Origin: Acidobacteriota bacterium
Lineage (GTDB): Bacteria; Acidobacteriota; Terriglobia; Terriglobales; Acidobacteriaceae
DNA length: 64,000 nucleotides
Assembly (NCBI GenBank): GCA_013289685.1
Contig: JABCZL010000001.1
Coordinates: 127,838 to 191,837, forward strand
Direction of reading: 5' to 3'
Shown here: piece by piece, positions 1 to 64,000 of the stretch
Layout: each line of letters opens with the position of its first letter
How positions within the stretch are numbered: the stretch's first letter is position 1
The notes under the pieces: model-generated
Databases searched by the model: none
Told to the model about the DNA's origin: nothing
Seen by the model: only the letters and a program-made list of their open reading frames with translations
Position numbers and translations under genes: made by a program

Positions 1-44
1 GCGACCGCTTCCCGTAGTCGATCAGCAAGCTTACGGTCTGACAT
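1..44 (-). CDS. 5' end of an unknown gene, cut by the left edge
   Basis: Reading leftward from an ATG at 44 gives an open frame of 14 codons (MSDRKLADRLREAV) running off the edge. A strong Shine-Dalgarno (AGGGAGG) lies about 6-9 nt upstream. It is the next gene downstream of the HTH protein ending at 161. A terminase large subunit would fit such a position, but too little is visible to say. Confidence 0.4.
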   Translation of the reverse strand, partial: MSDRKLADRLREAV

Positions 45-160
45 TCGATGCCTCCCTCACGGATCAACCCTCGCGCAGCGTCTTCCTGCATGCGGGAATG
101 GCCATTCTAAAGCGACTATGCCAGGGCGAACGACTGGCGAAGCTACAAACCGTAACAATC

Positions 161-772
161 TCACGGACCGTTCGGTGCAGCACCAAACGCGCCCTCCAGG
201 GCTCTTGCCTCACCATCACTTGCAGCCGCTGTCCGTGGATTGTCCGCCTCCAGCAGCATCTGCGCTCGTCCCGCATGTGCTGCCAGTGTCTTGAATCTGC
301 GCAGTTCTTCCTCGTCGAAGCCATGAGTCGCGCGTGCGATCAGCAGCGCAACCTCGATGTCTGGATCACCATCGGTTTTAATATTCACGACCTGGTCAAT
401 GTGCACGTTGACGGTCGCAGCATTCAGTTCGCCGCGGAGTCGTGCCAGCAGATCGAGACAGCCACGAACTTCTTTCAGCGCTGCAATGGCTGCGCGCACA
501 TCCTTCGCCTCTTTCGCAGCGACTGCGATTTCCTCGAATCGGTTCACCAGGTTCTCTACTCGATAGAGCAGATCATCTGTCGTCGGCGCTTTCTCCACCA
601 TGACCTCCTTCACTTCCTTCGCGCGCTTCTCCAGGAGGTGTTTGCTGTGGCGCTGCACAGACTGCGGGCTCGTCTCAAACTCACCGGCGATTTTTCGAAG
701 TGATCTCCCAGCAAAGATCGAGGCCTCGATCTCGACTCTTTTAGGGTGCCCACAAATGGTGCAAGTGGCCAT
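161..772 (-). CDS. Phage-like HTH DNA-binding protein (terminase small subunit-like)
   Basis: About 203 aa from the ATG at 772. The N-terminus has a small Cys motif (CTICGH, residues 4-9), followed by a helix-turn-helix-like stretch around residues 19-42 (AGRSLRKIAGEF then SPQSVQRHSKHL). A long charged helical region and an acidic C-terminal half follow. This layout resembles phage terminase small subunits and other short phage HTH proteins, but I recognise no specific family. An in-frame upstream ATG at 841 would add 23 residues running through the 814-834 palindrome, so the 772 start is preferred. It reads away from the + strand replication genes, and the palindrome lies about 40 bp upstream, which suggests control by the element's repressor. 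Confidence 0.6.
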   Translation of the reverse strand: MATCTICGHPKRVEIEASIFAGRSLRKIAGEFETSPQSVQRHSKHLLEKRAKEVKEVMVEKAPTTDDLLYRVENLVNRFEEIAVAAKEAKDVRAAIAALKEVRGCLDLLARLRGELNAATVNVHIDQVVNIKTDGDPDIEVALLIARATHGFDEEELRRFKTLAAHAGRAQMLLEADNPRTAAASDGEARALEGAFGAAPNGP

Positions 773-813
773 GGCCGACGATAGCATTTTGGAGGTTTGG
801 GGGTGTACCGAAT

Positions 814-834
814 ATTCGGAACACTGTACCGAAT
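814..834. promoter_or_regulatory. 21-bp near-palindrome, putative operator copy 1
   Basis: Outer arms ATTCGG / CCGAAT enclose inner arms ACA / TGT around a central C; only one symmetrical pair mismatches. A matching copy lies at 1076-1096, and an extra half-site GTACCGAAT is at 805-813. It sits just upstream of the minus-strand HTH gene starting at 772. Near-identity of two dyads flanking a divergent intergenic region is what a dimeric repressor would need. Confidence 0.6.
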
Positions 835-846
835 GAGTCATGGCGG

Positions 847-1053
847 CTGTGCAAAACAGTGGAGGGTGGAGGCTTTTAGGCCTTTTTCAGTCGCTCCTAT
901 AGCGAGGGGTAGTGGGAAGGACTTGGTAGGTAAGCCTCCACTCTTGATTTTTCCGATGTAAGTTGAATATAGAGAGTTGGTTACAGGTGGAGGGTAGGGT
1001 CCATGCGGTGCAAGGTAAGGCTCCACTTTGGGCGATTTTGAGCAGTTTTGCAC
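847..1053. other. Divergent control region with inverted CTGTGCAAAACAG-type elements
   Basis: Between the two 21-bp palindromes there is no convincing gene. CTGTGCAAAACAG (847-859) recurs in inverted orientation as CAGTTTTGCACAG (1041-1053). G-rich stretches such as GGAGGGTGGAGG and TCCACTTTGGG/CTCCACTC are repeated in both orientations. The arrangement is roughly mirror-symmetric with the outer palindromes. It could be a divergent promoter/operator region or a replication origin for the excised element; sequence alone does not decide. Confidence 0.4.
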
Positions 1054-1075
1054 AGGAGAGTGGGGATAGGATGGG

Positions 1076-1096
1076 ATTCGGGACACTGTACCGAAT
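1076..1096. promoter_or_regulatory. 21-bp near-palindrome, putative operator copy 2
   Basis: Same architecture as the copy at 814-834 (ATTCGG and CCGAAT arms, inner ACA/TGT, central C), differing at one base. It ends at the very base before the GGAGGG Shine-Dalgarno of the + strand gene starting at 1108, so bound protein would block both transcription and access to that start. Confidence 0.6.
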
Positions 1097-1107
1097 GGAG
1101 GGTCGGG

Positions 1108-1869
1108 ATGGGGATATTTGAGCGGTCGGTGGAGGGGGGATGGTGGGTTGAGGTGGAGGGGGAAAGCTGCGAAGTTGGGGACACGATCGGCATGAAATAT
1201 CTGTATGTGGTGTTGGAGAACGCGGGGAAGAGTATGGGGAATCGGCGGGTGATGGCGCTGGCGGGCGGGGACCAGGTGGCGAATCCGGAGATGGGGTTGA
1301 CGGCGGGGACCGGGAGCCCGAATGTGGAGCAACTGCGGCAGCACTTCTCAGGTGTTGACGTAGAGGACGGGGAAGAAGTTTCGAGGGAAGAATCGCTGGG
1401 CTATCAGGTGGAGGAGTTCACGGAGGACCAGACGGATGCGCAAACATTGACAAATGCGAAGCGAGTACTCGGGCAGCTCAAGCGCAAAGAGATTGCGGCG
1501 CGGGCGGCCGGGAGAGTCAGTGTGGCGGACACGTTGGCGGAGGAGATTCGAGCGAGTGAGGAGTGGCTGGCGAAGAACGTGGGGCTGGGCGGGCGGACGC
1601 GGAAACTCAAGGACAGCGCGGAACGGGGACGGCAGTCAGTTTCGCGGGCGATCCAGAGGGCGATTGCGGAGATGGACAAGGCAAACCCTGTCATTGCGGA
1701 CTATTTCAAGCGCACGATTCGGATGGGGAGCGCTGGCGTGGAGTACGTGGATCCGAAGATGGAGTGGGAACTGAGTCGCCTGGTCCCAGCGGACATTCCG
1801 GTTCGGCTGAGCGAGCGAGTGGACCGAAGAAGTTTTCCACAGGTTGGCCGTTCCATGTCGCGCTTATAG
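1108..1869 (+). CDS. Unknown protein with a helical C-terminal domain shared with large ATPase/LuxR-type signalling proteins
   Basis: About 253 aa. The ATG at 1108 is chosen because GGAGGG lies 5-6 nt upstream; an earlier in-frame ATG at 1048 would run through the operator. The middle and C-terminal part (roughly residues 120-235: LGQLKRKEIAARAAGR, EEIRASEEWLAKNVGLGG, RQSVSRAIQRAIAEMDK) resembles, from memory, the helical module at the C-terminus of large bacterial cyclase/AAA/LuxR-type regulators, which share a GLGGR...ERAR.NVTRAI pattern. Its biochemical function is not known to me. First gene right of the divergent control region, with a strong terminator directly after it, so it is probably its own transcription unit and possibly a regulator of the element. 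Confidence 0.6.
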   Translation: MGIFERSVEGGWWVEVEGESCEVGDTIGMKYLYVVLENAGKSMGNRRVMALAGGDQVANPEMGLTAGTGSPNVEQLRQHFSGVDVEDGEEVSREESLGYQVEEFTEDQTDAQTLTNAKRVLGQLKRKEIAARAAGRVSVADTLAEEIRASEEWLAKNVGLGGRTRKLKDSAERGRQSVSRAIQRAIAEMDKANPVIADYFKRTIRMGSAGVEYVDPKMEWELSRLVPADIPVRLSERVDRRSFPQVGRSMSRL

Positions 1870-1898
1870 AAGTAGGGGACGTTTTCTCAAGAGAGGGT

Positions 1899-1926
1899 CA
1901 TCGGTTCGCCGGTGGCCTTTTTTTAT
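1899..1926 (+). terminator. Rho-independent terminator with TTCG tetraloop
   Basis: Stem CATCGG / CCGGTG closes a TTCG loop (1905-1908) and is followed by CC and seven T (1918-1924). It lies 30 bp after the stop of the 1108-1869 gene and before the Shine-Dalgarno of the next small gene. Confidence 0.75.
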
Positions 1927-1946
1927 TTCCCCAAGGAGAAGTACAG

Positions 1947-2135
1947 ATGCCCAGAGAGATGCTCCCGACTCCGCCCGCTGACCTGGCTCCACAGATGCTC
2001 GAGGAATGCTGCTGGGTTTTGCGCGCGAACGTTGTCGATGGTCACCTGCCGCGCGCCGAAACCAAAGTCATCACCGATCAGTTGGATTCCCTGCGGCTCA
2101 AATTGGAAGAGCTGATCAGCACTGCCCACAAATAA
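1947..2135 (+). CDS. Small element-encoded protein, unknown
   Basis: A 62-aa protein (starts MPREMLPTPPADLAPQ, ends LKLEELISTAHK). The start is well supported: AAGGAGAA lies 6 nt before the ATG. The C-terminal half is predicted helical, with heptad-like Leu spacing. It sits between a terminator and the replication genes and could be their first cistron. I do not recognise a family. Confidence 0.55.
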   Translation: MPREMLPTPPADLAPQMLEECCWVLRANVVDGHLPRAETKVITDQLDSLRLKLEELISTAHK

Positions 2136-2178
2136 AACAGGCGAGCCGCCTGAACCGCGGGCCCGCCCTGGACAAATC

Positions 2179-2652
2179 ATGTACAAGCAAAATGCTACGG
2201 CTCGGCGCCATCCGGCGTCAAGCAATCGTGTGCTCGCCAGTTTGAATGAAGAGCGATCCGCGCTCGGCGCCGCCCTGCTCGATGCGCAGCAAGCCGCGGA
2301 ACTGCTCGAGGCCGCCACAGCTGACTTCTTCACGTATGAAGCTTATCGGCATGTGTTTGAGGCCATGCAGCGCCTCGCGCCCCCTTACGACGCCAACGTG
2401 ATTGCCAGCGAACTGGAGCGCGCCGGTCTTTTTTATCGCGTCGGCTGGGCCTGTCTGGTTTCGCTGGAGGATGGCGTAGTGACGGCGCTGCCGATGAGTC
2501 GGAGGCTTGACCGACTGCGCGACCTGTGGCAGTTGCGCGAAATCCGCACGCTGCTCAACAGCACCCACAAACAGATTCAGGAGCCGTTTAGTACAGCCGT
2601 CGATACCATCGCCGCCATTCGGCAACGCCTTGGGGAGATCGAAAGCCGATGA
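2179..2652 (+). CDS. DnaB N-terminal-domain-like protein
   Basis: 157 aa. Residues about 25-80 (RSALGAALLDAQQAAELL, FFTYEAYRHVFEAM, DANVIASELER) match the pattern of the DnaB helicase N-terminal domain, which mediates hexamer formation and primase interaction. No RecA-like helicase domain follows; the protein ends after a helical tail. Its stop overlaps the next start (ATGA, 2649-2652), so it is translationally coupled to the D5-type primase-helicase. This suggests a stand-alone loading or recruitment factor for that helicase. The function is inferred from family resemblance and context. Confidence 0.65.
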   Translation: MYKQNATARRHPASSNRVLASLNEERSALGAALLDAQQAAELLEAATADFFTYEAYRHVFEAMQRLAPPYDANVIASELERAGLFYRVGWACLVSLEDGVVTALPMSRRLDRLRDLWQLREIRTLLNSTHKQIQEPFSTAVDTIAAIRQRLGEIESR

Positions 2653-4043
2653 GCGGCGCCTTGGAGAACGATGTCAGGCTCACCGACCAGGACGCATATC
2701 CGCTAGGCGATTATGGCAACGCACAACGTCTCCTCGCGATGCATGGCGACAATATCCGTTTCTGCGAGCCCCTGGACAGATGGTTCGTATGGGACGGGCA
2801 CCGGTTTGAACCGGACGCACAAAGCAAAGTTGCTCGTCTCATGCATGAAGTCTTGCTGCAGCTGGTCACACAGGCGGCCGCGGCCCGGGATGAGATCGCG
2901 ACCAAGTTCGCCTACCGTTCCCTGAATCGCAGGCCGATTGAAAACGCCATCAAAGTTGCCGGCACTCTTGAGCAGCTCTCCATTCTTCCTGAGCAGCTGG
3001 ACCAGAATCCCTATCTTCTCAACTTCCTGAACGGTACTGTCGACCTGAGAACTGGCGAACTCCGTCCCCATCGCCGGGAAGATCTCATCACCAAGCTGAT
3101 TCATTTCAACTATGCCCCGGCCGCGCGCTGCGATCTGTTCCTGAAATTTCTCGCGCGCAGTGTAGGGCATGGCGCCGTCCTGCATCTCCAAACCATTCTC
3201 GGCTACGCGCTGGTCGGGGTGACGACGGAGAAAATGATCTTCTTTTTTCTTGGGCCAAGGGACGTTGGGAAAACGACTCTTTTGACGCTGTACGGGCAGA
3301 AACTGATTCCAGAATACGCCGGGGCTTTGCGTATGGAAACGATCATGTCTCACGAGATGACGCCCAACGTGCTCTCTGATCTTGCGGATCTGCGGGGCAA
3401 GCGTTTCGTGAACACCTCCGAAGTCGAAGAGTACGGGCGGCTGAATGTGGGACTGCTCAAGCGGCTGTGCCAGGGCAGGGGGACGATCAAAGCGAATCAC
3501 AAGTGTAAAGACGGCGTGGTGTTCCCCGAGACCTACACCATCTTTATCGACACCAACTACACTCCCGTCGTCAAGGAGACCGGCGACGCCGACTGGAGCC
3601 GCCTGAAGGTCGTGCAATTCGGCGCTACCGTCCCGAAAAAGGAAAGGATCGAGGCCTCCGAACTCGAAGCCGAAGCGGAAGGTGTCCTGGCCTGGGCGGT
3701 CGCCGGCGCTGTGCGCTGGTGCAGAGAAGGACTGGGCGAGCTGCCCGAAGAATGGAACCTGGCGCAAGAGACCTGGCGCGAGGATATGAACTTTTTTGCG
3801 CACTACCTGCAGAATCGCTGCGTCGTCAATGAGCGCTGCAGTTCTCTGCTGCGGCCGCTCTTTCGCGCCTACGAAGAAGAAGCCAAAGCCGCGGGAGAGA
3901 GGTACCCGCTTAAGGAGATGGCCTTCGCCATCAAACTCCGGGAGTTGGGCTTCAAGCCCAAAAACGTTAACAAAGGCACTCTCTATCTCGGCATCGGTCT
4001 GCGCGCCGACGTGGAGCAGAGCCATCTCGATATCGAGAACTGA
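2649..4043 (+). CDS. D5/P4-type phage primase-helicase (superfamily 3 ATPase)
   Basis: 464 aa. An N-terminal segment (about 1-160) includes the typical LLNFLNGTVDLRTGELRPH signature (residues 124-141) of D5-N proteins. The SF3 helicase core has Walker A GPRDVGKTT (202-210) and a Walker B region, then a short C-terminal winged-helix-like part. Phage and plasmid members unwind the origin and drive element replication. The usual Walker A is GxGxNGKS; here Asp-Val precedes GKT, a tolerated variant. No N-terminal primase catalytic domain is visible, so priming probably relies on the host or another protein. Coupled to the upstream DnaB-N-like gene and 2 nt from the downstream HTH gene. Confidence 0.88.
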   Translation: MSGALENDVRLTDQDAYPLGDYGNAQRLLAMHGDNIRFCEPLDRWFVWDGHRFEPDAQSKVARLMHEVLLQLVTQAAAARDEIATKFAYRSLNRRPIENAIKVAGTLEQLSILPEQLDQNPYLLNFLNGTVDLRTGELRPHRREDLITKLIHFNYAPAARCDLFLKFLARSVGHGAVLHLQTILGYALVGVTTEKMIFFFLGPRDVGKTTLLTLYGQKLIPEYAGALRMETIMSHEMTPNVLSDLADLRGKRFVNTSEVEEYGRLNVGLLKRLCQGRGTIKANHKCKDGVVFPETYTIFIDTNYTPVVKETGDADWSRLKVVQFGATVPKKERIEASELEAEAEGVLAWAVAGAVRWCREGLGELPEEWNLAQETWREDMNFFAHYLQNRCVVNERCSSLLRPLFRAYEEEAKAAGERYPLKEMAFAIKLRELGFKPKNVNKGTLYLGIGLRADVEQSHLDIEN

Positions 4044-4045
4044 AA

Positions 4046-4348
4046 ATGAGACCCGACCTACAATCCGTCCTGGCCGCGGCGCGGGCCCTACCTCCCGAGG
4101 AATTGCCCGAGCTGTTGGGCCAACTGGAACAAGTGCGCTGCACGGCGATGGCCCGTCTTTCGGCGCCCGCTCCAGTCGCTTCCACTCCCGACGAGCTAGT
4201 CGACGTTGAGGAAGCCGCGCGCCGCCTCGGCATCAGCACGGAATATCTGTACCGCCATCATAAGAAGTTCCCTTTCACGCGCCGAGAGGGCAGGAAGCTG
4301 CTGTTCTCCAGTGCCGGCATCGCTGAATATCTCAAAAAGAGGCATTGA
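4046..4348 (+). CDS. Excisionase-like helix-turn-helix protein
   Basis: 100 aa. The C-terminal half (VDVEEAARRLGISTEYLYRH, then KFPFTRREGRKLLFSS, then AEYLKKRH) is a MerR-type/HTH_17 winged helix as found in excisionases and recombination directionality factors. The N-terminal half is helical (LPPEELPELLGQLEQV). It starts 2 nt after the primase-helicase stop and lies two genes before the integrase, the usual place for such a factor. A regulatory role rather than excision cannot be excluded. Confidence 0.72.
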   Translation: MRPDLQSVLAAARALPPEELPELLGQLEQVRCTAMARLSAPAPVASTPDELVDVEEAARRLGISTEYLYRHHKKFPFTRREGRKLLFSSAGIAEYLKKRH

Positions 4349-4407
4349 CAGCAATACGGCGTAGGCGGATAATGCTCCCGTCGCGTCCGGCGACAGGAGA
4401 GCACGAC

Positions 4408-4590
4408 ATGAAGAAGTCGCAGAGCACAAAAAAAGCGGAGATCAAGGGCGAGAAGATGATCAAGACCACGCTGCGGATATCTTCGGGCTTGTGGCAATTC
4501 GCGAAGATCGCGGCGATCAAGGAAGAGTGTACGGTTCAAGACATCGTGACCCGAGCACTTTCGTGTTACGTGGTCAAAGGAGGCCGCTGA
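4408..4590 (+). CDS. Small ribbon-helix-helix-like DNA-binding protein
   Basis: 60 aa from the ATG at 4408, supported by AGGAGA 7 nt upstream. A lysine-rich N-terminus is followed by IKTTLRISSGLWQFAKIAAI and VQDIVTRALSCYV, which fits a beta-strand plus two helices as in Arc/CopG proteins. The stop overlaps the integrase start by one base (TGATG), so the two are co-translated and it may regulate the integrase. Confidence 0.6.
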   Translation: MKKSQSTKKAEIKGEKMIKTTLRISSGLWQFAKIAAIKEECTVQDIVTRALSCYVVKGGR

Positions 4591-5843
4591 TGCGAGGCAA
4601 CGGAAGAATTTTCGCGCGCAAAAACTCAGCTGTGTTGTGGTGCGCTTATTATCTTCGCGGCCGAGAGTTCCGCGAAAGCACCGGCCACAGCGATCCCAAG
4701 AAGGCGGAGAAATTCCTCCAGGCACGACGGCGCGAAGTCGGCGCCGACCAGCTCGGCGTGAGGCCCTTCGTCGGTCCGGCCGCCGAACGCGTCAAAATCT
4801 CATGCGACCTGGACGCGGACCAGGAGGTGAGAGCAAAGTGTGATTGCCTTTGCTGCGCCCTCGAACGCGATCTCAAATTCCGCGGCAAGGAAAGTCAGCA
4901 GAACACGAGCAACCTGAACCGCGTGCGCCGCGATTTCGGCGAGCTGCGAGCGATCGCACTCACGGCCGACGATGTCGACAAGTACATCGAGCAGCGCTTG
5001 GCCGAGGGATCCGCGCCCGCCTCGATCAACCGAACTACTCAACTGTTAGGGCAAGCGTTCCACTTTGGGATTCAGCGGAAGCGCCTCACCAGCGCTCCAG
5101 ATATTCGGCATCTGTCGGAGAAAGGGAACGAGCGGCAGGGCTTCTTTGGTGAGACTGAATTTCGAGCCGTTGTCGACAACCTGCCCGCATACATGAAGGA
5201 TTTCGTCCGATTCGCCTACTTCACCGGGATGCGCCGAGGGGAGCTGGCCTCTCTCAAGTGGGAAGACGTCGACGGAGATGTCCTCCGGCTGCGCGCGGAG
5301 AATGCAAAGAACGGCGAGGCCCGCGCAGTGCCCCTGGAAGGGGAGCTGGCTGAACTGATCGAGCGTCGACGCGAAGCCCGGCGAGTGAAAATGGAAGGTC
5401 GGCCGTTGGTGCTGTCGGCGTGGATTTTCCACCGCGATGGCGAGCCCATTGGGGACTTTCGGAAGGTATGGCGGACGGCTTGCTGTATGGCTGGAGTGGG
5501 CAAGCTGGTTTGTCCAACGTGCGAAGGTCCGGTCGATGCGGAATACAACTGCGCGAACTGTTCCCGCACCTGGGCGCGCGAGGAACTCAAGTATATAGGT
5601 CGCCTCTTCCACGATTTCCGCCGGAGTGCCGTTCGAGATATGGTGCGGGCTGGCGTCCCGGAGACGGTCGCGATGACTATCTCGGGACACAAAACGCGGT
5701 CGATGTTCGATCGCTACAACATCACCAACGATCGCGACCAGCGTGACGCGCTTCGGGCGACGCAGGAATACCGGCAGCAGCAAGCATCTGCGCTGCGCGA
5801 GAAGATTGCGGCCATGCCGCAACGATCGGCCGGCGTCAACTGA
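4590..5843 (+). CDS. Tyrosine recombinase (integrase) with inserted zinc ribbon
   Basis: 417 aa from the ATG at 4590 (AAGGAGG upstream, TGATG overlap with the RHH gene). An Arm/SAM-like N-terminal domain (1-180) precedes the catalytic domain. Visible catalytic residues are Arg215 (TGMRRGEL), Lys240, His341-x-x-Arg344 (HDFRR), His367 (GHKTR) and Tyr376 (MFDRY). Residues 308-324 hold CPTC...CANC, a C-x2-C-x9-C-x2-C zinc-ribbon-like insertion between the Arg/Lys and HxxR boxes. The N-terminal half also carries a Cys cluster (CDCLCC, 84-89). It should catalyse integration at the tRNA-Arg 3' end located 128 bp downstream. Confidence 0.9.
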   Translation: MRGNGRIFARKNSAVLWCAYYLRGREFRESTGHSDPKKAEKFLQARRREVGADQLGVRPFVGPAAERVKISCDLDADQEVRAKCDCLCCALERDLKFRGKESQQNTSNLNRVRRDFGELRAIALTADDVDKYIEQRLAEGSAPASINRTTQLLGQAFHFGIQRKRLTSAPDIRHLSEKGNERQGFFGETEFRAVVDNLPAYMKDFVRFAYFTGMRRGELASLKWEDVDGDVLRLRAENAKNGEARAVPLEGELAELIERRREARRVKMEGRPLVLSAWIFHRDGEPIGDFRKVWRTACCMAGVGKLVCPTCEGPVDAEYNCANCSRTWAREELKYIGRLFHDFRRSAVRDMVRAGVPETVAMTISGHKTRSMFDRYNITNDRDQRDALRATQEYRQQQASALREKIAAMPQRSAGVN

Positions 5844-5867
5844 AGCAGGGAAGAGGCCTTTCGGAAG

Positions 5868-5902
5868 ACCCCTCGAAAGATTTTTTCGGTGGGCTTTTTT
5901 TT
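5868..5902 (+). terminator. Possible terminator after the integrase
   Basis: A short C-rich/G-rich inverted match (CCCC ... GTGGG) is followed by GC and eight T (5895-5902). The stem is imperfect, so this is tentative. Confidence 0.35.
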
Positions 5903-5905
5903 GAA

Positions 5906-5927
5906 ACACGGACAGTACACGGACAGT
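5906..5927. repeat. Tandem 11-bp direct repeats, possible integrase arm sites
   Basis: ACACGGACAGT occurs twice back to back (5906-5916, 5917-5927), between the integrase stop and the tRNA. Short tandem direct repeats near att cores are typical arm-type binding sites of tyrosine recombinases. The role is inferred from position. Confidence 0.5.
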
Positions 5928-5971
5928 GAGCCGTTTTCCGGCAGGATGGAACTTCTAAGTGATTGAAAAGA

Positions 5972-6048
5972 TGGTGCGCCCTGAGAGATTCGAACTCCCG
6001 ACCTACTGGTTCGTAGCCAGTCGCTCTATCCAACTGAGCTAAGGGCGC
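5972..6048 (-). tRNA. tRNA-Arg (anticodon ACG)
   Basis: 77 nt including an encoded CCA (complement of 5972-5974). The acceptor stem GCGCCCT pairs with AGGGCGC, D-arm AGCTCAGTTGGATAGAGC, anticodon loop CTACGAA giving ACG, and T-arm GGTTCGAATCC-like (GAGTTCGAATCTC). The integrative element abuts its 3' end, so this end is the likely attachment core, and integration restores the 3' part of the gene. Confidence 0.95.
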
Positions 6049-6881
6049 AGGTTTTTCAGCGATAACCACACGACAGAATGGAATGAACTGGCGTTCGCCC
6101 ATCTCTGCTCAACCAGACCGTCTATGCGCGAACGACGTACTGAAATTCACGGCCAGCTGAAAAATCATTGTAACGTCTGGAGCGGCGCAGCGGCAACTTC
6201 TTCTACTGATCGGTCGTGGCTCAATTTGAAAGCCTTCGCCTACGTTGCGGCTTTAAAGTACGCGAAGAAATTCAAACTGAGCCACTACTTGTCGGTTGCG
6301 CCGCAGCTCCGCGTCGTCTCGTCGAATGACCCCCGCCGGACGCCCGTCGGAAATGCCGGCACGACCGTGAAAGAGCGGGCCCTTCAAGGGCCGCGTCGGG
6401 CGATACGGAAATCAGCCTGGGGTTCAAGCCCCCGTCGCCGCATCCGTAAACGCCAGCCAGATCGCAGCACCCTGAACCGGGATCAATTCTTTCGACAGGC
6501 GGTCGCTGGCCCCCCGCATCGCCTCCAACGCCCGGAGTAATTCTTTCCCGCAGCAAGCAATTCCTACCGTGCTGAAATCCGAATGAGCTCTTATTTTGAA
6601 CGATTTACGGATGGCAAGTCGCTTGCAACATTCTAGGCCAGACGAAGTGGCGCGCAACGGGGTGCTTCAGAGAATAACTTCGGCCAGAGGTTTTCTGTGA
6701 GCACCCCTTGCTTCTCCTCCAAGCGCAAAACAGCCCTCCCCCAGGCTGGTCTTGCATGCAGCATAGCTTGTGCGGAGCACCGCTTGGGCAAAGTAAAGCT
6801 TATGTGGGACGGACACTCCTGTCCGTCGCTTTTGAAGTTGATCTTGCCCTTGTTCTTCGCAGGAATCCTGAACCAATCCTC
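6049..6881. other. 833-bp intergenic region, mostly repeats
   Basis: No convincing gene. A family H repeat (GAAAGAGCGGGCCCTTCAAG, then GGGGTTCAAGCCCCC) is at about 6368-6433 and a family A copy at 6803-6830. A minus-strand open frame of 77 codons (6424-6657) has plausible codon use but no recognisable domain and ends inside the repeat. Confidence 0.5.
6803..6830 (+). repeat. Family A palindromic repeat
   Basis: TGTGGG followed by the 20-bp core GACGGACACTCCTGTCCGTC and a GC/TTTGA tail. The core folds into an 8-bp stem with a CTCC loop. It lies downstream of the minus-strand HMA-like gene. Confidence 0.85.
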
Positions 6882-7109
6882 TCAAGCCAAGGCCACCGGC
6901 TCCCGCACGTCGATTCCCGCATTCCGCAGCAACTTGGCCACCGCATCCTGTTTCATCCGCGAAGCATCAAACTCCACCCGCACCGTGTGCTCCTTTGCGT
7001 TGAACTGCACCCGCCGGATGCCGTAGACCTCCCGCATCGTATCAATCGCCCGCAACTCGTTCTCGCCCGGAATCGCTCCATAATTGAAAACCAGCTCCAA
7101 ATAAGTCAT
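6882..7109 (-). CDS. Small HMA-like (heavy-metal-associated fold) protein
   Basis: 75 aa from the ATG at 7109, with GGTGGAG just upstream. The alternation of strands and helices (MTYLELVFNYG, NELRAIDTMREVYGIRRVQF, HTVRVEFDAS, AVAKLLRNAGIDV) fits the beta-alpha-beta-beta-alpha-beta HMA ferredoxin-like fold, but the usual metal-binding CxxC is absent. It is divergent from the copper ATPase gene and may be a degenerate chaperone or sensor for it. The longer frame upstream of 7109 is not supported. Confidence 0.6.
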   Translation of the reverse strand: MTYLELVFNYGAIPGENELRAIDTMREVYGIRRVQFNAKEHTVRVEFDASRMKQDAVAKLLRNAGIDVREPVALA

Positions 7110-7208
7110 GTGCTCCACCCTTCGGTATGATGAATTTGGATGACCCCGGCGTCCCACCGGATGAATCCAATATAGTGCATTCGCGATCCAACGGCACAGG
7201 ACGTGACA

Positions 7209-7313
7209 AAAGAGGCAGCCGCGGAGCGGCGACAGAATGCAGCCCACAGCGCAAGCTGTGGGTTACGCGCAAAGTTACGCGCTAGAAATCAGCAAGCCGC
7301 GGAGCGGCGAAAG
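7209..7313. repeat. Direct repeats CCGCGGAGCGGCGA flanking a palindromic stretch
   Basis: AGCCGCGGAGCGGCGA occurs at about 7208-7223 and again at about 7292-7307, enclosing CCCACAGCGCAAGCTGTGGG, a 7-bp inverted repeat. The unit lies between the HMA-like gene and the ATPase start, so it forms part of the ATPase 5' region. Confidence 0.6.
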
Positions 7314-7349
7314 AAAGGCCATCGCACGGACGCCCGAACGACCGACCCA

Positions 7350-9839
7350 ATGACTGTCCCTACCCCGACTGAGCGTGACCCCGTCTGCGGCATGAACGTG
7401 AACACCGCGACGGCGAAACACGTCCACGAGCACGCCGGAAAGAACTACTATTTCTGCTGCGCCGGTTGCGTTGAAAAGTTCAAGTCCAACCCGCCAGCGT
7501 ATCTCAACCGACCGGCTGCATCGGGCCTCGTAACCCTCCGAATGCCCGCGGCCGCCGGGGCTCCGAAGTCCGCGACCGGAAGCCGAAAGCCGGAAGCCGA
7601 AAGCCGGGTGTCCTACGTCTGCCCCATGTGCCCCGAAGTTCACGAGACCAAACCGGGAGCCTGCCCATCCTGCGGCATGGCGCTCGAGCCCGACGTCCCG
7701 CTGGCCTCCACCCGCACCGAATACACCTGCCCCATGCATCCCCAGATCGTCCGCCCCGGCCCCGGACACTGCCCCATCTGCGGCATGGCGCTGGAGCCGC
7801 GCACGGTCACCGCGGCGCAAGAAGAGAATCCCGAACTGCGCGACATGACCCGCCGCTTCTGGGTGAGCCTCGTCCTGACCGCACCGCTGTTCGCCATTGC
7901 GATGGGCAGCATGCTGTGGCATGGCTTCAAAGTGACGGTCGATCTAGAGCTAAACGGTGTGCTGATCAATCTGCCGAGGATCGAATTCCTCCTCGCCACG
8001 CCCGTCGTCCTGTGGTGCGGCCTGCCATTTTTCCAGCGCTTCTGGACGTCGCTGGTCAACCGCAGCCCCAACATGTTCACCCTGATCGGCCTGGGCACTG
8101 GCGTGGCCTATATCTACAGCGTGGTCGCGACCATCGCGCCGCAAATCTTCCCCACTTCGATGCGAAGCATGGGCGGATATCCCGACGTCTACTTTGAAGC
8201 CGCTGCCGCCATCACCACGCTGGTCCTGCTCGGCCAGGTCATGGAACTCCGCGCCCGCAGCCGCACCAGCGCTGCCATTCGCGCGCTCCTTGATCTAAGC
8301 CCGAAAACCGCGCGCCTGCTGGCCGCAGATGGAACAGAAAAGGACACCCCCCTCGCACACGTCAAGCCCGGCGACCGCCTGCGCGTCCGCCCCGGAGAAA
8401 AGGTTCCCGTCGATGGCGTCGTCCTCGAAGGCCGCAGTTCCGTCGACGAATCGATGATCACCGGCGAATCCATCCCCGTAGAGAAATCTCCCGACAGCCA
8501 AGTGATCGGCGCCACCATCAACTCGACGGGATCGTTCATCATGCGAGCCGAGCGCGTCGGCTCTGAAACTTTGCTCGCTCGCATCGTCCAACTCGTCGGC
8601 CAGGCCCAGCGCAGCCGCGCCCCCATTCAACGGCTTGCCGATCGCGTCGCCGCCTGGTTCGTTCCCACAGTCGTCGCCGTGGCCGCCATCACCTTCGTCG
8701 CATGGTTCGTCTTCGGTCCCCAGCCTCGCCTCGCACACGCCCTCGTGAACGCCGTCGCGGTTCTCATCATCGCCTGCCCCTGCGCCCTCGGTCTGGCTAC
8801 TCCCATGGCCATCATGGTCGGCACCGGCCGCGGCGCCCACGCCGGAGTCCTGATCAAAAACGCCGAAGCCCTCGAGACCCTGGAAAAAGTCGACACCTTA
8901 GTCGTCGACAAAACCGGAACACTCACGGAAGGGAAGCCGCAGCTGGTCGGCACATCCTCTTCTAACCGAGACGCCATCGACGACCTTCTCCGCATGGCCG
9001 CCAGCCTCGAACGCGCCAGCGAGCATCCGCTTGCTGCCGCCGTCGTCGCCGGCGCAACCGCGAAAAAGCTCGCCCTCTCCGAGCCCCAGGATTTTTCCTC
9101 CATTCCGGGTAAAGGTGTGCGCGGCACCGTCGAAGGACATCAGGTGGCAATCGGCAACACAGCTCTCATGTTTGAAATTGGAGCTTTGACCAGTGGCTCG
9201 GGCTACGGGACGCTGCAGGTGAGAGGAGGGACGACGCTTCTGGTTTCCATCGATGGCAAATTCGCGGGGACGCTCACCGTATCCGACCCGATCAAGCCTG
9301 CGGCCAGGAGCACCGTGGACGAACTAAAGAAAAATAATGTCGGAATTGTCATGCTCACCGGAGACAATCGCACCACCGCGGCAGAGATTGCCACGGAGCT
9401 GGGTATCCAGGAGTTCGAAGCCGAAGTCCTCCCCGAAGGCAAACTCGAAATTATCCGCAAACTCCAGCAGCAGGGAAGAGTCGTCGCCATGGCCGGAGAC
9501 GGCATTAACGACGCCCCCGCACTCGCGCAAGCCGACGTCGGCATCGCCATGGGCACTGGCACCGACGTCGCCATGGAGAGCGGAGGCATCACCCTGGTCA
9601 AAGGAGACCTTACCGGAATCCTGCGCGCCCGCAAGCTGAGCCAGGCCACCATGCGCAACATCCGCCAGAACCTTTTCTTCGCCTTCATCTACAACGCCCT
9701 CGGAGTCCCCATCGCCGCCGGCATTCTGTATCCGTTCTTCGGCATCCTGCTCAGCCCCATTTTCGCCGCCGCTGCCATGAGCTTTAGTTCCGTCAGCGTG
9801 ATCACCAACGCCCTCCGTCTCCGCCACGCCAAACTGTAG
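7350..9839 (+). CDS. Copper-translocating P1B-type ATPase with YHS and two metal-binding Cys domains
   Basis: 829 aa from the ATG at 7350; the longer frame back to 7203 is made of repeat DNA. Domain order: YHS-type metal domain (DPVCGMNV, residues 10-17; CCAGC 36-40), two heavy-metal-binding domains with CPMCPEV...CPSCGM (91-110) and CPMHPQI...CPICGM (127-145), membrane helices, actuator loop ([11 protein letters not shown]), CPC in the transport helix (476-478), DKTGTLTEG with Asp520, [10 protein letters not shown], and the GDGINDAPA hinge. CPC plus the N-terminal domains indicate copper/silver export from the cytoplasm. Residues 77-85 (GSRKPEAES) are encoded by a family F repeat that also occurs in miaB. 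Confidence 0.92.
7577..7607. repeat. Family F repeat inside the copper ATPase gene
   Basis: Two tandem GGAAGCCGAAAGCC-like units sit in frame and encode GSRKPEAES in a linker between metal-binding domains. The same DNA and peptide occur in miaB at about 32130-32158. Confidence 0.75.
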
Positions 9840-9854
9840 AGTTGGTCCCCAAAA

Positions 9855-9937
9855 AAATGCGGGACGGACACTCCCTTCGACTTCGCATCGAAAATCCCCA
9901 CTTCTCCCGCAAAGAACGCGCGAGAAATGGGGCACCC
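9855..9937. repeat. Mosaic of family A and family B repeats
   Basis: A half copy of family A (GCGGGACGGACACTCCC) runs into TTCGACTTCG, the core of the nested 26-mer seen at 37346-37371. A full family B copy follows (AAAATCCCCAC ... GGGGCACCC, 9891-9937) with an inner hairpin around CGCGCGAGAA. It lies between the ATPase and a convergent minus-strand gene. Confidence 0.75.
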
Positions 9938-10051
9938 GGCCCATTGATTTCCCACGCCTTAGAGGAAAGAAGAAAGCAGAGAAAGGAACGGCGAGAATGA
10001 TGAAACCCCAGTGGGCTGAGGTCCAAAGTCCGAAGTCCGAAGTCAAACCTC

Positions 10052-10621
10052 CTACTCCGGCTTCCCATTCTTGGCGCTGGAATTCGAATTCAGCTTCTTA
10101 TGCTTGGCCGCATCTTCCTGGTCCGCCAGCAGTTTGCGGTGGTCCTCGGCCGAGGTCTCCACCGTATCCAGAATGTTAGTCAGAACGAATTCGTACTGCC
10201 GAGCCTCGTCCGCCGGAACGTCGGCCGCATCTTTCAGCGCGCGCAGTTTCGCCTGAAACTCTGTATCGGCGGCAATGATCAGCTTCAGCGGCTTGCGGAT
10301 ATCATCCTTGCGATCGACATAGGTGTCGATATTGTCGTTGAGCTCGTCGTACAGCAATTGAAAGTCGTCGAGCAAGTCGTGCGTCTGCCGCGGACGATCC
10401 TTCGTCTTGGGATCGCTCCGCATATCCTCCAGCTTCACCAGCCGCGCCCGCGTGAACTGAATGTAGAGCGTCAGCCGTTTCTGCGGCTCCCAACTGGCGT
10501 CGCGAATCTGGTCGATCTCCACTTGCGTCAGCGGCTCGCGATGGCGCTGCGCCTGCACCGCCGATCCAGCAGCCAGCAAGAGGGCCACGCACACACTCGC
10601 CCGAAGCAGGGAAGCAGTCAT
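10052..10621 (-). CDS. Exported protein of unknown function
   Basis: 189 aa. The N-terminal signal peptide (residues 1-24, VCVALLLAAGSAVQA) suggests export. The mature part is highly charged and helical (RLTLYIQFTRARLVKLEDM, HDLLDDFQLLYDELND) with no Cys and a Lys/Asn/Ser-rich tail. The start overlaps the stop of the upstream gene (ATGA, 10618-10621), so the two are co-translated. No family recognised. Confidence 0.72.
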   Translation of the reverse strand: MTASLLRASVCVALLLAAGSAVQAQRHREPLTQVEIDQIRDASWEPQKRLTLYIQFTRARLVKLEDMRSDPKTKDRPRQTHDLLDDFQLLYDELNDNIDTYVDRKDDIRKPLKLIIAADTEFQAKLRALKDAADVPADEARQYEFVLTNILDTVETSAEDHRKLLADQEDAAKHKKLNSNSSAKNGKPE

Positions 10622-11082
10622 TTTGCGCCTTTCGGAAACATGGCCTTGAGCAGATCATCCCTCACCCGTTCCAGGCGGTTGATGGCGTCCCGCACCGGCG
10701 CCTGATCGTCATGCGCCAGCGAGTGCACGAGGTCGGTCAGTTTGCGGATCATCGTGCGCGCCGCGATCTCGGTTTGCTTTTCATGTTTGCGCGATTGAAT
10801 CGAATAGTCGCGGGCCAATTCCGAGTAGGCCACCACATCGGTCAAAGCCACCTGGCCCTTCTCAACTTCCGAGGCCGCGTATTGCTTGTCAGCCTCCACC
10901 AGCTGTTTCTGTGCGATCTGGACGCACAAGTGAGCCCGGTCTCCAATGCTCGCCGATGCCACCCGGCCCTTCAACTCCTCGACCGTGGGCTCGCCGCTGG
11001 GCGCCGCACGCGCGCTCAGCACAGCGATCATCGCGAAAACCGTGATCGTCCCCCACCGCAATAAGTACCGCACCCCAAGCAT
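10618..11082 (-). CDS. Exported helical protein of unknown function
   Basis: 154 aa from the ATG at 11082, with AAGG upstream. A signal peptide (TITVFAMIAVLSARA) precedes a helical domain (LCVQIAQKQLVEADKQYAAS, DVVAYSELARDYSIQSR, TDLVHSLAHD). It ends MFPKGAK and overlaps the next gene by 4 nt. It lies 20 bp downstream of the TPR gene, giving an apparent TPR-154aa-189aa operon. The paired small helical proteins may act together in the envelope; no domain name applies. Confidence 0.7.
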   Translation of the reverse strand: MLGVRYLLRWGTITVFAMIAVLSARAAPSGEPTVEELKGRVASASIGDRAHLCVQIAQKQLVEADKQYAASEVEKGQVALTDVVAYSELARDYSIQSRKHEKQTEIAARTMIRKLTDLVHSLAHDDQAPVRDAINRLERVRDDLLKAMFPKGAK

Positions 11083-11102
11083 GGTCCCAGCCTTGCCTCG
11101 AA

Positions 11103-12506
11103 TTATTTTTTGGGCTCGATAGCGATGAGCCGGTGCTTCGCCTGCCATTCCTGATCAGGATACTTCCCGTGAGCCAGGTTGAGGAAGAGGTGAAAATTCG
11201 CCGCCGCCCGCTTGTAGTCCTTGAGGTGATCGTAGGCCGAAGCCCGCACGAAGTACGTGATCGCCTCCTCCGGCAGAAATTTCGCCCGCGCATCCAACGC
11301 CTTGATGGTCAGCGGATAGTCTTTGTTCTCGCTGGCGGCAAACGCGAGGTCGCCATAAGCATCGCCCAAATCCGGCTTGAGTTTTACCGCCTCCAGCAAT
11401 TCCTTCTGCGCCTCAGCGAACTTTTTCTGTTCCAGCAGCGCCTTTCCCAGACTCTGGTGCAGCGCCGCGTCACTGGGACTGCCCGCCAGCAGCGCGCGAT
11501 AGCTGGCCTCAGCCTGATCGTATTTCTTGGCAGTCATGTATAGATCGGCGAGATCGCGCTGCAGCGAAACATCCGCCGGAGCCAGCTTCGCTCCCGCCTG
11601 CAATTCCGCAATCGCGTCGTCGTTCTTACCCTCAGCCGCCAGGACTCGTCCCAACTGAATGTAGGCGCCACCCTCGTCGGGCTTCGCCGCGATCAGTTTC
11701 CGTAACTCCGCCTCAGCCTCGGGTAAACGATGCCCCCGCATGTAAATGTTCGCCAGCCCGGTCATCGCATCGCTGGACGGCCCCAGCGCCAGCGCCTGTT
11801 TGTACTCGTGCTCGGAGTCCGCAAACTTGCCCTGCTTTTCCAGCAGCAGTCCCGCCGACAAATGAGGCTCTGGATCCTTCGGCTGCAGACCCGCCGCCTG
11901 CCGGTAGGCCGCGACCGCCTCGTCGGGCTTGGTCGCCTCCAGCACATGACCCAGAGAAAGCCACGCTCGCGCCTGCCCCTCCGCAACGTGGCTCGTGGGC
12001 TTGAGTTGCGTGGCCGCCAGCAGATATCCCTCAGCATCGGGCTGCCCCGTCTTGGCAAGCTGCAATCCCAAATTCAGATTCGACTCAAACACATCCGGCT
12101 TCGCCGCCACCGATTTGCGATACGCCGCAATCGAGTCGTCCCTCTTGCCCAGCCCGTTCTCCACAAAGCCAAGTTCAAACCACGCTACATAATTCGCGGC
12201 GTCGTCCTGCACCACCTTGCGCAGCAACGGCTCAGCCCCGGCGTAATCCTGTTTCTGGATGAGATCTTCGGCCTTCGCAAGCTCGGGAGGCGGTGCATCT
12301 TCCTCGGCAACCTTGGTGTGGTGGACCGTTTGCCCGGAATTCGCTTTCGCCTTGTGATGAACGCTGGAAGAAGTTCCCTCGTCCTGCGATTGTGAATCCG
12401 TCTGCGTCGCAGGCGCATTCGTGGCCTGCGCTCCGGCTAGCACGGGCACACACGCCAGCAGCGCGGCGACCGCCAGCCCGCGAGCGATCCTCAATTCACG
12501 AGCCAT
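11103..12506 (-). CDS. Exported tetratricopeptide-repeat protein
   Basis: About 467 aa from the ATG at 12506. This start gives a normal signal peptide (MARELRIARGLAVAALLACV...LAGAQA); earlier in-frame ATGs at 12521, 12551 and 12569 add MARKF-type repeats. After a Ser/Thr/Gln-rich linker, some ten TPR units follow, recognisable by PNYVAWFELG-, EAVAAYRQAAGLQPKDPEPH- and EAEAELRKLIAAKPDEGGAY-like patterns with the W-LG-Y-A-F-A-P spacing. TPR arrays are protein-protein scaffolds, here probably periplasmic. It is just downstream of uvrA and leads a likely operon with the two small exported proteins. Confidence 0.82.
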   Translation of the reverse strand: MARELRIARGLAVAALLACVPVLAGAQATNAPATQTDSQSQDEGTSSSVHHKAKANSGQTVHHTKVAEEDAPPPELAKAEDLIQKQDYAGAEPLLRKVVQDDAANYVAWFELGFVENGLGKRDDSIAAYRKSVAAKPDVFESNLNLGLQLAKTGQPDAEGYLLAATQLKPTSHVAEGQARAWLSLGHVLEATKPDEAVAAYRQAAGLQPKDPEPHLSAGLLLEKQGKFADSEHEYKQALALGPSSDAMTGLANIYMRGHRLPEAEAELRKLIAAKPDEGGAYIQLGRVLAAEGKNDDAIAELQAGAKLAPADVSLQRDLADLYMTAKKYDQAEASYRALLAGSPSDAALHQSLGKALLEQKKFAEAQKELLEAVKLKPDLGDAYGDLAFAASENKDYPLTIKALDARAKFLPEEAITYFVRASAYDHLKDYKRAAANFHLFLNLAHGKYPDQEWQAKHRLIAIEPKK

Positions 12507-12551
12507 GAATTTACGGGCCATGAACTTACGAGCTACGAATTCACGCGCCAT
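12492..12551 (-). repeat. Four tandem 15-bp units carrying alternative start codons
   Basis: On the minus strand the units are ATGGCGCGTGAATTC, GTAGCTCGTAAGTTC, ATGGCCCGTAAATTC and ATGGCTCGTGAATTG. Three of the four begin with an in-frame ATG, so the TPR protein could start at several points and its N-terminus (MARxF repeats) would change with copy number. Confidence 0.75.
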
Positions 12552-15500
12552 GCGATCGCGAGTTGCCATTGCCGTTCAAAACGCGCGCCAGATATTTTCC
12601 CGTGTAGGAGCCCGCCAGCTTGGCGATCGCCTCCGGCGGCCCCGCCCCCACCACCTTGCCTCCGCGGTTCCCGCCTTCCGGACCCAGATCGATTACCCAG
12701 TCGGCCGTCTTGATGACTTCCAGATTATGCTCGATGACCACAATCGATCCCCCTGCTTCAATCAGACGCCGAAACGCAGCCAGAAGTTTGCTGACGTCGT
12801 CAAAATGCAGTCCGGTCGTGGGCTCGTCGAAAATGTAAAGCAGTCGCCGCCTGACCCGCCCCTCACTTCCATCGCTCCGGTTCGCCTCCCGCGATGCCGG
12901 CTGCAAGTGCGCCGCCAGCTTCATGCGCTGCGCCTCGCCGCCCGACAGCGTAGTCGCCGACTGTCCGAGCCGCAAATATCCCAGCCCGACTTCTTCCAGT
13001 GTGCGCAGCTTCTCGGTAATCTTGGGCGCCTCGGCAAAAAACTTCAGCGCCTCCTTCACTGTCAGATTCAGCACTTCGTGAATATTCTTCCCGCGGTAGC
13101 GCACCTCAAGCACCGCCGGCTTGTAGCGCGTGCCCTTGCACTCCTCGCAAATCAATTCCACGTCCGCCAGGAACTGCATCTCCACCGTGACCGTGCCGTC
13201 GCCCTGACAAGTCTCGCAGCGCCCGCCGGGAATGTTGAACGAAAAATGTCCCGGCCCGAGCCCGCGCTTCTTCGCCTCGGGCAGGGAAGCGAACAGCTCG
13301 CGCATGGCATCGAACGCCTTGATGTACGTCACCGGATTCGACCGCGGCGTCCGCCCAATCGGCGACTGATCGACCAGCACCACTTCCTCGATAAACTGAT
13401 CGCCCTCCAAACTTTCCCAACTCGCGGCCGGCCCAGTCGCTCCGTTGCCAGTCTGCTGTTTCGCCTGAGCCAACGCCCGGTACAGCACCTGATGCAGCAG
13501 CGTGGATTTTCCCGACCCCGACACCCCGGTAATCGCCACAATCATGCCCAGTGGAATGCTGATGTCGACGCCCTTCAGATTATTGGCGCGCACGCCGCGA
13601 ATCCTGATCTGCTGCGCCCCCGGCTTCCGCCGCACCACAGGCGCTTGAATCCGCAAATCTTCCGAAAGATACCGCCCCGTCAGCGAAACCGGATTGTGCA
13701 CGATCTCATCGTAAGTCCCCTCGGCCACGAGCTTGCCGCCATTCTCCCCAGCGCCCGGCCCCAAGTCGAGAATCCGGTCCGCCGCCCGCATGATGTCCGG
13801 ATCGTGCTCGACCACCAGAATCGTGTTCCCCAGATCGCGCAGATCATGAAGAATCTTGATCAGCCGGTGCGTGTCCCGGGGATGCAGCCCGATCGACGGT
13901 TCATCCAGCACATACAGCGTCCCCACAAGCCGCGACCCGAGCGAAGTCGCCAGCTGAATCCGCTGCGCCTCTCCGCCCGACAACGTAGAAGACAGCCGGT
14001 CCAGCGTCAGATATTCCAGCCCCACATCGTTCAGAAATCGCAGCCGCTCGCGAATCTCCTCCAGCAGCTTCTCCGCGATCTCGCTCTCCTGCGGACTCAG
14101 CTCAACCTGCTCAAAGAATCGCAGCGCATCCTCCACCGTAAGCGCGCAAACCTCGCAGATATTTTTCCCGTTGACCCTGACCTGCCGCGCCTCCAGCCGC
14201 AGCCGCGACCCATTGCAGTCCGGACACAGCGAATACCCGCGATAGCGGCTCAGAAACACCCGCACGTGCAGCTTGTACTTCTTGCGTTCCAGGTGATTAA
14301 AAAATCCGCGCACGCCCAGAAACTTTCCTTCGCCCTTCAGCACCAGATTCTTGTGCTCCTCCTCCAGGTCAGCCCACGGCACATCCAGCGGAATCCCCGC
14401 TTGCTTGGCAAACCGCTTCAAATCCGTAAAGAGCGGGCGATACTTCGGTTTAGTCCACGGCTCAATCGGACAATCCGCAATCGTCTTCATCTTGTCCGGA
14501 ATCACCAGGTCGAGATCGAAGTCGATCGTGTTCCCAAACCCCTGGCACCGTGGGCAAGCCCCATAAGGATTGTTGAACGAAAAAAGTCGCGGCTCCGGTT
14601 CCTCATACCGTAAGCTGCAATCCTTGCACTCAAACCGCTGCGCAAACCGCAATGTGGGAGGGACACTTCTGTCCGTCGCCTTTGCAGTTGCTGTTGTCTT
14701 TGCAGTTGCCTGCTCGCCAGATTCCTCCGACTCCGGAATCTCAAAAATAACCTCGCCCGCTTCCCGATAAGCCGTCTCAATCGCATCGACAATGCGTGTC
14801 CGAGCCTCCGCCGAAACCACCAGCCGATCAACCAACACAAAAACGGGCTCCGAAAAATTGATGTCGAGCAAAGACTCCGGCGTGGAGAACTCATAAACCT
14901 CCCCCACCTGGTAAAGCCGGTTGAACCCACTCTTCCGCAAATCAAACAGCCGAGTCTTCAGCGCATCCGTCAAAGCGGGTGCCCCACCCTTCTCGCGCTT
15001 TTCGCGAGAGGGTGGGGATTTTGACTTCACCACCTGCAAGCCAACGTTTCGCGCAGTCTTAGCCGATTCCTGCCCTCCCACCCCGCTCCGCTGCAACGGA
15101 AACAGCACCTGCAGCCGTGTCTCCGGATCCAGCGCCAAAATCGCGTCCGCGACTTCGTCGACTGTATCCTTCTTCACCTCGCGTCCGCACTTCGCGCAAA
15201 ACGTCCGCCCCACCCGCGCAAACAGTAGCCGCAAATAGTCATAAATCTCGGTCGCCGTCGCTACCGTCGACCGCGGGTTCCGCGTCGTATTCTTCTGCCG
15301 GATCGCCACCGCCGGCGCGATCCCGTCAATGGTGTCCGCGTCCGGCTTCTCAATCCGTTCCAGAAATTGCCGCGCGTACGCCGACAAAGATTCCACATAC
15401 CGCCGCTGCCCCTCGGCATAAATCGTGTCAAACGCCAGCGACGACTTGCCCGAACCGGACACGCCAGTCACCACCGTCAACGAATTGTGGGGAACCTCAA

Positions 15501-15591
15501 AATCAATATTCTTGAGGTTATGCACGCGCGCGCCGCGTACGACAATGCTTTCCGTGGGAGTCAAGACAGCCTGCGTAGATTCAGAAGACAT
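12541..15591 (-). CDS. uvrA: UvrABC excinuclease subunit A
   Basis: 1016 aa, longer than the usual 940-970. UvrA is the damage-recognition ATPase of nucleotide excision repair, a cytoplasmic dimer that loads UvrB. Seen: Walker [13 protein letters not shown] (43-54), FCAKCGR zinc module, two ABC signatures (LSGGEAQR twice), second Walker [12 protein letters not shown], and [13 protein letters not shown]. Two stretches are repeat DNA in frame: residues about 189-207 ([14 protein letters not shown], family B) and about 295-313 (TDRSVPPT plus Ala/Thr/Lys repeats, family A). Both lie in the ATP-binding I/insertion region, outside the motifs, so the protein is probably active. A perfect TATAAT at 15671-15676 marks the promoter. 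Confidence 0.96.
14652..14680 (+). repeat. Family A repeat inside uvrA
   Basis: TGTGGGAGGGACACTTCTGT then CCGTCGCC, slightly diverged from consensus (G-T wobble, CTTC loop). It continues into two TTTGCAGTTGC-type units. It is read in frame on the opposite strand by uvrA. Confidence 0.8.
14978..15027. repeat. Family B repeat inside uvrA
   Basis: GGTGCCCCACCC ... TCTCGCG-CTTT-TCGCGAGA ... GGGTGGGGATTTTGAC. The inner hairpin is perfect and the outer arms also pair. It contributes about 17 codons to UvrA without breaking the frame. Confidence 0.85.
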
Positions 15592-15670
15592 CGGATAAGG
15601 GCCCGACAGCCCCCCGCTCGCCCCGAGCGCACCCGCTCAGAGCCTTCCGCGAGGCTTGTCGAATCTTTCT

Positions 15671-15676
15671 ATTATA
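15671..15676 (-). promoter_or_regulatory. -10 element of the uvrA promoter
   Basis: Reading the minus strand gives a perfect TATAAT about 80 nt upstream of the uvrA start. No good -35 box is seen at 17 bp; a GC-rich family E repeat occupies that position. Confidence 0.45.
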
Positions 15677-15690
15677 AAGCAGAAACAACA

Positions 15691-15720
15691 TGTGGCGCGG
15701 GCGCCCCGCCCGCGTGTAGA
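15691..15720. repeat. Family E GC-rich palindrome
   Basis: TGTGGCGCGGGCGCCCCGCC followed by CGCGTGTAG. The centre GGCGCC is self-complementary, with GCGGG/CCCGC arms. Related copies are at about 26797-26822, 30383-30410 and 53798-53830. Confidence 0.65.
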
Positions 15721-15830
15721 CGCAACAAATACCAACTCGTTGAGCAACAACACTAGAAGCGCGGAGGGCGAAGGGGGTGGCCCTCCGCGCGCGACGACTG
15801 CGGCGCGCGTTGCCAGTACATCCAGACCGC

Positions 15831-16175
15831 CTAAGAGACCGCCTCGATGTTCTCCACATGAATCAGGTTGGTGTCCAGGTCAAGCTTGCCGACGACTTTT
15901 ACTTGCTTGCCTTCGAACGGCTTGGCCTTGTCCTGATCATCGAGCTGGTAGCTCATCTTCGTCGCCGGGTCCTTGAGCACGAACTTGCCTTTCTCCTTCA
16001 CGATCGTGCCGCTGAAGGGCTTGGCATCCTGGGTCTGCACATCGTTTTGCGGTTGCACAGCGGTCGGCTGCTGCGAGTCGCGCGCTGGTTGTTGCGAGTT
16101 GGCCTGTACACTCACAGCGGCCATGCCCGCCGCAAAAGCCAGCACTATGGCTAGACGTAGTACGGATTTCTTCAT
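15831..16175 (-). CDS. Exported DUF5818-like protein
   Basis: 114 aa from the ATG at 16175, supported by GGAGG 7 nt upstream. A signal peptide (KSVLRLAIVLAFAAGMAAVS) is followed by a Gln/Asp/Thr linker. A compact beta domain follows (FSGTIVKEKGKFVLKD, SYQLDDQDKAKPFEGKQVKV, LDLDTNLIHVENIEAV). This pattern, a 'gets longer with strand G' OB-like barrel, is common in acidobacterial exported DUF5818 proteins. Its function is unknown. Divergent from the stress-type protein at 16581. Confidence 0.72.
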   Translation of the reverse strand: MKKSVLRLAIVLAFAAGMAAVSVQANSQQPARDSQQPTAVQPQNDVQTQDAKPFSGTIVKEKGKFVLKDPATKMSYQLDDQDKAKPFEGKQVKVVGKLDLDTNLIHVENIEAVS

Positions 16176-16580
16176 CACGAACCTCCGAGAGAATTGGTTT
16201 GGTATTTCTTGCCCGCATTCTTGCAAGCCCTGTGCCATTTCGCTTCGGGGCTGTGCTCACTTGCACATACGCAGGATCACAGCCGCTTCCGATAACCGGC
16301 AGTCCGTAATTTATCGCTGGTATGCGGAAGTTCTTCGCTACTCGCCAGTTCGCATCAACCGGGAAAAAGTTACACGAATAAAGGGGGCGATGCGCGAGCC
16401 CATCGAATCGGATTCCGATATGCACTAGCGCCACCAACAACTTGGCAGTTTGGCAGCGCTTTTGCTCGTAGGGTCGCAGAATCTGGGCTCCTAAGAAAAT
16501 ATCTTGCATTCTTATCTCACGATGCCTCGTGCGCGCATGGGTGCGTTCCACTGCCGCGAATCGAGGGGAGGAAGGAGTGT
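16176..16580. other. Divergent intergenic region, 405 bp
   Basis: No gene supported. It lies between two divergent starts and must hold both promoters. Sequence is AT-richer than its surroundings near 16310-16400, but I see no clear -35/-10 pair or repeat family. Confidence 0.4.
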
Positions 16581-17108
16581 GTGAGGACAATGGACCATAC
16601 TGCTGCGGCCTACGGCGTTTATCCCGATGCAGTAGAAGTTGCGGAAGTCGTGCGTACCCTGAATACCGCGGGGTTTGAAAACGAGCAAATCTGCCTGATG
16701 CTCGCGCCCACTCATCCCATCGCCACCATCGTGCGCGATGCCAACATTCTCAACCAGGAGCGCGAGGCCAGTGCAGCGATCGCAGGTCTGATTGGCTGGC
16801 TTTCCGAGTTCGGTGCCGTCGTGATGCCTTCCATTGGCTTCTTCATTCGCTCGCAGGCTTTCTTTCATGCCCTGCTCGTGGCCCGCGATGCACCGGCCTT
16901 CTGCGGCAACTCCGGAACCCTGGCCGGCCTGGGTTTCCCGGGCAGTGACGCTGAACGCTTTGCGGCGCAACTGCAGCAGGCAGGATTCCTGGTGTACGTC
17001 GCATCGCACAAGTTCGCGAAGGCGAAGTGGGCTCTCCAACTCCTTCGTATCACCGGTGCCCAGGAAAGTGCCACGCTGGAAACAAAAGCCGATGCCGCGG
17101 TGGCATGA
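16581..17108 (+). CDS. Conserved protein resembling general-stress/DUF1269-type membrane-associated proteins
   Basis: 175 aa from GTG 16581 (AAGGAG just upstream) or 172 aa from ATG 16590 (GAGG 3 nt upstream); both are plausible. The N-terminal part (VAEVVRTLNTAGFENEQICLML) resembles the alpha/beta start of general-stress 17M-type proteins, which sense nothing known but are stress-induced. A Gly/Ala-rich hydrophobic centre (AIAGLIGWLSEFGAVVMPS) and a C-terminal alpha/beta repeat (AERFAAQLQQAGFLVYVAS) follow. The internal duplication of the 'R-x-L-x-x-A-G-F' motif suggests two ferredoxin-like halves joined by a hydrophobic loop. Function unknown. Confidence 0.6.
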   Translation: MRTMDHTAAAYGVYPDAVEVAEVVRTLNTAGFENEQICLMLAPTHPIATIVRDANILNQEREASAAIAGLIGWLSEFGAVVMPSIGFFIRSQAFFHALLVARDAPAFCGNSGTLAGLGFPGSDAERFAAQLQQAGFLVYVASHKFAKAKWALQLLRITGAQESATLETKADAAVA

Positions 17109-17125
17109 CTCGAAGCAAGTCGTAG

Positions 17126-17145
17126 AGACGTAGCTCGCTACGTCT
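17126..17145. terminator. Strong hairpin between convergent genes
   Basis: AGACGTAGC / GCTACGTCT form a 9-bp stem with a TC loop, followed on the + strand by TTC only. A second hairpin GAGACG ... CGTCTC is at 17176-17192. Position between convergent genes suggests a bidirectional transcription end, but there is no T tract. Confidence 0.45.
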
Positions 17146-17207
17146 TCGCCGATAGCGATTGAAATGATGGTGAGCGAGACGAAGCACGTCTCTGCGAAGA
17201 AGGTCGA

Positions 17208-17459
17208 CTACTGTAGCTCGGACTCGTTCTCCCGGTCGCGACGCTTTCCATACCGGATCGCAAAACCGAATCCGAAAATCATAATGGCGACCGGCGGCGC
17301 TAGCATCACAAAAATAGCCCGGTTGAGCGCCCGCTGACTTTCCTTGGGCGTGGCCTTCGCGTTCGCATTGCACATGGCGCAGCCCTGCGAAAATGCCGGC
17401 GCCGTCCACAGCGCCACCAACAGCAACAACGCCAAACGAAATTTGCCGATGCGTTTCAT
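17208..17459 (-). CDS. Small membrane protein with CxxC, last gene of the oxidase operon
   Basis: 83 aa. A signal-like helix (LALLLLVALWTAPAFS) is followed by QGCAMCNANAKA, a CxxC that would face the periplasm, then one transmembrane helix (AIFVMLAPPVAIMIFGFGFA) and a basic tail. It starts 5 bp after the subunit IV stop and so belongs to the cox operon. A periplasmic CxxC beside cox genes suggests a copper-handling or thiol role in oxidase assembly, but this is inference; no family is recognised. Confidence 0.65.
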   Translation of the reverse strand: MKRIGKFRLALLLLVALWTAPAFSQGCAMCNANAKATPKESQRALNRAIFVMLAPPVAIMIFGFGFAIRYGKRRDRENESELQ

Positions 17460-17464
17460 ATCCG

Positions 17465-17788
17465 CTACTGCACTCCCAATCCGTTGGGCGGCGGCAAAAT
17501 CCGCGCAGCATCCCTGAAGAAGAACGAATACATGATAATGAAGCACGCCGTCACCGAGATCACCAGCATCCAGCGCATCATCGCCCGCTCAAACTTCAAG
17601 TGCATGAAATAAGCAATGATCAGCGCCGACTTGATGATCGACAGAATCAGCAGCACTTCCAGCATGCGCACCGGCTCGAAGACCTGCTTGTATCCCAGCA
17701 CCACCTCGATCGCGGTCAGCACCAGCAGCGCTCCCCACACCCAGAAATACTGCCCCTTGCTGTCGTCATGCGTTGCGGCGTCGTGCAT
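17465..17788 (-). CDS. Cytochrome c oxidase subunit IV (prokaryotic type)
   Basis: 107 aa with three transmembrane helices (VWGALLVLTAIEVVLGY, MLEVLLILSIIKSALIIAYF, MRWMLVISVTACFIIMYSFF) and the MHLKFE motif after helix 2, typical of COX4_pro/CtaF-like subunits. It is a small accessory subunit stabilising the oxidase in the inner membrane. It lies downstream of subunit III, separated by a family C repeat. Confidence 0.85.
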   Translation of the reverse strand: MHDAATHDDSKGQYFWVWGALLVLTAIEVVLGYKQVFEPVRMLEVLLILSIIKSALIIAYFMHLKFERAMMRWMLVISVTACFIIMYSFFFRDAARILPPPNGLGVQ

Positions 17789-17811
17789 CTGTCATCCCCT
17801 CTAAGCGAATT

Positions 17812-17850
17812 GTCATCCTGAGGCAGGCGCCTTTTGCCTGCCGAAGGACC
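17812..17850. repeat. Family C palindromic repeat
   Basis: TTGTCATCCTGAGGCAGGCG ... TTTGCCTGCCGAAGGACCTG. The arms GGCAGGC / GCCTGCC pair. Other copies are at 18742-18786 and 26072-26116. It separates coxC from the subunit IV gene within the operon. Confidence 0.75.
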
Positions 17851-17912
17851 TGATCGAGCCGCGCGAAGCGTCGCGTTCTTTGCGACGCGTGAACCGCGCC
17901 TGGCTCGCTTCC

Positions 17913-18719
17913 TTACATGATCTTGGTCGACATCAAATACACCAGCGGAAAAATAAACATCCACACCAGATCGACAAAGTGCCAGTACAGCCCCGACACT
18001 TCCACATCCTCCGCGTCATAATCCTTCGGCTTCAGAACCAGAATCACCGTCGCCACAATCAATGCGATCAGCAACACATGAATCCCGTAGTGGAAGACAT
18101 TGTCCGACGGGATCAGCGCGAACCCGACAACCCAAAGCACTCCCAGCACCGGCAGAAACCATTTGCGAAACGCCACCACGCCCAGGTAGATCACGCCAAT
18201 CGTCACATGCAGCATGTGCATCGCGGTCAGGCCGAAGAATGTCGCCGGAAACTGTGGCGTGTTCTTCGATATGTCCGCCAGCTCTCCGGCAGCGGCGTGT
18301 GCGGGTTTCGGGAAAATCGGCAGCGTCAGCCCTTCGCCAATCAGCTTGCTCCACTCCATGCCGTGCAGCACGATGAACGCTGTGCCGAACGCCATGGTGG
18401 CCAGCAGCCAGTTGCGCGTCCAGGACCGGTCGCCGCGCTGCGCCGCGAACACCGCCATCACCATGGTCAGCGAACTCGACAGCAGGCAGCCCGTCATGAT
18501 CGTGGCGTTGGTGATGCTGGCCACGTGGAAGGGCGTGGGCCACGCCGTATAAATCCGGTTATAGCTGAAAGCGACCAGCAGCGCTCCGAAGGTCAGCGAG
18601 TCCGAGGCCAGAAACAGCCACATACCCACCTTTTTCGAATAAGCTCCAAACAGAGGCGCCTCGTAAGCCCCCGGCGTCCCGTGCCCCACAGCATCATGCT
18701 GAAGCGTGGCGTCAGCCAT
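17913..18719 (-). CDS. coxC: Cytochrome c oxidase subunit III
   Basis: 268 aa from the ATG at 18719; the longer open frame is family C repeat DNA. Seven hydrophobic helices with subunit III hallmarks: KVGMWLFLASDSLTFGALL, FIVLHGMEWSKL, TAMHMLHVTIGVIYLG and GLYWHFVDLVWMFIFPLVYL (the WHFVDxVW signature). It supports proton uptake and stability of the aa3 oxidase. It follows another, different subunit III gene (18832-19569), so the operon has two. Confidence 0.9.
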   Translation of the reverse strand: MADATLQHDAVGHGTPGAYEAPLFGAYSKKVGMWLFLASDSLTFGALLVAFSYNRIYTAWPTPFHVASITNATIMTGCLLSSSLTMVMAVFAAQRGDRSWTRNWLLATMAFGTAFIVLHGMEWSKLIGEGLTLPIFPKPAHAAAGELADISKNTPQFPATFFGLTAMHMLHVTIGVIYLGVVAFRKWFLPVLGVLWVVGFALIPSDNVFHYGIHVLLIALIVATVILVLKPKDYDAEDVEVSGLYWHFVDLVWMFIFPLVYLMSTKIM

Positions 18720-18741
18720 TCCTGAATTTCCCCTTTCCCTT

Positions 18742-18786
18742 GTCATCCTGAGGCGGGCGTCGTTTGCCCGCCGAAGGATCCATGCA
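18742..18786. repeat. Family C palindromic repeat
   Basis: TTGTCATCCTGAGGCGGGCG ... TTTGCCCGCCGAAGGATCCA, arms GGCGGGC / GCCCGCC. It is followed by CTTAGTG...CCCTTCGTGGTG, a family G fragment. It lies between the two subunit III genes. Confidence 0.75.
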
Positions 18787-18831
18787 ACCTTAGTGAACCT
18801 TAGTGCCCTTCGTGGTGAAATGCCCGTCGCG

Positions 18832-19569
18832 CTATCGCGCAAACCCCAACAACGCAAAGACGTAAATCCACAGCACCGCCATGAAATGCCAGTACCATGC
18901 CGTGATGTCTACCACGATCCGCCGTGCCTCCACCGGCTTGTGCAGCAGGGAAGCGCCCGCCGCCCAAAGCAGCGCAATCATCCCCCCGCAAAGATGCACC
19001 GCGTGCGCAATGGTCAGCAGAAACACAAACGAACTGTTGGGATTGGTGGCAACAAAAAATCCGCGCGCATGCAGTTCTCCCCAAGCCAGCCATTGTCCGG
19101 AAAGAAATGCAACACCGAGCAACACCGTAATCCCCAGCCACGGAAACGATTTCTCATTCCCGAGCGAAACTCCAGGGATCGATTGCACCGGAGCGAGCGC
19201 CGCCTGCAGCGCCGCCCGTCGCCGCGCAAATTCCATGGTCACGCTGCTTATCAGAAGCACCGCCGTGTTAATCGCCAGCAGCAGCCAGGGCAAATCGACC
19301 CGGCCCCAATCGCGCACGTAAGTGTTCGACGCGCCGTCAAACGTCCCCAGCCCCTGCCGCACGATGTAGGCGCTGGTCAGCGATACAAACAGCATGCAGA
19401 CGGTGGCGATCCCGCATGCCAGTCCCAGCCGCGCCCGCCGCAGCCGCGCCCCATAATTCGGAACGTCCCCGCCGCCGCGCCCATCGTCTACCCCACCCGC
19501 CGGAGGCACCGGTGGCTTGGAGCCATGTCCCACATGATCGATCGGCGTCGTTGGCGTGTAAGTCGCCAT
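18832..19569 (-). CDS. Heme-copper oxidase subunit III-family protein (second copy)
   Basis: 245 aa from the ATG at 19569; upstream frame extension is family B repeat DNA. A Gly/Pro-rich N-terminus is followed by helices containing LACGIATVCMLFVSLTSAY, LPWLLLAINTAVLLISS, WLGITVLLGVAFLSGQWLAW and TIAHAVHLCGGMIALLWAAG, ending AWYWHFMAVLWIYVFALLGF, the WHFMxxLWxxVF variant of the subunit III signature. It is more divergent than the downstream coxC. Such pairs occur in Acidobacteriota cox operons and may be a split or paralogous subunit III; which one joins the aa3 core is unclear. Confidence 0.82.
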   Translation of the reverse strand: MATYTPTTPIDHVGHGSKPPVPPAGGVDDGRGGGDVPNYGARLRRARLGLACGIATVCMLFVSLTSAYIVRQGLGTFDGASNTYVRDWGRVDLPWLLLAINTAVLLISSVTMEFARRRAALQAALAPVQSIPGVSLGNEKSFPWLGITVLLGVAFLSGQWLAWGELHARGFFVATNPNSSFVFLLTIAHAVHLCGGMIALLWAAGASLLHKPVEARRIVVDITAWYWHFMAVLWIYVFALLGFAR

Positions 19570-19587
19570 AATGCTTTGAACACCCTC

Positions 19588-19825
19588 GGGTGCCCCATCC
19601 TTGTCGCGTTCTGTGCGACAGGGTGGGGCTTCTGATCTTCTATGACTCCGGGTGCCCCATTTCTCGCGCGCCCTCTGCGCGAGAAGTGGGGATTCTCCCG
19701 GCAAACTCAACTGCCGTCTACAAACTCACCACCACCGCGAACTCAACCACCACCGTGGAAGAGCGGCCCTTTAGGGCCGCGTAAATCCCTCCACTATTCA
19801 AGTCGGGCTTCAGCCCAGTGTTCGT
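19588..19825. repeat. Cluster of two family B repeats and one family H repeat
   Basis: Family B copies at 19588-19633 and 19649-19699 (GGGTGCCCCAT ... hairpin ... GTGGGG) are followed by a family H unit (GAAGAGCGGCCCTTTAGGGC, then GGGCTTCAGCCC, about 19757-19818). The last ends at the coxA stop. It fills the whole coxA-subunit III gap. Confidence 0.75.
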
Positions 19826-21556
19826 TCAATGCGACGTTCCCGTCGGCGGATCCGTCTGCATCACATAATCCTTCGCCGCGCCCGGCACCCCGTACTCATA
19901 CGGCCCATGATTCACCACCGGAGTCACTCCCCCAAAATTGTCGTGCGGCGGCGGAGTGGCCGTCGTCCACTCCAGCGTGGTCGATTCCCAAGGATTGTCG
20001 CTCGCCTTCGGACCCTTAAACATGCTCCAGAACAGATTGATCACGAAAATAAACTGCGCCGATACGGTGATGATCGCCGCCCACGTAATAAACGTGTTCA
20101 GCGGAATCAGTTTCTGCAAGAAGGCCACTTCGGTGAACTGTGAATAGCGCCGCGTCTGCCCCGCCATGCCCGCATAGTGCATCGGCATGAAGATGGCATA
20201 CGTTCCCGCCAGCGTGATGAAGAAGTGAATTCTTCCCAGCGTCTCGTTCATCATCCGGCCAAACATTTTCGGGAACCAGTAGTAGGTAGCCGAAAAAATT
20301 CCGAAGATCGCCGCCACGCCCATGATGAGGTGAAAGTGTGCCGGAACGAACGCCGTATCGTGCAGCTGGATGTCCAGCACGGGTTGCGCCAGGAACGGTC
20401 CACTCAACCCGCCCGAAACAAACAGCGATACGAAGCCGATCGCATACAACATCGGCGTACTGAAACGTATGCGACCTTTGTACATCGTTCCCAGCCAGTT
20501 AAAGGTCTTGATGGCCGAGGGCACGCCAATGCACATGGTCAGGAGCGAGAACGCGAACGCCGAGTAGGGACTCATCCCGCTCATGAACATGTGATGGCCC
20601 CACACCATGAATCCAAAAAATCCAATCGACAGCATGGCGTAGACCATCGCCCGGTATCCAAAAATCGGCTTGCGCGAAAACGTCGACAGTACCTGCGACG
20701 CCACGCCCATCCCCGGCAGAATCGCGATATACACCTCGGGATGTCCGAAAAACCAGAACAGATGCTGCCACAGCAGTGGCGACCCGCCCTTGTGCCACGT
20801 CATCACCCCGTTCACCATGGTGGTCGGAACGTAGAAGCTGGTGCCGAGATTGCGGTCCATCAACAACAAAATTCCCGCCGAGAGCAGCACGCCGAACGCC
20901 AGCAGCCCCAGAATCGCAGTGATGAACCATGACCACACGGTCAGCGGCATGCGCATCATCGTCATGCCCTTGGCCCGCAGATCAAGCGTGGTGGTGATGA
21001 AGTTCAGCGCCCCCATCAGCGACGCAATGCAGAAAATCGCAATGCTCGTGATCCACAAATCCGCGCCCAGGCCCTCGCCGGGTCCGGCCGATGGAATTGC
21101 GCTCAGCGGGGGATAGCCCGTCCACCCGTGCAGCGGCGCCCCTCCCACTACGAAGAACGCGGCCAGCATCACCATGTAGGCCACGAACGTCGTCCAGAAC
21201 GAAAGCATGTTCAGGACCGGGAACGCCATGTCCGGCGCGCCAATCTGAATCGGTAAAACGTAATTGCCGAATCCACCCTGCGGCGCCGTCGTCAGCACGA
21301 AAAACACCATGATGGTGCCGTGCATCGTCATCAGCGCCAGGTACGTCTCCGGCTTGATCTCGCCCAGCAACGGCAACGACGCCGTCGGCCAGATCATGTG
21401 GACTCGCATCAGGATCGATAAAAGCATCCCGACAAAAACCGCCGAGAGCGCCAGAAAGTAATACTGAATGCCGATGACTTTGTGGTCGAGACTGAAAATG
21501 TATTTCCGGATGAAACCCTGAGGAGCGTGCGCGTGTACCGAAGCCGGGGTCGCCAT
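19826..21556 (-). CDS. coxA: Cytochrome c oxidase subunit I
   Basis: 576 aa from the ATG at 21556, with GGCGGAG upstream and one base after the coxB stop. Twelve-helix heme-copper oxidase core. Ligand motifs seen: MTMHGTIMVFF (low-spin heme His), WFFGHPEVYIAILPG (CuB His cross-linked to Tyr), GHHMFMSG (CuB His pair) and VPAHFHLIMG (heme His pair). The HPEVY Tyr and E-containing helix make it an A-family aa3 oxidase that reduces O2 and pumps protons. N-terminus PQGFIRKYIFSLDHKVIGIQY is typical. Confidence 0.96.
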   Translation of the reverse strand: MATPASVHAHAPQGFIRKYIFSLDHKVIGIQYYFLALSAVFVGMLLSILMRVHMIWPTASLPLLGEIKPETYLALMTMHGTIMVFFVLTTAPQGGFGNYVLPIQIGAPDMAFPVLNMLSFWTTFVAYMVMLAAFFVVGGAPLHGWTGYPPLSAIPSAGPGEGLGADLWITSIAIFCIASLMGALNFITTTLDLRAKGMTMMRMPLTVWSWFITAILGLLAFGVLLSAGILLLMDRNLGTSFYVPTTMVNGVMTWHKGGSPLLWQHLFWFFGHPEVYIAILPGMGVASQVLSTFSRKPIFGYRAMVYAMLSIGFFGFMVWGHHMFMSGMSPYSAFAFSLLTMCIGVPSAIKTFNWLGTMYKGRIRFSTPMLYAIGFVSLFVSGGLSGPFLAQPVLDIQLHDTAFVPAHFHLIMGVAAIFGIFSATYYWFPKMFGRMMNETLGRIHFFITLAGTYAIFMPMHYAGMAGQTRRYSQFTEVAFLQKLIPLNTFITWAAIITVSAQFIFVINLFWSMFKGPKASDNPWESTTLEWTTATPPPHDNFGGVTPVVNHGPYEYGVPGAAKDYVMQTDPPTGTSH

Positions 21557-21557
21557 T

Positions 21558-22364
21558 TTATTGTTTCTCCGCCTCCCGTGCCGCCAGCCACTTATCGAAA
21601 TCCTCCTGGCTGACGACGTGGACCATGCCGTGCATCTTGTAGTGCCCAAGCCCGCACAGTTCGGCGCAGGCAATCTCGTATTCGCCGATCGCGGTCGGCT
21701 TGAAGTGCATGTGAATGTTCAGCCCCGGAACCGCGTCTTGCTTGAAGCGCAACTGCGGCACAAAGAAGCTGTGAATCACATCCACCGCCCGCAGGCTCAG
21801 ATCGACCTCTCGGTTCACCGGCAAAAACATCGTGCCCGTCACCACGTCGTCCTTCGCTGCAGGATCGGTCTGGCTCAGTCCCACCGCAGCCTCGCCGCCC
21901 GCCGATGGATCCATCAAGCTGAAGCTGGTCTTGCCATATTTCCCGTCCGGCCCCGGATAGCGGAAGTACCAGGCAAACTGCATCCCGGTTACTTCCACCT
22001 GCACCGCGCCCGCCTCCGGCGCATCGAAGCGCTGGCTCGCCCACACGCTGCTGCCCATCAGATTCAGCCCGATGAACAACACCGTGGTCAGCGCGGTCCA
22101 CACAATTTCCAGCTTGGTGTTTCCGTGCGAGTACGAAACCGGAGGAGAAGAGGGTCGCTCGCGATATCGCCACGCGAAATATCCCAGCGAGAGTTGCGCC
22201 GCCAGGAACACAATCCCCATGAGCACGAAAGTCAGGGCGAATTGCCCGTCAATCCATCCCGCGGCCGCCGAAGCGCCCGCCGGCAGCCACCAGGTCTTGG
22301 CAATAAAGAAGTAGGTACTGACAAGCGTGATCAGCCAGATCAAAACCAGTAACGCTAGGCCCAT
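21558..22364 (-). CDS. coxB: Cytochrome c oxidase subunit II
   Basis: 268 aa, start supported by AGGAGG 9 nt upstream. Two N-terminal transmembrane helices (LALLVLIWLITLVSTYFF; FALTFVLMGIVFLAAQLSLG) precede the cupredoxin domain. The CuA site CAELCGLGHYKMHG has Cys233, Cys237, His241 and Met244, with the earlier His in VIHSFFVPQ. It accepts electrons from cytochrome c on the periplasmic side. First gene of the operon; no fused cytochrome c domain. Confidence 0.95.
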   Translation of the reverse strand: MGLALLVLIWLITLVSTYFFIAKTWWLPAGASAAAGWIDGQFALTFVLMGIVFLAAQLSLGYFAWRYRERPSSPPVSYSHGNTKLEIVWTALTTVLFIGLNLMGSSVWASQRFDAPEAGAVQVEVTGMQFAWYFRYPGPDGKYGKTSFSLMDPSAGGEAAVGLSQTDPAAKDDVVTGTMFLPVNREVDLSLRAVDVIHSFFVPQLRFKQDAVPGLNIHMHFKPTAIGEYEIACAELCGLGHYKMHGMVHVVSQEDFDKWLAAREAEKQ

Positions 22365-22536
22365 TCCCCAGCCCTCCTGAACCCTAAGCCTGCACTTCTA
22401 AGCACGACTCCTAAGGACGACACCACAGAATTTCCCCACGGCCGCTGCCGCGTCCGACAACGCGAGCAACGGGTCGGCGGCGAGTGTAACACAGCCACGC
22501 GCGAATTAAGCAAGCGACTTGCTGAGGAAAAAACCC

Positions 22537-22616
22537 TGAACCACGAAGAACACGAAGGTCCACGAAAGAAACGTGGAGATTTTCCTTCGTGGACCTTCGT
22601 GTCCTTCGTGGTTATT
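22537..22616. repeat. 80-bp inverted repeat of the ACCACGAAG...CTTCGTGG family (G)
   Basis: ACCACGAAGAACACGAAGGT and its inverted copy ACCTTCGTGTCCTTCGTGGT flank a central CACGAAAGAAACGTGGAG stretch, giving a long near-perfect hairpin. Fragments of the same family are at 18791-18815, 29665-29705, 38050-38078 and 40719-40740. It lies between convergently oriented coxB upstream sequence and the BNR gene end. Confidence 0.8.
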
Positions 22617-22635
22617 GCCTTTCTGGTCGATCTCG

Positions 22636-25600
22636 CTACTTCTCCGACCACTCCGGCACCCGCCCTGGAGTCCAAGGCGCCCCCGCCGCCTCCATATCTT
22701 TTTCCAGCTTGCTCAGATCGACCTCGACCAAAGTCCGCAGTTTCCCGAGTTGTTCCGCAAATTCCCCAGCCGCAATGTTGTAGGAATCCACATGCGACTG
22801 CGTCGGCTTGGCCAGCGAGAACCGTTCGCCATCCATCGCAGAATTCACCCGATCGTGAATCGACGACGCGACCGGCTCTTGCCGCTTCGCGATCTCCACA
22901 TCCCCGCGCAGTGCGCGCAGAATCTCCCGATCCCGCGCCTCCAGAGAATCCGCCACGCTTCCCAGCTGTTTCTCCGCTGCGGGCACCTCGCGCAAAGCTT
23001 CGCGAATCGCTTTCAGCCGCGACTCCACGTCCTCCGCCGTATGCAGCGCTCCCGACACCGCCCGATACAGCCGCGTCACCTTCCGGAGGAATTCTTCCTG
23101 CGCCGCCCGATTCTCCGCACTCATCCCGGTGGCTCCCAAGGTTACGACCTTGAACGACTGCGGCCCGGCCAACTCCGTCACCACGCCGCCGACTTTGTCG
23201 AACATCCGCACGGAGTAAGTTCCCGACAGCACCAGCGGCCCCTGATCCGCCGCATCGGGAAAATCTTCTTCACCATCATCCGAATGCTTCTTCACCTGCG
23301 GCGCCGAATATCGCAGATCCCACGCCACCCGCTGGAACCCGCCCTCAGTGCTCCCCTCCACGCGTCGGATCGCCGCCCCGGTCTCGTCGTACACCACAAA
23401 ATAAACTTCCGGCTTCGCCTCTTCCGCCTCGGCCCGCAACTCATCCTTCGTCGGATAAGCCAGCGTCTGATTTTTCTTCGCCGCGTCCTTCTCCGCCTCC
23501 TGTCGCTTTTCTTTCTTCGTTTTGAACTTCTCTTTCATGTACGCCGTGAACACCGCCCCATACGGCGGATTGTCCGCCGTATAGAATGCATCCCCCAGAA
23601 ACCCTTTCTTCGGCCCGCCCAGCGGATGCCGCTCCACATAAAGCAGCGCATCCTTCACCGGGAATACCGCAGCGGCCTGCTCCGTCGATTCCGCCTTCAT
23701 CTGCCGCAGCGGCGTGATGTCGTCCAGCACGTAAAATCCACGCCCAAACGTCGCAATCACCAGATCGCCCTCGCGCGCCTGGATCACCATGTCGCGCACC
23801 GCAATCGTCGGCAGCCCACCCTTCAGCCGAACCCAGTGCGCTCCACCGTCGATGGTAAAGTAAGCGCCAAACTCCGTCCCCGCAAACAGCAGATTCGGAT
23901 TCACCGTATCTTCCGCGAACGCCAGCACCGGCCCGTTCTCCGGCAAATCCCCAGCAATCGAAGTCCACGTCTTGCCCATGTCCGTCGACTTCAGCAGATA
24001 AGGTTTGAAGTCCTCGTTCTTATGATTCTCAAACGCTGCGTATACCGTCCCCGCATCATGCGAAGACGCCGCCAGCCGGCTCACATACGTCATCTCCGGC
24101 ACGCCCGGAAACTTTTCATACTTCGTCCAATTCGCTCCGCCGTCGCCCGATACCTGAATCAGCCCGTCATCCGTGCCGACGTAGAGAAGCCCTTCCTTCT
24201 TCGGCGATTCCGCCAGCGCCACAATATTCCCGTAGAACGACGTCGACTGATTCTTCGCCACCGCATCAGGACCCCACACCTTTCCCATTACCGGCAGCTT
24301 GTTGCGATCGATCTGCCGTGTTAAATCTCCGCTGATCGCCTTCCACGTATCCCCGCGGTCGTCGCTGCGAAATAATTTGTTCGCCGCAAAATAAAGCCGG
24401 GTGTGCGAATGCGGACTCACGATGATCGGCGAATCCCAATTCCATCTCAGCGGAGGCTCGCCCTTGCCCTCCAGAGGCTGCAGGACCAGTTCCTGCCCCG
24501 TCGGCTTGTCATACCGCACCAGCACGCCATACTGCGATTCGGAATAGATCGTATTCGGATCCACCGGATCGACCTGCGACCGGAACCCGTCTCCACCCGT
24601 CGTCACAAACCAGTCCGAATTCACAATTCCATTCAGATCCCGCGTCCGCGACGGTCCACACCAGGAAAAATAATCCTGCGTCCCACCGCACACGTTGTAG
24701 AAGGGAAGCGCGTTGTCCACCGCGACGTCATAAAACTGCACCGTCGGCAGATTCGCCTTGAATTCCCAAGTCTTCGCGTCGTCCCACGTTTCATACATCC
24801 CGCCATCCGACCCCAGCAGCCAGTGTTTGGTATCGTCGGGATCGATCCACATCGCGTGATTGTCTCCGTGATGATTGGTCTCGTTGACCTTGCGCAGCGT
24901 CTTTCCCCCATCGAGAGACTCACGCAGCTGAACGCTCATCACAAAAATGCGATCTACATTCTTCGGATCGGCCACTACCCGCGCGTAGTACATCGCTCCC
25001 GAATCAAATTCATTGCGCCGCTCCCAGGTCGCGCCTTTGTCGCTCGAGCGAAAAATTCCGCCCTTCCCATCCGCCGCCTCAACCGTTGCGTAAACTACAT
25101 TCGGATCCGCCGGAGAAACCGCCAGCCCAATCCTCCCCATATCCACCGATGGCAGCCCCGACTTCAACTTATTCCAGGTAGCCCCCGCGTCGGTCGACTT
25201 ATAAATCGCGCTCTCCGGCCCGCCATCGATCAGCGTGTACACATGCCGCCGCCGCTGGTACGCCGCCGCATACACAATGTCCGGATTCGCAGGATCGATC
25301 GCCACATCCACCACGCCCGTGTTCTCGCTGATGGTCAGCGCGGCCTTCCAGGTCTTTCCTCCATCCGCCGACTTGTAGAGCCCGCGATCCCCGCCCGCGC
25401 CCCACAGCGGCCCCTCGGCCGCGACATACACAACTTTTGAATCCCGCGGATCCACCACCACCCGGCCAATGTGTTCCGACTTCTTCAGCCCCAGATTCTC
25501 CCAGCTCTTCCCGCCATCGACGGACCGGTAAACCCCGTCGCCATAGCTCACGCTGCGTTGCGAATTGCTTTCCCCCGACCCCACCCACACCACCGAAGCG

Positions 25601-26040
25601 TCATTCGGATCGAGCGCCACCCACCCAATCGAATACGATCCCTCGCCATCGAACACCGGAGTCCACGTCGTCCCGTCATTCACCGTCTTCCACACTCCGC
25701 CCGACGCTACGCCCACGTAATACTCAAACTTGTTCCGCGGATTCACCGCCACCGACATCACCCGCCCCGAAGCCGCCCCCGGCCCAATCGACCGGAATTT
25801 CAGCCCCGAAAAAGTGTCCGCGTTCATCCCCGGCTTCTTTTCGTCCGTGTGGGGCGGACACTCCGGTCCGCCGCCTTTGCAGTTGCTCTCTTTCGCCTCG
25901 TCCTTCTTCGTGTCCTTCTTAGCTTCTTTCTTCTGCGCCGCAGCCGTAGAAGCCGTATTCTTGTCCGGCGCCTGTTGGGCAGCGAGCGGCGTAATCAACG
26001 TCAGGGATAAAAATAAAACAAACGTGGCGAACGATTTCAT
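22636..26040 (-). CDS. Exported BNR/sortilin-like beta-propeller repeat protein
   Basis: 1134 aa from the ATG at 26040, with GGAG 6 nt upstream. A signal peptide (FVLFLSLTLITPLAA) and Lys/Ala-rich linker lead to many BNR/Asp-box units such as SVDGGKSWENLG, SADGGKTWKAAL, STDAGATWNKL and SSDKGATWERR, forming one or two beta-propellers like VPS10/sortilin and exo-sialidase-type folds. A C-terminal helical region (about 950-1134) follows. Very common in Acidobacteriota; substrate unknown and no catalytic residues can be assigned. Residues 54-65 (CKGGGPECPPHT) are encoded by an in-frame family A repeat. Confidence 0.85.
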   Translation of the reverse strand: MKSFATFVLFLSLTLITPLAAQQAPDKNTASTAAAQKKEAKKDTKKDEAKESNCKGGGPECPPHTDEKKPGMNADTFSGLKFRSIGPGAASGRVMSVAVNPRNKFEYYVGVASGGVWKTVNDGTTWTPVFDGEGSYSIGWVALDPNDASVVWVGSGESNSQRSVSYGDGVYRSVDGGKSWENLGLKKSEHIGRVVVDPRDSKVVYVAAEGPLWGAGGDRGLYKSADGGKTWKAALTISENTGVVDVAIDPANPDIVYAAAYQRRRHVYTLIDGGPESAIYKSTDAGATWNKLKSGLPSVDMGRIGLAVSPADPNVVYATVEAADGKGGIFRSSDKGATWERRNEFDSGAMYYARVVADPKNVDRIFVMSVQLRESLDGGKTLRKVNETNHHGDNHAMWIDPDDTKHWLLGSDGGMYETWDDAKTWEFKANLPTVQFYDVAVDNALPFYNVCGGTQDYFSWCGPSRTRDLNGIVNSDWFVTTGGDGFRSQVDPVDPNTIYSESQYGVLVRYDKPTGQELVLQPLEGKGEPPLRWNWDSPIIVSPHSHTRLYFAANKLFRSDDRGDTWKAISGDLTRQIDRNKLPVMGKVWGPDAVAKNQSTSFYGNIVALAESPKKEGLLYVGTDDGLIQVSGDGGANWTKYEKFPGVPEMTYVSRLAASSHDAGTVYAAFENHKNEDFKPYLLKSTDMGKTWTSIAGDLPENGPVLAFAEDTVNPNLLFAGTEFGAYFTIDGGAHWVRLKGGLPTIAVRDMVIQAREGDLVIATFGRGFYVLDDITPLRQMKAESTEQAAAVFPVKDALLYVERHPLGGPKKGFLGDAFYTADNPPYGAVFTAYMKEKFKTKKEKRQEAEKDAAKKNQTLAYPTKDELRAEAEEAKPEVYFVVYDETGAAIRRVEGSTEGGFQRVAWDLRYSAPQVKKHSDDGEEDFPDAADQGPLVLSGTYSVRMFDKVGGVVTELAGPQSFKVVTLGATGMSAENRAAQEEFLRKVTRLYRAVSGALHTAEDVESRLKAIREALREVPAAEKQLGSVADSLEARDREILRALRGDVEIAKRQEPVASSIHDRVNSAMDGERFSLAKPTQSHVDSYNIAAGEFAEQLGKLRTLVEVDLSKLEKDMEAAGAPWTPGRVPEWSEK
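25847..25876 (+). repeat. Family A repeat inside the BNR protein gene
   Basis: TGTGGGGCGGACACTCCGGT then CCGCCGCC followed by TTTGCAGTTGC. It is read in frame on the minus strand, in the linker after the signal peptide. Confidence 0.8.
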
Positions 26041-26071
26041 GGAACGCTCCGATGCAGTTGAGATTCGATTT

Positions 26072-26116
26072 GTCATCCTGAGGCGGGCGCACTTTGCCCG
26101 CCGAAGGACCTATGCA
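26072..26116. repeat. Family C palindromic repeat
   Basis: TTGTCATCCTGAGGCGGGCG ... TTTGCCCGCCGAAGGACC, then TATGCAACCC. It lies just upstream of the BNR gene start. Confidence 0.75.
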
Positions 26117-26271
26117 ACCCTGTCCGGTGGCAATACCCAAAAGCGATATGTATACAGCAATCTCCGCCCGGAAAGAAGGCCTGCTTTCTTTTCTCCGCGC
26201 ACTCCGCGGCCGTTCTCCGCGATCTCCGCGGTCAAAGGCTTTTCGCCCGTCCGCAGGTTAGAATCTCTCCT

Positions 26272-26742
26272 ATGCCCCGCAGAGCGAAGATCCACGGCCA
26301 CGACACTCCCTACGTCCAAATGCAGAAGAACTACTGCTTCGCCTGCGGCCAGAACAATCCCGACGGCATGCGCCTGAAATTCACCCTTGACGAAGAGCGC
26401 AAAACCTTCGTCTGCAAATTCCGCCTCGGCAAGCGCTACACCGGACCCCCCGGCCACTGTCACGGAGGCATCATCGCGACCATCCTCGACGACGCCATGG
26501 GCAAGGTCAACAAGCTGCACCACGTCATCGCCCTCACCAAAGAAATGACCGTCGAATACCTCAAGCCCGTCCCCCTGCACCAGCCGCTGCACGTCGAGGG
26601 CAGGGAAGTCAGCGTTCAAGGCCGCCAGCACATCAACGCAGCTGAAATTCGTAACCAGAAAAACGAAGTCCTGGCCCGCAGCCGAGGCACCTTCATCGCC
26701 ATCGACCCCGAAAAAATGTTCGGCAAATTCGTGGAGAGATAG
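26272..26742 (+). CDS. Hotdog-fold (PaaI-type) thioesterase
   Basis: 156 aa. The hotdog core is visible: NYCFACGQNNPDGMRLKF, then GHCHGGIIATILDDAMGK (the HGG-x-x-x-x-x-x-D catalytic helix), then LTKEMTVEYLKPVPLHQPL and a final strand SRGTFIAIDPE. The CFACG-NPxGL start is typical of PaaI-like acyl-CoA thioesterases. The substrate cannot be told. There is no Shine-Dalgarno; a TAGAAT hexamer lies exactly 7 nt before the ATG, suggesting a leaderless transcript. A family A repeat follows the stop. Confidence 0.85.
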   Translation: MPRRAKIHGHDTPYVQMQKNYCFACGQNNPDGMRLKFTLDEERKTFVCKFRLGKRYTGPPGHCHGGIIATILDDAMGKVNKLHHVIALTKEMTVEYLKPVPLHQPLHVEGREVSVQGRQHINAAEIRNQKNEVLARSRGTFIAIDPEKMFGKFVER

Positions 26743-26745
26743 CCG

Positions 26746-26822
26746 TGTGGGACGGACACTCCTGTCCGTCGCCCTTGACGTTGATCTTGATTCGGTTCGA
26801 TGTGGAGCGGGCGCCCCGCCCA
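26746..26822 (+). repeat. Family A repeat followed by a family E palindrome
   Basis: TGTGGGACGGACACTCCTGT then CCGTCGCC (26746-26773), then GATGTGGAGCGGGCGCCCCG (26797 onward). Confidence 0.8.
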
Positions 26823-27000
26823 CTGCCTTTGACTTTCTCACGAAGCACGAAGAAAGATTGGATCTCTGACAACTGCCTTCCCGGGGTTCCGCAATCCCCT
26901 TCGCCCGCTGTAGAATGAAGGAGCGGCGAAACCCACAGCACCATCACGAAAAGGTTTAGCTGACAGCTGATAGCTGACGGCAGTTTTCCGGAGTCCACCC

Positions 27001-27921
27001 ATGTCCCAGAACAACGGCAACACCACCAGCCTCCGCCTCAAAACCGGCCTCGCTGAAATGCTCAAGGGCGGCGTCATTATGGACGTCACCACTCCCGCGC
27101 AAGCGACCATCGCTGAGAGAGCCGGCGCTGTAGCCGTCATGGCCCTGGAGCGCGTCCCCGCGCAAATCCGCGCCGAAGGCGGCGTAGCCCGCATGGCCTC
27201 GCCAAAGATAATTCGCGAGATCATGGCCGCCGTCTCCATCCCAGTGATGGCCAAGTGCCGCATCGGACATTTTGCGGAAGCGCAGGTTCTCCAGGAACTC
27301 GGCGTCGACTACATCGACGAATCCGAAGTCCTCACCCCCGCCGACGAAGCTCACCACGTCGACAAACACGCCTTCACGGTCCCCTTCGTCTGCGGAGCCC
27401 GCAACCTGGGCGAAGCTCTGCGCCGCATCGCTGAAGGCGCATGCATGATCCGCACCAAGGGAGAAGCCGGCACCGGCGACGTAGTCCACGCCGTCAAGCA
27501 CATCCGCCAGATCGTGCAGGAAATGAAAATCCTCACCGTCCTCGGCGAGGAAGAACTCTACGCCAAAGCGAAAGAGCATCAGGCCCCGTACGAGTTAATC
27601 AGAATCGTCGCCAAAGCAGGGAAGCTCCCGGTCCCGAATTTCAGCGCAGGAGGCATCGCCACGCCAGCCGACGCGAGCTTGGTGATGCAACTGGGCGCCG
27701 AGGCAGTATTCGTCGGCTCAGGAATCTTCATGAAGGACTCGACAACCTTCGCCGACCCCGCGGAATCGGAGAAGCGTGCGCGCGCGATAGTGCAGGCAGC
27801 AACACACTATCAAGACCCTAAAGTATTACTTGAAGTCAGCGAAGACCTGCAAGGCGCCATGAAAGGCCTCGCAGTTTCAGGCCTGGACGAAGCCCACATG
27901 CTGCAAACCCGAGGCTGGTAA
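27001..27921 (+). CDS. pdxS: Pyridoxal 5'-phosphate synthase subunit PdxS
   Basis: 306 aa, GGAG upstream of the ATG. (beta/alpha)8 synthase that makes PLP from ribose 5-phosphate, glyceraldehyde 3-phosphate and ammonia delivered by PdxT. Signature stretches: [48 protein letters not shown] (catalytic Lys), [17 protein letters not shown] and [14 protein letters not shown]-terminus complete. pdxT lies 1.8 kb downstream, separated by a DUF1223 gene and a PPOX-type gene. Confidence 0.96.
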
Positions 27922-27925
27922 AACA

Positions 27926-27953
27926 TGTGGGGCGGACACTCTTGTCCGCCGCT
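27926..27953 (+). repeat. Family A repeat (GC variant)
   Basis: TGTGGGGCGGACACTCTTGT then CCGCCGC. It begins 5 bp after the pdxS stop. Confidence 0.8.
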
Positions 27954-28064
27954 TTTGACTTTGTTGCTGCCATGTTCCCGAGCGCGCCCACCAGCCACGT
28001 TTTGTCCGGGACTTTCCGAAGGAATCCCGCGTGCTGTAAACTGGCGGAGGGCAAGGTTGTCACT

Positions 28065-28895
28065 ATGCTACGACATTCAGCGACATCTTCAGTCTGCGCG
28101 ATTTTTTTCCTCCTCTCATTCCTTCGAGTAGCGCCGTCCGCTAACGGAAAAGGCCAGCCAGTCCAAGACCCGCCCCCGGCCGATCAGACCACGAGCACAG
28201 CAGCCCATCCGGTTCTCATTGAGCTGTTCACCTCCGAAGGCTGCTCGAGCTGTCCTCCCGCCGATGTCCTCCTCCAAAAGATCGACGCCGCGCAACCCGT
28301 TCCTGGTGCCCAGATGATTGTCCTCAGTGAGCACGTTACTTATTGGGATCACGACGGCTGGAAAGATCCCAACTCCGCGCAGGCTTTCACCGATCGCCAG
28401 ACGGCTTACGAAGGGGCTCTGGGCCAAAAGGAGGTCTTCACTCCGCAGCTCATTGTGGATGGCGCGGAGGTGAAGATGGGGGATGGGCAGGTCTTACTGA
28501 ATGCTCTTAAGAAAGCGGCGGCCGAGCCCAAGGTCCCCGTGCGCATCGCCGAGGCCACGGTCGATCCCGCAAATCCAACCGTACTGCGAGCGCGCATTGA
28601 GACGGATCTCAATTCTGAAAAACACAGCGGCGACGTCTACGTAGCGGTCGCTCTCGATCATGTGGAGTCGCAAGTTTTGAAAGGAGAGAATGGCGGCCGC
28701 CATTTGGTCCATGTTGCGGTGGTGCAGCAGATCACCAAGGTAGGAAAACTGCAAAAGGGAAAGAGTTTTGCGCAGGACGTTCAGCTGAAACTCAAGCCCG
28801 GTACCGATCGAAACAATCTCAGACTCGTCGCCTTCGTTCAAGAATCCGGTCCCGGCACTGTTCTGGGCGCAGCCCTGCGAAAGCCCTCAAGCTAA
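28065..28895 (+). CDS. DUF1223 thioredoxin-like exported protein
   Basis: 276 aa from the ATG at 28065, with GGAGGGCAAGG upstream. A signal peptide (SVCAIFFLLSFLRVAPS) is followed by VLIELFTSEGCSSCPPADVL, the DUF1223 thioredoxin-fold signature with CSSC. A cis-Pro-like loop FTPQLIVDGAEV follows, then a C-terminal beta domain (about 165-276). A secreted redox-type protein; partner unknown. Inserted between pdxS and pdxT and bracketed on both sides by family A repeats. Confidence 0.85.
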   Translation: MLRHSATSSVCAIFFLLSFLRVAPSANGKGQPVQDPPPADQTTSTAAHPVLIELFTSEGCSSCPPADVLLQKIDAAQPVPGAQMIVLSEHVTYWDHDGWKDPNSAQAFTDRQTAYEGALGQKEVFTPQLIVDGAEVKMGDGQVLLNALKKAAAEPKVPVRIAEATVDPANPTVLRARIETDLNSEKHSGDVYVAVALDHVESQVLKGENGGRHLVHVAVVQQITKVGKLQKGKSFAQDVQLKLKPGTDRNNLRLVAFVQESGPGTVLGAALRKPSS

Positions 28896-28899
28896 CGCG

Positions 28900-28927
28900 T
28901 GTGGGGCGGACACTCCTGTCCGCCGCC
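28900..28927 (+). repeat. Family A repeat (GC variant)
   Basis: TGTGGGGCGGACACTCCTGT then CCGCCGCC, tail TTTGACTTTG. It starts 5 bp after the DUF1223 stop. Confidence 0.85.
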
Positions 28928-29031
28928 TTTGACTTTGCTGTTCTTGCCTTTGGACTTTGGTTCTAGGCCCAGGCCACCCCAAGAGTTATACTGCCCCCGA
29001 AAATTGCCCCCCAGCAGAAACGGAGCTACTC

Positions 29032-29499
29032 ATGCCCTGCAAACAAGGAGACCTCTCTCTCCTGCAGCATCCCGCATCCCAAGAGCTTTTGAAATCAACT
29101 ATCCCGGCCCGTCTGTCCTATATCGCGACCGACGGCACGCCCCGCGTGATTCCCATCTGGTATCACTGGAATGGAGCCGAGTTCGTCATGGGCACGCCGC
29201 CCAAAGCGCCCAAACTCAAGGCGCTCGCCAAGAATCCGAAAGTGGCCCTTACTATCGACGACAACGTATTTCCGCACAAGGTTCTACTGGTGCGCGGCAC
29301 CGCGCGCATGGAGCCCGTCAACGGAGTCGTCCCCGAATACGCCATCGCCGCCGAGCGTTACTTCGGACGCGAACAAGGCCAAGCCTGGGTCGCCAACCTC
29401 GGGAAAATGATCCCCTCCATGGTTCGCGTGATCATCAAGCCCGAGTGGGTCGGCCTCCTCGATTTCCAAACCCGCTTCCCCAGTGCTCTCCCGCTGTGA
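29032..29499 (+). CDS. Pyridoxamine 5'-phosphate oxidase-like (PPOX) flavin/F420-binding protein
   Basis: 155 aa from the ATG at 29032, with GGAG 7 nt upstream. Split-barrel fold: PARLSYIATDGTPRVIPIWY, KAPKLKALAKNPKVALTID, HKVLLVRGTARME, then AIAAERYFG and RVIIKPEWVGLLDFQ. It resembles the PPOX class that uses FMN or F420, not PdxH itself. A nearby TATACT at 28987-28992 may be its -10. Lying between pdxS and pdxT may be coincidence or a functional link to vitamin B6; the family is too broad to decide. Confidence 0.8.
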   Translation: MPCKQGDLSLLQHPASQELLKSTIPARLSYIATDGTPRVIPIWYHWNGAEFVMGTPPKAPKLKALAKNPKVALTIDDNVFPHKVLLVRGTARMEPVNGVVPEYAIAAERYFGREQGQAWVANLGKMIPSMVRVIIKPEWVGLLDFQTRFPSALPL

Positions 29500-29516
29500 G
29501 CTGTGTTGCCGATCCA

Positions 29517-29544
29517 TGTGGGGCGGACACTCCTGTCCGCCGCC
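29517..29544 (+). repeat. Family A repeat (GC variant)
   Basis: TGTGGGGCGGACACTCCTGT then CCGCCGCC, tail TTTGACTTTG. Confidence 0.85.
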
Positions 29545-29722
29545 TTTGACTTTGTGCTTGTTTCTTGCTCTGAACGCCACAGAGTGCCCCTGACCAAGCT
29601 CTCGCAGGGTCGGGGGACTCTCTCCGCCAGTATGTCTGTCTCCGTACGCTAGAATAAAACTCACACGGTGAATCCTCTGTGTCCTCCGTGTCCTCTGTGG
29701 TGAAGGCTTTTCGGAATTCAGA

Positions 29723-30355
29723 ATGATGATAGGAGTCCTCGCCCTGCAGGGCGATTTCGACGCCCACCGTCGCCGGCTCGAGGAGCTAGGCGCCGAAGTT
29801 CTGCTCGTTAAAAAGCCCGAGCAACTCGACCTCATCGATGGCCTCGTGATCCCCGGCGGCGAATCCGGCACTTTCCTCAAACTTCTGGGCGACGCCGGAT
29901 TCGAAAAGCTGAAACAATTCGTCCGCCTGAAGCCCACCTTCGGCACCTGCGCCGGCGCAATCCTTCTGGCTACTGAAGTCGAGAATCCCCAACAGAAAGG
30001 CCTCGGCGCGCTAAACATCCGTATCCGCCGCAACGCCTACGGACGCCAGATCGACAGCTCCATCCGCGAAGGCCAGTTTGTGGCCCGCCACCAGTCCGGC
30101 GATCCTCACGACGCAGCTCTGCGCGAGTCCCCACTCGAAATGGTCTTCATCCGCGCCCCCAAAATCGAGCACGTCGGCGAAGGCGTCGAAATCCTCGCCA
30201 CCGAAGGCAGCGACCCGGTCGCCGTCCGGCAGGGAAGAGCCATGGCCGCCACTTTCCACCCCGAACTCTCCGCCGACACCCGCGTCCACCAGGCCTTCCT
30301 CGATTTGTGTGGGACGGACCTGTGTGGGACGGACACTCCTGTCCGTCGCCCTTGA
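29723..30355 (+). CDS. pdxT: Pyridoxal 5'-phosphate synthase glutaminase subunit PdxT, repeat-extended
   Basis: 210 aa. Class I glutamine amidotransferase feeding ammonia to PdxS. Seen: GVLALQGDF start, PGGESGT (45-50), nucleophile Cys76 in GTCAGAILLA, and the His179-Pro-Glu181 pair (TFHPELS). The natural protein should end near residue 194 (HQAFLDL). Residues 195-210 (CGTDLCGTDTPVRRP) come from a tandem family A repeat that has replaced the original stop. The extension is short and far from the active site, so activity is likely kept. Confidence 0.94.
   Translation: MMIGVLALQGDFDAHRRRLEELGAEVLLVKKPEQLDLIDGLVIPGGESGTFLKLLGDAGFEKLKQFVRLKPTFGTCAGAILLATEVENPQQKGLGALNIRIRRNAYGRQIDSSIREGQFVARHQSGDPHDAALRESPLEMVFIRAPKIEHVGEGVEILATEGSDPVAVRQGRAMAATFHPELSADTRVHQAFLDLCGTDLCGTDTPVRRP
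30307..30350 (+). repeat. Tandem family A repeat forming the pdxT 3' end
   Basis: A truncated copy TGTGGGACGGACC is followed at once by a complete one (30323-30350). The pdxT frame runs through both and stops at TGA just after the core. Confidence 0.85.
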
Positions 30356-30464
30356 TCTTGTTCTTGCCGTTGCGTTTGAATTTGTGGCGCGGGCGCCCGC
30401 GCCACAGTCACGCTTGCGCCCTCACTCGCCCGGTGCGACCATCATCTTCACGCAGGAGGTCTCC

Positions 30465-30809
30465 ATGATCAACGGCGCCCACGTCGTTCTCTACACCAAG
30501 GACCCCGAAGCTGACCGCGCCTTCTTCCGCGACGTGCTCCAACTCCCCTCGGTCGACGCCGGCCACGGCTGGCTCATCTTCGCGTTGCCGCCCGCCGAAG
30601 CCGCCTTTCATGATGCAGATAGTAACGACAAGCACGAGTTCTTCTTCATGTGCGACGACATCGCCGCAACCTTGAGGGATCTAAGAAAGAAAAAGGTCCC
30701 AGTCTCGGACGTAAACGAACAGCGCTGGGGAACCCTCGCCACCCTAACCCTCCCCGGCGGCGGCAAAGTCGGCATCTACCAACCCAAACACCCGAGCCCG
30801 CCGCGCTGA
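30465..30809 (+). CDS. VOC (glyoxalase/bleomycin-resistance) superfamily protein
   Basis: 114 aa from the ATG at 30465, with AGGAGGT upstream. Single VOC module: HVVLYTKDPEADRAFFRDVL, then GHGWLIFALPPAEAAFHD, then HEFFFMCDDIAATLRDLRKK, then ATLTLPGGGKVGIYQPKH. Metal ligand candidates His5 and the Glu in HEFFF are partly present. A dimeric metal-dependent lyase/dioxygenase-type fold; substrate unknown. Confidence 0.8.
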   Translation: MINGAHVVLYTKDPEADRAFFRDVLQLPSVDAGHGWLIFALPPAEAAFHDADSNDKHEFFFMCDDIAATLRDLRKKKVPVSDVNEQRWGTLATLTLPGGGKVGIYQPKHPSPPR

Positions 30810-30820
30810 TCAGTTGATTA

Positions 30821-30862
30821 TGTGGGACGGATTATGTGGGACGGACACTCCTGTCCGTCGCC
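30821..30862 (+). repeat. Tandem family A repeat
   Basis: A truncated TGTGGGACGGATT unit is followed by a full copy at 30835-30862, the same truncated-plus-full layout as at the pdxT end. Confidence 0.8.
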
Positions 30863-30979
30863 TTTGACTTTGTTCTTGATTTTGATCTTGTGGATTTTCA
30901 CAGCCAAGCCTGTTCATCCGTCACAGACAACGTCGCCGAACTTCATCTGTAATGGTCTTCATGAAACCCAAGATCAACA

Positions 30980-31528
30980 GCGACGGACAGGAGTGTCCGT
31001 CCCACATGGGTCTCGAACGGATGTACGAATATCGCCGCAAGCTCCCGCACTACCAGCCTGCAGGGCGACGACTGTTCATCACCTTCCGAAAGAACTGTAG
31101 CGACTCTTTCCCGCCGCACGCCCGGGACCTCGTGCTGCAGCACTGTCTGCACGATCACGGAAAGCGCTACGAGCTTCACGCCGTGGTCGTGATGCCCGAA
31201 CATGTGCATCTACTCCTCACTCCGTTGCGCGACGAGAATGGCTGGCCTTTCGGCCTGCCCTTCATTCTGAAATCGCTCAAGGGAGCATCGGCAAGAAGTG
31301 TGAACCGATTTTTAGGTTCGAGCGGCCCAGTCTGGCAGGAAGAATCGTTCGATCACGTCCCCCGTACGCAGGAAAGCTTCGAAGCAAAGCTGGAGTACAT
31401 CCGCCAGAACCCCGTTCGTCGAGGTCTGGTTCAGAAACCCGAAGACTATCCATGGCTCTGGCTCGAACCCGGCTGATCATTGAAATATGGCACTCAACAA
31501 TGTGGGACGGACACTCCTGTCCGTCGCC
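30980..31528 (+). mobile_element. REP-associated transposase unit: RAYT gene bracketed by inverted family A repeats
   Basis: The gene at 31006-31476 lies between an inverted family A copy (30980-31006) and a direct copy (31501-31528). This layout, a RAYT gene flanked by opposed REP palindromes, is what is known of REP/RAYT units. The element likely mobilises or once spread family A through the genome; that is inference. Confidence 0.75.
31006..31476 (+). CDS. REP-associated tyrosine transposase (RAYT, Y1 family)
   Basis: 156 aa from the ATG at 31006, whose first bases belong to the family A repeat (CCCACATG). Y1/HUH single-strand nuclease fold: YELHAVVVMPEHVHLLLTPL with the His66-x-His68 metal motif, LPFILKSLKGASARSVNRFL helix, VWQEESFDHVPR, and catalytic Tyr131 in LEYIRQNPVRRGLV. 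The protein is complete with all three catalytic residues, so it may be active. RAYTs nick and join REP hairpins in single-stranded DNA. The surrounding repeats are the likely substrate. Confidence 0.9.
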   Translation: MGLERMYEYRRKLPHYQPAGRRLFITFRKNCSDSFPPHARDLVLQHCLHDHGKRYELHAVVVMPEHVHLLLTPLRDENGWPFGLPFILKSLKGASARSVNRFLGSSGPVWQEESFDHVPRTQESFEAKLEYIRQNPVRRGLVQKPEDYPWLWLEPG

Positions 31529-31665
31529 TTTGACTTTGGTTTTGATCCTTGAAGGTGATTGGTTCTTGGGGGCTGGGGACAGCAAACGCAAGATCAAGAA
31601 CGACAAGATCAAAATCAAGACCAGGATCAAAGTCAAAGGCGACGGACAGGAGTGTCCGTCCCACA
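31501..31665. repeat. BIME-like pair of inverted family A repeats
   Basis: A direct copy (31501-31528, tail TTTGACTTTGGTTTTGATCC) faces an inverted copy (31638-31665, preceded by GGATCAAAGTCAAAGGC). The tails also pair, so the 165-bp unit could fold into one long hairpin with two terminal palindromes. It lies between the RAYT gene and miaB. Confidence 0.85.
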
Positions 31666-31693
31666 TGAACCCGCACGCGTTATACTTTGTCAC

Positions 31694-33142
31694 ATGTCCT
31701 CGAAGACGTTCTACCTCGAAACTTTTGGCTGCCAGATGAATGTCCACGACTCGGAAAAGGTTGTGGGGACGCTGGTGTCGGAGGGGTATCGGCAGGTGGA
31801 GACGGTCGAAGAGGCCGACCTGGTGCTCTACAATACCTGCTCCATCCGCGACAAGGCGGAGCAGAAGGTGTTTAACCGGCTCTCCGATTACAAGAAATAT
31901 AAGAAGCAGGGCAAGACGTTTGGCGTGCTCGGCTGCGTGGCCCAGCAGGAGGGCGAAAAGATTTTCGAGCGCGCGCCTTATGTGTCGCTGGTGGCGGGAT
32001 CGGCGTCGTACCGTAGGTTGCCGGAGATGCTGCGGCAGTTGGAAGAAGCGGAGTTGGAAAGCGCGCAGTTGGAAAAAGTACGCCATGAAAACGCGATATT
32101 AAAGGCAGGGAAGTCGGCGGTAAAGTTCGGAAGCCGAAAGCCGGAAGCCGAAAGCCTGGTCCGAATTACCGGACTCGACGACCGCGAGACCGACGAGTGT
32201 TTCGAAACCGAATTCACCGCCCGCACCAATCCGCATCGCGGATACATCACCATCATCGAAGGCTGCGACAAGTTCTGTTCTTATTGCGTGGTCCCCTACA
32301 CCCGCGGGAAAGAGCGCAGCCGGACGTCGCAGTCGGTGCTCGCCGAAGCGCGCCAGATGGCCGATCTCGGCTACACGGAGATTCAACTGCTCGGGCAGAA
32401 TGTTAATTCCTACAAAGATCCGACGAGTGATTCCGCCGGGGATCCGAGAAAGAGAAAAACTTTCGCCGAATTGCTGGCGGCCGTGGGAGAAGTTCCCGGC
32501 ATCCGACGCGTGCGCTTCACGACTTCGCATCCGCGCGACTTCGGACGCGACATTATCGACGCGATCGATGCGGTGCCGACTTTATGCGACCACGTGCACC
32601 TGCCCGTGCAGAGCGGATCGACCCGCGTGCTCGACGCCATGCAGCGGCTCTACATTCGCGATCAATATCTCGAGCGCATCGCCTGGATGAAAGCCGCGAA
32701 GCGCGAAATTAGCATTACCACCGACGTGATCGTAGGATTCCCGGGCGAGACTGAATCCGACTTCGCTGCGACGCTCGACCTGCTGGAAGAAGTCGGCTAC
32801 GACGCCGTCTTCGCATTCAAGTATTCGCCCAGGCCGAATACTCCGTCGTTGAAGTTAGACGACGCGATCCCCGACGAAGAGAAAGCGCGCCGCCTGGAAG
32901 TCCTGATGGCGAAGCAGCGCGAGATTCAGATCACGCGCTACAAGAGATACATCGGCACACACTGTGAAGTAATGGTTGAAGGCAAGAACGAAGCCAGGGC
33001 TCAATATAGCGGCCGCACCAGCCACAACAAAACCCTGAACTTCACCGCCCCCGCCGACGCCAATCCCAAAACCGGAACCTATGCCCCCATCCTCGTCACT
33101 GGCAGTTTTCCTAACAGCCTCCTGGGCGAATTGGTGGTATAA
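31694..33142 (+). CDS. miaB: tRNA-2-methylthio-N6-isopentenyladenosine methylthiotransferase MiaB
   Basis: 482 aa from the ATG at 31694. Radical-SAM enzyme adding a methylthio group to i6A37 of tRNAs. UPF0004 domain Cys residues 13, 49 and 81 (ETFGCQMNVHDS, YNTCSIRDKA, VLGCVAQ); radical SAM CDKFCSYC (191-198); C-terminal TRAM domain (GTHCEVMVEGKN). Residues about 145-155 ([11 protein letters not shown]) come from an in-frame family F repeat between the two Fe-S domains, and the enzyme is longer than the usual 440 or so. No Shine-Dalgarno; TATACT lies exactly 7 nt before the ATG, suggesting a leaderless mRNA. Confidence 0.94.
   Translation: MSSKTFYLETFGCQMNVHDSEKVVGTLVSEGYRQVETVEEADLVLYNTCSIRDKAEQKVFNRLSDYKKYKKQGKTFGVLGCVAQQEGEKIFERAPYVSLVAGSASYRRLPEMLRQLEEAELESAQLEKVRHENAILKAGKSAVKFGSRKPEAESLVRITGLDDRETDECFETEFTARTNPHRGYITIIEGCDKFCSYCVVPYTRGKERSRTSQSVLAEARQMADLGYTEIQLLGQNVNSYKDPTSDSAGDPRKRKTFAELLAAVGEVPGIRRVRFTTSHPRDFGRDIIDAIDAVPTLCDHVHLPVQSGSTRVLDAMQRLYIRDQYLERIAWMKAAKREISITTDVIVGFPGETESDFAATLDLLEEVGYDAVFAFKYSPRPNTPSLKLDDAIPDEEKARRLEVLMAKQREIQITRYKRYIGTHCEVMVEGKNEARAQYSGRTSHNKTLNFTAPADANPKTGTYAPILVTGSFPNSLLGELVV
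32129..32158. repeat. Family F repeat inside miaB
   Basis: GGAAGCCGAAAGCC occurs twice in tandem, in frame, encoding SRKPEAES exactly as in the copper ATPase. Confidence 0.75.
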
Positions 33143-33179
33143 GCTTGGGTAGAAATACGGAATTCGCCAGGAGGTCCCC

Positions 33180-33665
33180 ATGGAAGTCGAAATGACAATC
33201 CGCACAATCATGATGGATCCGGTGACGCAGATGCCGATCGTGGTGTTGAAGGATGTGGGTGGGGACACGGTGTTGCCGATCTGGGTGGGGGTGCCGGAGG
33301 CGAACGCGATTGCGCTGGAGATGGAGAAAGTCACCACGCCGCGGCCGATGACGCATGATCTGATCAAGAACGTGCTGACGGGGCTGGAGACGCAGGTGCA
33401 CAAGGTGGTGGTGACGGAGCTGCGCGAGGACACGTTCTATGCGGTGATCTGGCTGGAGCGCGGGGGCGAAGTGATCAGCATTGATTCACGGCCGTCGGAC
33501 GCGCTGGCGCTGGCGCTGCGGGTGGATTGTCCGATCTTCGTGGAGGAAGTGGTGTTGAAGACTTCGAAGCTGGCGGCGAACATGTCGGATCGGGTGACCA
33601 GCGACGAGTTGCGGAAGTATCTGGAAGGGCTGGGGGACGACGATTTGGGGAAGTACAAGATGTAG
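33180..33665 (+). CDS. Bifunctional nuclease family (DUF151) protein
   Basis: 161 aa, AGGAGGT 4 nt before the ATG. Typical BFN pattern: MPIVVLKDVGGDTVLPIWVG, EANAIALEMEKVTTPRPMTH, VHKVVVTELREDTFYAVI and ISIDSRPSDALALALRV, with an acidic C-terminal UVR-like tail. Family members have reported DNase/RNase activity, though the bacterial role is unclear. It follows miaB by 37 bp and may share its transcript. Confidence 0.88.
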   Translation: MEVEMTIRTIMMDPVTQMPIVVLKDVGGDTVLPIWVGVPEANAIALEMEKVTTPRPMTHDLIKNVLTGLETQVHKVVVTELREDTFYAVIWLERGGEVISIDSRPSDALALALRVDCPIFVEEVVLKTSKLAANMSDRVTSDELRKYLEGLGDDDLGKYKM

Positions 33666-33716
33666 GATGGGTCGGGCTGATGCTGCATATTTGTAGTTGA
33701 TGCGTAGGCCGATGTA

Positions 33717-33754
33717 TTGACATCACACGAGCGGCATGACATCATATGTCATGC
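33717..33754 (+). promoter_or_regulatory. Promoter and palindromic operator of the VapBC-type pair
   Basis: TTGACA at 33717-33722 is a consensus -35. A 21-bp perfect dyad (arms GCATGACAT / ATGTCATGC, spacer CAT, 33734-33754) covers the -10 region and the start codon, as expected for an autorepressed TA operon. With the -10 around 33740-33745 the transcript would begin at or next to the ATG at 33751. Confidence 0.6.
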
Positions 33755-33978
33755 GGACGACTCTCAATCTTGATGATGATGTTCTGGAACTGCTGAAGGA
33801 TTATGCCGACCGCCGGTCGGTAGCCTTGGGTAAGGCCGCTTCCGACCTGGTGCGCCGTGGCTTGACTGCGCCGGTGCAGACCCGCATGGTCAATGGTTTC
33901 CACGTGGTGGTACTCCCAGCAAACTCCCCCAAAGTTACGTCAGAAAAGATTAAACAACTTCTTGAGGATGAGATCTAG
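33751..33978 (+). CDS. VapB-type ribbon-helix-helix antitoxin
   Basis: 75 aa from the ATG at 33751 (an in-frame ATG at 33736 inside the operator is less likely). RTTLNLDDDVLELLKDYAD is an RHH strand-helix start, SVALGKAASDLVRRGL the second helix, and the acidic C-terminus (SEKIKQLLEDEI) would neutralise the toxin. It ends directly at the toxin start with no gap. It binds its own operator, by analogy with VapB proteins. Confidence 0.78.
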   Translation: MRTTLNLDDDVLELLKDYADRRSVALGKAASDLVRRGLTAPVQTRMVNGFHVVVLPANSPKVTSEKIKQLLEDEI

Positions 33979-34407
33979 GTGGCCGCCTTTCTGCTGGATG
34001 CCAATGTGCTGATCGCGTTGGCTTGGCCGGACCACGAGTTCCACGAAAAAGTGGGACGGTGGTTCGCTCGCCATTCTCGCAACGGATGGGCAACCTGTCC
34101 TTTTACCCAGACGGCGTTCGTGAGGATTCTGTCGAACCCAGCATTTTCTGCTAACGCGCTTACGCCGGAGAATGCCGTGTCCGTCCTCGAGTCGAATTTG
34201 AATTCTCCAACCCATCACTTCTGGCCAGATTCAATCTCGGTTCCGGAGGCGCTGAAGAACAGCATCAAGGGCCGGTTGAATGGACATCAGCAGACGACTG
34301 ATGCCTACTTGCTCGGCCTGGCGATCCATCATCGGAGTAAGCTGGCGACCATGGACCGGGGAATCCGAGCGTGGGGAATCGAAGGGGCCGTCGAAGTGAT
34401 TGAATAA
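33979..34407 (+). CDS. VapC-type PIN-domain toxin
   Basis: 142 aa from a GTG that abuts the antitoxin stop. PIN-domain acidic residues are in FLLDANVLIALAW (Asp8), TTDAYLLGLAIHH and KLATMDRGIRAW; the second position (FTQTAFVRIL) lacks the usual Glu but has Thr/Gln, as in some TA-PIN subfamilies. A Mg-dependent RNase that would target tRNA or rRNA. All features of an intact type II pair are present. Confidence 0.82.
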   Translation: MAAFLLDANVLIALAWPDHEFHEKVGRWFARHSRNGWATCPFTQTAFVRILSNPAFSANALTPENAVSVLESNLNSPTHHFWPDSISVPEALKNSIKGRLNGHQQTTDAYLLGLAIHHRSKLATMDRGIRAWGIEGAVEVIE

Positions 34408-34542
34408 GCAGCAGGCCGAATAGCCCTGATGGTTGCTGGCGCGGTCTATTGTTTACATAATACCTGTTATCGGACATTGGATATCGGTCCAGACTCACCT
34501 CACCCTGGTTCTCCCTGATCTAACAACAGAGTCAAACTCAAA

Positions 34543-34570
34543 GGCGACGGACAGGAGTGTCCGTCCCACA
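34543..34570 (-). repeat. Family A repeat
   Basis: Inverted orientation: GGCGACGGACAGGAGTGTCC then GTCCCACA. It lies 16 bp after the glycosyltransferase stop. Confidence 0.85.
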
Positions 34571-34586
34571 TGCACGTCCCACTTGA

Positions 34587-35273
34587 TCACTTCAGGGTGT
34601 ATTTCACCAGGCACCACAAAGCACGGAAGCCGTCTTTCCAGCCGATCTTCTTGCCTTCTTCGTAGGTGCGTCCCCAGTAGCTGATGCCGACTTCGTAGAT
34701 GCGGAGGCGGCGCTTGGCGATCTTGACCGTGATCTCGGGTTCGAATCCGAAGCGGTCTTCTTCGATGGGGATGGACTGGAGGAGCTCGCGGCGGAAAACC
34801 TTGTAGCAAGTCTCCATGTCGGTGAGGTTGATGTTGGTCAGGGCGTTGGAGATCAGGGTGAGGATGCGGTTGGCGACGTAGTGCCAGAAATAGAGGACGC
34901 GGTGGGGGGCGGCGCCCAGGAATCGCGATCCGTACACGACATCAGCCTTACCTTCAAGTAAAGGATGAAGTAAGCCCGGGTAATCGGAGGGATCGTATTC
35001 GAGGTCGGCGTCCTGGATAAGGACATAGTCGCCGGTGGATTCCTGAATGCCCCGGCGAAGGGCAGCGCCCTTCCCCATGTTTTTGGGCTGGAGCAGCAGA
35101 CGGATCTGCGGATGGGCGGATTGCAGTTCGGAAAGAGTCTCGCGGGAGCCGTCGCCGGAACCGTCGTCGACGCAGATAAGTTCAATCTCCAGCGGGACGG
35201 CGAGAACGCGGGAGATGACTTCGCGCAGAGTGGCGTGCTCGTTGAAGACGGGCATGACTACGGAGAGTTTCAT
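34587..35273 (-). CDS. Family 2 glycosyltransferase, polyprenyl-phosphate mannosyltransferase-like
   Basis: 228 aa from the ATG at 35273. GT-A fold: MKLSVVMPVFNEHATL start, LICVDDGSGDGSRETL, KNMGKGAALRRGIQESTGDY, and the DADLEYDPSDYP nucleotide/metal-binding motif, then VVYGSRFLG and MYCYKVF-like TDMETCYKVFRREL. This matches single-domain Dpm1-type enzymes that move a sugar from a nucleotide to dolichyl/polyprenyl phosphate. No C-terminal membrane helices. A promoter TTGACG-17 bp-TACTGT is 32-60 bp upstream. Confidence 0.88.
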   Translation of the reverse strand: MKLSVVMPVFNEHATLREVISRVLAVPLEIELICVDDGSGDGSRETLSELQSAHPQIRLLLQPKNMGKGAALRRGIQESTGDYVLIQDADLEYDPSDYPGLLHPLLEGKADVVYGSRFLGAAPHRVLYFWHYVANRILTLISNALTNINLTDMETCYKVFRRELLQSIPIEEDRFGFEPEITVKIAKRRLRIYEVGISYWGRTYEEGKKIGWKDGFRALWCLVKYTLK

Positions 35274-35304
35274 GGGGTACGTAACATGGGGTGCGTAATC
35301 AGTC

Positions 35305-35333
35305 ACAGTAACCGGCGCGGAGAAGACCGTCAA
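35305..35333 (-). promoter_or_regulatory. Sigma-70-type promoter of the glycosyltransferase gene
   Basis: On the minus strand TTGACG (35333-35328), 17-bp spacer, TACTGT (35310-35305). Confidence 0.55.
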
Positions 35334-35363
35334 GGATGAGTAGGGTCGAAACCAAATGCAAAG

Positions 35364-36383
35364 TCAACGGCGACGGACAGGAGTGTCCGTCCCACATAAC
35401 ACAATCTTGGGATGGAATAAGGTCCCGGCTACACGAGTGGCGATGGCGATCAGGTCGCGTTGACTGGCGAAGACTTTGACCTGGGGGGCGCGGGAGAGGT
35501 CGGGGAGGTTGACGGTGCGTCCGCTGCGGATGCGGGCGGCGGTGGGTTCGTCGGCGGTGACGCAGGGGAGGTTGGGGAGAAGTTTCCGGGGATGGACGAA
35601 AAGGGCTTCCAGAGGGTCAAAATCCCCACCCTCTCGCGAAGAACGCGAGAAGGGTGGGGCACCCGGCGAAACACGAGGTCCCTCCACTCCGCCTTCCGTT
35701 CCGTTCGGGAGCGGAAGGCTCCGGTCGGAATGACATTGATCTGCCGCGTTGGCTAGTTCTTCTAGCTTGTGGGCGTCGTCTATGGTGAACTCGGCTACTG
35801 AAGTGCGGCGCAGGGACTCCAGGTGCGCGCCACAGGCCAGTTCCCTTCCCATGTCGTGGGCGACGGCGCGCATGTAGGTTCCGGAGGCGACGCGGGCGCG
35901 AAAACGGACTCGGTCGACGGCGACTTCCAGGATTTCGAATTCTTTGATCTCGACCTGGACCGGCTGCAGGTTTACTTCTTTTTGCTGGCGGGCGAGCTTG
36001 TAGGCGGGGACACCTTTAATTTTCTTGGCTGAGAATGGGGGCGGAGTTTGTTGGATAATTCCTCGGAAGCGAGCGGCTGCGGCTTCGACTTCTTCGGCAC
36101 GCAGGTTTACCGGCTGCGCGGTGGTCGTGGGGTCACCGTCGGCGTCATAGGTGTCGGTTGCGAAGCCGAAGCGGATAGTCCCTTCGTAGGTTTTTTCCGA
36201 TGCCGTATAGAACTGGGCCAGGCGGGTGAGGCTGCCGGTAACCAGCGGGAGGACTCCCGTTGCCATGGGATCGAGAGTGCCGAGGTGGCCGATGGACCGT
36301 TCGTGGAGAATGCGGCGGGCGCGGTTGACCACGTCGTGCGAAGTGAGTCCGGCGGGCTTGTCGATGATGAGGACGGCGTTCAT
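35364..36383 (-). CDS. truB: tRNA pseudouridine(55) synthase TruB with three repeat-derived insertions
   Basis: 339 aa from the ATG at 36383. TruB makes pseudouridine 55 in the tRNA T-loop. Catalytic Asp38 is in GTLDPMATGVLP; KxxGVPAYKLAR and RVASGTYMRAVAHDMG are also typical. Three parts are repeat DNA in frame: residues about 216-231 (CHSDRSLPLPNGTEGG, family D), 238-256 ([18 protein letters not shown], family B) and 330-339 (CGTDTPVRRR, family A, replacing the native stop). All are outside the catalytic core, between it and the C-terminal PUA-like domain or at the end. Confidence 0.94.
   Translation of the reverse strand: MNAVLIIDKPAGLTSHDVVNRARRILHERSIGHLGTLDPMATGVLPLVTGSLTRLAQFYTASEKTYEGTIRFGFATDTYDADGDPTTTAQPVNLRAEEVEAAAARFRGIIQQTPPPFSAKKIKGVPAYKLARQQKEVNLQPVQVEIKEFEILEVAVDRVRFRARVASGTYMRAVAHDMGRELACGAHLESLRRTSVAEFTIDDAHKLEELANAADQCHSDRSLPLPNGTEGGVEGPRVSPGAPPFSRSSREGGDFDPLEALFVHPRKLLPNLPCVTADEPTAARIRSGRTVNLPDLSRAPQVKVFASQRDLIAIATRVAGTLFHPKIVLCGTDTPVRRR
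35370..35396 (-). repeat. Family A repeat forming the truB 3' end
   Basis: Inverted orientation, GACGGACAGGAGTGTCCGTC core. The truB frame enters it from upstream and stops inside its flank. Confidence 0.85.
35619..35735. repeat. Family B and family D repeats inside truB
   Basis: Family B at 35619-35664 (AAATCCCCACC, inner TCTCGCG/CGCGAGA hairpin, GGTGGGGCACC). Family D at about 35685-35735 with TTCCGTTCC ... GGAGCGGAA and GGTCGGAATGAC, the same GTCATTCCGA end as at 40757 and 55547. Confidence 0.8.
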
Positions 36384-36514
36384 GAGATGATTGGGTAATT
36401 TGGTAATTGAGTAATTGTGTAGATTAAGAGGACACGGAAGGCGCGACCAGGTTTTCAATTACAGAATTTCTCAATTACACAATTACCCGATATTCCTAAC
36501 TTACCAGACCTGCC

Positions 36515-37219
36515 ATGCTTCCGATCAAAGACGACCAACCACGATACAGCACGCCGTATGTGAATTACTTCCTAATCGGGATCAACATTCTCATTTTCTT
36601 GTTGCAGTGGATGCAGCAGGTCACGGACCCGCACAGCGCCGACTTGTTCCAGAAGCAGTTTGGGGAGGTTCCGGCGCATCTGGCGACGTTTCTTTCGGGG
36701 TCCCACCGGTACTCGCTGCCGGATGTTCTGCTTCCGTTCTTCACGTCGATGTTTCTGCACGGCAGCTGGATGCACGTGCTGGGGAATATGTGGTTTCTCT
36801 ATATTTTCGGAGACAACGTTGAAGACTACCTGGGACACGTCACTTATTTTGTGTTCTACATTCTCTCGGGCTTGTTCGCCATGGCAACGCAGGTTGCGAT
36901 TAATCCGCACTCGACCATCCCGACGGTGGGGGCGAGTGGGGCGATCGCGGGAATTTTGGGGGCGTATTTCCTTTTGTATCCGAGAGCGCGGGTGCTGACC
37001 TGGTTCTTTGTTTTCGTGATCTATTTGCCGGCGTGGATTGTGCTGGGGGAGTGGTTTGTTATTCAGTTCTTCAATGGTGCAGCCATCCTCTCGATGCAGG
37101 CCGGGCGCGATGTGGGAGGCGTGGCTTTCTGGGCGCACATCGGGGGATTTGTGACAGGAATGGTGATGATCAAGATTTTTCCTGAGCGGAAGAGGCGGTC
37201 GCCTTACGCTTACCGGTAG
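36515..37219 (+). CDS. Rhomboid-family intramembrane serine protease
   Basis: 234 aa with six hydrophobic helices. Catalytic Ser141 in VGASGAIAGILG and His208 in FWAHIGGFVTG are present, with the oxyanion-type His82/His87/Asn91 region (MFLHGSWMHVLGNMWFLYIFG). Bacterial rhomboids cleave transmembrane segments in the lipid bilayer. The large L1 loop (35-75) is typical. Divergent from truB. Confidence 0.93.
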   Translation: MLPIKDDQPRYSTPYVNYFLIGINILIFLLQWMQQVTDPHSADLFQKQFGEVPAHLATFLSGSHRYSLPDVLLPFFTSMFLHGSWMHVLGNMWFLYIFGDNVEDYLGHVTYFVFYILSGLFAMATQVAINPHSTIPTVGASGAIAGILGAYFLLYPRARVLTWFFVFVIYLPAWIVLGEWFVIQFFNGAAILSMQAGRDVGGVAFWAHIGGFVTGMVMIKIFPERKRRSPYAYR

Positions 37220-37254
37220 ATTTGCACCGTTCACTCAAGTGAAACTCCCAAGTC

Positions 37255-37387
37255 AGAATCCCCACCCTCTTTCGCAAAGAACGCGAAAGAAGGATGGGGC
37301 ACCCAGCAAATCAAGAAAGCAAGCAACGTCAAAGCCGACGGACAGAGCCTGCCCTGAGCGAAGTCGAAGGGAGTGTCCGTCCCACAC
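37255..37387. repeat. Family B repeat followed by a family A repeat with a nested 26-mer
   Basis: Family B at 37255-37304. Then an inverted family A copy (37334-37387) is split by GAGCCTGCCCTGAGCGAAGT plus CGAAGG (about 37346-37371), placed exactly in the loop between GACGGACA and GAGTGTCCGTC. Confidence 0.8.
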
Positions 37388-37393
37388 CGATCC

Positions 37394-37969
37394 TCATTTC
37401 TTGGGGCGGGATTCGGGGGGGACCAGTCCGGCCAATCGGTAGTAGACGACCAGTTGGCCGTAGTGTTCGCCGCTGTGTTCGATGAAGCCGTAGGCAAAGT
37501 CATAGACTCGGACTTGCTGGTGGGCGAAGGGATCGACCACGAGATCGGACATCCCCTTGTCGCCTTTGGCCTGGATAGCGGCGGCTCCGTCGGCGAAGGC
37601 CTTCTTGACAAAGGCGACGACTTCGGCCTTGGTCTTGTATTGATCGCGTTTGGGGTCCTCTCCAGCGGGAGGTTTCTGTCCCATCACGGGATTGGTGAAG
37701 TAATAGTTGGCTCCGGCGGCGTGCAGCAGTTGTTCCGCGAAGCTGCGTTGAGCGGGGGTCGGCTTGAAGTCGTATTTATCTTCCGGAAAATCTTCCGCCA
37801 TCGCGATGAGCTTGCGGCCGACGTCATTCCAGGTGTCGAGGACGACCTTGGATGGACTGTCCGGGGGCTTGATGGGGGTGTCTTTCTTGGCGTCTTGTGC
37901 ACCTGCGGGTAGAGCGAGAATGGCGGCGAACAGGGCGGCGGCGAGAAACGGGGACTTCATCATTTTCAT
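37394..37969 (-). CDS. Exported DinB-superfamily protein
   Basis: 191 aa from the ATG at 37969 with GGAGG 8 nt upstream. A signal peptide (PFLAAALFAAILALPAGA) leads to a four-helix DinB-like bundle. Metal-ligand-type His residues are at LLHAAGANYYF and HSGEHYGQLVVYYR, the latter matching the DinB final-helix HxxxHxxQ-type motif. Export is unusual for DinB proteins but common in Acidobacteriota. The substrate is unknown. Confidence 0.82.
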   Translation of the reverse strand: MKMMKSPFLAAALFAAILALPAGAQDAKKDTPIKPPDSPSKVVLDTWNDVGRKLIAMAEDFPEDKYDFKPTPAQRSFAEQLLHAAGANYYFTNPVMGQKPPAGEDPKRDQYKTKAEVVAFVKKAFADGAAAIQAKGDKGMSDLVVDPFAHQQVRVYDFAYGFIEHSGEHYGQLVVYYRLAGLVPPESRPKK

Positions 37970-38095
37970 TGAGAGTTCCTCCACGGATGGATTTAGCGGT
38001 CGCAATTGTAATTGGACTTGCCGCGGGAGGAAAGGCGAGCAAAGGCATCAACCACGAAGGGCACTAAGGTTAACGAAGGGAGACGGTACGTGCCA

Positions 38096-38888
38096 TTACA
38101 GAGTGCCGGCGGTGGGAAGGATTTCCATCGATTCGACCGTCGTATTCGTGGGCAGAAGGATCGCTTGCACTACCGCTTCGGCTACGGCTTCTGGGGACAT
38201 CATTTTTTTTGCGGGGGGCTTGGGGCCAGAGGGTGGACCAGATGTCGGTGTCGGTGGCGCCGGGGAGCAGGGCGATGACGCGGATGCGGCGCGGGCGAAG
38301 CTCTTCGCGGAGAGTGTTGGTCAGGCCGAGGGCGGCATGCTTGGAGGCGTTGTAGGCGGCGCACCCGGCGAAGACGCGGGTGGCGGCGATGGAGAGATTG
38401 TTCACGATGGTGCTGCCGCGCTTCATGATAGCGAGCGCGGCTTGCGTCACGAGAAATGTGCCGGTCAGGTTCGTTTCGAGGACGTCTTTCCAGACGGGGA
38501 GTGGGAGCTTTTCAATGGGCAGATTCGGGTGCGCGATTCCGGCGTTGTTGATGAGAATGTCGAGGCGCTTGAACTGGCGGCGCGCGGCGCGGAACAGGGC
38601 GTCGACGGAGTGTGGGTCGCGGACGTCGCAGGGCTGGGCGAGGATCTTGATTCCTGGGGAGGCCAGTTCCCTGCTGACTTTCGCGAGCGATTTTTCGTCG
38701 CGTGCAGTGAGGATCAGGTGGCAGGATTCGGCGGCGAGTTCGCGGGCGATGGCCAGGCCGATGCCGCGGGTGGCGCCGGTGATGAGGGCAACTTGGCCGC
38801 GGAGGCGGGGTTTTGGAATTCTGGTTGAGATTAGCGCGGTCACGGGAATGAGGCTCGCTGAATCGTCGAGCCTGGATCGTCGAGCCAT
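38096..38888 (-). CDS. Short-chain dehydrogenase/reductase, frameshifted at an A8 run
   Basis: Classical SDR: VALITGATRGIGLAIA (NAD(P) motif), INNAG, SIAATRVFAG, Tyr-x-x-x-Lys in AAYNASKHAALG. From the start at 38888 the frame is good until about residue 229. There, eight A's (complement of T at 38203-38210) shift it into a Ser/Arg/His-rich tail ending at 38070. Removing one A restores KKMMSPEAVAEAVVQAILLP and ends at TAA 38096, a normal SDR C-terminus. It is a pseudogene, a slippage-controlled gene or a sequencing error; the run length makes all three plausible. Confidence 0.82.
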
Positions 38889-39025
38889 GATACCGCACGG
38901 TTGGTTTGCCGCAGCGCGACTCGATTAAACCCGCTTTGGGCCACTGATCCCAATGTCCCGGCTCCCGCCTGGTCCATGGCCAAAAGACACCGCCGAATTC
39001 ATCGGCGGTTCATGAAATAGGGCGT

Positions 39026-39268
39026 ATGATCGAAGAGATGCCATACATCTCGGAACATCTCTCCAGCCTTCGCCAGGAAATTGCTGATTTGCGGAACTTG
39101 AACGCCCGGCTCTCGGAAAAGGGTGGACACAACGCGGTCGACCAAACAGCCCTCGAACTGCGCACCGCCCGCCTGCGCGAGATCAAGCAGGAATTGTCGA
39201 AGATCCTCAACCGGCCCGACGATCCCAAGGTATGGTGGGAGCAATCCCGCAGGTCACAACAGACCTAA
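39026..39268 (+). CDS. Small conserved-looking helical protein
   Basis: 80 aa, or 76 aa from the ATG at 39038. EHLSSLRQEIADLRNLNARL and LELRTARLREIKQELSKIL are amphipathic helices with heptads, suggesting a helical hairpin. TATGAT lies 7 nt before the 39038 ATG, so that start could be leaderless. It is flanked by repeats and convergent or divergent to unrelated genes. No known family. Confidence 0.55.
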   Translation: MIEEMPYISEHLSSLRQEIADLRNLNARLSEKGGHNAVDQTALELRTARLREIKQELSKILNRPDDPKVWWEQSRRSQQT

Positions 39269-39366
39269 CTAGCAGGCCAATCCAGGCACGTCTTTTTCTG
39301 CGGCAGTCCCTGACGCGCGCGTTAGGGACGGACGCATTCCTGCGTCCGGGCGGACTTACGCGGCCG

Positions 39367-39439
39367 GGGGCCCCATTTCTCGCGCGTTCTTTGCGCGAGA
39401 AAGCCTGCCCTGAGCGAAGCCGAAGGGTGGGGATTTTCG
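39367..39439. repeat. Family B repeat with a nested 26-mer
   Basis: CCCCATTTCTCGCGCG ... CGCGCGAGAA is interrupted by AGCCTGCCCTGAGCGAAGCC plus GAAGG (about 39401-39426), then GTGGGGATTTTCG completes family B. The same 26-mer is nested in a family A copy at 37346. Confidence 0.8.
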
Positions 39440-39472
39440 ACAGCCCGAAGCCAAAGGGTCCGTCCGGCGGAC

Positions 39473-40705
39473 CTAGACGGCCAGCGTCGCGGCGATCGCG
39501 CTGAGCTTGGCATCGATTCCGTCGGCGCTCGGGATGCCGCCTTGGGCGAGGTCCTTGCTGCCGCCGCCGCGACCGCCCAGTTTCGCCATCGTCTCCTTCA
39601 TCAAAGCGCCCATGTCGAAGGGCTGGCCCGCGGACTGCGCAAAGACCACGGATGGCTGCGGCGGACTGGTGGCTAGAATCGCGACGGCGTGGGTTGAAAG
39701 CCGGGTCAGTCTCTGGGCGAGCAGCTTGACGAAGTTCAGGTCGCGATCCGAGATCGTACGGACTACCACCTTGCGTCCGTTGGTCTCGGGAGTCTCGGCG
39801 AGCAACGCGGCGGCCTGGGCGGCGGCGAGTTCTTCCTGCGACTGCTCGCGTTGCTTGCGCAGCGACCGGATCTCGTCGAGCGACTTGCGCGCCTGTTGCG
39901 GCACGTCATAGATGTGCGCCGAGAACAGCGCCGCGGTTTCGGTGAGCGTGGTGAAGTCGCGGCGCGCGGTCGCGACGGCGCGTTGTCCGGCGACGAATTC
40001 AACACGCCATCCCTGGCGGACTTTTTCTGCCTTTCTGAGCAAGACGCTGGCGATCTGTCCGGTTTGCGAGACGTGGGTGCCGCCACAGGCGGTGAGGTCG
40101 AAGTCGCGAATGTCGATGAGCCGCAACTCGTCGCGTTCGGTGGGCGGGAGTTTACGCAGGCCGAGCTTCCCTGCCTCGTCGCGGGTCACGAAGCGGATAT
40201 CGACGGGGCGGTTCTCGAGAATGATCTCGTTGGCAAGGTGCTCGGCGGATTCGATTTGCTCTTTGCTCAGTGTGGGCGTGTCCAGGTCGCTGATGTCCAA
40301 ATCGATCGAACAGTAATCGTCCGCCATATGGAACGAGACGGTTGGCATGTTGTAGAGGCGGATGAAGGCGGCGGAGAGCACGTGCTGTCCGGAGTGCTGC
40401 TGCATGTGGTCGCGGCGGCGGGTGGCGTCGATCCGGCCGCGGACGCGGGTTCCGGGCTTCAGGTCGCTCAGCGTCTCCAGGTAATGGACGACTCGACCGT
40501 CTTCAGCGTCGGCGACTTCGGTGACTCGTAATTTGGCGTCGGCGTCGGTGGTGATCCATCCAGTGTCAAAGACCTGGCCGCCGCTAGTGGGATAGAAGGC
40601 GGTGCGATCGAGAACCAGTGCGGGACGCGGGTTGTCGAGAACTTCGCGGACTTCGGCGTCGAAGTCGTAGAGGAAAGAATCGTGATAGTAGAGTCGGTCG
40701 GTCAT
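39473..40705 (-). CDS. AlaX-type alanyl-tRNA editing protein with DHHA1-like C-terminus
   Basis: 410 aa. It hydrolyses mischarged Ser- or Gly-tRNA(Ala) in trans. Metal/catalytic motifs: His104 and His108 (QQHSGQHVL), Cys207 and His211 (TACGGTHVSQ). The N-terminal TAFYPTSGGQ is typical of the AlaRS editing domain. After a coiled-coil (RSLRKQREQSQEELAAAQAA), a DHHA1-like domain ends with GRGGGSKDLAQGG, the usual glycine-rich signature. No aminoacylation domain. A TAAAAT lies 9 nt before the ATG. Confidence 0.9.
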   Translation of the reverse strand: MTDRLYYHDSFLYDFDAEVREVLDNPRPALVLDRTAFYPTSGGQVFDTGWITTDADAKLRVTEVADAEDGRVVHYLETLSDLKPGTRVRGRIDATRRRDHMQQHSGQHVLSAAFIRLYNMPTVSFHMADDYCSIDLDISDLDTPTLSKEQIESAEHLANEIILENRPVDIRFVTRDEAGKLGLRKLPPTERDELRLIDIRDFDLTACGGTHVSQTGQIASVLLRKAEKVRQGWRVEFVAGQRAVATARRDFTTLTETAALFSAHIYDVPQQARKSLDEIRSLRKQREQSQEELAAAQAAALLAETPETNGRKVVVRTISDRDLNFVKLLAQRLTRLSTHAVAILATSPPQPSVVFAQSAGQPFDMGALMKETMAKLGGRGGGSKDLAQGGIPSADGIDAKLSAIAATLAV

Positions 40706-40754
40706 GGAAGAAACATTTTAACCACAGAGGACACGGAGGGTCGACAAGATGCAT

Positions 40755-40880
40755 TGTCATTCCGAATCGAGCTGAAAGCTCGGTGAGGAACCTGCTGTAC
40801 CTCCGCCACAGTCAGCAGACTCCGCATTTCGGAATGCTAATGCATCTTGTCGACCGATTTCAGCTCGATTCGGAATGACA
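40755..40880. repeat. Family D inverted repeat, 126 bp
   Basis: TGTCATTCCGAATCGAGCTG (left) pairs with CAGCTCGATTCGGAATGACA (right); GACAAGATGCATT and AATGCATCTTGTC pair as well. It is a nested hairpin between the editing-protein promoter and the threonine synthase end. Confidence 0.8.
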
Positions 40881-40900
40881 ACGTATTTTGCCTGCAGCTT

Positions 40901-42133
40901 TTAGTATGGCCCGATGATTCCGCCGATTTGGCGCGTGGCTGGCTTCTTGGATTGTGCGGGCGACGGCGCCTGAGCCACATTGTTTGCATCCAGCACATCT
41001 AGATACTTCAACCCGCTCCCAGTGTTGAACAACACTACCGTATCCTGCGGCTTGAAGAATTCGCTGACGCGGAGTTTTCGGTAGGCGACCAGCGAGGCGG
41101 CTCCTTCGGGCGCAGCGAAGATGCCTTCGGCTTTTGCCCAATGTCTTGTGGCTTCGAGAATTTCATCGTCCGTCGCGCTGATTGCGGTGCCTTTGCTTTT
41201 CTTCAGGATGTCGAGAATCAGGTAGTCGCCGTAGGGCTTGGGGACGCGCAGGCCTGCCGCTATCGTGGCTGCATCCGGCCACATTTCCGCAGCCTGCTTC
41301 CCTTCTTCCCAGGCTTTCACGATGGGCGCGCAGCCCGACGCTTGCACGGTGATCATCTTTGGACGCTCCGCCCCGATCCAGCCCAGGGCTTCCATTTCTT
41401 CGAAGGCCTTCCACATGCCTAGCAAACCAACTCCGCCGCCGGTGGGATAGATGATGCCTTGCGGCATTCGCCAGCCGAGTTGCTCGGCGACTTCGTAGCC
41501 CATGGTTTTCTTGCCTTCAACGCGGTAGGGCTCTTTGGTGGTGCTGACGTCGAACCATTTTTCTTTTTCCCAGGCTTCGGAATTTTTCAATTCCGCGACT
41601 TTGCGGGCGCAGTCGCTGATGAGGCCGTCGACCAGCGTGGCGTGCGCTCCGTAGTAGTCGCACTCGATACGGTTCGCCATGGGAACATCTTTGGGCATGA
41701 AGATGTGGGCTTCGAGGCCGGCGGCGGCAGCGTAGGCGGCCAGCGCTCCCGCGGCGTTGCCCGCGGAGGGAATGGCAAGCTTCTTCAAACCGAAATGGCG
41801 CGCCATAGTCACACAAGCGGAGAGGCCGCGCGCCTTGAACGATCCGGTGGGGTTCAGGCCTTCGTCTTTGATGTAGACGCTGGGATATTCGCGGCTCAGC
41901 AGCATGGGCGTGAAGCCTTCGCCGAGCGAGACGGGATTGGCATCGGGAAGGACCGCGTCATAGCGCCACATGGTGGGCGCGCGCCCGGCGAGATTCCCGG
42001 ACGAGAATCTGCGTTTGATCTTGGCCAGATCGTAGCGCGCGTACAGAATGCCGCCGTCTTTGGGGCACACCGATTGCGGGCGGTCTGCCGGATAGTGTTC
42101 ACCGCAGCGAGTGCATTCCAGATGAGTCAACAT
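40901..42133 (-). CDS. thrC: Threonine synthase
   Basis: 410 aa. PLP-dependent conversion of O-phosphohomoserine to threonine. An N-terminal Cys motif (CTRCGEHYP...VCPKDGG) is typical of the archaeal-like ThrC class. The PLP Lys is in NPTGSFKARGLSAC; SLGEGFTPML, SAGNAAGALAAYAAAAG and PTGGGVGLLGMWKAF (phosphate cradle) are also present. No thr operon genes are adjacent. Complete at both ends. Confidence 0.88.
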   Translation of the reverse strand: MLTHLECTRCGEHYPADRPQSVCPKDGGILYARYDLAKIKRRFSSGNLAGRAPTMWRYDAVLPDANPVSLGEGFTPMLLSREYPSVYIKDEGLNPTGSFKARGLSACVTMARHFGLKKLAIPSAGNAAGALAAYAAAAGLEAHIFMPKDVPMANRIECDYYGAHATLVDGLISDCARKVAELKNSEAWEKEKWFDVSTTKEPYRVEGKKTMGYEVAEQLGWRMPQGIIYPTGGGVGLLGMWKAFEEMEALGWIGAERPKMITVQASGCAPIVKAWEEGKQAAEMWPDAATIAAGLRVPKPYGDYLILDILKKSKGTAISATDDEILEATRHWAKAEGIFAAPEGAASLVAYRKLRVSEFFKPQDTVVLFNTGSGLKYLDVLDANNVAQAPSPAQSKKPATRQIGGIIGPY

Positions 42134-42185
42134 GCCGAATGCGAGTTTAGCAGAGGAGCAGTTGCCAGCTGCTGGTAGCCAGCTG

Positions 42186-42404
42186 TCAGTCCTCGTCGCA
42201 GGCTTGCGAATCTATAGCCGGGTTGGAATCTGATTTCGAGGCAACGGGTGTTCCCTCCTCTTTGGCCGCCATCGCGGCCTTGAAACCACGAATGCTTTCG
42301 CCGAGTCCTTTGCCGAGTTCGGGCAGTTTCTTGGGACCGAGGACTAGCAGGGCAATTCCGAAGACGATGAGCAGGTGCGTTGGTTGAAATAGTCCTTCAA
42401 ACAT
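42186..42404 (-). CDS. tatA: Twin-arginine translocase TatA/TatE subunit
   Basis: 72 aa from the ATG at 42404. One N-terminal membrane helix (HLLIVFGIALLVLG), the FGxKKLPELGKGLGESIRGFK amphipathic helix of TatA, and an acidic tail. TatA forms the pore that moves folded proteins. It follows the Tat-exported ferritin-like gene by about 165 bp on the same strand, so the two are probably linked functionally. Confidence 0.93.
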   Translation of the reverse strand: MFEGLFQPTHLLIVFGIALLVLGPKKLPELGKGLGESIRGFKAAMAAKEEGTPVASKSDSNPAIDSQACDED

Positions 42405-42568
42405 CTTGAGCCTTTCTCTGTCGATGGCGATTGAAACTGCTGAATCATTTTCAGAAATGCAGGCGCCGTGACCGCTGGTTTTCGGCCACAGCGCCTGCTT
42501 AGCGAGCCGCATGAAATCCCTCCCCCGAGGCGGTCCCATGCGACTTCAAACTAGTTAGACCCCGCTCG

Positions 42569-43777
42569 CTAGAACCCACGCTGGGCGGCGTCGGCCAGAG
42601 TGGCGAGTTCTTCGATGAATGAGAAGAAGTCGGGCGATTGACCGATGAAAAGCCCATCCTGCTTAAGGCCTTTCACCGCTCCCATGGCCACATTCGTCGT
42701 GTTCGTCGGACGAATGATGGAGCAGGCAGGAAAGTTCCGGCTCAGGAACGCCGTCGGTTCGGGCATGATCAAGTTCGCCTGCAGGTCTTCCCCACCCGAA
42801 GGCTGGGTCAGGTCCGTGAAGCTCACTTTCACGCCAGTGACTGGATCCACCGCATTCAAAGGAGTGGCATTGCCCGCTTTGTCGTGCCAAGTCTGGAAAT
42901 GCGACGTCTCCACGGGACCGATGCTGAGCAGGATGCGCAAGACTTCGACGTTGGTGACGCGCTGCGCCAGGCTGGGATAGAGGCTGCTGCCGCCTTGCTC
43001 GATAAAGCCAAAGTGGAAGCCGGCGGTGAAGGCGATCGCCGTCAGGAAATTCGCATCGTCGACGTCGGCGTTGGTCCGAGGAATTGCCGGATGCTTGTTT
43101 ACTGCCAGACTGGGAACCGCCTGCCGGAACTTGTCTCCCAAGTCCGGATTCCCGGTGCGGCTGCGATACCGCGTCCACCAACTGGTGTCGACAGTGAGTT
43201 CCATCAGGTTGGTCAAGCGCCCGACATTGTTGGCACCGGTCGCTTTGCTGCTGGCCAAGTTGCGAAATCCGTCGAGGCTGACCGGATCGAAGCCCTTGGA
43301 AACCAGGTAAGCGTTGATAAAGGTTTCGTGGCTCAGTTCGTCTTCCGTGTTGTCGTGAATGTACTGCGACATGTCGCCGTCAAGCTTGAGGATCTGGGTA
43401 ATGAAGGCGGCATTTCCGCCGGTGGCCACAGCCGGATACCCTGGAATCTGCTTGCTGGCGATGGCGGCCACTTCATTGTCCTGCACTCCCAGGAACTCCT
43501 GATACTGCAACCACAGATCGCTTTCGATGATTTCCGCGGCTGCCAAAAAACGCAGAACGGCAGCGTCGCCCTGGCTGATGGTGCCGCTGCTGGTTTGCGA
43601 TTCCGCTTTTACTCCAAGCAATGCGCTGGCGGACGCTGCGGCCCCGGCCACCCCGAGGCCTTTCAGGAAGGAACGTCGTCGCATCGAACGAGACGGTTGA
43701 GAGCTGGGTTTGTCGCTGGTGGTGGAGTGAGTCGTTTCGGTGTTCTGAACCGTAGAGGAGTCTGGTTTCCTGCTCAT
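42569..43777 (-). CDS. Tat-exported ferritin-like domain protein
   Basis: 402 aa from the ATG at 43777, with GGAG 8 nt upstream. A Tat signal peptide RRRSFLKGLGVAGAAAS follows a long Ser/Thr-rich N-region. The body has a ferritin-like four-helix bundle of the desiccation-related (PF13668-like) type: VLRFLAAAEIIESDLWLQYQ (Glu ligand), DNTEDELSHETFINAYLV (Glu-x-x-His), TAGFHFGFIEQG and IGPVETSHFQTWHD (Glu-x-x-His). The paired E...ExxH residues are those of a di-metal site. Periplasmic; role unknown, perhaps oxidative or desiccation stress. Confidence 0.88.
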   Translation of the reverse strand: MSRKPDSSTVQNTETTHSTTSDKPSSQPSRSMRRRSFLKGLGVAGAAASASALLGVKAESQTSSGTISQGDAAVLRFLAAAEIIESDLWLQYQEFLGVQDNEVAAIASKQIPGYPAVATGGNAAFITQILKLDGDMSQYIHDNTEDELSHETFINAYLVSKGFDPVSLDGFRNLASSKATGANNVGRLTNLMELTVDTSWWTRYRSRTGNPDLGDKFRQAVPSLAVNKHPAIPRTNADVDDANFLTAIAFTAGFHFGFIEQGGSSLYPSLAQRVTNVEVLRILLSIGPVETSHFQTWHDKAGNATPLNAVDPVTGVKVSFTDLTQPSGGEDLQANLIMPEPTAFLSRNFPACSIIRPTNTTNVAMGAVKGLKQDGLFIGQSPDFFSFIEELATLADAAQRGF

Positions 43778-44009
43778 AGATCTGCGCTCCAAGTTTTTTT
43801 GGGATGCGTTAGGAAACGAGGCAGGGACTTCGGAACCAACGTGAGTGGAAGATACGGCGGCGAGCGCGTGCGGGTGTCACGAAGAAGTTAGAGAGTTGTA
43901 AGAAGTTCGTCGCCTCATCGCCGCATTGCTGTTGCCTATAACGGATACAACACTTTTTGTCTGTTTCAGTTAGTATCGATGTCCGAGTAAATCTCACGGG
44001 AGAACGACC

Positions 44010-44561
44010 ATGCGCAAATTTCTTATTGGACTGATTCTGGGATTGATCGCAGTTCCAGCCGGTGTTTACTTCTATTTCTCTACAGGGATCGCCCCGGTGG
44101 CCACCTCGGCGCCCCCAATGCCGTTTGAGAAGACGCTGGCGAAGATGACGCAGCACGCGCGGATGGATAAAGAGATGCCGAAGTCCGTCCCCATCACCGC
44201 CGATGAGGCGGCGTTTGTGGCGGGAGCGCAAATTTACAAAGACCACTGCGCCGTCTGTCACGGGCTGCCCGGACAAGCGCAGACGGCAATCGCGCAAGGA
44301 ATGTTTCCCAAGCCGCCGAAGCTGATGGACGGAACCGGAGTGACGGACGATCCTCCGGCAGAATCGTATTGGAAAGTTTCGGGAGGCATTCGGATGACGG
44401 GGATGCCCGGTTTCGAGAAGACGCTCTCGACCACGCAGATGTGGCAGGTCAGTCTTTTGGTGGCGAATGCGGACAAACTGCCGAAGGCGGCGAAGGATAT
44501 CTTATTGCCGGTGGCGGTTGCGTCGTCGCCCACGCCAGCGGGCCAGAACGTGAAGAAGTAG
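44010..44561 (+). CDS. Membrane-anchored or exported mono-heme cytochrome c
   Basis: 183 aa, GGGAGAA upstream of the ATG. An N-terminal helix (FLIGLILGLIAVPAGVYFYF) is followed by heme motif CAVCH (with YKDHCAVCHGLPG). The likely axial Met is in GGIRMTGMPGFEKTL. Class I cytochrome c fold; an Ala/Pro/Thr tail follows. It could donate electrons to the aa3 oxidase encoded 22 kb away, but that is only plausible. Confidence 0.9.
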   Translation: MRKFLIGLILGLIAVPAGVYFYFSTGIAPVATSAPPMPFEKTLAKMTQHARMDKEMPKSVPITADEAAFVAGAQIYKDHCAVCHGLPGQAQTAIAQGMFPKPPKLMDGTGVTDDPPAESYWKVSGGIRMTGMPGFEKTLSTTQMWQVSLLVANADKLPKAAKDILLPVAVASSPTPAGQNVKK

Positions 44562-44606
44562 CGGTTGAGAGAAATAATATAGATCCCCGTTTGTTAGTCG
44601 AAGATC

Positions 44607-44659
44607 AAAATCCCCACCCTGTCCCTCCAGAAACCGGAGGGACAAGGATGAGGCACCCC
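44607..44659. repeat. Family B repeat, variant hairpin
   Basis: AAAATCCCCACCCTGTCCCT then CCAGAAACCGGAGGGACAAG and GATGAGGCACCCC. The inner hairpin uses GTCCCTCC/GGAGGGAC instead of the CGCGAGA stem, so the outer arms are conserved while the hairpin has been replaced. Confidence 0.75.
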
Positions 44660-44675
44660 TCGACTTGAAAGCGCT

Positions 44676-46046
44676 CTACGGGTCGACGCACGATGCTGGC
44701 GGCTGGCTGTCGCGGCGCAGCGGGGTCTTCATCGGGACCAGGCCCAGGTCGGTGTAGAGATACAACGTGATCGCGGTCGAGGAGCCTTCGTCCGAATGGA
44801 TCAGCAATTCGGCCCAGCCATCGTGATCGGCGTCGAACTCGTTGAGGATGGATTGGAAGTCGAGGCGATCGCCGAGATCGCCGGTGGGTTCGGCCTCGCG
44901 CAGTGCGGTGGACCAGCTCGAATCCGATGACAACAGGACGGCTTGTGTGCGCGCCGGTTCTGGTTGGAACGCTGCGAGCTTTAATGATTCCGTGTTTGAC
45001 GCTTCTGCTTTTGCCGATTCTTCTCTGAACGATGTTGTCTTGAACCAGGCCGTCATCAGGAACACCGGGGAGTCCACCAGTTTCCAGCGGGCGCGGACGA
45101 AGAGGCGCGGATTGCCGTCGGGCGTGAGACGGAGGGCGCGGATGTCGTAGTCGAGCGCGCCTTCACCGCGAATCAGGGCGTGATCGGCGTGAATCCATTC
45201 CTTGAGGCGCGGGCGCGCGGGTCCGATCGACGATTCACCCGCGGATGCGCCGGGGCTGGCTGCGTTGGCTACGAGGCGCGCGTCAATCTTCGCCACTTCC
45301 TGCTGCATGCGCTGGTTCAGTTGCTGCTCGATTTGCTTTCGGAGGACAGGCGGGGCCTTCCACTGCGAAATGTCGGCGATATGTGACTGCGCAGGCGTAT
45401 CGGCGGATTCTACCGGCATTCGCCGGACAACGAAGTATTCCTGCGACGACGCGGCGAAGGCAGCCTGCTGGTCGGGCCGCACCGTCGCGAGGAATCCCAG
45501 TGCCAGCGAGCATCCCGTGGGCGCGATGACGGCGCGGTCGATGACGACGGGGATGGTCGTGTCGGAGGAGACGCTGAGCATCCACTGCTCACCGGGATGT
45601 GTGTTCTGCACAATCTCTGGAAAGAAATGAAGAGCGTGTGAATCGGGCTCCCACAATTCCTGAAGACCGGCGAGCGGCGCGGAGGGCTTTGCGGACGTGG
45701 GAACTCTGATGGGAGTTCCGCCGAATTGCGGAGAAGACGCGAATCTGGATTCGGTTTCGACGGAGACCATAAAGACAACATGCGTCGCGTCGTAGCGCGC
45801 GGCCACGAAAGCGGGTCCGGCGGCGGCGAGGCGCGATTCCCCCGTGGGCTTGGGTTGGGCGGCAGCCTCTTTCGCGAGCGCTTTTGCGCGATCCTCGGCG
45901 TTCTTGCGCTTCGCTTCGCGTTCGATGTGCTCGAAGATGTTGCCGTCGGTGGGGCGCTGGGCGACGCCCCAGCGATAGGCGGACCACATCACGAACAGAT
46001 AGAGCGCCACGCCGGTCGCGACCCATTTGCGGTTCTTGCGACGCAT
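44676..46046 (-). CDS. Membrane-anchored protein of unknown function
   Basis: 456 aa from the ATG at 46046 (AGGAG 5 nt upstream; the SD lies in a perfect palindrome TTCTCCTAGGAGAA). One N-terminal helix (WVATGVALYLFVMWSAY) anchors a large periplasmic region with no Cys pair. An Ala/Lys/Glu-rich linker (40-75) and a C-terminal LNEFDADHDGWAELLIHSDE, which looks like an FG-GAP/EF-hand Ca-binding loop, are visible. No family recognised. It is 100 bp from the TonB-domain gene on the same strand. Confidence 0.65.
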   Translation of the reverse strand: MRRKNRKWVATGVALYLFVMWSAYRWGVAQRPTDGNIFEHIEREAKRKNAEDRAKALAKEAAAQPKPTGESRLAAAGPAFVAARYDATHVVFMVSVETESRFASSPQFGGTPIRVPTSAKPSAPLAGLQELWEPDSHALHFFPEIVQNTHPGEQWMLSVSSDTTIPVVIDRAVIAPTGCSLALGFLATVRPDQQAAFAASSQEYFVVRRMPVESADTPAQSHIADISQWKAPPVLRKQIEQQLNQRMQQEVAKIDARLVANAASPGASAGESSIGPARPRLKEWIHADHALIRGEGALDYDIRALRLTPDGNPRLFVRARWKLVDSPVFLMTAWFKTTSFREESAKAEASNTESLKLAAFQPEPARTQAVLLSSDSSWSTALREAEPTGDLGDRLDFQSILNEFDADHDGWAELLIHSDEGSSTAITLYLYTDLGLVPMKTPLRRDSQPPASCVDP

Positions 46047-46154
46047 CACTTCTCCTAGGAGAAATGTAAATCGTCTGGCGCGAGGATTGGAGTGACTTTG
46101 GTTTGAAGGCGAGTGCGCCCGTCTGCATCGCCGCGCGGGTTCCAGCGCCGGCGT

Positions 46155-46922
46155 CTATGGCATGAGCGTGAAGTTGACCTGCACCTGGGTGTCGACCTCG
46201 ACGGGATTGCCGTTCAGCAAGTAAGGCCTGTATTTCCATTGCTTGACGGCCTCAAGGGCGGCGGGCGCCAGTTGCGGATGCCCGGAGATCAGCTGGATGT
46301 TGCTTACGTTGCCTTCCTTGTCGACAATGACCTTCAGCACGACCACGCCCTGAATGTGCTGATCCTTGGCATCCTGCGGATATTGCGGCTGCACCTTGGT
46401 GAGCAGCAGGCCTTGCGACACGCTAGAAGAGACGCGAACGCGCGTGGCGCCATTCGGCCCCGGAGTGCTGGAGACGACGCCGACCACACCCGAGGCATGG
46501 TCGCCCGGAATTCCACCCGGAATCTCGCCCGCGGTGCCGTTGCTTTCGGCAGCGGGTTTGTCGGAGAGCGTGAAGTTCACCGTCACGCTGGTTTCTACCC
46601 CGATTGGCTCACCGTTCAGCAGAAACGGTTTGTACTTCCACTGCTTGACCGCCTCGATTGCGGCCGGTGCGAGGATCGGATGTCCGCTGACCAACTGCAA
46701 GTTCTCGACGTCTCCGGACTTGCTGATCTGCACTTTCAGAACGACCTGGCCCTGAATCCGTGCCTGCCGCGCCAACGGAGGATAGACCGGAGCGACTTTA
46801 GTGACGATCTGTTGGCTGATGATGGTATCGGCAACGCGAATACGCTGTGCAACAACCTGGGCCGATGCCAGAGACGTAAGCGCAATCACTAGGAGAAGCG
46901 CTGCCATGAAAAGCCGTGACAT
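46155..46922 (-). CDS. Exported protein with two TonB C-terminal domains
   Basis: 255 aa, GGAGG 5 nt upstream. Signal peptide (MAALLLVIALTSLASA). Two repeats of the TonB_C domain: KVAPVYPPLARQARIQGQVV...KQWKYKPFLLNG (about 45-115) and KVQPQYPQDAKDQHIQGVVV...KQWKYRPYLLNG (about 175-245), linked by a Gly/Pro/Ser stretch. There is no membrane anchor or Pro-rich span, so it is not a classical ExbB-coupled TonB. Duplicated TonB_C proteins are frequent in Acidobacteriota; partner receptors are unknown. Confidence 0.88.
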   Translation of the reverse strand: MSRLFMAALLLVIALTSLASAQVVAQRIRVADTIISQQIVTKVAPVYPPLARQARIQGQVVLKVQISKSGDVENLQLVSGHPILAPAAIEAVKQWKYKPFLLNGEPIGVETSVTVNFTLSDKPAAESNGTAGEIPGGIPGDHASGVVGVVSSTPGPNGATRVRVSSSVSQGLLLTKVQPQYPQDAKDQHIQGVVVLKVIVDKEGNVSNIQLISGHPQLAPAALEAVKQWKYRPYLLNGNPVEVDTQVQVNFTLMP

Positions 46923-47008
46923 GAGACCTCCACGCGGCCTGAGAAACTCTTGGCGATTCTACACCGGGGAATAACGCAGACACACTGCTAATCGCAACCG
47001 TTAAACCC

Positions 47009-47860
47009 TTAGACGCCATCGCCGCCTGATTTGTTCCCGACGATTCCCTTGACGAACTTTGCGATGGCCGCCAGCGTCGCCTCGGGCTGATCCCGTTGTG
47101 GAGAATGGCGGCACTCGGCAAGCTCAAGAATTTCGACGGGACCGCCCGCCTGCCGCGCGATCGCCTGTACTTGCGCCATGGTTCCGTACTGATCGTCGAG
47201 TCCCTGGATAGCGAGAATGGGGCATGTGATGCGCGGAAGATATTCCTCGATATTCCACGCGCGGAAGTCGGGATGGAGCCAGATGTTGTTCCATCCCCAG
47301 AACGTGCTGGCGGGGTCGCGATGATGGCGGCCGAGTTTCCGGCAGAGATCCGTGGTCTCGAAACTTGTTTTGGCGGCGGCGATGCTCGCGACACTGAGAT
47401 CTTCGACAAAGACATGCGGCGCGAGCAGCACCAGGCCGCGCACGCCGTCGTGATCTCCGACTCCGGCGCCGGCGTGAATCAAGGAGATCGAGGCGCCATC
47501 GCTGTGGCCGACGATAATAGGATTCTCGATGTGCAGTTGCGCCAGGAGATCGGGCAGTGCGCGCAAGCCTTCATCGTGCATGTAAGAGACGGGGCGCGGC
47601 TCGGTTAGCAGATCGGAGTTGCCGTTGCCATAGCGCGAGTAGACCGTCACGGGGCATCCGGTGGTAGCGGCGACGCGCGCCGGGAAATCTTTCCAGTGCG
47701 AGATCGAGCCCAGGCCTTCGTGAAGGAATACGAGTTCCGGGGCGTGCGGGCTGCGGCCGGCGATGCGTTCGACTTCGAGACTGCGGCCTTGCACGGTAAC
47801 GTGGAAAATATTGTTCTCGTGATGGGCTGCGTGGTCCGTGCGAGCATCGGATGGCTTCAT
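47009..47860 (-). CDS. Alpha/beta-hydrolase
   Basis: 283 aa from the ATG at 47860. Nucleophile elbow GHSDGASISLIH (Ser), acid after strand 7 (IQGLDDQYGT) and catalytic His in ECRHSPQRDQP complete the triad. The oxyanion motif is VFLHEGLGSISHW (HExLGS variant). This HEGLGS type occurs in a branch of esterases and lactonases. It overlaps no neighbour and is divergent from the zinc-ribbon gene at 47976. Confidence 0.88.
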   Translation of the reverse strand: MKPSDARTDHAAHHENNIFHVTVQGRSLEVERIAGRSPHAPELVFLHEGLGSISHWKDFPARVAATTGCPVTVYSRYGNGNSDLLTEPRPVSYMHDEGLRALPDLLAQLHIENPIIVGHSDGASISLIHAGAGVGDHDGVRGLVLLAPHVFVEDLSVASIAAAKTSFETTDLCRKLGRHHRDPASTFWGWNNIWLHPDFRAWNIEEYLPRITCPILAIQGLDDQYGTMAQVQAIARQAGGPVEILELAECRHSPQRDQPEATLAAIAKFVKGIVGNKSGGDGV

Positions 47861-47975
47861 CGCTTTTCGTTTGCGAGTCTGGTACTCGTCATTTTTTCGA
47901 TACTCCCCTTGCGGTTCGTCCTGCATCGAAGCTGCAAGATATCGTAAGCTATATAGAGGGAGACTAGGAGGATCG

Positions 47976-49157
47976 GTGCGCTGCGCTCGCTGCGGCAATG
48001 AGAATCCGGAGGGAAACCGCTTTTGCGGCATGTGCGGCGCCACACTGTTGAGCGCGCCCTCCGCGGCCGTGTCCGTGGCGGCACAGACCACGGCCACGCA
48101 GACAACAGCGCTGCCCTCACCCGCGGCTGCCGCTCCCGCCCCACAGCGGATTCCACCTGCCCCTCGTCCTTCCGCGCCGAACGATGCTCCTGTCATCAGC
48201 GGGCCGTCATTCTTGGGGCTGAACGATCCGCCTCCCCGGAAGCGGGCGAGTTTGAGTATCGATCCGCATTCCGCTCCGAGTTCGAGCAATCTCGATTACT
48301 TGCTGGAAGACGACGAAGAACCCAGGCACGGCGGCGGGGGAAAAATCATTCTGATTCTGCTGGCGCTGGCGTTGGCGGTGGGATTCGGATATCTCCGCTG
48401 GAAAAATCAGGGATTGGGATGGCTGGGCTCGACCAAAAGCAAGCCGACGGCGGCGGCGCCAGATTCCGAGGGAACCGACACGAGTACGACTACTCCACCG
48501 GCTGGGACTGGTACAAGCGTGCCAGCAACGCCAGCAGCGGCGCAGCCCGCGAAGAATTCGACTCCGCCGGCCGTACGCCCGGGTGCAGATAATGCAACAT
48601 CGACTCCTGCTCCGGCAGCCACGTCAGGAACCACACCCTCTGGCACTGCGCCTGCAGCCGCGCCCGCCAGCACGGACGCTGTGCCGGCGAGCGGCGCAAC
48701 CAGTTCACCTACCGATTCCACCACCGCTTCCACTCCGGCCACCACGGAACCCGCGCCTGCGGCTCCCGATACAACACCCGCGCCAACTCCAAAGCCCAAG
48801 GCCGCAGCTGAGCCGCCACCCAAGCCGCCCGCCGCGATCAAGCCAGTTAGAGCGTCCGATCCCGTGGGCGAGGCGCAGAAATATATTTACGGACGGGGCG
48901 TGACGCAGGATTGCGACCGCGGAATGCGACTCCTGAGACCCGCGGCCGCGCAGGGGAATCCCAAGGCGATGATTGAGATGGGAGCGCTGTACTCGGCCGG
49001 CTTATGCACTCCGCACGACCTGCCAACGGCCTATCGTTGGTTCGCGCTCGCGCTACGCAAAGATCCCGACAATGAGTCAGTGCAGACCGACTTGCAAAAG
49101 CTGTGGGGCGAAATGACGCAACCGGAGCGGCAACTGGCGATCAAGTTGAGCCAGTGA
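47976..49157 (+). CDS. Zinc-ribbon, single-pass membrane protein with C-terminal Sel1-like repeat
   Basis: 393 aa from a GTG at 47976 with AGGAGG 5 nt upstream. N-terminal double-CxxC zinc ribbon CARCGNENPEGNRFCGMCG (3-21), then an Ala/Pro region, one membrane helix (KIILILLALALAVGFGY), a long Thr/Pro/Ala-rich linker (150-290), and a C-terminal Sel1-like unit (AQKYIYGRGV, RLLRPAAAQGNPKAMIEMGA, TAYRWFALAL). The layout suggests a cytoplasmic zinc ribbon with a periplasmic repeat domain on a flexible stalk. Function unknown; this architecture is recurrent in Acidobacteriota. Confidence 0.82.
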   Translation: MRCARCGNENPEGNRFCGMCGATLLSAPSAAVSVAAQTTATQTTALPSPAAAAPAPQRIPPAPRPSAPNDAPVISGPSFLGLNDPPPRKRASLSIDPHSAPSSSNLDYLLEDDEEPRHGGGGKIILILLALALAVGFGYLRWKNQGLGWLGSTKSKPTAAAPDSEGTDTSTTTPPAGTGTSVPATPAAAQPAKNSTPPAVRPGADNATSTPAPAATSGTTPSGTAPAAAPASTDAVPASGATSSPTDSTTASTPATTEPAPAAPDTTPAPTPKPKAAAEPPPKPPAAIKPVRASDPVGEAQKYIYGRGVTQDCDRGMRLLRPAAAQGNPKAMIEMGALYSAGLCTPHDLPTAYRWFALALRKDPDNESVQTDLQKLWGEMTQPERQLAIKLSQ

Positions 49158-49168
49158 GAAATTTCCTG

Positions 49169-49211
49169 GGTGCCCCATCCTTCTCGCGTTTTTTGCGGAG
49201 AGGGTGGGGCC
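49169..49211. repeat. Family B repeat, shortened
   Basis: GGGTGCCCCATCCTTCTCGC ... GAGAGGGTGGGGCC; one hairpin arm is decayed. Confidence 0.7.
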
Positions 49212-49322
49212 TTTGACTTTGGGAGGATTCGAGAGGTTTTCAGCGGCTGGCAAGAGTGCGCCTTGACCAATCCAGCGAGGCCTTTACGCACGTATTTCTA
49301 ACGAGGAAGAGATCTCAATCGT

Positions 49323-49874
49323 TTGCCGAGTTCTGAACGACAAGGCGTAGCGCCGGACCTAGCCACGGTGACGGCCATGCGCTCGGGCGATCAGAGCGCC
49401 CTGGCGGAGCTCTACGACCGCTATTCCTCTGTGGTCTATGCGGTCGCGTTGCGCGTGCTGGGCGACACCGGAGCGGCGGAAGACGTTCTTCAAGAGGTAT
49501 TTTTGCAGCTATGGCGCAATCCCGGGGCCTTTGATGCTGCGCGGGGAAGTCTGGGCGCGTGGCTGGCCGTGATCACGCGCAATCGCGCCATTGATGCGCT
49601 ACGACGGCGCCGGCCTGAGACTGACATTGAAGATGTCATCGTCTCCGTTGCCCCCGATCTTGCGGCTCAGGCTGACCGTTCACGCGCGGCGGAGAAAGTA
49701 CGTGGCGTACTGGGGTCGATGCCGGCGCCGCAGCGCAGCGCGCTGGAGATGGCATACTTCGAAGGCATGAGCCATTCCGAAATTGCGAGCAAAACCGGCG
49801 AGCCGCTGGGGACGATCAAGACCAGGATCCGCAGCGGGTTGCTGACATTGCGGAAGGCGTTTCAAGGTGGGTAA
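49323..49874 (+). CDS. ECF-type RNA polymerase sigma factor (SigK-like)
   Basis: 183 aa from a TTG at 49323 (GAGGAAGAG upstream; the true start could be as late as the ATG at 49377). Region 2: ALAELYDRYSSVVYAVALRV, AEDVLQEVFLQLW, and region 4: LEMAYFEGMSHSEIASKTGE, GTIKTRIRSGLLTLRKAF. Directs RNA polymerase to a regulon; here followed by its zinc-finger anti-sigma factor. Family B repeat between them (49885-49921). Confidence 0.88.
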   Translation: MPSSERQGVAPDLATVTAMRSGDQSALAELYDRYSSVVYAVALRVLGDTGAAEDVLQEVFLQLWRNPGAFDAARGSLGAWLAVITRNRAIDALRRRRPETDIEDVIVSVAPDLAAQADRSRAAEKVRGVLGSMPAPQRSALEMAYFEGMSHSEIASKTGEPLGTIKTRIRSGLLTLRKAFQGG

Positions 49875-49884
49875 GAACCGGGTT

Positions 49885-49921
49885 TCTCTCGCGCCTTTCG
49901 CGCGAGAAGTGGGGATTTTGT
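49885..49921. repeat. Family B repeat, partial
   Basis: TCTCGCGCCTTTCGCGCGAG then AAGTGGGGATTTTG. One outer arm is missing. It lies between the sigma and anti-sigma genes. Confidence 0.7.
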
Positions 49922-49943
49922 AAGAAGCCGTAGCGTCTAGAAC

Positions 49944-50744
49944 ATGACCGAACACGAACAATTCGCCGAAGATCTCGCACTCTATGCGCTGAGCGTGCTC
50001 GAGGGTGAAGATCGCGTGCAGCTCGAAAAACATCTGGCGAACTGCAGCACTTGCCGGGTGGAACTCGAGCATCTGCGCGGTGACGGCGCATTGCTGGCGT
50101 TTTCCACGGTCGGTCCGCGGCCTCCGCAGCGGGCGCGCCAGCGGTTGCTGGATGCGGTGGCGAAGGAAGCGGCTCCCGCTCTTTCGCAAAAAGCGCGAAA
50201 GGATGGAGCACCGGATGTGGTGAGAACGCGGCGCTCCTGGTGGGGTGTGCTGGGATGGGCGGCAACGGCGGCGGTCCTGGTGTTCACCGCGTCGTTATGG
50301 AAGGAGAACGCCGCGCTGAGGCAAGACGTGTCAACTCTGCGCTCGCTGTTCGGCCAGCAAACCGTGGAACTCGAACAGGCACGAAATGTCGCGAGCGCAA
50401 TCACGAATCCTGGGGGAGAACGCTTCACGCTGGTCGCCGTCAAGGCTCCGCCGCAGCCGCAAGGCAAGGCATTCTATCTGCGCAATCGCAGCAACCTGGT
50501 GTTTGTGGCGAACAATATGCCGGCGCTGCCGCCGCAGAAGGCGTACGAGTTGTGGCTGATTCCCGCGCAAGGCGCTCCCATTCCGGCCGGCGTCTTCAAG
50601 CCCGACGCGCATGGCAGCGCGACCGTGGTGAATCCTCCTCTGCCCGCGGGAGCGGAGGCCAAGGCCTTTGCCATCACCGTGGAGAATGAGACCGGCGCAA
50701 CGGCGCCGACCATGCCGATCCTCATGATGGGGACGGGAGAATGA
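49944..50744 (+). CDS. Anti-sigma K (RskA)-type zinc-binding transmembrane protein
   Basis: 266 aa. N-terminal zinc-binding anti-sigma domain with HLANCSTC (His30, Cys34, Cys37), one membrane helix (WWGVLGWAATAAVLVFTAS), then the periplasmic RskA domain (FYLRNRSNLVFVANNMPALP, KAYELWLIPAQGAPIPAGVF, AKAFAITVENETGA). It sequesters the upstream ECF sigma factor until proteolysis. Residues about 77-91 (APALSQKARKDGAP) are family B repeat DNA in frame, in the juxtamembrane linker. The last codons are duplicated (50724-50757). Confidence 0.9.
   Translation: MTEHEQFAEDLALYALSVLEGEDRVQLEKHLANCSTCRVELEHLRGDGALLAFSTVGPRPPQRARQRLLDAVAKEAAPALSQKARKDGAPDVVRTRRSWWGVLGWAATAAVLVFTASLWKENAALRQDVSTLRSLFGQQTVELEQARNVASAITNPGGERFTLVAVKAPPQPQGKAFYLRNRSNLVFVANNMPALPPQKAYELWLIPAQGAPIPAGVFKPDAHGSATVVNPPLPAGAEAKAFAITVENETGATAPTMPILMMGTGE
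50177..50212. repeat. Family B repeat inside the anti-sigma gene
   Basis: GCTCTTTCGCAAAAAGCGCG then AAAGGATGGAGCACC. Inner stem CTTTCGC/GCGCGAAAG. Confidence 0.75.
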
Positions 50745-50757
50745 TGGGGACGGGAGA
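50724..50757 (+). repeat. 17-bp tandem duplication at the anti-sigma stop
   Basis: ATGATGGGGACGGGAGA occurs twice. The first copy encodes the C-terminal MMGTG; the second follows the stop and supplies the GGGAGAG Shine-Dalgarno of the phosphatase gene. Confidence 0.7.
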
Positions 50758-50760
50758 GTA

Positions 50761-51423
50761 GTGTTTGCATCTAAGCTTCGAATGACATTCAAGACCTGTA
50801 TCGCTCAGACTGCCGCGTTCGCGCTGCTGCTTTCATTCGCGCCCAGCATCGGCGCTTCTCCCTTTCAGGCAGAGCAGGCCCCAGCTACAGAACATGCAAT
50901 GGGAATCAGAATGAAGGCGAAGGGAGTCCCGAATTTTGGCCAGGTCACTCCGAACCTCTATCGTGGAGGGCAACCGGGCCCCGATGGAATGCAAGCGCTG
51001 AAAGATGTCGGTGTCAACCTGGTGGTGGATCTGAGGGGGAGTGCGAGCAAAGACGAACAGGCTGCGGCCAGCAAGCTTGGGATGCAGTACATTTCAATTC
51101 CGTCGCACTGTCCGTTTCCCAAGGACGAGGTGTTTGCGAAATTTCTACGCGTGCTGCGCGAGAATACGGGGAAGAAGGCTTTCGTGCATTGCCGCCTGGG
51201 CGACGATCGCACCGGGATGGCGGTGGCGGCATATCGCATGGTCGAGGAAGGCTGGTCGGCCGAGGAAGCCATGAAAGAGATGAAGGCGTTCGGCTTCAGC
51301 ACGATGCATCACGCGATGTGTCCCGGGCTGGCCGATTACGAAGAGAGTTTTCCGCAGCGGCTGAAGACAAGTCGCGCGTTCAAGGAACTGCAGCCCTACG
51401 GCTCAAACACGACGACGAAATAG
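50761..51423 (+). CDS. Exported dual-specificity/tyrosine phosphatase-like protein
   Basis: 220 aa from GTG 50761, with GGGAG 5 nt upstream. A signal peptide (TAAFALLLSFAPSIGAS) precedes a DSP-like domain: PNFGQVTPNLYRGGQP, VNLVVDLRG (general-acid loop region), and the P-loop HCRLGDDRTG with Cys144 and Arg150. HCx5R phosphatases of this type (tyrosine/phytase-like) act on phosphotyrosine or inositol phosphates. Secreted, and likely transcribed with the sigma/anti-sigma pair. Confidence 0.85.
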   Translation: MFASKLRMTFKTCIAQTAAFALLLSFAPSIGASPFQAEQAPATEHAMGIRMKAKGVPNFGQVTPNLYRGGQPGPDGMQALKDVGVNLVVDLRGSASKDEQAAASKLGMQYISIPSHCPFPKDEVFAKFLRVLRENTGKKAFVHCRLGDDRTGMAVAAYRMVEEGWSAEEAMKEMKAFGFSTMHHAMCPGLADYEESFPQRLKTSRAFKELQPYGSNTTTK

Positions 51424-51447
51424 CTTGCTGCGTCAGCATTCGCGATT

Positions 51448-51490
51448 CCCCACCCTTTCGCAGAGAGCGCGAAAGGATGGGCCACCCACC
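51448..51490. repeat. Family B repeat
   Basis: ATTCCCCACCCTTTCGCAGA then GAGCGCGAAAGGATGGG and CCACCC. Between the phosphatase and acs ends. Confidence 0.75.
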
Positions 51491-51503
51491 GCCCACTCTG
51501 CGG

Positions 51504-53492
51504 CTAGACTTCGTCCTGTTCTTGCAGTTTTGCGATCACGCCGAAATCTTCCAGCGTGGTGGTGTCGCCTTTCACGCTGCCGTTAGTGGCCAACTCGCGC
51601 AGCAGACGACGCATGATCTTGCCGCTGCGCGTCTTCGGAAGCGTGTCGGTGAAGCGGATGTCGTCGGGCTTCGCCAGTGCCCCGATTTCTTTCGCGACCC
51701 ACCGGCGCAGTTCCTCTTTCAACTCGGGGGTGGGCTGCCTTCCCTGCTCGAGCGTGACGAAGGCTGAGATCGCCTGCCCCTTCAGATCGTCGGGACGCCC
51801 CACCACCGCGGCTTCCGCCACCGCTTCGTGGGCGACCAGCGCGCTTTCCACTTCCATGGTGCTGAGTCGGTGGCCGCTGACGTTGAGCACGTCGTCGACC
51901 CGGCCCATGATCCAGAAATATCCGTCTTTATCTTTGCGGGCGCCGTCTCCGGTGAAGTACATGCCGGGAATTTGCGACCAGTAATTCTTCACATATCTGT
52001 CAGGGTCGCCATAGACCGTGCGGAGCATGCCGGGCCACGGCCGCTTGATGACGAGGAATCCGCCGGAGCCGTCGGGCACAGGCTTGCCTTCCATGGTGAC
52101 GATCTCAGCCACGACGCCGGGGAACGGCCGCGTCGCCGATCCGGGCTTGGTCGCGATCGCGCCCGGAAGCGGCGTGAGCATAATGTGTCCGGTCTCGGTT
52201 TGCCACCAGGTATCGACGATGGGGCAACGGTTGCCGCCGATGGTTTCGCGGTACCACATCCACGCCTCAGGATTGATGGGCTCGCCCACTGTGCCGAGAA
52301 GACGCAGGCTCGACATATCGTGCTTCTTGGGCCATTCGTCGCCCCACTTGAGAAAAGTGCGGATCGCCGTGGGCGCGGTGTAGAAAACGTTGACTTTGTG
52401 GCGCGCAATGATCGACCAGAAGCGGTCGGGCTCGGGGCAATTGGGCGCGCCTTCGTACATCAGGCTCGTGGCGCCGTTCTGCAGCGGACCGTAGACGATG
52501 TAGCTGTGACCGGTGACCCATCCGATGTCGGCGGTACACCAGTAGGTGTCTTCGTCTTTCAGGTCGAAAACCCATTTTGTCGTGAGGTAGGTGCCGACCG
52601 AATATCCGGCGGTGGTGTGCACCACGCCTTTCGGTTTGCCCGTGGTTCCCGAGGTGTAAAGGATATAGAGCGGGTGCTCGGCGTCGAGCGGCTCGGCGGG
52701 ACAAACGTCGGAGGCCTTGGCCATGAGCTCGTGCCACCAGTAGTCGCGGCCGGCCTGCATGTTGATGGGAGTTCCGGTGCGCTTGTAGATCACCACATTC
52801 TTGACGCTGGGGCAGGACTTCAGAGCTTCTTCGACCGCGGGAAATAGTTTGACTTCCGCGCCGCGGCGGTACGATCCGTCTTGCGTGATCACGCAGGTCG
52901 CCTGCGAGTCATGAATGCGGTCGACCAGCGCGTTGGATGAGAATCCGCCGAAGACGACCGTGTGCGGCGCGCCGATACGCGCGCAGGCCAGCATGGCGAC
53001 CGGAAGCTCCGGCGTCATGCCCATATAAATCGCGACGCGGTCTCCTTTCTTTACCCCAAGCCCTTTCAGCACATTGGCGAATTTTTGCACTTCGCGATGC
53101 AGTTGCTGGTAGGTGAGGATGCGGACTTCGCCCGGCTCGCTCTCCCAAATGATGGCCGCTTTATTCTTGCGCCAGGTGGTGACGTGGCGGTCGAGGCAGT
53201 TGTAGGAGAGGTTGATCTGGCCGCCGACAAACCATTTTGCCCACGGGCAATTCCATTCGAGAACTTTGTCCCACTTCTTGAACCAGTGCAGTTCGCTGGC
53301 GATCCGCGACCAGAACTTGTCTGGGTCGTCGACCGATTCCTTGTAGACCCGCTCGTATTCTTCCAGGCTCTTGATGTGAGCAGTCTTGCTGAATTCTGCG
53401 GGCGGATCGAACTTGCGCTGCTCGTTCAGGATGGAATCAATGTTGGGGCCCTGAGTTTGAGCCTGAATATCGACGACGACTTTCTCGGCCAT
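51504..53492 (-). CDS. acs: Acetyl-coenzyme A synthetase
   Basis: 662 aa, the usual length. It activates acetate to acetyl-CoA via acetyl-AMP. Seen: N-terminal [38 protein letters not shown] (AMP-binding P-loop); [34 protein letters not shown]; and the C-terminal Lys in [17 protein letters not shown], the residue acetylated for control in many bacteria. GAGG upstream of the ATG. Cytoplasmic; acetate scavenging. Confidence 0.97.
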
Positions 53493-53617
53493 GATGAGAA
53501 CCTCAACGCGGAGGAATTGTTCTACGTGCCCGCAAAACGGGCTACGCGATCGCAGGAGCTTATTCTACACAGCGAAGGGTGGGATGTGATTGCAATCACA
53601 AGCCGGCGTTGCTGGCG

Positions 53618-54154
53618 TTACAGATCGAGGAAGCGGCTGCGAGTGTCTTCCGTCGGCAGCGGACAAGTGTCGTAACGCCCAAACACGCGATAGCGGTTGC
53701 GGGCGACGACGCCGTATCCCCAATCGCGAAGCGGCCGCGGTACGAGTCGCAGCAGATGCCCCATCATCCGCCAGAACGTGGATGGTGTGGACTCGGCCTG
53801 TGTGGGGACAGGCGCCCCGCTCGCCCGGTCCGAACGCAGCTCGGCTGCTCCTAGATTTCTAAGGATAAAGATCACCGCATCGGAGCGAGGCAGGAGATGT
53901 TCGTCGGGAAGCTCGTAGTCGACCACGACATAGACAGTATCCAGGTCCCGGGCATCCGCCCCATGCCGCGCCAGAATCCGCCCGGCCAACTCGCCCTGCA
54001 GCGCTGCAAAACGAAAGACACCGGCCGGATCACGCCGCAGAACGAACTGCACCAGCCGGTTGCACAGCCCGCAGACGCCGTCGTAGAGAAGGATAGGGTG
54101 ACCCGAACCTCTTGCGGACCCGCCGACTGGGAGATCACCGGTCACGCACAGCAC
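53618..54154 (-). CDS. DCC-family (DUF393) thiol-disulfide oxidoreductase-like protein with repeat insertion
   Basis: 178 aa from a GTG at 54154 that overlaps the upstream gene by 13 nt. DCC motif YDGVCGLCNRLVQFVLRRD (24-42) with CxxC, then FRFAALQGELAG and SDAVIFILRNLG. Typical DCC proteins have 125-140 aa; here residues about 105-124 (LRSDRASGAPVPTQAES) come from a family E repeat in frame, ahead of the closing WRMMGHLLRLVPRPLRDWGY. Third gene of an ArsR-led operon. Confidence 0.85.
   Translation of the reverse strand: MLCVTGDLPVGGSARGSGHPILLYDGVCGLCNRLVQFVLRRDPAGVFRFAALQGELAGRILARHGADARDLDTVYVVVDYELPDEHLLPRSDAVIFILRNLGAAELRSDRASGAPVPTQAESTPSTFWRMMGHLLRLVPRPLRDWGYGVVARNRYRVFGRYDTCPLPTEDTRSRFLDL
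53798..53830. repeat. Family E repeat inside the DCC gene
   Basis: TGTGTGGGGACAGGCGCCCC then GCTCGCCCGG, a diverged member with the central GGCGCC core. Confidence 0.6.
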
Positions 54155-55077
54155 CTGAGATCATGCAGCCCGAACGGTCCAGGCTCCGGGAGCCCGCCGC
54201 GAATTTGTTCCGGAGTGAAGCGCCGCACCGGCAATAAATCCGATGGCAGAGGATCGCACTCCGTCGCGGGTTCCACCACTCCTTCCGACAGGATGCGCAC
54301 CTGCGCCCTCGCCACCAGCGGAACTTTCATGGTGAGCTCGCAGACCGCGGCCAGAGCGTAATGAAACCAAAGCGGGGCGGGAAAGATCCAGACGCGGCGG
54401 CCCAGCACTTGTGCCACTCGTCGCGCCGCGTCGCTGAGATAGAGTTCCTCTGCGCCTGTGATCGCGATGGTCTGCCGCGCCAAACGTCCGTTCACCAACG
54501 CCGCATGCAACACCGGGGTCAAGTCGTCGACGGCCAACGGTCGAATTGCCTTTTGGCGGAACCCCACCGTGGCGAGAATCGGGAGCGTGTAAAACGCGTG
54601 GCTCAGATGGTCGAGCATGTGGTCACCGCGTCCGTAGACCATGCCCGCCTTCACGATGGTGTAGTCGAGCCCGGAGTTGCGGACGATCTCTTCCGCCGCC
54701 CACTTGGATTCGTGATACGGCGAGCCGCAATTGGGACGCGCGCGCAGAAAACTCATCAGGGCAATGCGCCGGACGCCAGCGCGCTTCGTCGCCTCAACAA
54801 CGTTGCGGGTTCCGTCAATGTGGATGCGTTGGAACGTCTGACTGCCGATCTCGCGATTGATCCCGGCACAGTGGGCAACGGCCTCGCATCCGGCGAAAGC
54901 GCTGGTCAGCACGTCGATGTCGGAGAGATCGCTGGAAATATAGGTCACGCCCTTCCCCGCTTTGTCTTGACGGTTGGCGCTGCGCGAGAGCAGGACGACT
55001 TCGTGCCCCTCCGCCAGGACGCTGTCCGCGAAATGGCTGCCTACAAAGCCCGTACCGCCGGTGATCGCGGTCTTCAT
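54142..55077 (-). CDS. NAD(P)-binding epimerase/NDUFA9-like extended SDR
   Basis: 311 aa. N-terminal AITGGTGFVGSHFADSVLAEG (dinucleotide-binding Gly motif), HIDGTRNVVEATKRAGVRRI, a YHESKWAAEEIVRNSG catalytic Tyr-x-x-x-Lys, and VDDLTPVLHAAL. It matches complex I NDUFA9-like/atypical SDRs that bind NAD(P) but often lack a known substrate. Its start overlaps the ArsR stop by 4 nt (ATGA, 55074-55077), so it is co-regulated. Confidence 0.86.
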   Translation of the reverse strand: MKTAITGGTGFVGSHFADSVLAEGHEVVLLSRSANRQDKAGKGVTYISSDLSDIDVLTSAFAGCEAVAHCAGINREIGSQTFQRIHIDGTRNVVEATKRAGVRRIALMSFLRARPNCGSPYHESKWAAEEIVRNSGLDYTIVKAGMVYGRGDHMLDHLSHAFYTLPILATVGFRQKAIRPLAVDDLTPVLHAALVNGRLARQTIAITGAEELYLSDAARRVAQVLGRRVWIFPAPLWFHYALAAVCELTMKVPLVARAQVRILSEGVVEPATECDPLPSDLLPVRRFTPEQIRGGLPEPGPFGLHDLRCCA

Positions 55078-55394
55078 GACGAAGCCCCCTTCTTTTCCTT
55101 GCTTGCCTTACGCCTATGCAAAACCTGCGTCGGACAAACTGCGCTCAGAAAATCGCCTACGGCGCTGGCCATTTTCTCCGGCTCCAGCCGGTACAGAATC
55201 CGGTTGCCGTCCCTGCGCTCGGAAACCAGGTCGGCGCTCTTGAGGATGGAGAGGTGGCGGGAGATCGAAGGGCCTGAAATGGTGAAGCGCGAGACGATCT
55301 CTCCGGCGGCCAGTTCCCCCACCTTGAGTTCCTGCAGAATCTGGCGCCGGGTGGGATCGGCCAAGGCCCGGAAGATGCGGGAGACGGCTTTCAT
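55074..55394 (-). CDS. ArsR-family transcriptional regulator, probably leaderless
   Basis: 106 aa. Winged HTH: RIFRALADPTRRQILQELKV, LAAGEIVSRFTISGPSISRH (recognition helix), SDLVSERRDGNRILYRL wing. The N-terminus resembles autorepressor-type SdpR/ArsR regulators, with no ArsR metal Cys pair seen; CPTQVLH at the C-terminus has a single Cys. It heads an operon with the epimerase and DCC genes. A consensus promoter ends 6 nt before the ATG and its spacer holds a palindrome (see separate entry), so autorepression is likely. Confidence 0.88.
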   Translation of the reverse strand: MKAVSRIFRALADPTRRQILQELKVGELAAGEIVSRFTISGPSISRHLSILKSADLVSERRDGNRILYRLEPEKMASAVGDFLSAVCPTQVLHRRKASKEKKGASS

Positions 55395-55400
55395 GGTTCT

Positions 55401-55429
55401 ATATTAGCTATTTCGCTAAATAGTGTCAA
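55401..55429 (-). promoter_or_regulatory. Consensus promoter with a palindromic operator in the spacer
   Basis: Minus strand: TTGACA (55429-55424), 17-bp spacer holding CTATTT-AGCG-AAATAG, TAATAT (55406-55401), then AGAACC and the arsR ATG. The perfect 6-bp arms lie between -35 and -10, so a dimer there would block polymerase. With a start 6-8 nt after the -10, transcription would begin at or next to the ATG. Confidence 0.8.
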
Positions 55430-55539
55430 TAGGAATGATCTGACCCTCGTCGGCTGTACTTGTATCGATCCCGCTTGGGGAGCACCACCCCGCACTTGCC
55501 AGACGGTAACCACCGCCCAGCGACAAGCGGCGCAACCTA

Positions 55540-55600
55540 AACCCTTGTCATTCCGACGCGCGAGCAAAGCGAGACAGAAGGAATCTGCTTTGGGGCGTTT
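55540..55600. repeat. Family D repeat
   Basis: TTGTCATTCCGACGCGCGAG then CAAAGCGAGACAGAAGGAAT and CTGCTTTGG; the same GTCATTCCGA head as at 40755. Only one half of the palindrome is present. Confidence 0.65.
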
Positions 55601-55620
55601 CCAGTGCCGCGCGGACCAGG

Positions 55621-57333
55621 TTAAGGCTTCGATCCCAACCTGAGGAGCTCCTCCCGCAGGCGTCCGTGCTGCTGCGTCAGACGCAGATAGCACATTTCGC
55701 TGGGGCCTGCCTGTGCGCGGATGATCCGGGCTGCGTCCTGCTTTTCCTGCGCCGACCAGCGGCGAAGGTCGGGAATCAGCGCCAGGACTAGAGACCAGTT
55801 CTCGAAGGCTTGCCGCTCGGCCGGATTCCAGCGGGATATGTCGATCTTCAACGCGCGTGAAACGTCTGCGACCGAGGCGCGCCGGATGCGAGCGCTGTCG
55901 CCGCCGAACTCGCGTGCCATGCGCCGGTTCACCCGTAGGCCGAGAATGCGTGTCGAGAACGCATCCCAAGCATGCGGTTCGCTTCCCGGCAACTCATAGA
56001 ACACGTGCGCCTCTGCCAGACGCTTCAGCGTCTTCTTCGGAGTGCGGTACTGCTGGTTCGCCGCGATCGTCTGCTCTTCCCTTCTGGCGAGTTGCTCCAG
56101 ATCGCGACGTCCGCTGCGGAAACCGAGCTTGCGGTAGAACCAGAAAGCTCCCGAGTCGAGAGCCTCGTCGTTGTTCTGACCGATCTGGTAGGGATACACC
56201 GAAATCGTCGTCACCCCAGTGACTGCGCACAAACAGCGCAACGCCTGCGCATAAATCCACGCCGTCTCGCCCTGGCGATAGGTGTAAAAAGTATTGAAGC
56301 CCACCTCGATCCATTCGCACAGACCGATCGCCTCGATGTAGTTGATGGGAACTCCGTTCTTCAGCGTGAATCCCGCGATGTAAGCGCGCAGCGGCAAGCG
56401 ACGCGTGGCCGGCAGATTCCAGAAATACATCACTACGCCGCGACCCAGCGTTGCCCGCGAGACGGAATGCGGGTCGCCAAGCGTAGTGCCGTAGAGTTCG
56501 CGGTAGCGCACCGCCATCACTTCACGGATGCGATGCATGATGGACTCGCCTTCTCGGTGGGAAAGTTTGACCAGGCGCTGCGCAGGTTGCGCGAGTTCGT
56601 CCGCCAGCGAAACCTGGCTCCTGGAGATCAGCGGCTCGGCGTGGTAGTAGAACGGTCGCGGGTGCGTCCAATTGCGGGTGCGCGACAACTTCAGATTGTG
56701 AAGGTGCCAGCGCAGCGGCAGACGCAACGAGTCGTAAAGTTCCGCGCGTTCGCGCTCGCCGACCGTGATGTTTTCAAAGCGGCGGATCAGCCACTCCAAC
56801 TCCCGCTCGCGGCCCCTTGCGGTATCGAGCCAGCGGCGCCACGGGATGTTCGCTTCCACGTCGGCATCCTCGGCGAGCAGAGGAATGAAGCGCGGCCAGG
56901 TCGATCCCATGGCGCGTTGGGCTTCATAGTCAGCCAGGTAATCATCCCATGCGATTTCGACATCGTGCGGAATGCGGCTCGCCAGCCAGCGTGCGGCGTC
57001 GAAGTTGAGCGTGTCTTGCATGGTTGTGCCGGCTATGCCGGAGGTATCGAAGTCATCGAATGCCGACATGTCGATGCCAGCCTCGCGAAGCAGTTCGACC
57101 CGCTGGTGGAATGTGTTCAGAAGCCTTTCGATCCGCAAAACCAGCGACCTAGACTGTGGGAACGCACGGAGAAAGAGCAGCGTCTCATGGAAGCGGATGA
57201 GGGATTTGGCGTCGCGAAAGGTGTGGCGCGAGAGACGATCGAGCAGGACTTTTGTTTCGGCGGCTGCGCCTCGGCCAAAGTGGCTGCGAGCGGCTTCGAG
57301 GCTGGCGAGCAGCGCGTCGACGGTTGGAGTCAT
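55621..57333 (-). CDS. Large conserved-type protein of unknown function with a GNAT-like C-terminal segment
   Basis: 570 aa, soluble, no signal peptide. The N-terminal two thirds are helical and Arg/Glu-rich. Residues about 325-400 (NYIEAIGLCEWIEVGFNTFY, GETAWIYAQALRCL, SVYPYQIGQNNDEALDSG, AFWFYRKLGF) resemble the end of an acetyltransferase: an N-E-A-x-x-S-G-A-F-W-F-Y-R-K-L-G-F run like the closing motif of GNAT enzymes. The rest matches nothing I know. Monocistronic between two other minus-strand genes, about 6 kb from the PEP/pyruvate-binding gene. Confidence 0.7.
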   Translation of the reverse strand: MTPTVDALLASLEAARSHFGRGAAAETKVLLDRLSRHTFRDAKSLIRFHETLLFLRAFPQSRSLVLRIERLLNTFHQRVELLREAGIDMSAFDDFDTSGIAGTTMQDTLNFDAARWLASRIPHDVEIAWDDYLADYEAQRAMGSTWPRFIPLLAEDADVEANIPWRRWLDTARGRERELEWLIRRFENITVGERERAELYDSLRLPLRWHLHNLKLSRTRNWTHPRPFYYHAEPLISRSQVSLADELAQPAQRLVKLSHREGESIMHRIREVMAVRYRELYGTTLGDPHSVSRATLGRGVVMYFWNLPATRRLPLRAYIAGFTLKNGVPINYIEAIGLCEWIEVGFNTFYTYRQGETAWIYAQALRCLCAVTGVTTISVYPYQIGQNNDEALDSGAFWFYRKLGFRSGRRDLEQLARREEQTIAANQQYRTPKKTLKRLAEAHVFYELPGSEPHAWDAFSTRILGLRVNRRMAREFGGDSARIRRASVADVSRALKIDISRWNPAERQAFENWSLVLALIPDLRRWSAQEKQDAARIIRAQAGPSEMCYLRLTQQHGRLREELLRLGSKP

Positions 57334-57385
57334 GTGGAGTCCGGCTGGTAAGTGTAACGCACTTGGTCAGAGTCGCTGGCGCGCG

Positions 57386-58360
57386 TCACTTCGCGCTTTC
57401 TTTCACTCTGCGGCTGGTGACCAGAAAGTGAGTCCAGGGCTCGTCGTCGATGCGGCTGATCTGGACGACCGGATGTCCGTTGGTGCTGTCGTGAATGAAC
57501 TGGCCGTCGCCGATGAACATTCCGGTGTGAGTGATGTTGCGCGGCGAGGAACCGAAAAAAAGCAAGTCGCCGGGCTGAAGATCTTTACGGTCGACCGGGA
57601 CTACGCCTTTCCATGCGGCTTGCTTGTCGGCATCGCGAGGCATGTTGAACCCACGGGCGCGCACCAGCATTTGCGTGAAGCCCGAACAGTCGAAGCCAAA
57701 ACTCGAACTGCCTCCCCAGAGATAGGGAAACCCGAGAAAACGCCTGGCGAGTTCGATGGATTCAGGAATCGACAAAGGCTTCGGGTCCGGGACGACGTCG
57801 CTGGCCTGGATCCACTCGCTGCGCATATCGGGTAGCCGAACCTGCAGCCAGCCGTCGTGCGTGATCTTCCCGGCTTTTCCTGGCTTGTCTTTTTTGGGTT
57901 CGTTCTTCGATGGTTCGTGTTTTGATGATTCGTTCTTCGATGGTTCATCGGGAATCACGACCAGGCGCGTTTCGAAGGGGATGGTGACGACGGGCTTGTG
58001 GCGCGTAACGTCGGGCTCGTGATAAATGTTGGCGAACAGACTTTCCACCTGGACGATCTCGCCAGCCGTGGCGTAGCCGGCGCCGCTCTGAATCAAGCGG
58101 AGGTGGCGGCTGGGAACCCATCCTCGATAGTGGTCCGCGGTTTGAATTCTGCACCATTCTCCCCGAGCGGTCAGCAGAATTACGTTGCTGCCGTAAATTG
58201 CTTGCGACACAACATCTGCCTGTTCGCTCGGCCCGGAAAACATGTTGGCGACCGGCACCGTAACAACGTAAGTGCTGTTTTTCGCGAACATGCCGGGGAC
58301 GCAGAGCACGGCGACAAGAGCCACTGCGCACAGATGGTTGCGTCGGCAATTCGTTCGCAT
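57386..58360 (-). CDS. Exported NlpC/P60 cell-wall peptidase with two SH3-like domains
   Basis: 324 aa. Signal peptide (LCAVALVAVLCVPGMFA), SH3-like domain 1 (about 30-90, TVPVANMFSGPSEQADVVSQ), SH3-like domain 2 split by a Ser/Lys/Asn/Glu-rich repeat linker (SKNESSKHEPSKNEPKKDKP, 141-160), then the NlpC/P60 domain with Cys225 (FDCSGFTQML), His278 (ITHTGMFIG) and a third polar His290 (DGQFIHDS). It cleaves peptidoglycan stem peptides, probably the gamma-D-Glu-diaminopimelate bond as in YkfC-type enzymes. It ends 26 bp upstream of no gene; the tRNA-Gln follows upstream. Confidence 0.9.
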   Translation of the reverse strand: MRTNCRRNHLCAVALVAVLCVPGMFAKNSTYVVTVPVANMFSGPSEQADVVSQAIYGSNVILLTARGEWCRIQTADHYRGWVPSRHLRLIQSGAGYATAGEIVQVESLFANIYHEPDVTRHKPVVTIPFETRLVVIPDEPSKNESSKHEPSKNEPKKDKPGKAGKITHDGWLQVRLPDMRSEWIQASDVVPDPKPLSIPESIELARRFLGFPYLWGGSSSFGFDCSGFTQMLVRARGFNMPRDADKQAAWKGVVPVDRKDLQPGDLLFFGSSPRNITHTGMFIGDGQFIHDSTNGHPVVQISRIDDEPWTHFLVTSRRVKESAK

Positions 58361-58392
58361 GAGTGGGGATCGGTGTGAGCAGAAGGAGAGTT

Positions 58393-58467
58393 TGGCTGCC
58401 CCCCAGGGATTCGAACCCCGATAACCTGCTCCAGAGGCAGGTGTCCTAGCCGTTGAACGAGGGGGCA
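58393..58467 (-). tRNA. tRNA-Gln (anticodon CTG)
   Basis: 75 nt including encoded CCA (58395-58393). Acceptor TGCCCCC/GGGGGCA with discriminator G, anticodon stem CCTGC/GCAGG with loop CTCTGGA giving CTG, T-arm GGGGTTCGAATCCC. The T1 start (U-A first pair) is typical for tRNA-Gln. Confidence 0.95.
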
Positions 58468-58569
58468 GTTGCTTCGTGGAGCCAGTACTGCGGGCTCATT
58501 TTCATTTTATGGTTGAGAGCGAGGTGGGGTCAACCGAAACCGCATCCCAGGGTACCTCGGTTGAAGCGG

Positions 58570-58575
58570 TAAAAT
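58570..58575 (+). promoter_or_regulatory. -10 element upstream of the isochorismatase-like gene
   Basis: TAAAAT about 18 nt before the GAGGAGAA Shine-Dalgarno; no clear -35. Confidence 0.35.
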
Positions 58576-58607
58576 CGGAGCATGCACTTTCTGAGGAGAA
58601 GCACCCA

Positions 58608-59216
58608 ATGGTCACCGCCGTCGATTCCATGAGTCCCGCCGCGGATTACGCCGAGATGGCGCGCCGACCGCTCGAGGCCGAGCAGTGTGCTCTGGTGGTG
58701 ATCGACATTCAGGAGAAGCTGCTGCCGCCGATTTTTCACAAGGAACAACTGGTGCGGAATGCACAGTTGCTGATTCGCGCGGCCGGCATTCTGAAGATTC
58801 CGGCGCTGGTCAGCACGCAGTATGCGAAGGGATTGGGCGCCACGGTTCCGGAGATCGCTTCCCTGCTGTCGGGCACAGAAGCAATCGACAAGACACTATT
58901 TTCTTGCTTCGGCAGCGACGTGTTTTGCAGCGTACTTAAGCGGTTGCCGGGCAAGCGCAACACGCTGCTGTTATGCGGAATGGAGAGCCACATCTGCGTG
59001 ACGCAGACAGCGCTGGGCGCCCTACGCGAGGGGTATCTGGTTCACGTGGCGTCGGACGCGGTCAGTTCGCGCACGGAGTGGAACTGGAAGATCGGGCTGG
59101 AGCGCATGCGCGCCGCGGGCGCGGTAATTTCCTCGACCGAGATGATGATTTATGAATTGATGCGCTCGTCTTCGTCGGCGGCGTTCAAGGACTTGTTGCC
59201 GCACTTGAGGGGATAA
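58608..59216 (+). CDS. Isochorismatase-family cysteine hydrolase
   Basis: 202 aa from the ATG at 58608, with GAGGAGAA 7 nt upstream. Catalytic triad: Asp33 (LVVIDIQEKLLP), Lys95 (AIDKTLFSCF) and Cys130 (GMESHICVTQTAL). Family members hydrolyse isochorismate, nicotinamide, ureidoacrylate or other amides; the specific substrate cannot be told. Short hypothetical membrane genes follow on the same strand. Confidence 0.92.
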   Translation: MVTAVDSMSPAADYAEMARRPLEAEQCALVVIDIQEKLLPPIFHKEQLVRNAQLLIRAAGILKIPALVSTQYAKGLGATVPEIASLLSGTEAIDKTLFSCFGSDVFCSVLKRLPGKRNTLLLCGMESHICVTQTALGALREGYLVHVASDAVSSRTEWNWKIGLERMRAAGAVISSTEMMIYELMRSSSSAAFKDLLPHLRG

Positions 59217-59249
59217 GAAGCACCCATCTGCCATCGGACTCGGTGTACC

Positions 59250-59504
59250 ATGGAAATAGTTCGACTGAAGTCGATGATCTCCGCGCGAAAGCTGATCGCG
59301 TTTTTCTGTCTCGTGGCCGTGCTGTTAGCCGCGATGACTCCCGTTTCTGCCGGGCAATTCTGGGCCATCCTTGTTCCGCTCTTTTTCGTCGTCGGGATTG
59401 TCGCGATTGTTTGGGCAGAACGGCAATCCGAGCAACGTCAGTTCCCGACCCTTTCATGCCTGCCGGTGACTGCCCCGCGGGCACCGCCCTTGCCGACCCC
59501 CTGA
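59250..59504 (+). CDS. Small membrane protein, unknown
   Basis: 84 aa. Two hydrophobic helices (LIAFFCLVAVLLAAMTPVSA; FWAILVPLFFVVGIVAIVWA) and a Pro-rich cytoplasmic or periplasmic tail (LPVTAPRAPPLPTP). The first may be a signal peptide. No Shine-Dalgarno of note. Follows the hydrolase by 33 bp. Confidence 0.6.
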   Translation: MEIVRLKSMISARKLIAFFCLVAVLLAAMTPVSAGQFWAILVPLFFVVGIVAIVWAERQSEQRQFPTLSCLPVTAPRAPPLPTP

Positions 59505-59598
59505 AGTAGTCCAGCAAAAACCCAAATTCATTGACCAGGGCGAGCCTCGGCTGCCGAGCGCATCCGCGCGCGGCTGCGGTGCCCGCCGGGAGGATCTA

Positions 59599-59799
59599 GT
59601 GTCGATCAAGCACCGGTTGCGCACGCTATTCCTGTGCCTGCCACTTCTGCTGGGAGCGCTTTCTGGAATGGCGATGCGTCCTGAAGAAATCGAGGAATTA
59701 ATGCACAGCATGAATCAGCAGAAGATCGTCGTCACCATTGACAATGAAAGCGAGAACGGTGACGAGCCGCTACCGAAACTGCCCGACGCGGACCTCTAA
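59599..59799 (+). CDS. Small exported protein, unknown
   Basis: 66 aa from a GTG with GGGAGG 5 nt upstream. Signal peptide (RTLFLCLPLLLGALSGMA) then a short acidic mature part (RPEEIEELMHSMNQQKIVVT, IDNESENGDEPLPKL). Convergent with the kinase gene ending 3 bp later. A small secreted protein; role unknown. Confidence 0.6.
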   Translation: MSIKHRLRTLFLCLPLLLGALSGMAMRPEEIEELMHSMNQQKIVVTIDNESENGDEPLPKLPDADL

Positions 59800-59802
59800 A
59801 GA

Positions 59803-60774
59803 TCAATCTTTTTTCTTTACCCGCACGACGGTGATCTTGGCGAAACCTTCATCAAAGGTCGGCGTCTTCAACTTGGCGGCCATGCGGCGCATGATATCTT
59901 CCGAGACCACCCGGTCGCGGCGCTGGTGGCGATCGATGCAGACTTCGAGCGGAACATCGAAAAAAACGGCGTGGACTTCGTAGTTGTAATCCTTGGCCAG
60001 TTTGATCCAGTGCTGCCGCTCTTGCGGGGTCAGGTTCGTGGCGTCGACGTAGTTCATGGGGCGCTTGGCGATGAGCCGCGCTTTGAGCATGGAGCGCAGG
60101 TTGGAGAACACAAGATCCTGAAAGCGCTGCTCGCGCACATCGTCGAAGAGCAACGATCGGACCATGTCGCTCGAGAGCGGGACCACGTTGTGGCGCTTGA
60201 ACCAGGAACTTTTGCCGGAACCAGGAAGTCCGATGGCGAGGACGACGATGCCTTTGGGCGGACGCGCCGGGGCTACGGGCACCGCGGCTGGCACACGCGG
60301 CGCGTGTGGTGCCACTTCGACTTCGGGTTCAGCCGTTTGCAGGGTAGCTTCTTGTGATGTGCCCTCTTCCGGCGCTGTGTCTGCGGGTAGATCGGGGCTA
60401 GTGCCCTTCGCGGCGGCGGGAGTGAAGGCCTGGGCAACAGCTTGCTCGCGTCCGCGTCCACCTCGGCCGCGGCCACCGCGCCGGCGGCGTCCCCGTCCAC
60501 GCTGCGAGTCTGCGCTGGCGGATGGCTGGCGCGGCGACTCGGGCGCGTCCGCTGGTTCCTCGCGCGTGGGCTGCGCTTCGAATTCAGCTTCGGGCGCAGC
60601 GGAGGCTTCGGCTTCGATCGGGCTGGACTCGGGCTCCGCGCTCGGAGCCTGATTCGGATCAGACTGGTCGAGATCAAAATAGGCCGGCTGTAGCGGCGGT
60701 GGAGCAGGCTGACTTCCCTGCTCTGGGGCTTTCTTCTTGCGACGCTGTATGCGGTCGCGCATCCATTTACGCAT
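59803..60774 (-). CDS. P-loop kinase (AAA_33/polynucleotide kinase-like) with Arg/Gly-rich N-terminus
   Basis: 323 aa from the ATG at 60774. The N-terminal 170 residues are low-complexity: Pro/Ala/Glu-rich, then RGRGRRRRGGRGRGGRGR (92-109), an RGG-type RNA-binding stretch. The C-terminal P-loop domain has Walker A GLPGSGKSSWFKR (182-194), SSDMVRSLLFDD, RPMNYVDATNLTPQERQHW and a lid VCIDRHQRRDRVV, typical of predicted kinases related to T4 polynucleotide kinase. An RNA-end kinase is a reasonable guess; untested. Confidence 0.82.
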   Translation of the reverse strand: MRKWMRDRIQRRKKKAPEQGSQPAPPPLQPAYFDLDQSDPNQAPSAEPESSPIEAEASAAPEAEFEAQPTREEPADAPESPRQPSASADSQRGRGRRRRGGRGRGGRGREQAVAQAFTPAAAKGTSPDLPADTAPEEGTSQEATLQTAEPEVEVAPHAPRVPAAVPVAPARPPKGIVVLAIGLPGSGKSSWFKRHNVVPLSSDMVRSLLFDDVREQRFQDLVFSNLRSMLKARLIAKRPMNYVDATNLTPQERQHWIKLAKDYNYEVHAVFFDVPLEVCIDRHQRRDRVVSEDIMRRMAAKLKTPTFDEGFAKITVVRVKKKD

Positions 60775-60958
60775 GTTCAGGCTTGTAACACATTCGACAC
60801 GACCGGGGCAATCGGCGGAGGCAGGCCGCGCACCAGAGACGATAGGAGCAGGTAGCGAAAGCATCTCGCCCTCGCGTGCGCGGGCGAGATACCCCTGCTA
60901 CAGCCGCCGAGACAGCGGCGCTACATCATACGCACATCGGCTCGGCTAGAATGCACCT

Positions 60959-61321
60959 ATGCCAAGCCAGATTCCTCCAGCTATTCAAGCACAGAAATAT
61001 ATTTCCCTGACTACCTTTCGCAAGACCGGAGCCGGCGTCGCGACTCCCGTATGGTTTGGAGAAGATGACGGCAAGCTCTACGTGATGACGCGCAGCGACA
61101 TGGGGAAGACAAAACGGATCCGCAATAATCCGCAGGTGCGCGTGGCGCCGTGCACGATTCGCGGAACCGTGTCGGGACCGGAGTTTGCGGCGACGGCGCG
61201 CATTCTTCCGCCCGAGGAACATGCCCGGGCGCGGCAGGCGATCAACCGCAAATATTGGATGGCGCGGATTCCGTTGGTCTGGGCGCGGACGGACACATAT
61301 CTTGAGATCAGCTTTGCTTGA
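60959..61321 (+). CDS. PPOX-class F420- or flavin-dependent oxidoreductase
   Basis: 120 aa. Split beta-barrel: QKYISLTTFRKTGAGVATPV, GKLYVMTRSDMGKTKRIRNN, QVRVAPCTIRGTVSGPEF, then a Tyr/Trp helix KYWMARIP. This pattern matches 'PPOX class F420-dependent' enzymes. No Shine-Dalgarno; TAGAAT ends 6 nt before the ATG, suggesting a leaderless mRNA. Confidence 0.85.
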   Translation: MPSQIPPAIQAQKYISLTTFRKTGAGVATPVWFGEDDGKLYVMTRSDMGKTKRIRNNPQVRVAPCTIRGTVSGPEFAATARILPPEEHARARQAINRKYWMARIPLVWARTDTYLEISFA

Positions 61322-61434
61322 TGGGCCGCGTTTTTTCCGCAATCCCTGGAAGTCGTGCCCTTCCCAAGAATCGGCTTCGCTCGAAGTTTTCGCCGCCAGC
61401 TAATCCGCGGCCTAATCTGACAGAGCGTTACAAT

Positions 61435-61471
61435 ATGTCATTTACTTAGAATCATGACATAATGATATACT
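61435..61471 (+). promoter_or_regulatory. Operator/promoter of the AbrB-PIN toxin-antitoxin pair
   Basis: Inverted repeat ATGTCAT (61435-61441) and ATGACAT (61454-61460) 12 bp apart, followed by TATACT (61466-61471) as a -10. The half-site is the same as in the VapBC-type operator at 33734. Confidence 0.5.
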
Positions 61472-61496
61472 AAGGTCATTGGCAGGGAGGCGTGAC

Positions 61497-61748
61497 ATGG
61501 ATACGGAAGCCCGATTGCGGATCAACGAAAACGGACGTGTCGTCATTCCGGCGCCCTTTCGAAAGGCGCTCGGCCTCAACCCGGGCGACGAGGTCATCCT
61601 GCGGCTTGAGGATGATGAACTGCGGATCACGACCATGAAACGCCGCATCGAACGGGCGCAGCGTCACGCCCGGCAGTATGTGAAACCTGGCGTGTCGCTC
61701 GTCGACGAGTTGATCGCCGAGCGGCGCGAGGCTGCCAAGCGTGAATAA
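61497..61748 (+). CDS. AbrB/MazE-like swapped-hairpin antitoxin
   Basis: 83 aa from the ATG at 61497, with GGGAGG 6 nt upstream. AbrB fold: [40 protein letters not shown]. The C-terminal helix ([17 protein letters not shown]) would bind the PIN toxin. Overlaps the toxin start by 8 nt. Confidence 0.84.
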
Positions 61749-62127
61749 AGTCGTCCTCGATGCCTCTGCGATGCTGGCTCTAATTCACCGGGAGCGAGGT
61801 TTCGAGAAACTCACGCCGCAGCTGCTGGCTCGATCGATTGTGAGCACCGTCAACCTCGCTGAAGTACTCGGCAAATTATTGGCCTCCGGCTGGCCGCCCG
61901 ATCTCGCGTGGGGAGACGCCACGAGCCTCGTTCAGGAGATACTGCCTTTCACGGCTGATCATGCTCGCATCGCTGGAAACTTGATAACCGAGACCCGTGC
62001 TCTTGGCCTGTCTCTGGCCGACCGGGCTTGTTTATCCCTTGGACTCGAATTGAAAGCTCCCGTCTATACGGCTGATCGGTCGTGGAGGAATCTGAAATTG
62101 GACCTGCGAATCCACGTGATCCGGTAA
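61741..62127 (+). CDS. PIN-domain toxin (VapC-like)
   Basis: 128 aa from a GTG at 61741. PIN acidic residues: [15 protein letters not shown] (Asp6), [11 protein letters not shown] (Glu), [14 protein letters not shown] (Asp) and [11 protein letters not shown] (Asp), a complete Mg-binding set. Probably an RNase. Translationally coupled to the antitoxin. Confidence 0.86.
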
Positions 62128-62152
62128 GCGCTCCAGAAAGTGCGCGGCCGCT

Positions 62153-64000
62153 TCAGTTCCCTTCCGGCTTGAAGATCACTCCCTGGCTCGTTCGGCTGTT
62201 CATGACCACGCGCAGCGGTTGAGAGAAATGCAAGTGGCGGACGCAGCCTTGTTCTTCGACCGCGGGCTGCTCGGCCAGCCATTGCCAATCGACGGAACCT
62301 TCTCCGGCGTCGGGGTTCACCGTGAAATATCCGATTTGAAATGCGGTCAGGTTCTGAAAGAAATGGCTACCCTGCGACGGCGTGACGCGGAAGTCGTGGA
62401 AGCCGGCTTCGACGATCGCGCGGGCGCCGGAAATTTCGTCCCACTCGACGGGAATGCCGAGCCAGGGATCGTTCGAGCCCCAGCGGCCGACGCCGATCAG
62501 CAGGTAGGGGCGATTCTCCGCGCTCAGCGTGGCGTTGAAGTGAGCGACGGCCCGCGCCACTTCCTGACTGCGGCCGCGCTCGAAACGCTGCGAATCGACC
62601 ACGACAATGTCGTGCACACTCTCGATGCGTCCGTTGCCCAGAACTTTCGTACTCCGGCAGATCAGTTGGGCCGGGTCTACGTCGCCGATGGCGAGGTCCT
62701 GATGATCGCGAGCCAGCGTCAACGGGCGGATTTGCAGGAATCCGAACTCGGCGGGTTCTTCGGCGCGAGGCAGGCGAACGGCGAATTCAATCTCGACCGG
62801 ATTTCCGAGCGCATCTTCACCGGCGCGCACCAGCACCTCGAGAATCGAGGCCAGCGGAAAGATGCTGTGCTTCAGCATGGGAGCAAAGGTAACGATGCGG
62901 ACTCCGGGGCGGCTCAAACCGTCATAGACCGCGTGATTGTCGGCAGAATACGTCGAGGCCACAGCGTGCAGCGTGCCGTCCGCCTCGGCAACATCGAGGC
63001 CGAAGCGCGCTTCGCGCAGGTGGCCGGGGCCTCCGCTGTGCGCGACACCATCGAGTTCGAGGGCGCAGAATTCCGTCTGCGTGTTCGCGAGGATATCTTC
63101 CACCGAGGAAAACTGCAGCAGGTTCCGCGGATAGCGCGGACAGAAGCTGAGGCACTTGCCGCCATCGACCACAGTGCGGCCCAGACCCAGAGCGACCGCG
63201 GCGATGCCGTCGGCGAACGTCATCGGTTCAACAGGATAGAAATTGTGCGAGCGAACTACGCCTGAAAAGTCAGGATAAAAACGCGTGCCGTGAACTGTAC
63301 CTACCACCTGCTGCAAAATGACTGCCATCTTTTCTTCTTCCAGGCGGTACGGTGTGGCCCGCACATAGGCCTTGGCATGCTGGCTGAAAGTGGAGGCGTA
63401 GACGCGCTTGATCGCTTCCGAAAGTTCGTCGAGGCGAGTTTGCAAGTTGGCCTGCTGGTTGCCCAGCATGAACGTTTCATAGACGCCGGTGAAGGGTTGG
63501 TATTGTGAGTCTTCCAGTAGGCTGGAGGAGCGCACCGCCACCGGATAATCCACTTCGCCGAGAAATGCCTTCAGGTTTTCCTGCAGCGGGACGGGCAAGG
63601 CCGCATCGAGAAAGCGTTGCTGGACCTCGCCGTCGTCATCGCAGTGCAGCGCGAAGTCGCTCAAATTATTCTCCGCGAGAAACTGGTCGAACATATCCGT
63701 GGCGATCACCACGGCGGGCGGTACCGAAATCCGCACGCCCTGAAACCGGCGCGTGATGCGGCGCGTGCGCAGCAGATGCCGCACGAAAGCCAGGCCGCGC
63801 GCCTTGCCGCCCAGCGATCCGGAACCGATTCTCAAAAAACTGGAATCTGAGGGCTTGAACGTGTTGGGCTTAAAGTCGCCGATCAGGACTTCGTTCTGTT
63901 CGCGGCGGTAATCGTTGATCGACTCGATTAAGTCGCGGCGCAGATGCTCGGGACCGCTGAAATCAGAAACTTTCCTTGGCCTGAGTTTCGCGGCCAGCGC
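62153..64000 (-). CDS. PEP/pyruvate-binding (PPDK N-terminal-like) protein, 5' end beyond the window
   Basis: About 615 aa are visible; the frame is open through an in-frame Met-like position at 63835 and continues to the right edge (EVLIGDFKPNTFKPSD upstream of LRIGSGSLGGKARGLAFVRH). GSLGGKARGLAF is the nucleotide-binding loop of PPDK/PEP-synthase N domains; VRSSSLLEDSQYQPFTGVYE and GVVRSHNFYPVEPM follow, with a GSHFFQNLTAFQIGY end. No phosphohistidine or TIM-barrel domain follows, so it is a stand-alone ATP-grasp-type domain. It could be part of a two-domain regulator or phosphotransferase; the missing N-terminus would help decide. Confidence 0.85.
   Translation of the reverse strand, partial: ALAAKLRPRKVSDFSGPEHLRRDLIESINDYRREQNEVLIGDFKPNTFKPSDSSFLRIGSGSLGGKARGLAFVRHLLRTRRITRRFQGVRISVPPAVVIATDMFDQFLAENNLSDFALHCDDDGEVQQRFLDAALPVPLQENLKAFLGEVDYPVAVRSSSLLEDSQYQPFTGVYETFMLGNQQANLQTRLDELSEAIKRVYASTFSQHAKAYVRATPYRLEEEKMAVILQQVVGTVHGTRFYPDFSGVVRSHNFYPVEPMTFADGIAAVALGLGRTVVDGGKCLSFCPRYPRNLLQFSSVEDILANTQTEFCALELDGVAHSGGPGHLREARFGLDVAEADGTLHAVASTYSADNHAVYDGLSRPGVRIVTFAPMLKHSIFPLASILEVLVRAGEDALGNPVEIEFAVRLPRAEEPAEFGFLQIRPLTLARDHQDLAIGDVDPAQLICRSTKVLGNGRIESVHDIVVVDSQRFERGRSQEVARAVAHFNATLSAENRPYLLIGVGRWGSNDPWLGIPVEWDEISGARAIVEAGFHDFRVTPSQGSHFFQNLTAFQIGYFTVNPDAGEGSVDWQWLAEQPAVEEQGCVRHLHFSQPLRVVMNSRTSQGVIFKPEGN

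Follow-up and report, generated by a model that had tools for sequence, protein, structure and literature searches.

Genes for RAYT proteins have been reported always to lie between two inverted REPs with GTAG or GTGG heads, and orthologous rayt genes keep their position while the flanking REPs change and their palindrome is kept (Nunvar 2010, PMC2817692). The same report describes an accumulation of REPs near the rayt gene in some genomes. In-frame intragenic GTAG/CGTC REPs, single or paired, are also on record, often in DNA repair genes and including uvrA of O. terrae and Thioalkalivibrio (Di Nocera 2013, PMC3733652). Bracketing of a RAYT gene and REPs within genes, which a first-pass annotation of the present DNA had treated as potentially new, have thus both been described before in other bacteria (PMC2817692, PMC3733652). 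The locus examined here very probably represents a known kind of system, a REPtron composed of a RAYT and the REP family that it serves, in an acidobacterial genome. Its features within the window, the whole 64-kb stretch of DNA that was analysed, are as follows.

31006 to 31476, plus strand: RAYT (TnpAREP) gene, 156 aa from the ATG at 31006, with H66-V-H68 and Y131
30982 to 31005, minus strand: REP that immediately precedes the RAYT start codon
31502 to 31525, plus strand: REP downstream of the RAYT gene, its tail continuing to about 31541
30836 to 30859, plus strand: REP, outer left partner, inverted pair with 30982 to 31005 (spacer 122)
31641 to 31664, minus strand: REP, outer right partner, inverted pair with 31502 to 31525 (spacer 115)
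30860 to 30892, plus strand: example of a phase-locked tail, GCC(NTTGNN)5, after a REP stem
6804 to 6827, plus strand: REP copy, intergenic
9857 to 9875, plus strand: truncated REP copy
14654 to 14677, plus strand: REP copy in frame within uvrA (ORF 12541 to 15591, minus strand)
25849 to 25872, plus strand: REP copy near an ORF 5' end
26747 to 26770, plus strand: REP copy, intergenic
27927 to 27950, plus strand: REP copy just past a pdxS-like ORF
28901 to 28924, plus strand: REP copy, intergenic
29518 to 29541, plus strand: REP copy, intergenic
30324 to 30347, plus strand: REP copy over the 3' end of a pdxT-like ORF (29723 to 30355)
34546 to 34569, minus strand: REP copy, intergenic
35372 to 35395, minus strand: REP copy over the 3' end of ORF 35364 to 36458 (minus strand)
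37362 to 37385, minus strand: REP copy disrupted by other sequence

The open frame around the RAYT gene (30952-31476, plus strand) codes for a Y1 transposase that the NCBIfam model NF047646 (REP_Tyr_transpos, 'REP-associated tyrosine transposase') recognises by a narrow margin, at 81.7 bits against a cut-off of 80; the Pfam model Y1_Tnp remains below its threshold (17.4 against 23). Numbered from the ATG at 31006, the protein contains H66-V-H68, WQEESFDH and Y131 within YIRQNP. H68 is invariant in an alignment of 26 sequences including the window, in which H66 and Y131 are conserved in at least 90%, and both histidines are invariant in a second alignment (n=23), with Y131 again at 90% or above. 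The AlphaFold model has a pLDDT of 86.8 and a pTM of 0.82, residues 1-16 being poor, and the best PDB match of the predicted fold is 4er8, the structure of a TnpAREP (RAYT) in complex with a REP hairpin (E 4.8e-9, TMq 0.63, rmsd 3.8). A profile search of solved proteins likewise returned 4er8 as the best relative (E 8.9e-10). The ATG at 31006 stands directly 3' of the REP copy at 30982-31005, as in CCCACATG; because similarity to relatives begins only at about 31012, it is a likelier start than the second in-frame ATG further upstream, at 30952. A REP just upstream of the likely start codon also occurs in the correctly oriented relatives L011, L016, L028 and L061. These results agree with the first-pass annotation, which had described an intact RAYT gene with an HxH metal motif and a catalytic tyrosine, starting inside one copy of the repeat termed family A and ending near another in opposite orientation.

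Family A is a REP with a GTGG head, an 8-bp stem (GACGGACA/TGTCCGTC) and a 4-nt CTCC loop. The window contains 14 copies with at most two mismatches, which together with the disrupted copy at 37362 and the truncated copy at about 9857 make 16 loci, the number given earlier as a minimum; none of 20 first-order Markov random sequences produced a match at up to five mismatches. The genome-wide count that had been called for gave 102 copies at up to three mismatches in 6.85 Mb (48 contigs), against 0 for the reversed control pattern. Copy-by-copy statistics on heads, stems, tails and gene context rest on the 100 listed of these 102 copies. Heads are GTGG in 98, GTAG in one and GTCG in one. Stem variants are compensated, pair 1 being G-C, A-T or C-G, pair 2 A-T, G-C or T-A, and pair 6 A-T or G-C, so that these three varying pairs are Watson-Crick in 98, 96 and 100 of the 100 copies, respectively. 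Family A is a REP family by its GT[AG]G head, its short stem with perfect pairing, its many copies and their mostly extragenic location.

Several individual copies show further peculiarities. Those at 9857-9890 and 37362-37385 are both broken after the first arm by CCCTTCGACTTCGC..., which resembles parts of the hairpins that some relatives carry at their fpg and uvrA sites; perhaps one repeat is nested in another there. The C-terminal residues of the pdxT-like ORF 29723-30355 are REP-encoded (...GTDTPVRRP), with the stop just after the hairpin, and ORF 35364-36458 (minus strand) likewise stops 8 nt beyond its REP.

Close family A pairs (<300 bp) are inverted with heads outward in 16 of 17 cases, with spacers of 54-122 bp. 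The two stems are identical in 13 of the 16 inverted pairs, against a mean of 7.3 when partners were shuffled, and only 2 of 2000 shuffles reached 13. These inverted head-out doublets are REPIN-like pairs.

The association between family A and this RAYT is visible at several scales. Within 5 kb of the gene lie 11 copies where 0.15 are expected, and one 10-kb stretch holds 10 merged events, against a random maximum of 5 in 2000 placements. GAC stems, the type found at the RAYT, account for 8 of 12 copies near the gene and 15 of 88 elsewhere (P 7e-4). At four other Y1/RAYT places of the same genome, no family A copy was detected at up to five mismatches in their 3.3-3.4 kb loci. Another RAYT-like gene of this genome (L007, G000:C20, about 1501-1803) has nearby hairpins of its own, GTAGCGCCGGCGTCCCGCCGGC (twice) and a variant. 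With every locus turned to RAYT orientation, matching GT[AG]G hairpins occur on both sides in 35 of 45 RAYT loci, the window included, and form an inverted pair in 26; under the criteria applied, the other 10 do not have such a match across the gene. Across 44 loci, similarity of the RAYT and similarity of the hairpin are correlated (Mantel r 0.54, 0 of 5000 permutations; uncorrected for species phylogeny).

Co-distribution was assessed in 150 genomes of the family, including the genome under study, 127 of which encode proteins matching the RAYT at E <= 1e-3. At least five family A copies are present in all 11 genomes with a RAYT at E <= 1e-60 (own genome included) and in 23 of the 139 others, a comparison uncorrected for phylogeny. 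The first-pass annotation had named equal abundance in relatives without a RAYT as evidence against the association. Abundance proved unequal, as at least five copies are reached in 22 of the 38 genomes whose best RAYT match is at E <= 1e-35 but in only 12 of the 112 that lack such a match (again uncorrected for phylogeny); family A is less abundant without the RAYT, yet persists there, those 12 genomes carrying 5-24 copies. Conversely, 16 of the 38 genomes with a close RAYT have fewer than five family A copies. Loci were read for 11 of these, and the RAYT is flanked by other GT[AG]G hairpins on either side in 10 and on one side only in L035. The association of a RAYT with cognate REPs, invoked earlier as general knowledge, is well supported for this gene by copy number, clustering, covariation, flanking hairpins, family model and fold.

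According to a codon model, the 100 copies comprise 72 intergenic, 14 at an ORF 5' end, 5 at a 3' end, 8 internal and 1 unclear, labels that depend on the model and on ORF choice, the 14 5'-end cases being mostly a matter of start-codon ambiguity. The eight internal copies lie within ORFs that have coding signal on both sides and, in 8 of 8, Pfam matches: UvrA, a beta-lactamase-family protein, PanC, a GidA/TrmFO-family protein, 3HCDH-ECH, Fpg, SIS-CBS and RNB-S1. For 3HCDH-ECH, SIS-CBS and RNB-S1, the REP falls between the best domain stretches of the protein. Four of the eight (UvrA, Fpg, PanC and TrmFO-like) were aligned to solved proteins, and each shows a break in the alignment at the REP. 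Residues 282-314 of UvrA face 11 residues of solved UvrA, REP and tail occupying about 293-313, and residues 67-114 of Fpg face 2, both REPs lying at about 70-111; in the sequence of this one genome the fpg insert is filled by a whole REPIN. PanC residues 114-133, which hold a REP and its tail, face no residue of the solved protein, and the TrmFO-like protein (L209, G000:C9) has extra residues 155-216 facing 6, with the REP as only part of the insert. In-frame insertion of REPs within genes, as read from these alignments, is real. The earlier proposal of a link between the RAYT and in-frame insertion thus stands at sequence level for the insertions themselves (8 of 100 copies inside ORFs, four of them checked against solved proteins), and this very RAYT is their putative maker.

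Two other repeated stretches deserve mention. Another palindromic repeat (families D4/D5) lies inside uvrA at window positions 14975-15024 (about residues 190-206), in a second gap relative to solved UvrA (residues 173-214). D4/D5 repeats recur at 19586, 19648 and 49167, and D4 also at 39364 and 49871; stretches like 14975-15024 are found elsewhere in this and related genomes at 89-98% identity. A stretch of some 90 bp that lies upstream of fpg (L223, about 843-933) has many matches, mostly at 77-89% identity, both in this genome and in related ones, and ARAGORN found no tRNA in L223.

For the intragenic copies alone, it is a serious possibility, somewhat short of an even chance, that they are old, vertically inherited segments instead of insertions made by this RAYT lineage. 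The sites were compared, for each gene, in the 19 same-genus relatives with best-matching loci of 40 searched. An insert is present at the fpg site in 17 of 19 (short in 2), and varied, often REP-like inserts occupy the uvrA site in 13 of 19 (short in 6); those insertions therefore predate this species, which speaks for inheritance. Against it stands panC, whose 63-bp insert consists of a REP and, in tandem with it, a degraded REP-like copy; the site is empty in 18 of 19 relatives and holds a degraded form of the insert in G184. The fpg-site hairpins also differ between species, for example GGCGGACA in G000 and G082 and CGCGGGCG in G153. At panC, uvrA and fpg, conserved genes with and without a REP at a given site can be compared as they occur in nature, which is useful because, to our knowledge, REP movement has rarely been observed directly.

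It is highly improbable that the palindromes act mainly as regulatory or terminator-like RNA hairpins under selection and lie near the RAYT incidentally. The intergenic position of 72 of the 100 copies and a hairpin predicted just upstream of the RAYT start codon would suit such a role, but the clustering at the RAYT, the covariation of RAYT and hairpin and the in-frame copies inside genes argue against it. The folding energy of the RAYT leader is also ordinary (z -0.39), and a special RNA switch formed by the hairpin directly upstream of the start codon is not supported, since 61 of 200 shuffles fold as well.

The position of the gene adds to the comparison. In 20 same-genus genomes besides the window, hand-picked from 40 and partly for their RAYT match, so that the count is no frequency, a RAYT stands upstream of miaB in four (G123, G143, G171 and G185), and none was seen there in the other 16 within the 1-6 kb read. 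The genes of G143, G171 and G185 have no stops in the matched stretch, and that of G123, with one stop and its first 35 residues unmatched, is decaying. At this site the window and G123 share the stem GACGGACA, G143, G171 and G185 have GTCGGACA, and the palindromes are kept. The genome under study yields three matches to the RAYT protein, and among the matches listed there is only the gene itself and no second close copy. Four other Y1/RAYT loci without family A, and the miaB site shared with some relatives, fit one gene per REP type in a stable position. If the palindromes were its own ends, the locus could be a classical IS200/IS605-type element transposing as a whole, which would share the HUH/Y1 fold class and explain the bracketing; this reading is very improbable, given the lack of a second close copy among the matches listed, the place next to miaB in 4 of the 20 relatives inspected (one copy decaying), about 100 palindromes standing without such a gene, and an IS200 model (NF033573) score of 13.9 bits against the 81.7 of NF047646.

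The REPtron reading draws on features of the sequences themselves: the intact gene, the predicted fold, the bracketing, the abundance, conservation and pairing of the palindromes, their local clustering and covariation with the RAYT, a position common to some relatives and the in-frame copies. Binding, cleavage and mobilisation by this protein may be proposed by analogy. The RAYT would be an HUH-type single-strand DNA nuclease with one catalytic tyrosine that, like its characterised relatives, binds the GTGG and the 8-bp hairpin in single-stranded DNA, cleaves beside the hairpin and then rejoins the strands. REPs and head-out pairs (REPINs) would thereby be copied or moved, preferentially near the RAYT and mostly between genes. 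The RAYT gene itself would stay put while the repeats move; the hairpin sequence changes along with the RAYT.

A further feature of family A is the tail behind the stem, GC[CT](NTTGNN)n, in which GC[CT] precedes a run of hexamers that carry TTG as their second to fourth letters, in a phase locked to the hairpin. TTG occurs at tail hexamers 1-8 in 65, 53, 38, 23, 13, 6, 3 and 2 of the 100 copies, with a maximum of 6 at other offsets; the first hexamer lacks it in 35. When the 126 hairpins that flank 44 RAYT loci were scored for TTG in two or three of their first three hexamers, 27 qualified in this phase and none at seven other offsets. A GTRG hairpin followed by such a tail was matched in 30 of 150 genomes, which represent 20 of 79 genera, and the reversed control pattern had no match in any of them. 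The 182 tail hexamers include 34 different ones, and growth of the tail by slippage or stepwise is likely because adjacent hexamers of one tail match beyond expectation (1.256 against 1.033; 0 of 1000). In L019, L050 and other relatives, hairpins of another kind are followed by a tail of a second type, AAAAGGCTGG or AAAAGCCGG, sometimes near TTG-tailed hairpins of the same RAYT. In the parts of the REP literature searched, which took in few subscription papers, no description of the GC[CT](NTTGNN)n tail was found.

The dinucleotide at +2/+3 after the stem is CC in 45 and CT in 23 of 100 copies. Other REPtrons are reported to cleave at CT, and one did so at CC after its guide had been changed to GTGG, such changes having failed in two others (PMC8266576). 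The predicted cut site of the present system is, by analogy, the CC or CT at +2/+3, where the TTG tail begins; the match of tail start and cut site is a prediction because cleavage was placed at CT or CC by experiments on other REPtrons. Pairing between REPIN halves was rejected as the main cause of the tail, as likeness within pairs is 0.532 against 0.516 and 352 of 2000 shuffles are at least as high. A coding constraint would fit poorly, the conserved TTG spanning a third codon position while other positions vary. A pre-existing microsatellite target is weakly excluded: 10 of 12 places with (TTGNNN)5 runs adjoin a listed REP and two (C7, C24) do not, in a search that gave 27 matches, many from one array on C21, against 12 for the reversed control. 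A tie to this RAYT clade is not supported either, as G001 and G080 carry the tail and their best RAYT matches reach only 3.8e-14 and 5.4e-10. A more speculative and rather unlikely proposal is that the element has two parts, a hairpin that tracks the RAYT and a phase-locked tail starting at the predicted cleavage dinucleotide, and that the RAYT cycle creates or preserves this tail, for instance through repeated cleavage and rejoining in 6-nt steps or as an array of docking or target sites; a growing, frame-neutral tail would then ease in-frame insertion. The tail is a simple, testable feature that may reveal where and how RAYTs cut.

Compared with the described RAYT/REP units (PMC2817692), the arrangement, heads, kept position and local build-up are alike, and the acidobacterial lineage and the REPs with a TTG hexamer tail are different from what is reported there. 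The HUH and Y motifs, a short perfect hairpin and a GT[AG]G foot are shared with the REPtrons among the TnpAY1 classes (Quentin 2018, PMC6006769). Class 3, which the same source reports for Acidobacteria, has a CnGA foot and Y----Q, whereas the GTGG foot and YIRQNP found here are not those of class 3. TIRYT genes of K. versatilis and other Acidobacteria are related Y1 transposases of the same phylum but, as described, are flanked by terminal inverted repeats instead of GTAG REPs, unlike this RAYT (PMC3733652). As in the REPINs of Bertels and Rainey (2011, PMC3116915), inverted REP doublets enclose a spacer, although here the spacers of 54-122 bp consist partly of TTG tails, which are no more alike within than between pairs. 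The intragenic copies correspond to those of PMC3733652 in being in frame, single or paired, and present in uvrA; its section on intragenic REPs, supplement aside, does not name fpg or panC, and an empty panC site is documented here. What marks this REPtron as a variant is the tail with its fixed phase, together with the intragenic sites in panC, uvrA and fpg, which are well resolved. The system, in which RAYT and hairpin clearly covary, belongs to a large acidobacterial family where proteins matching the RAYT are common.
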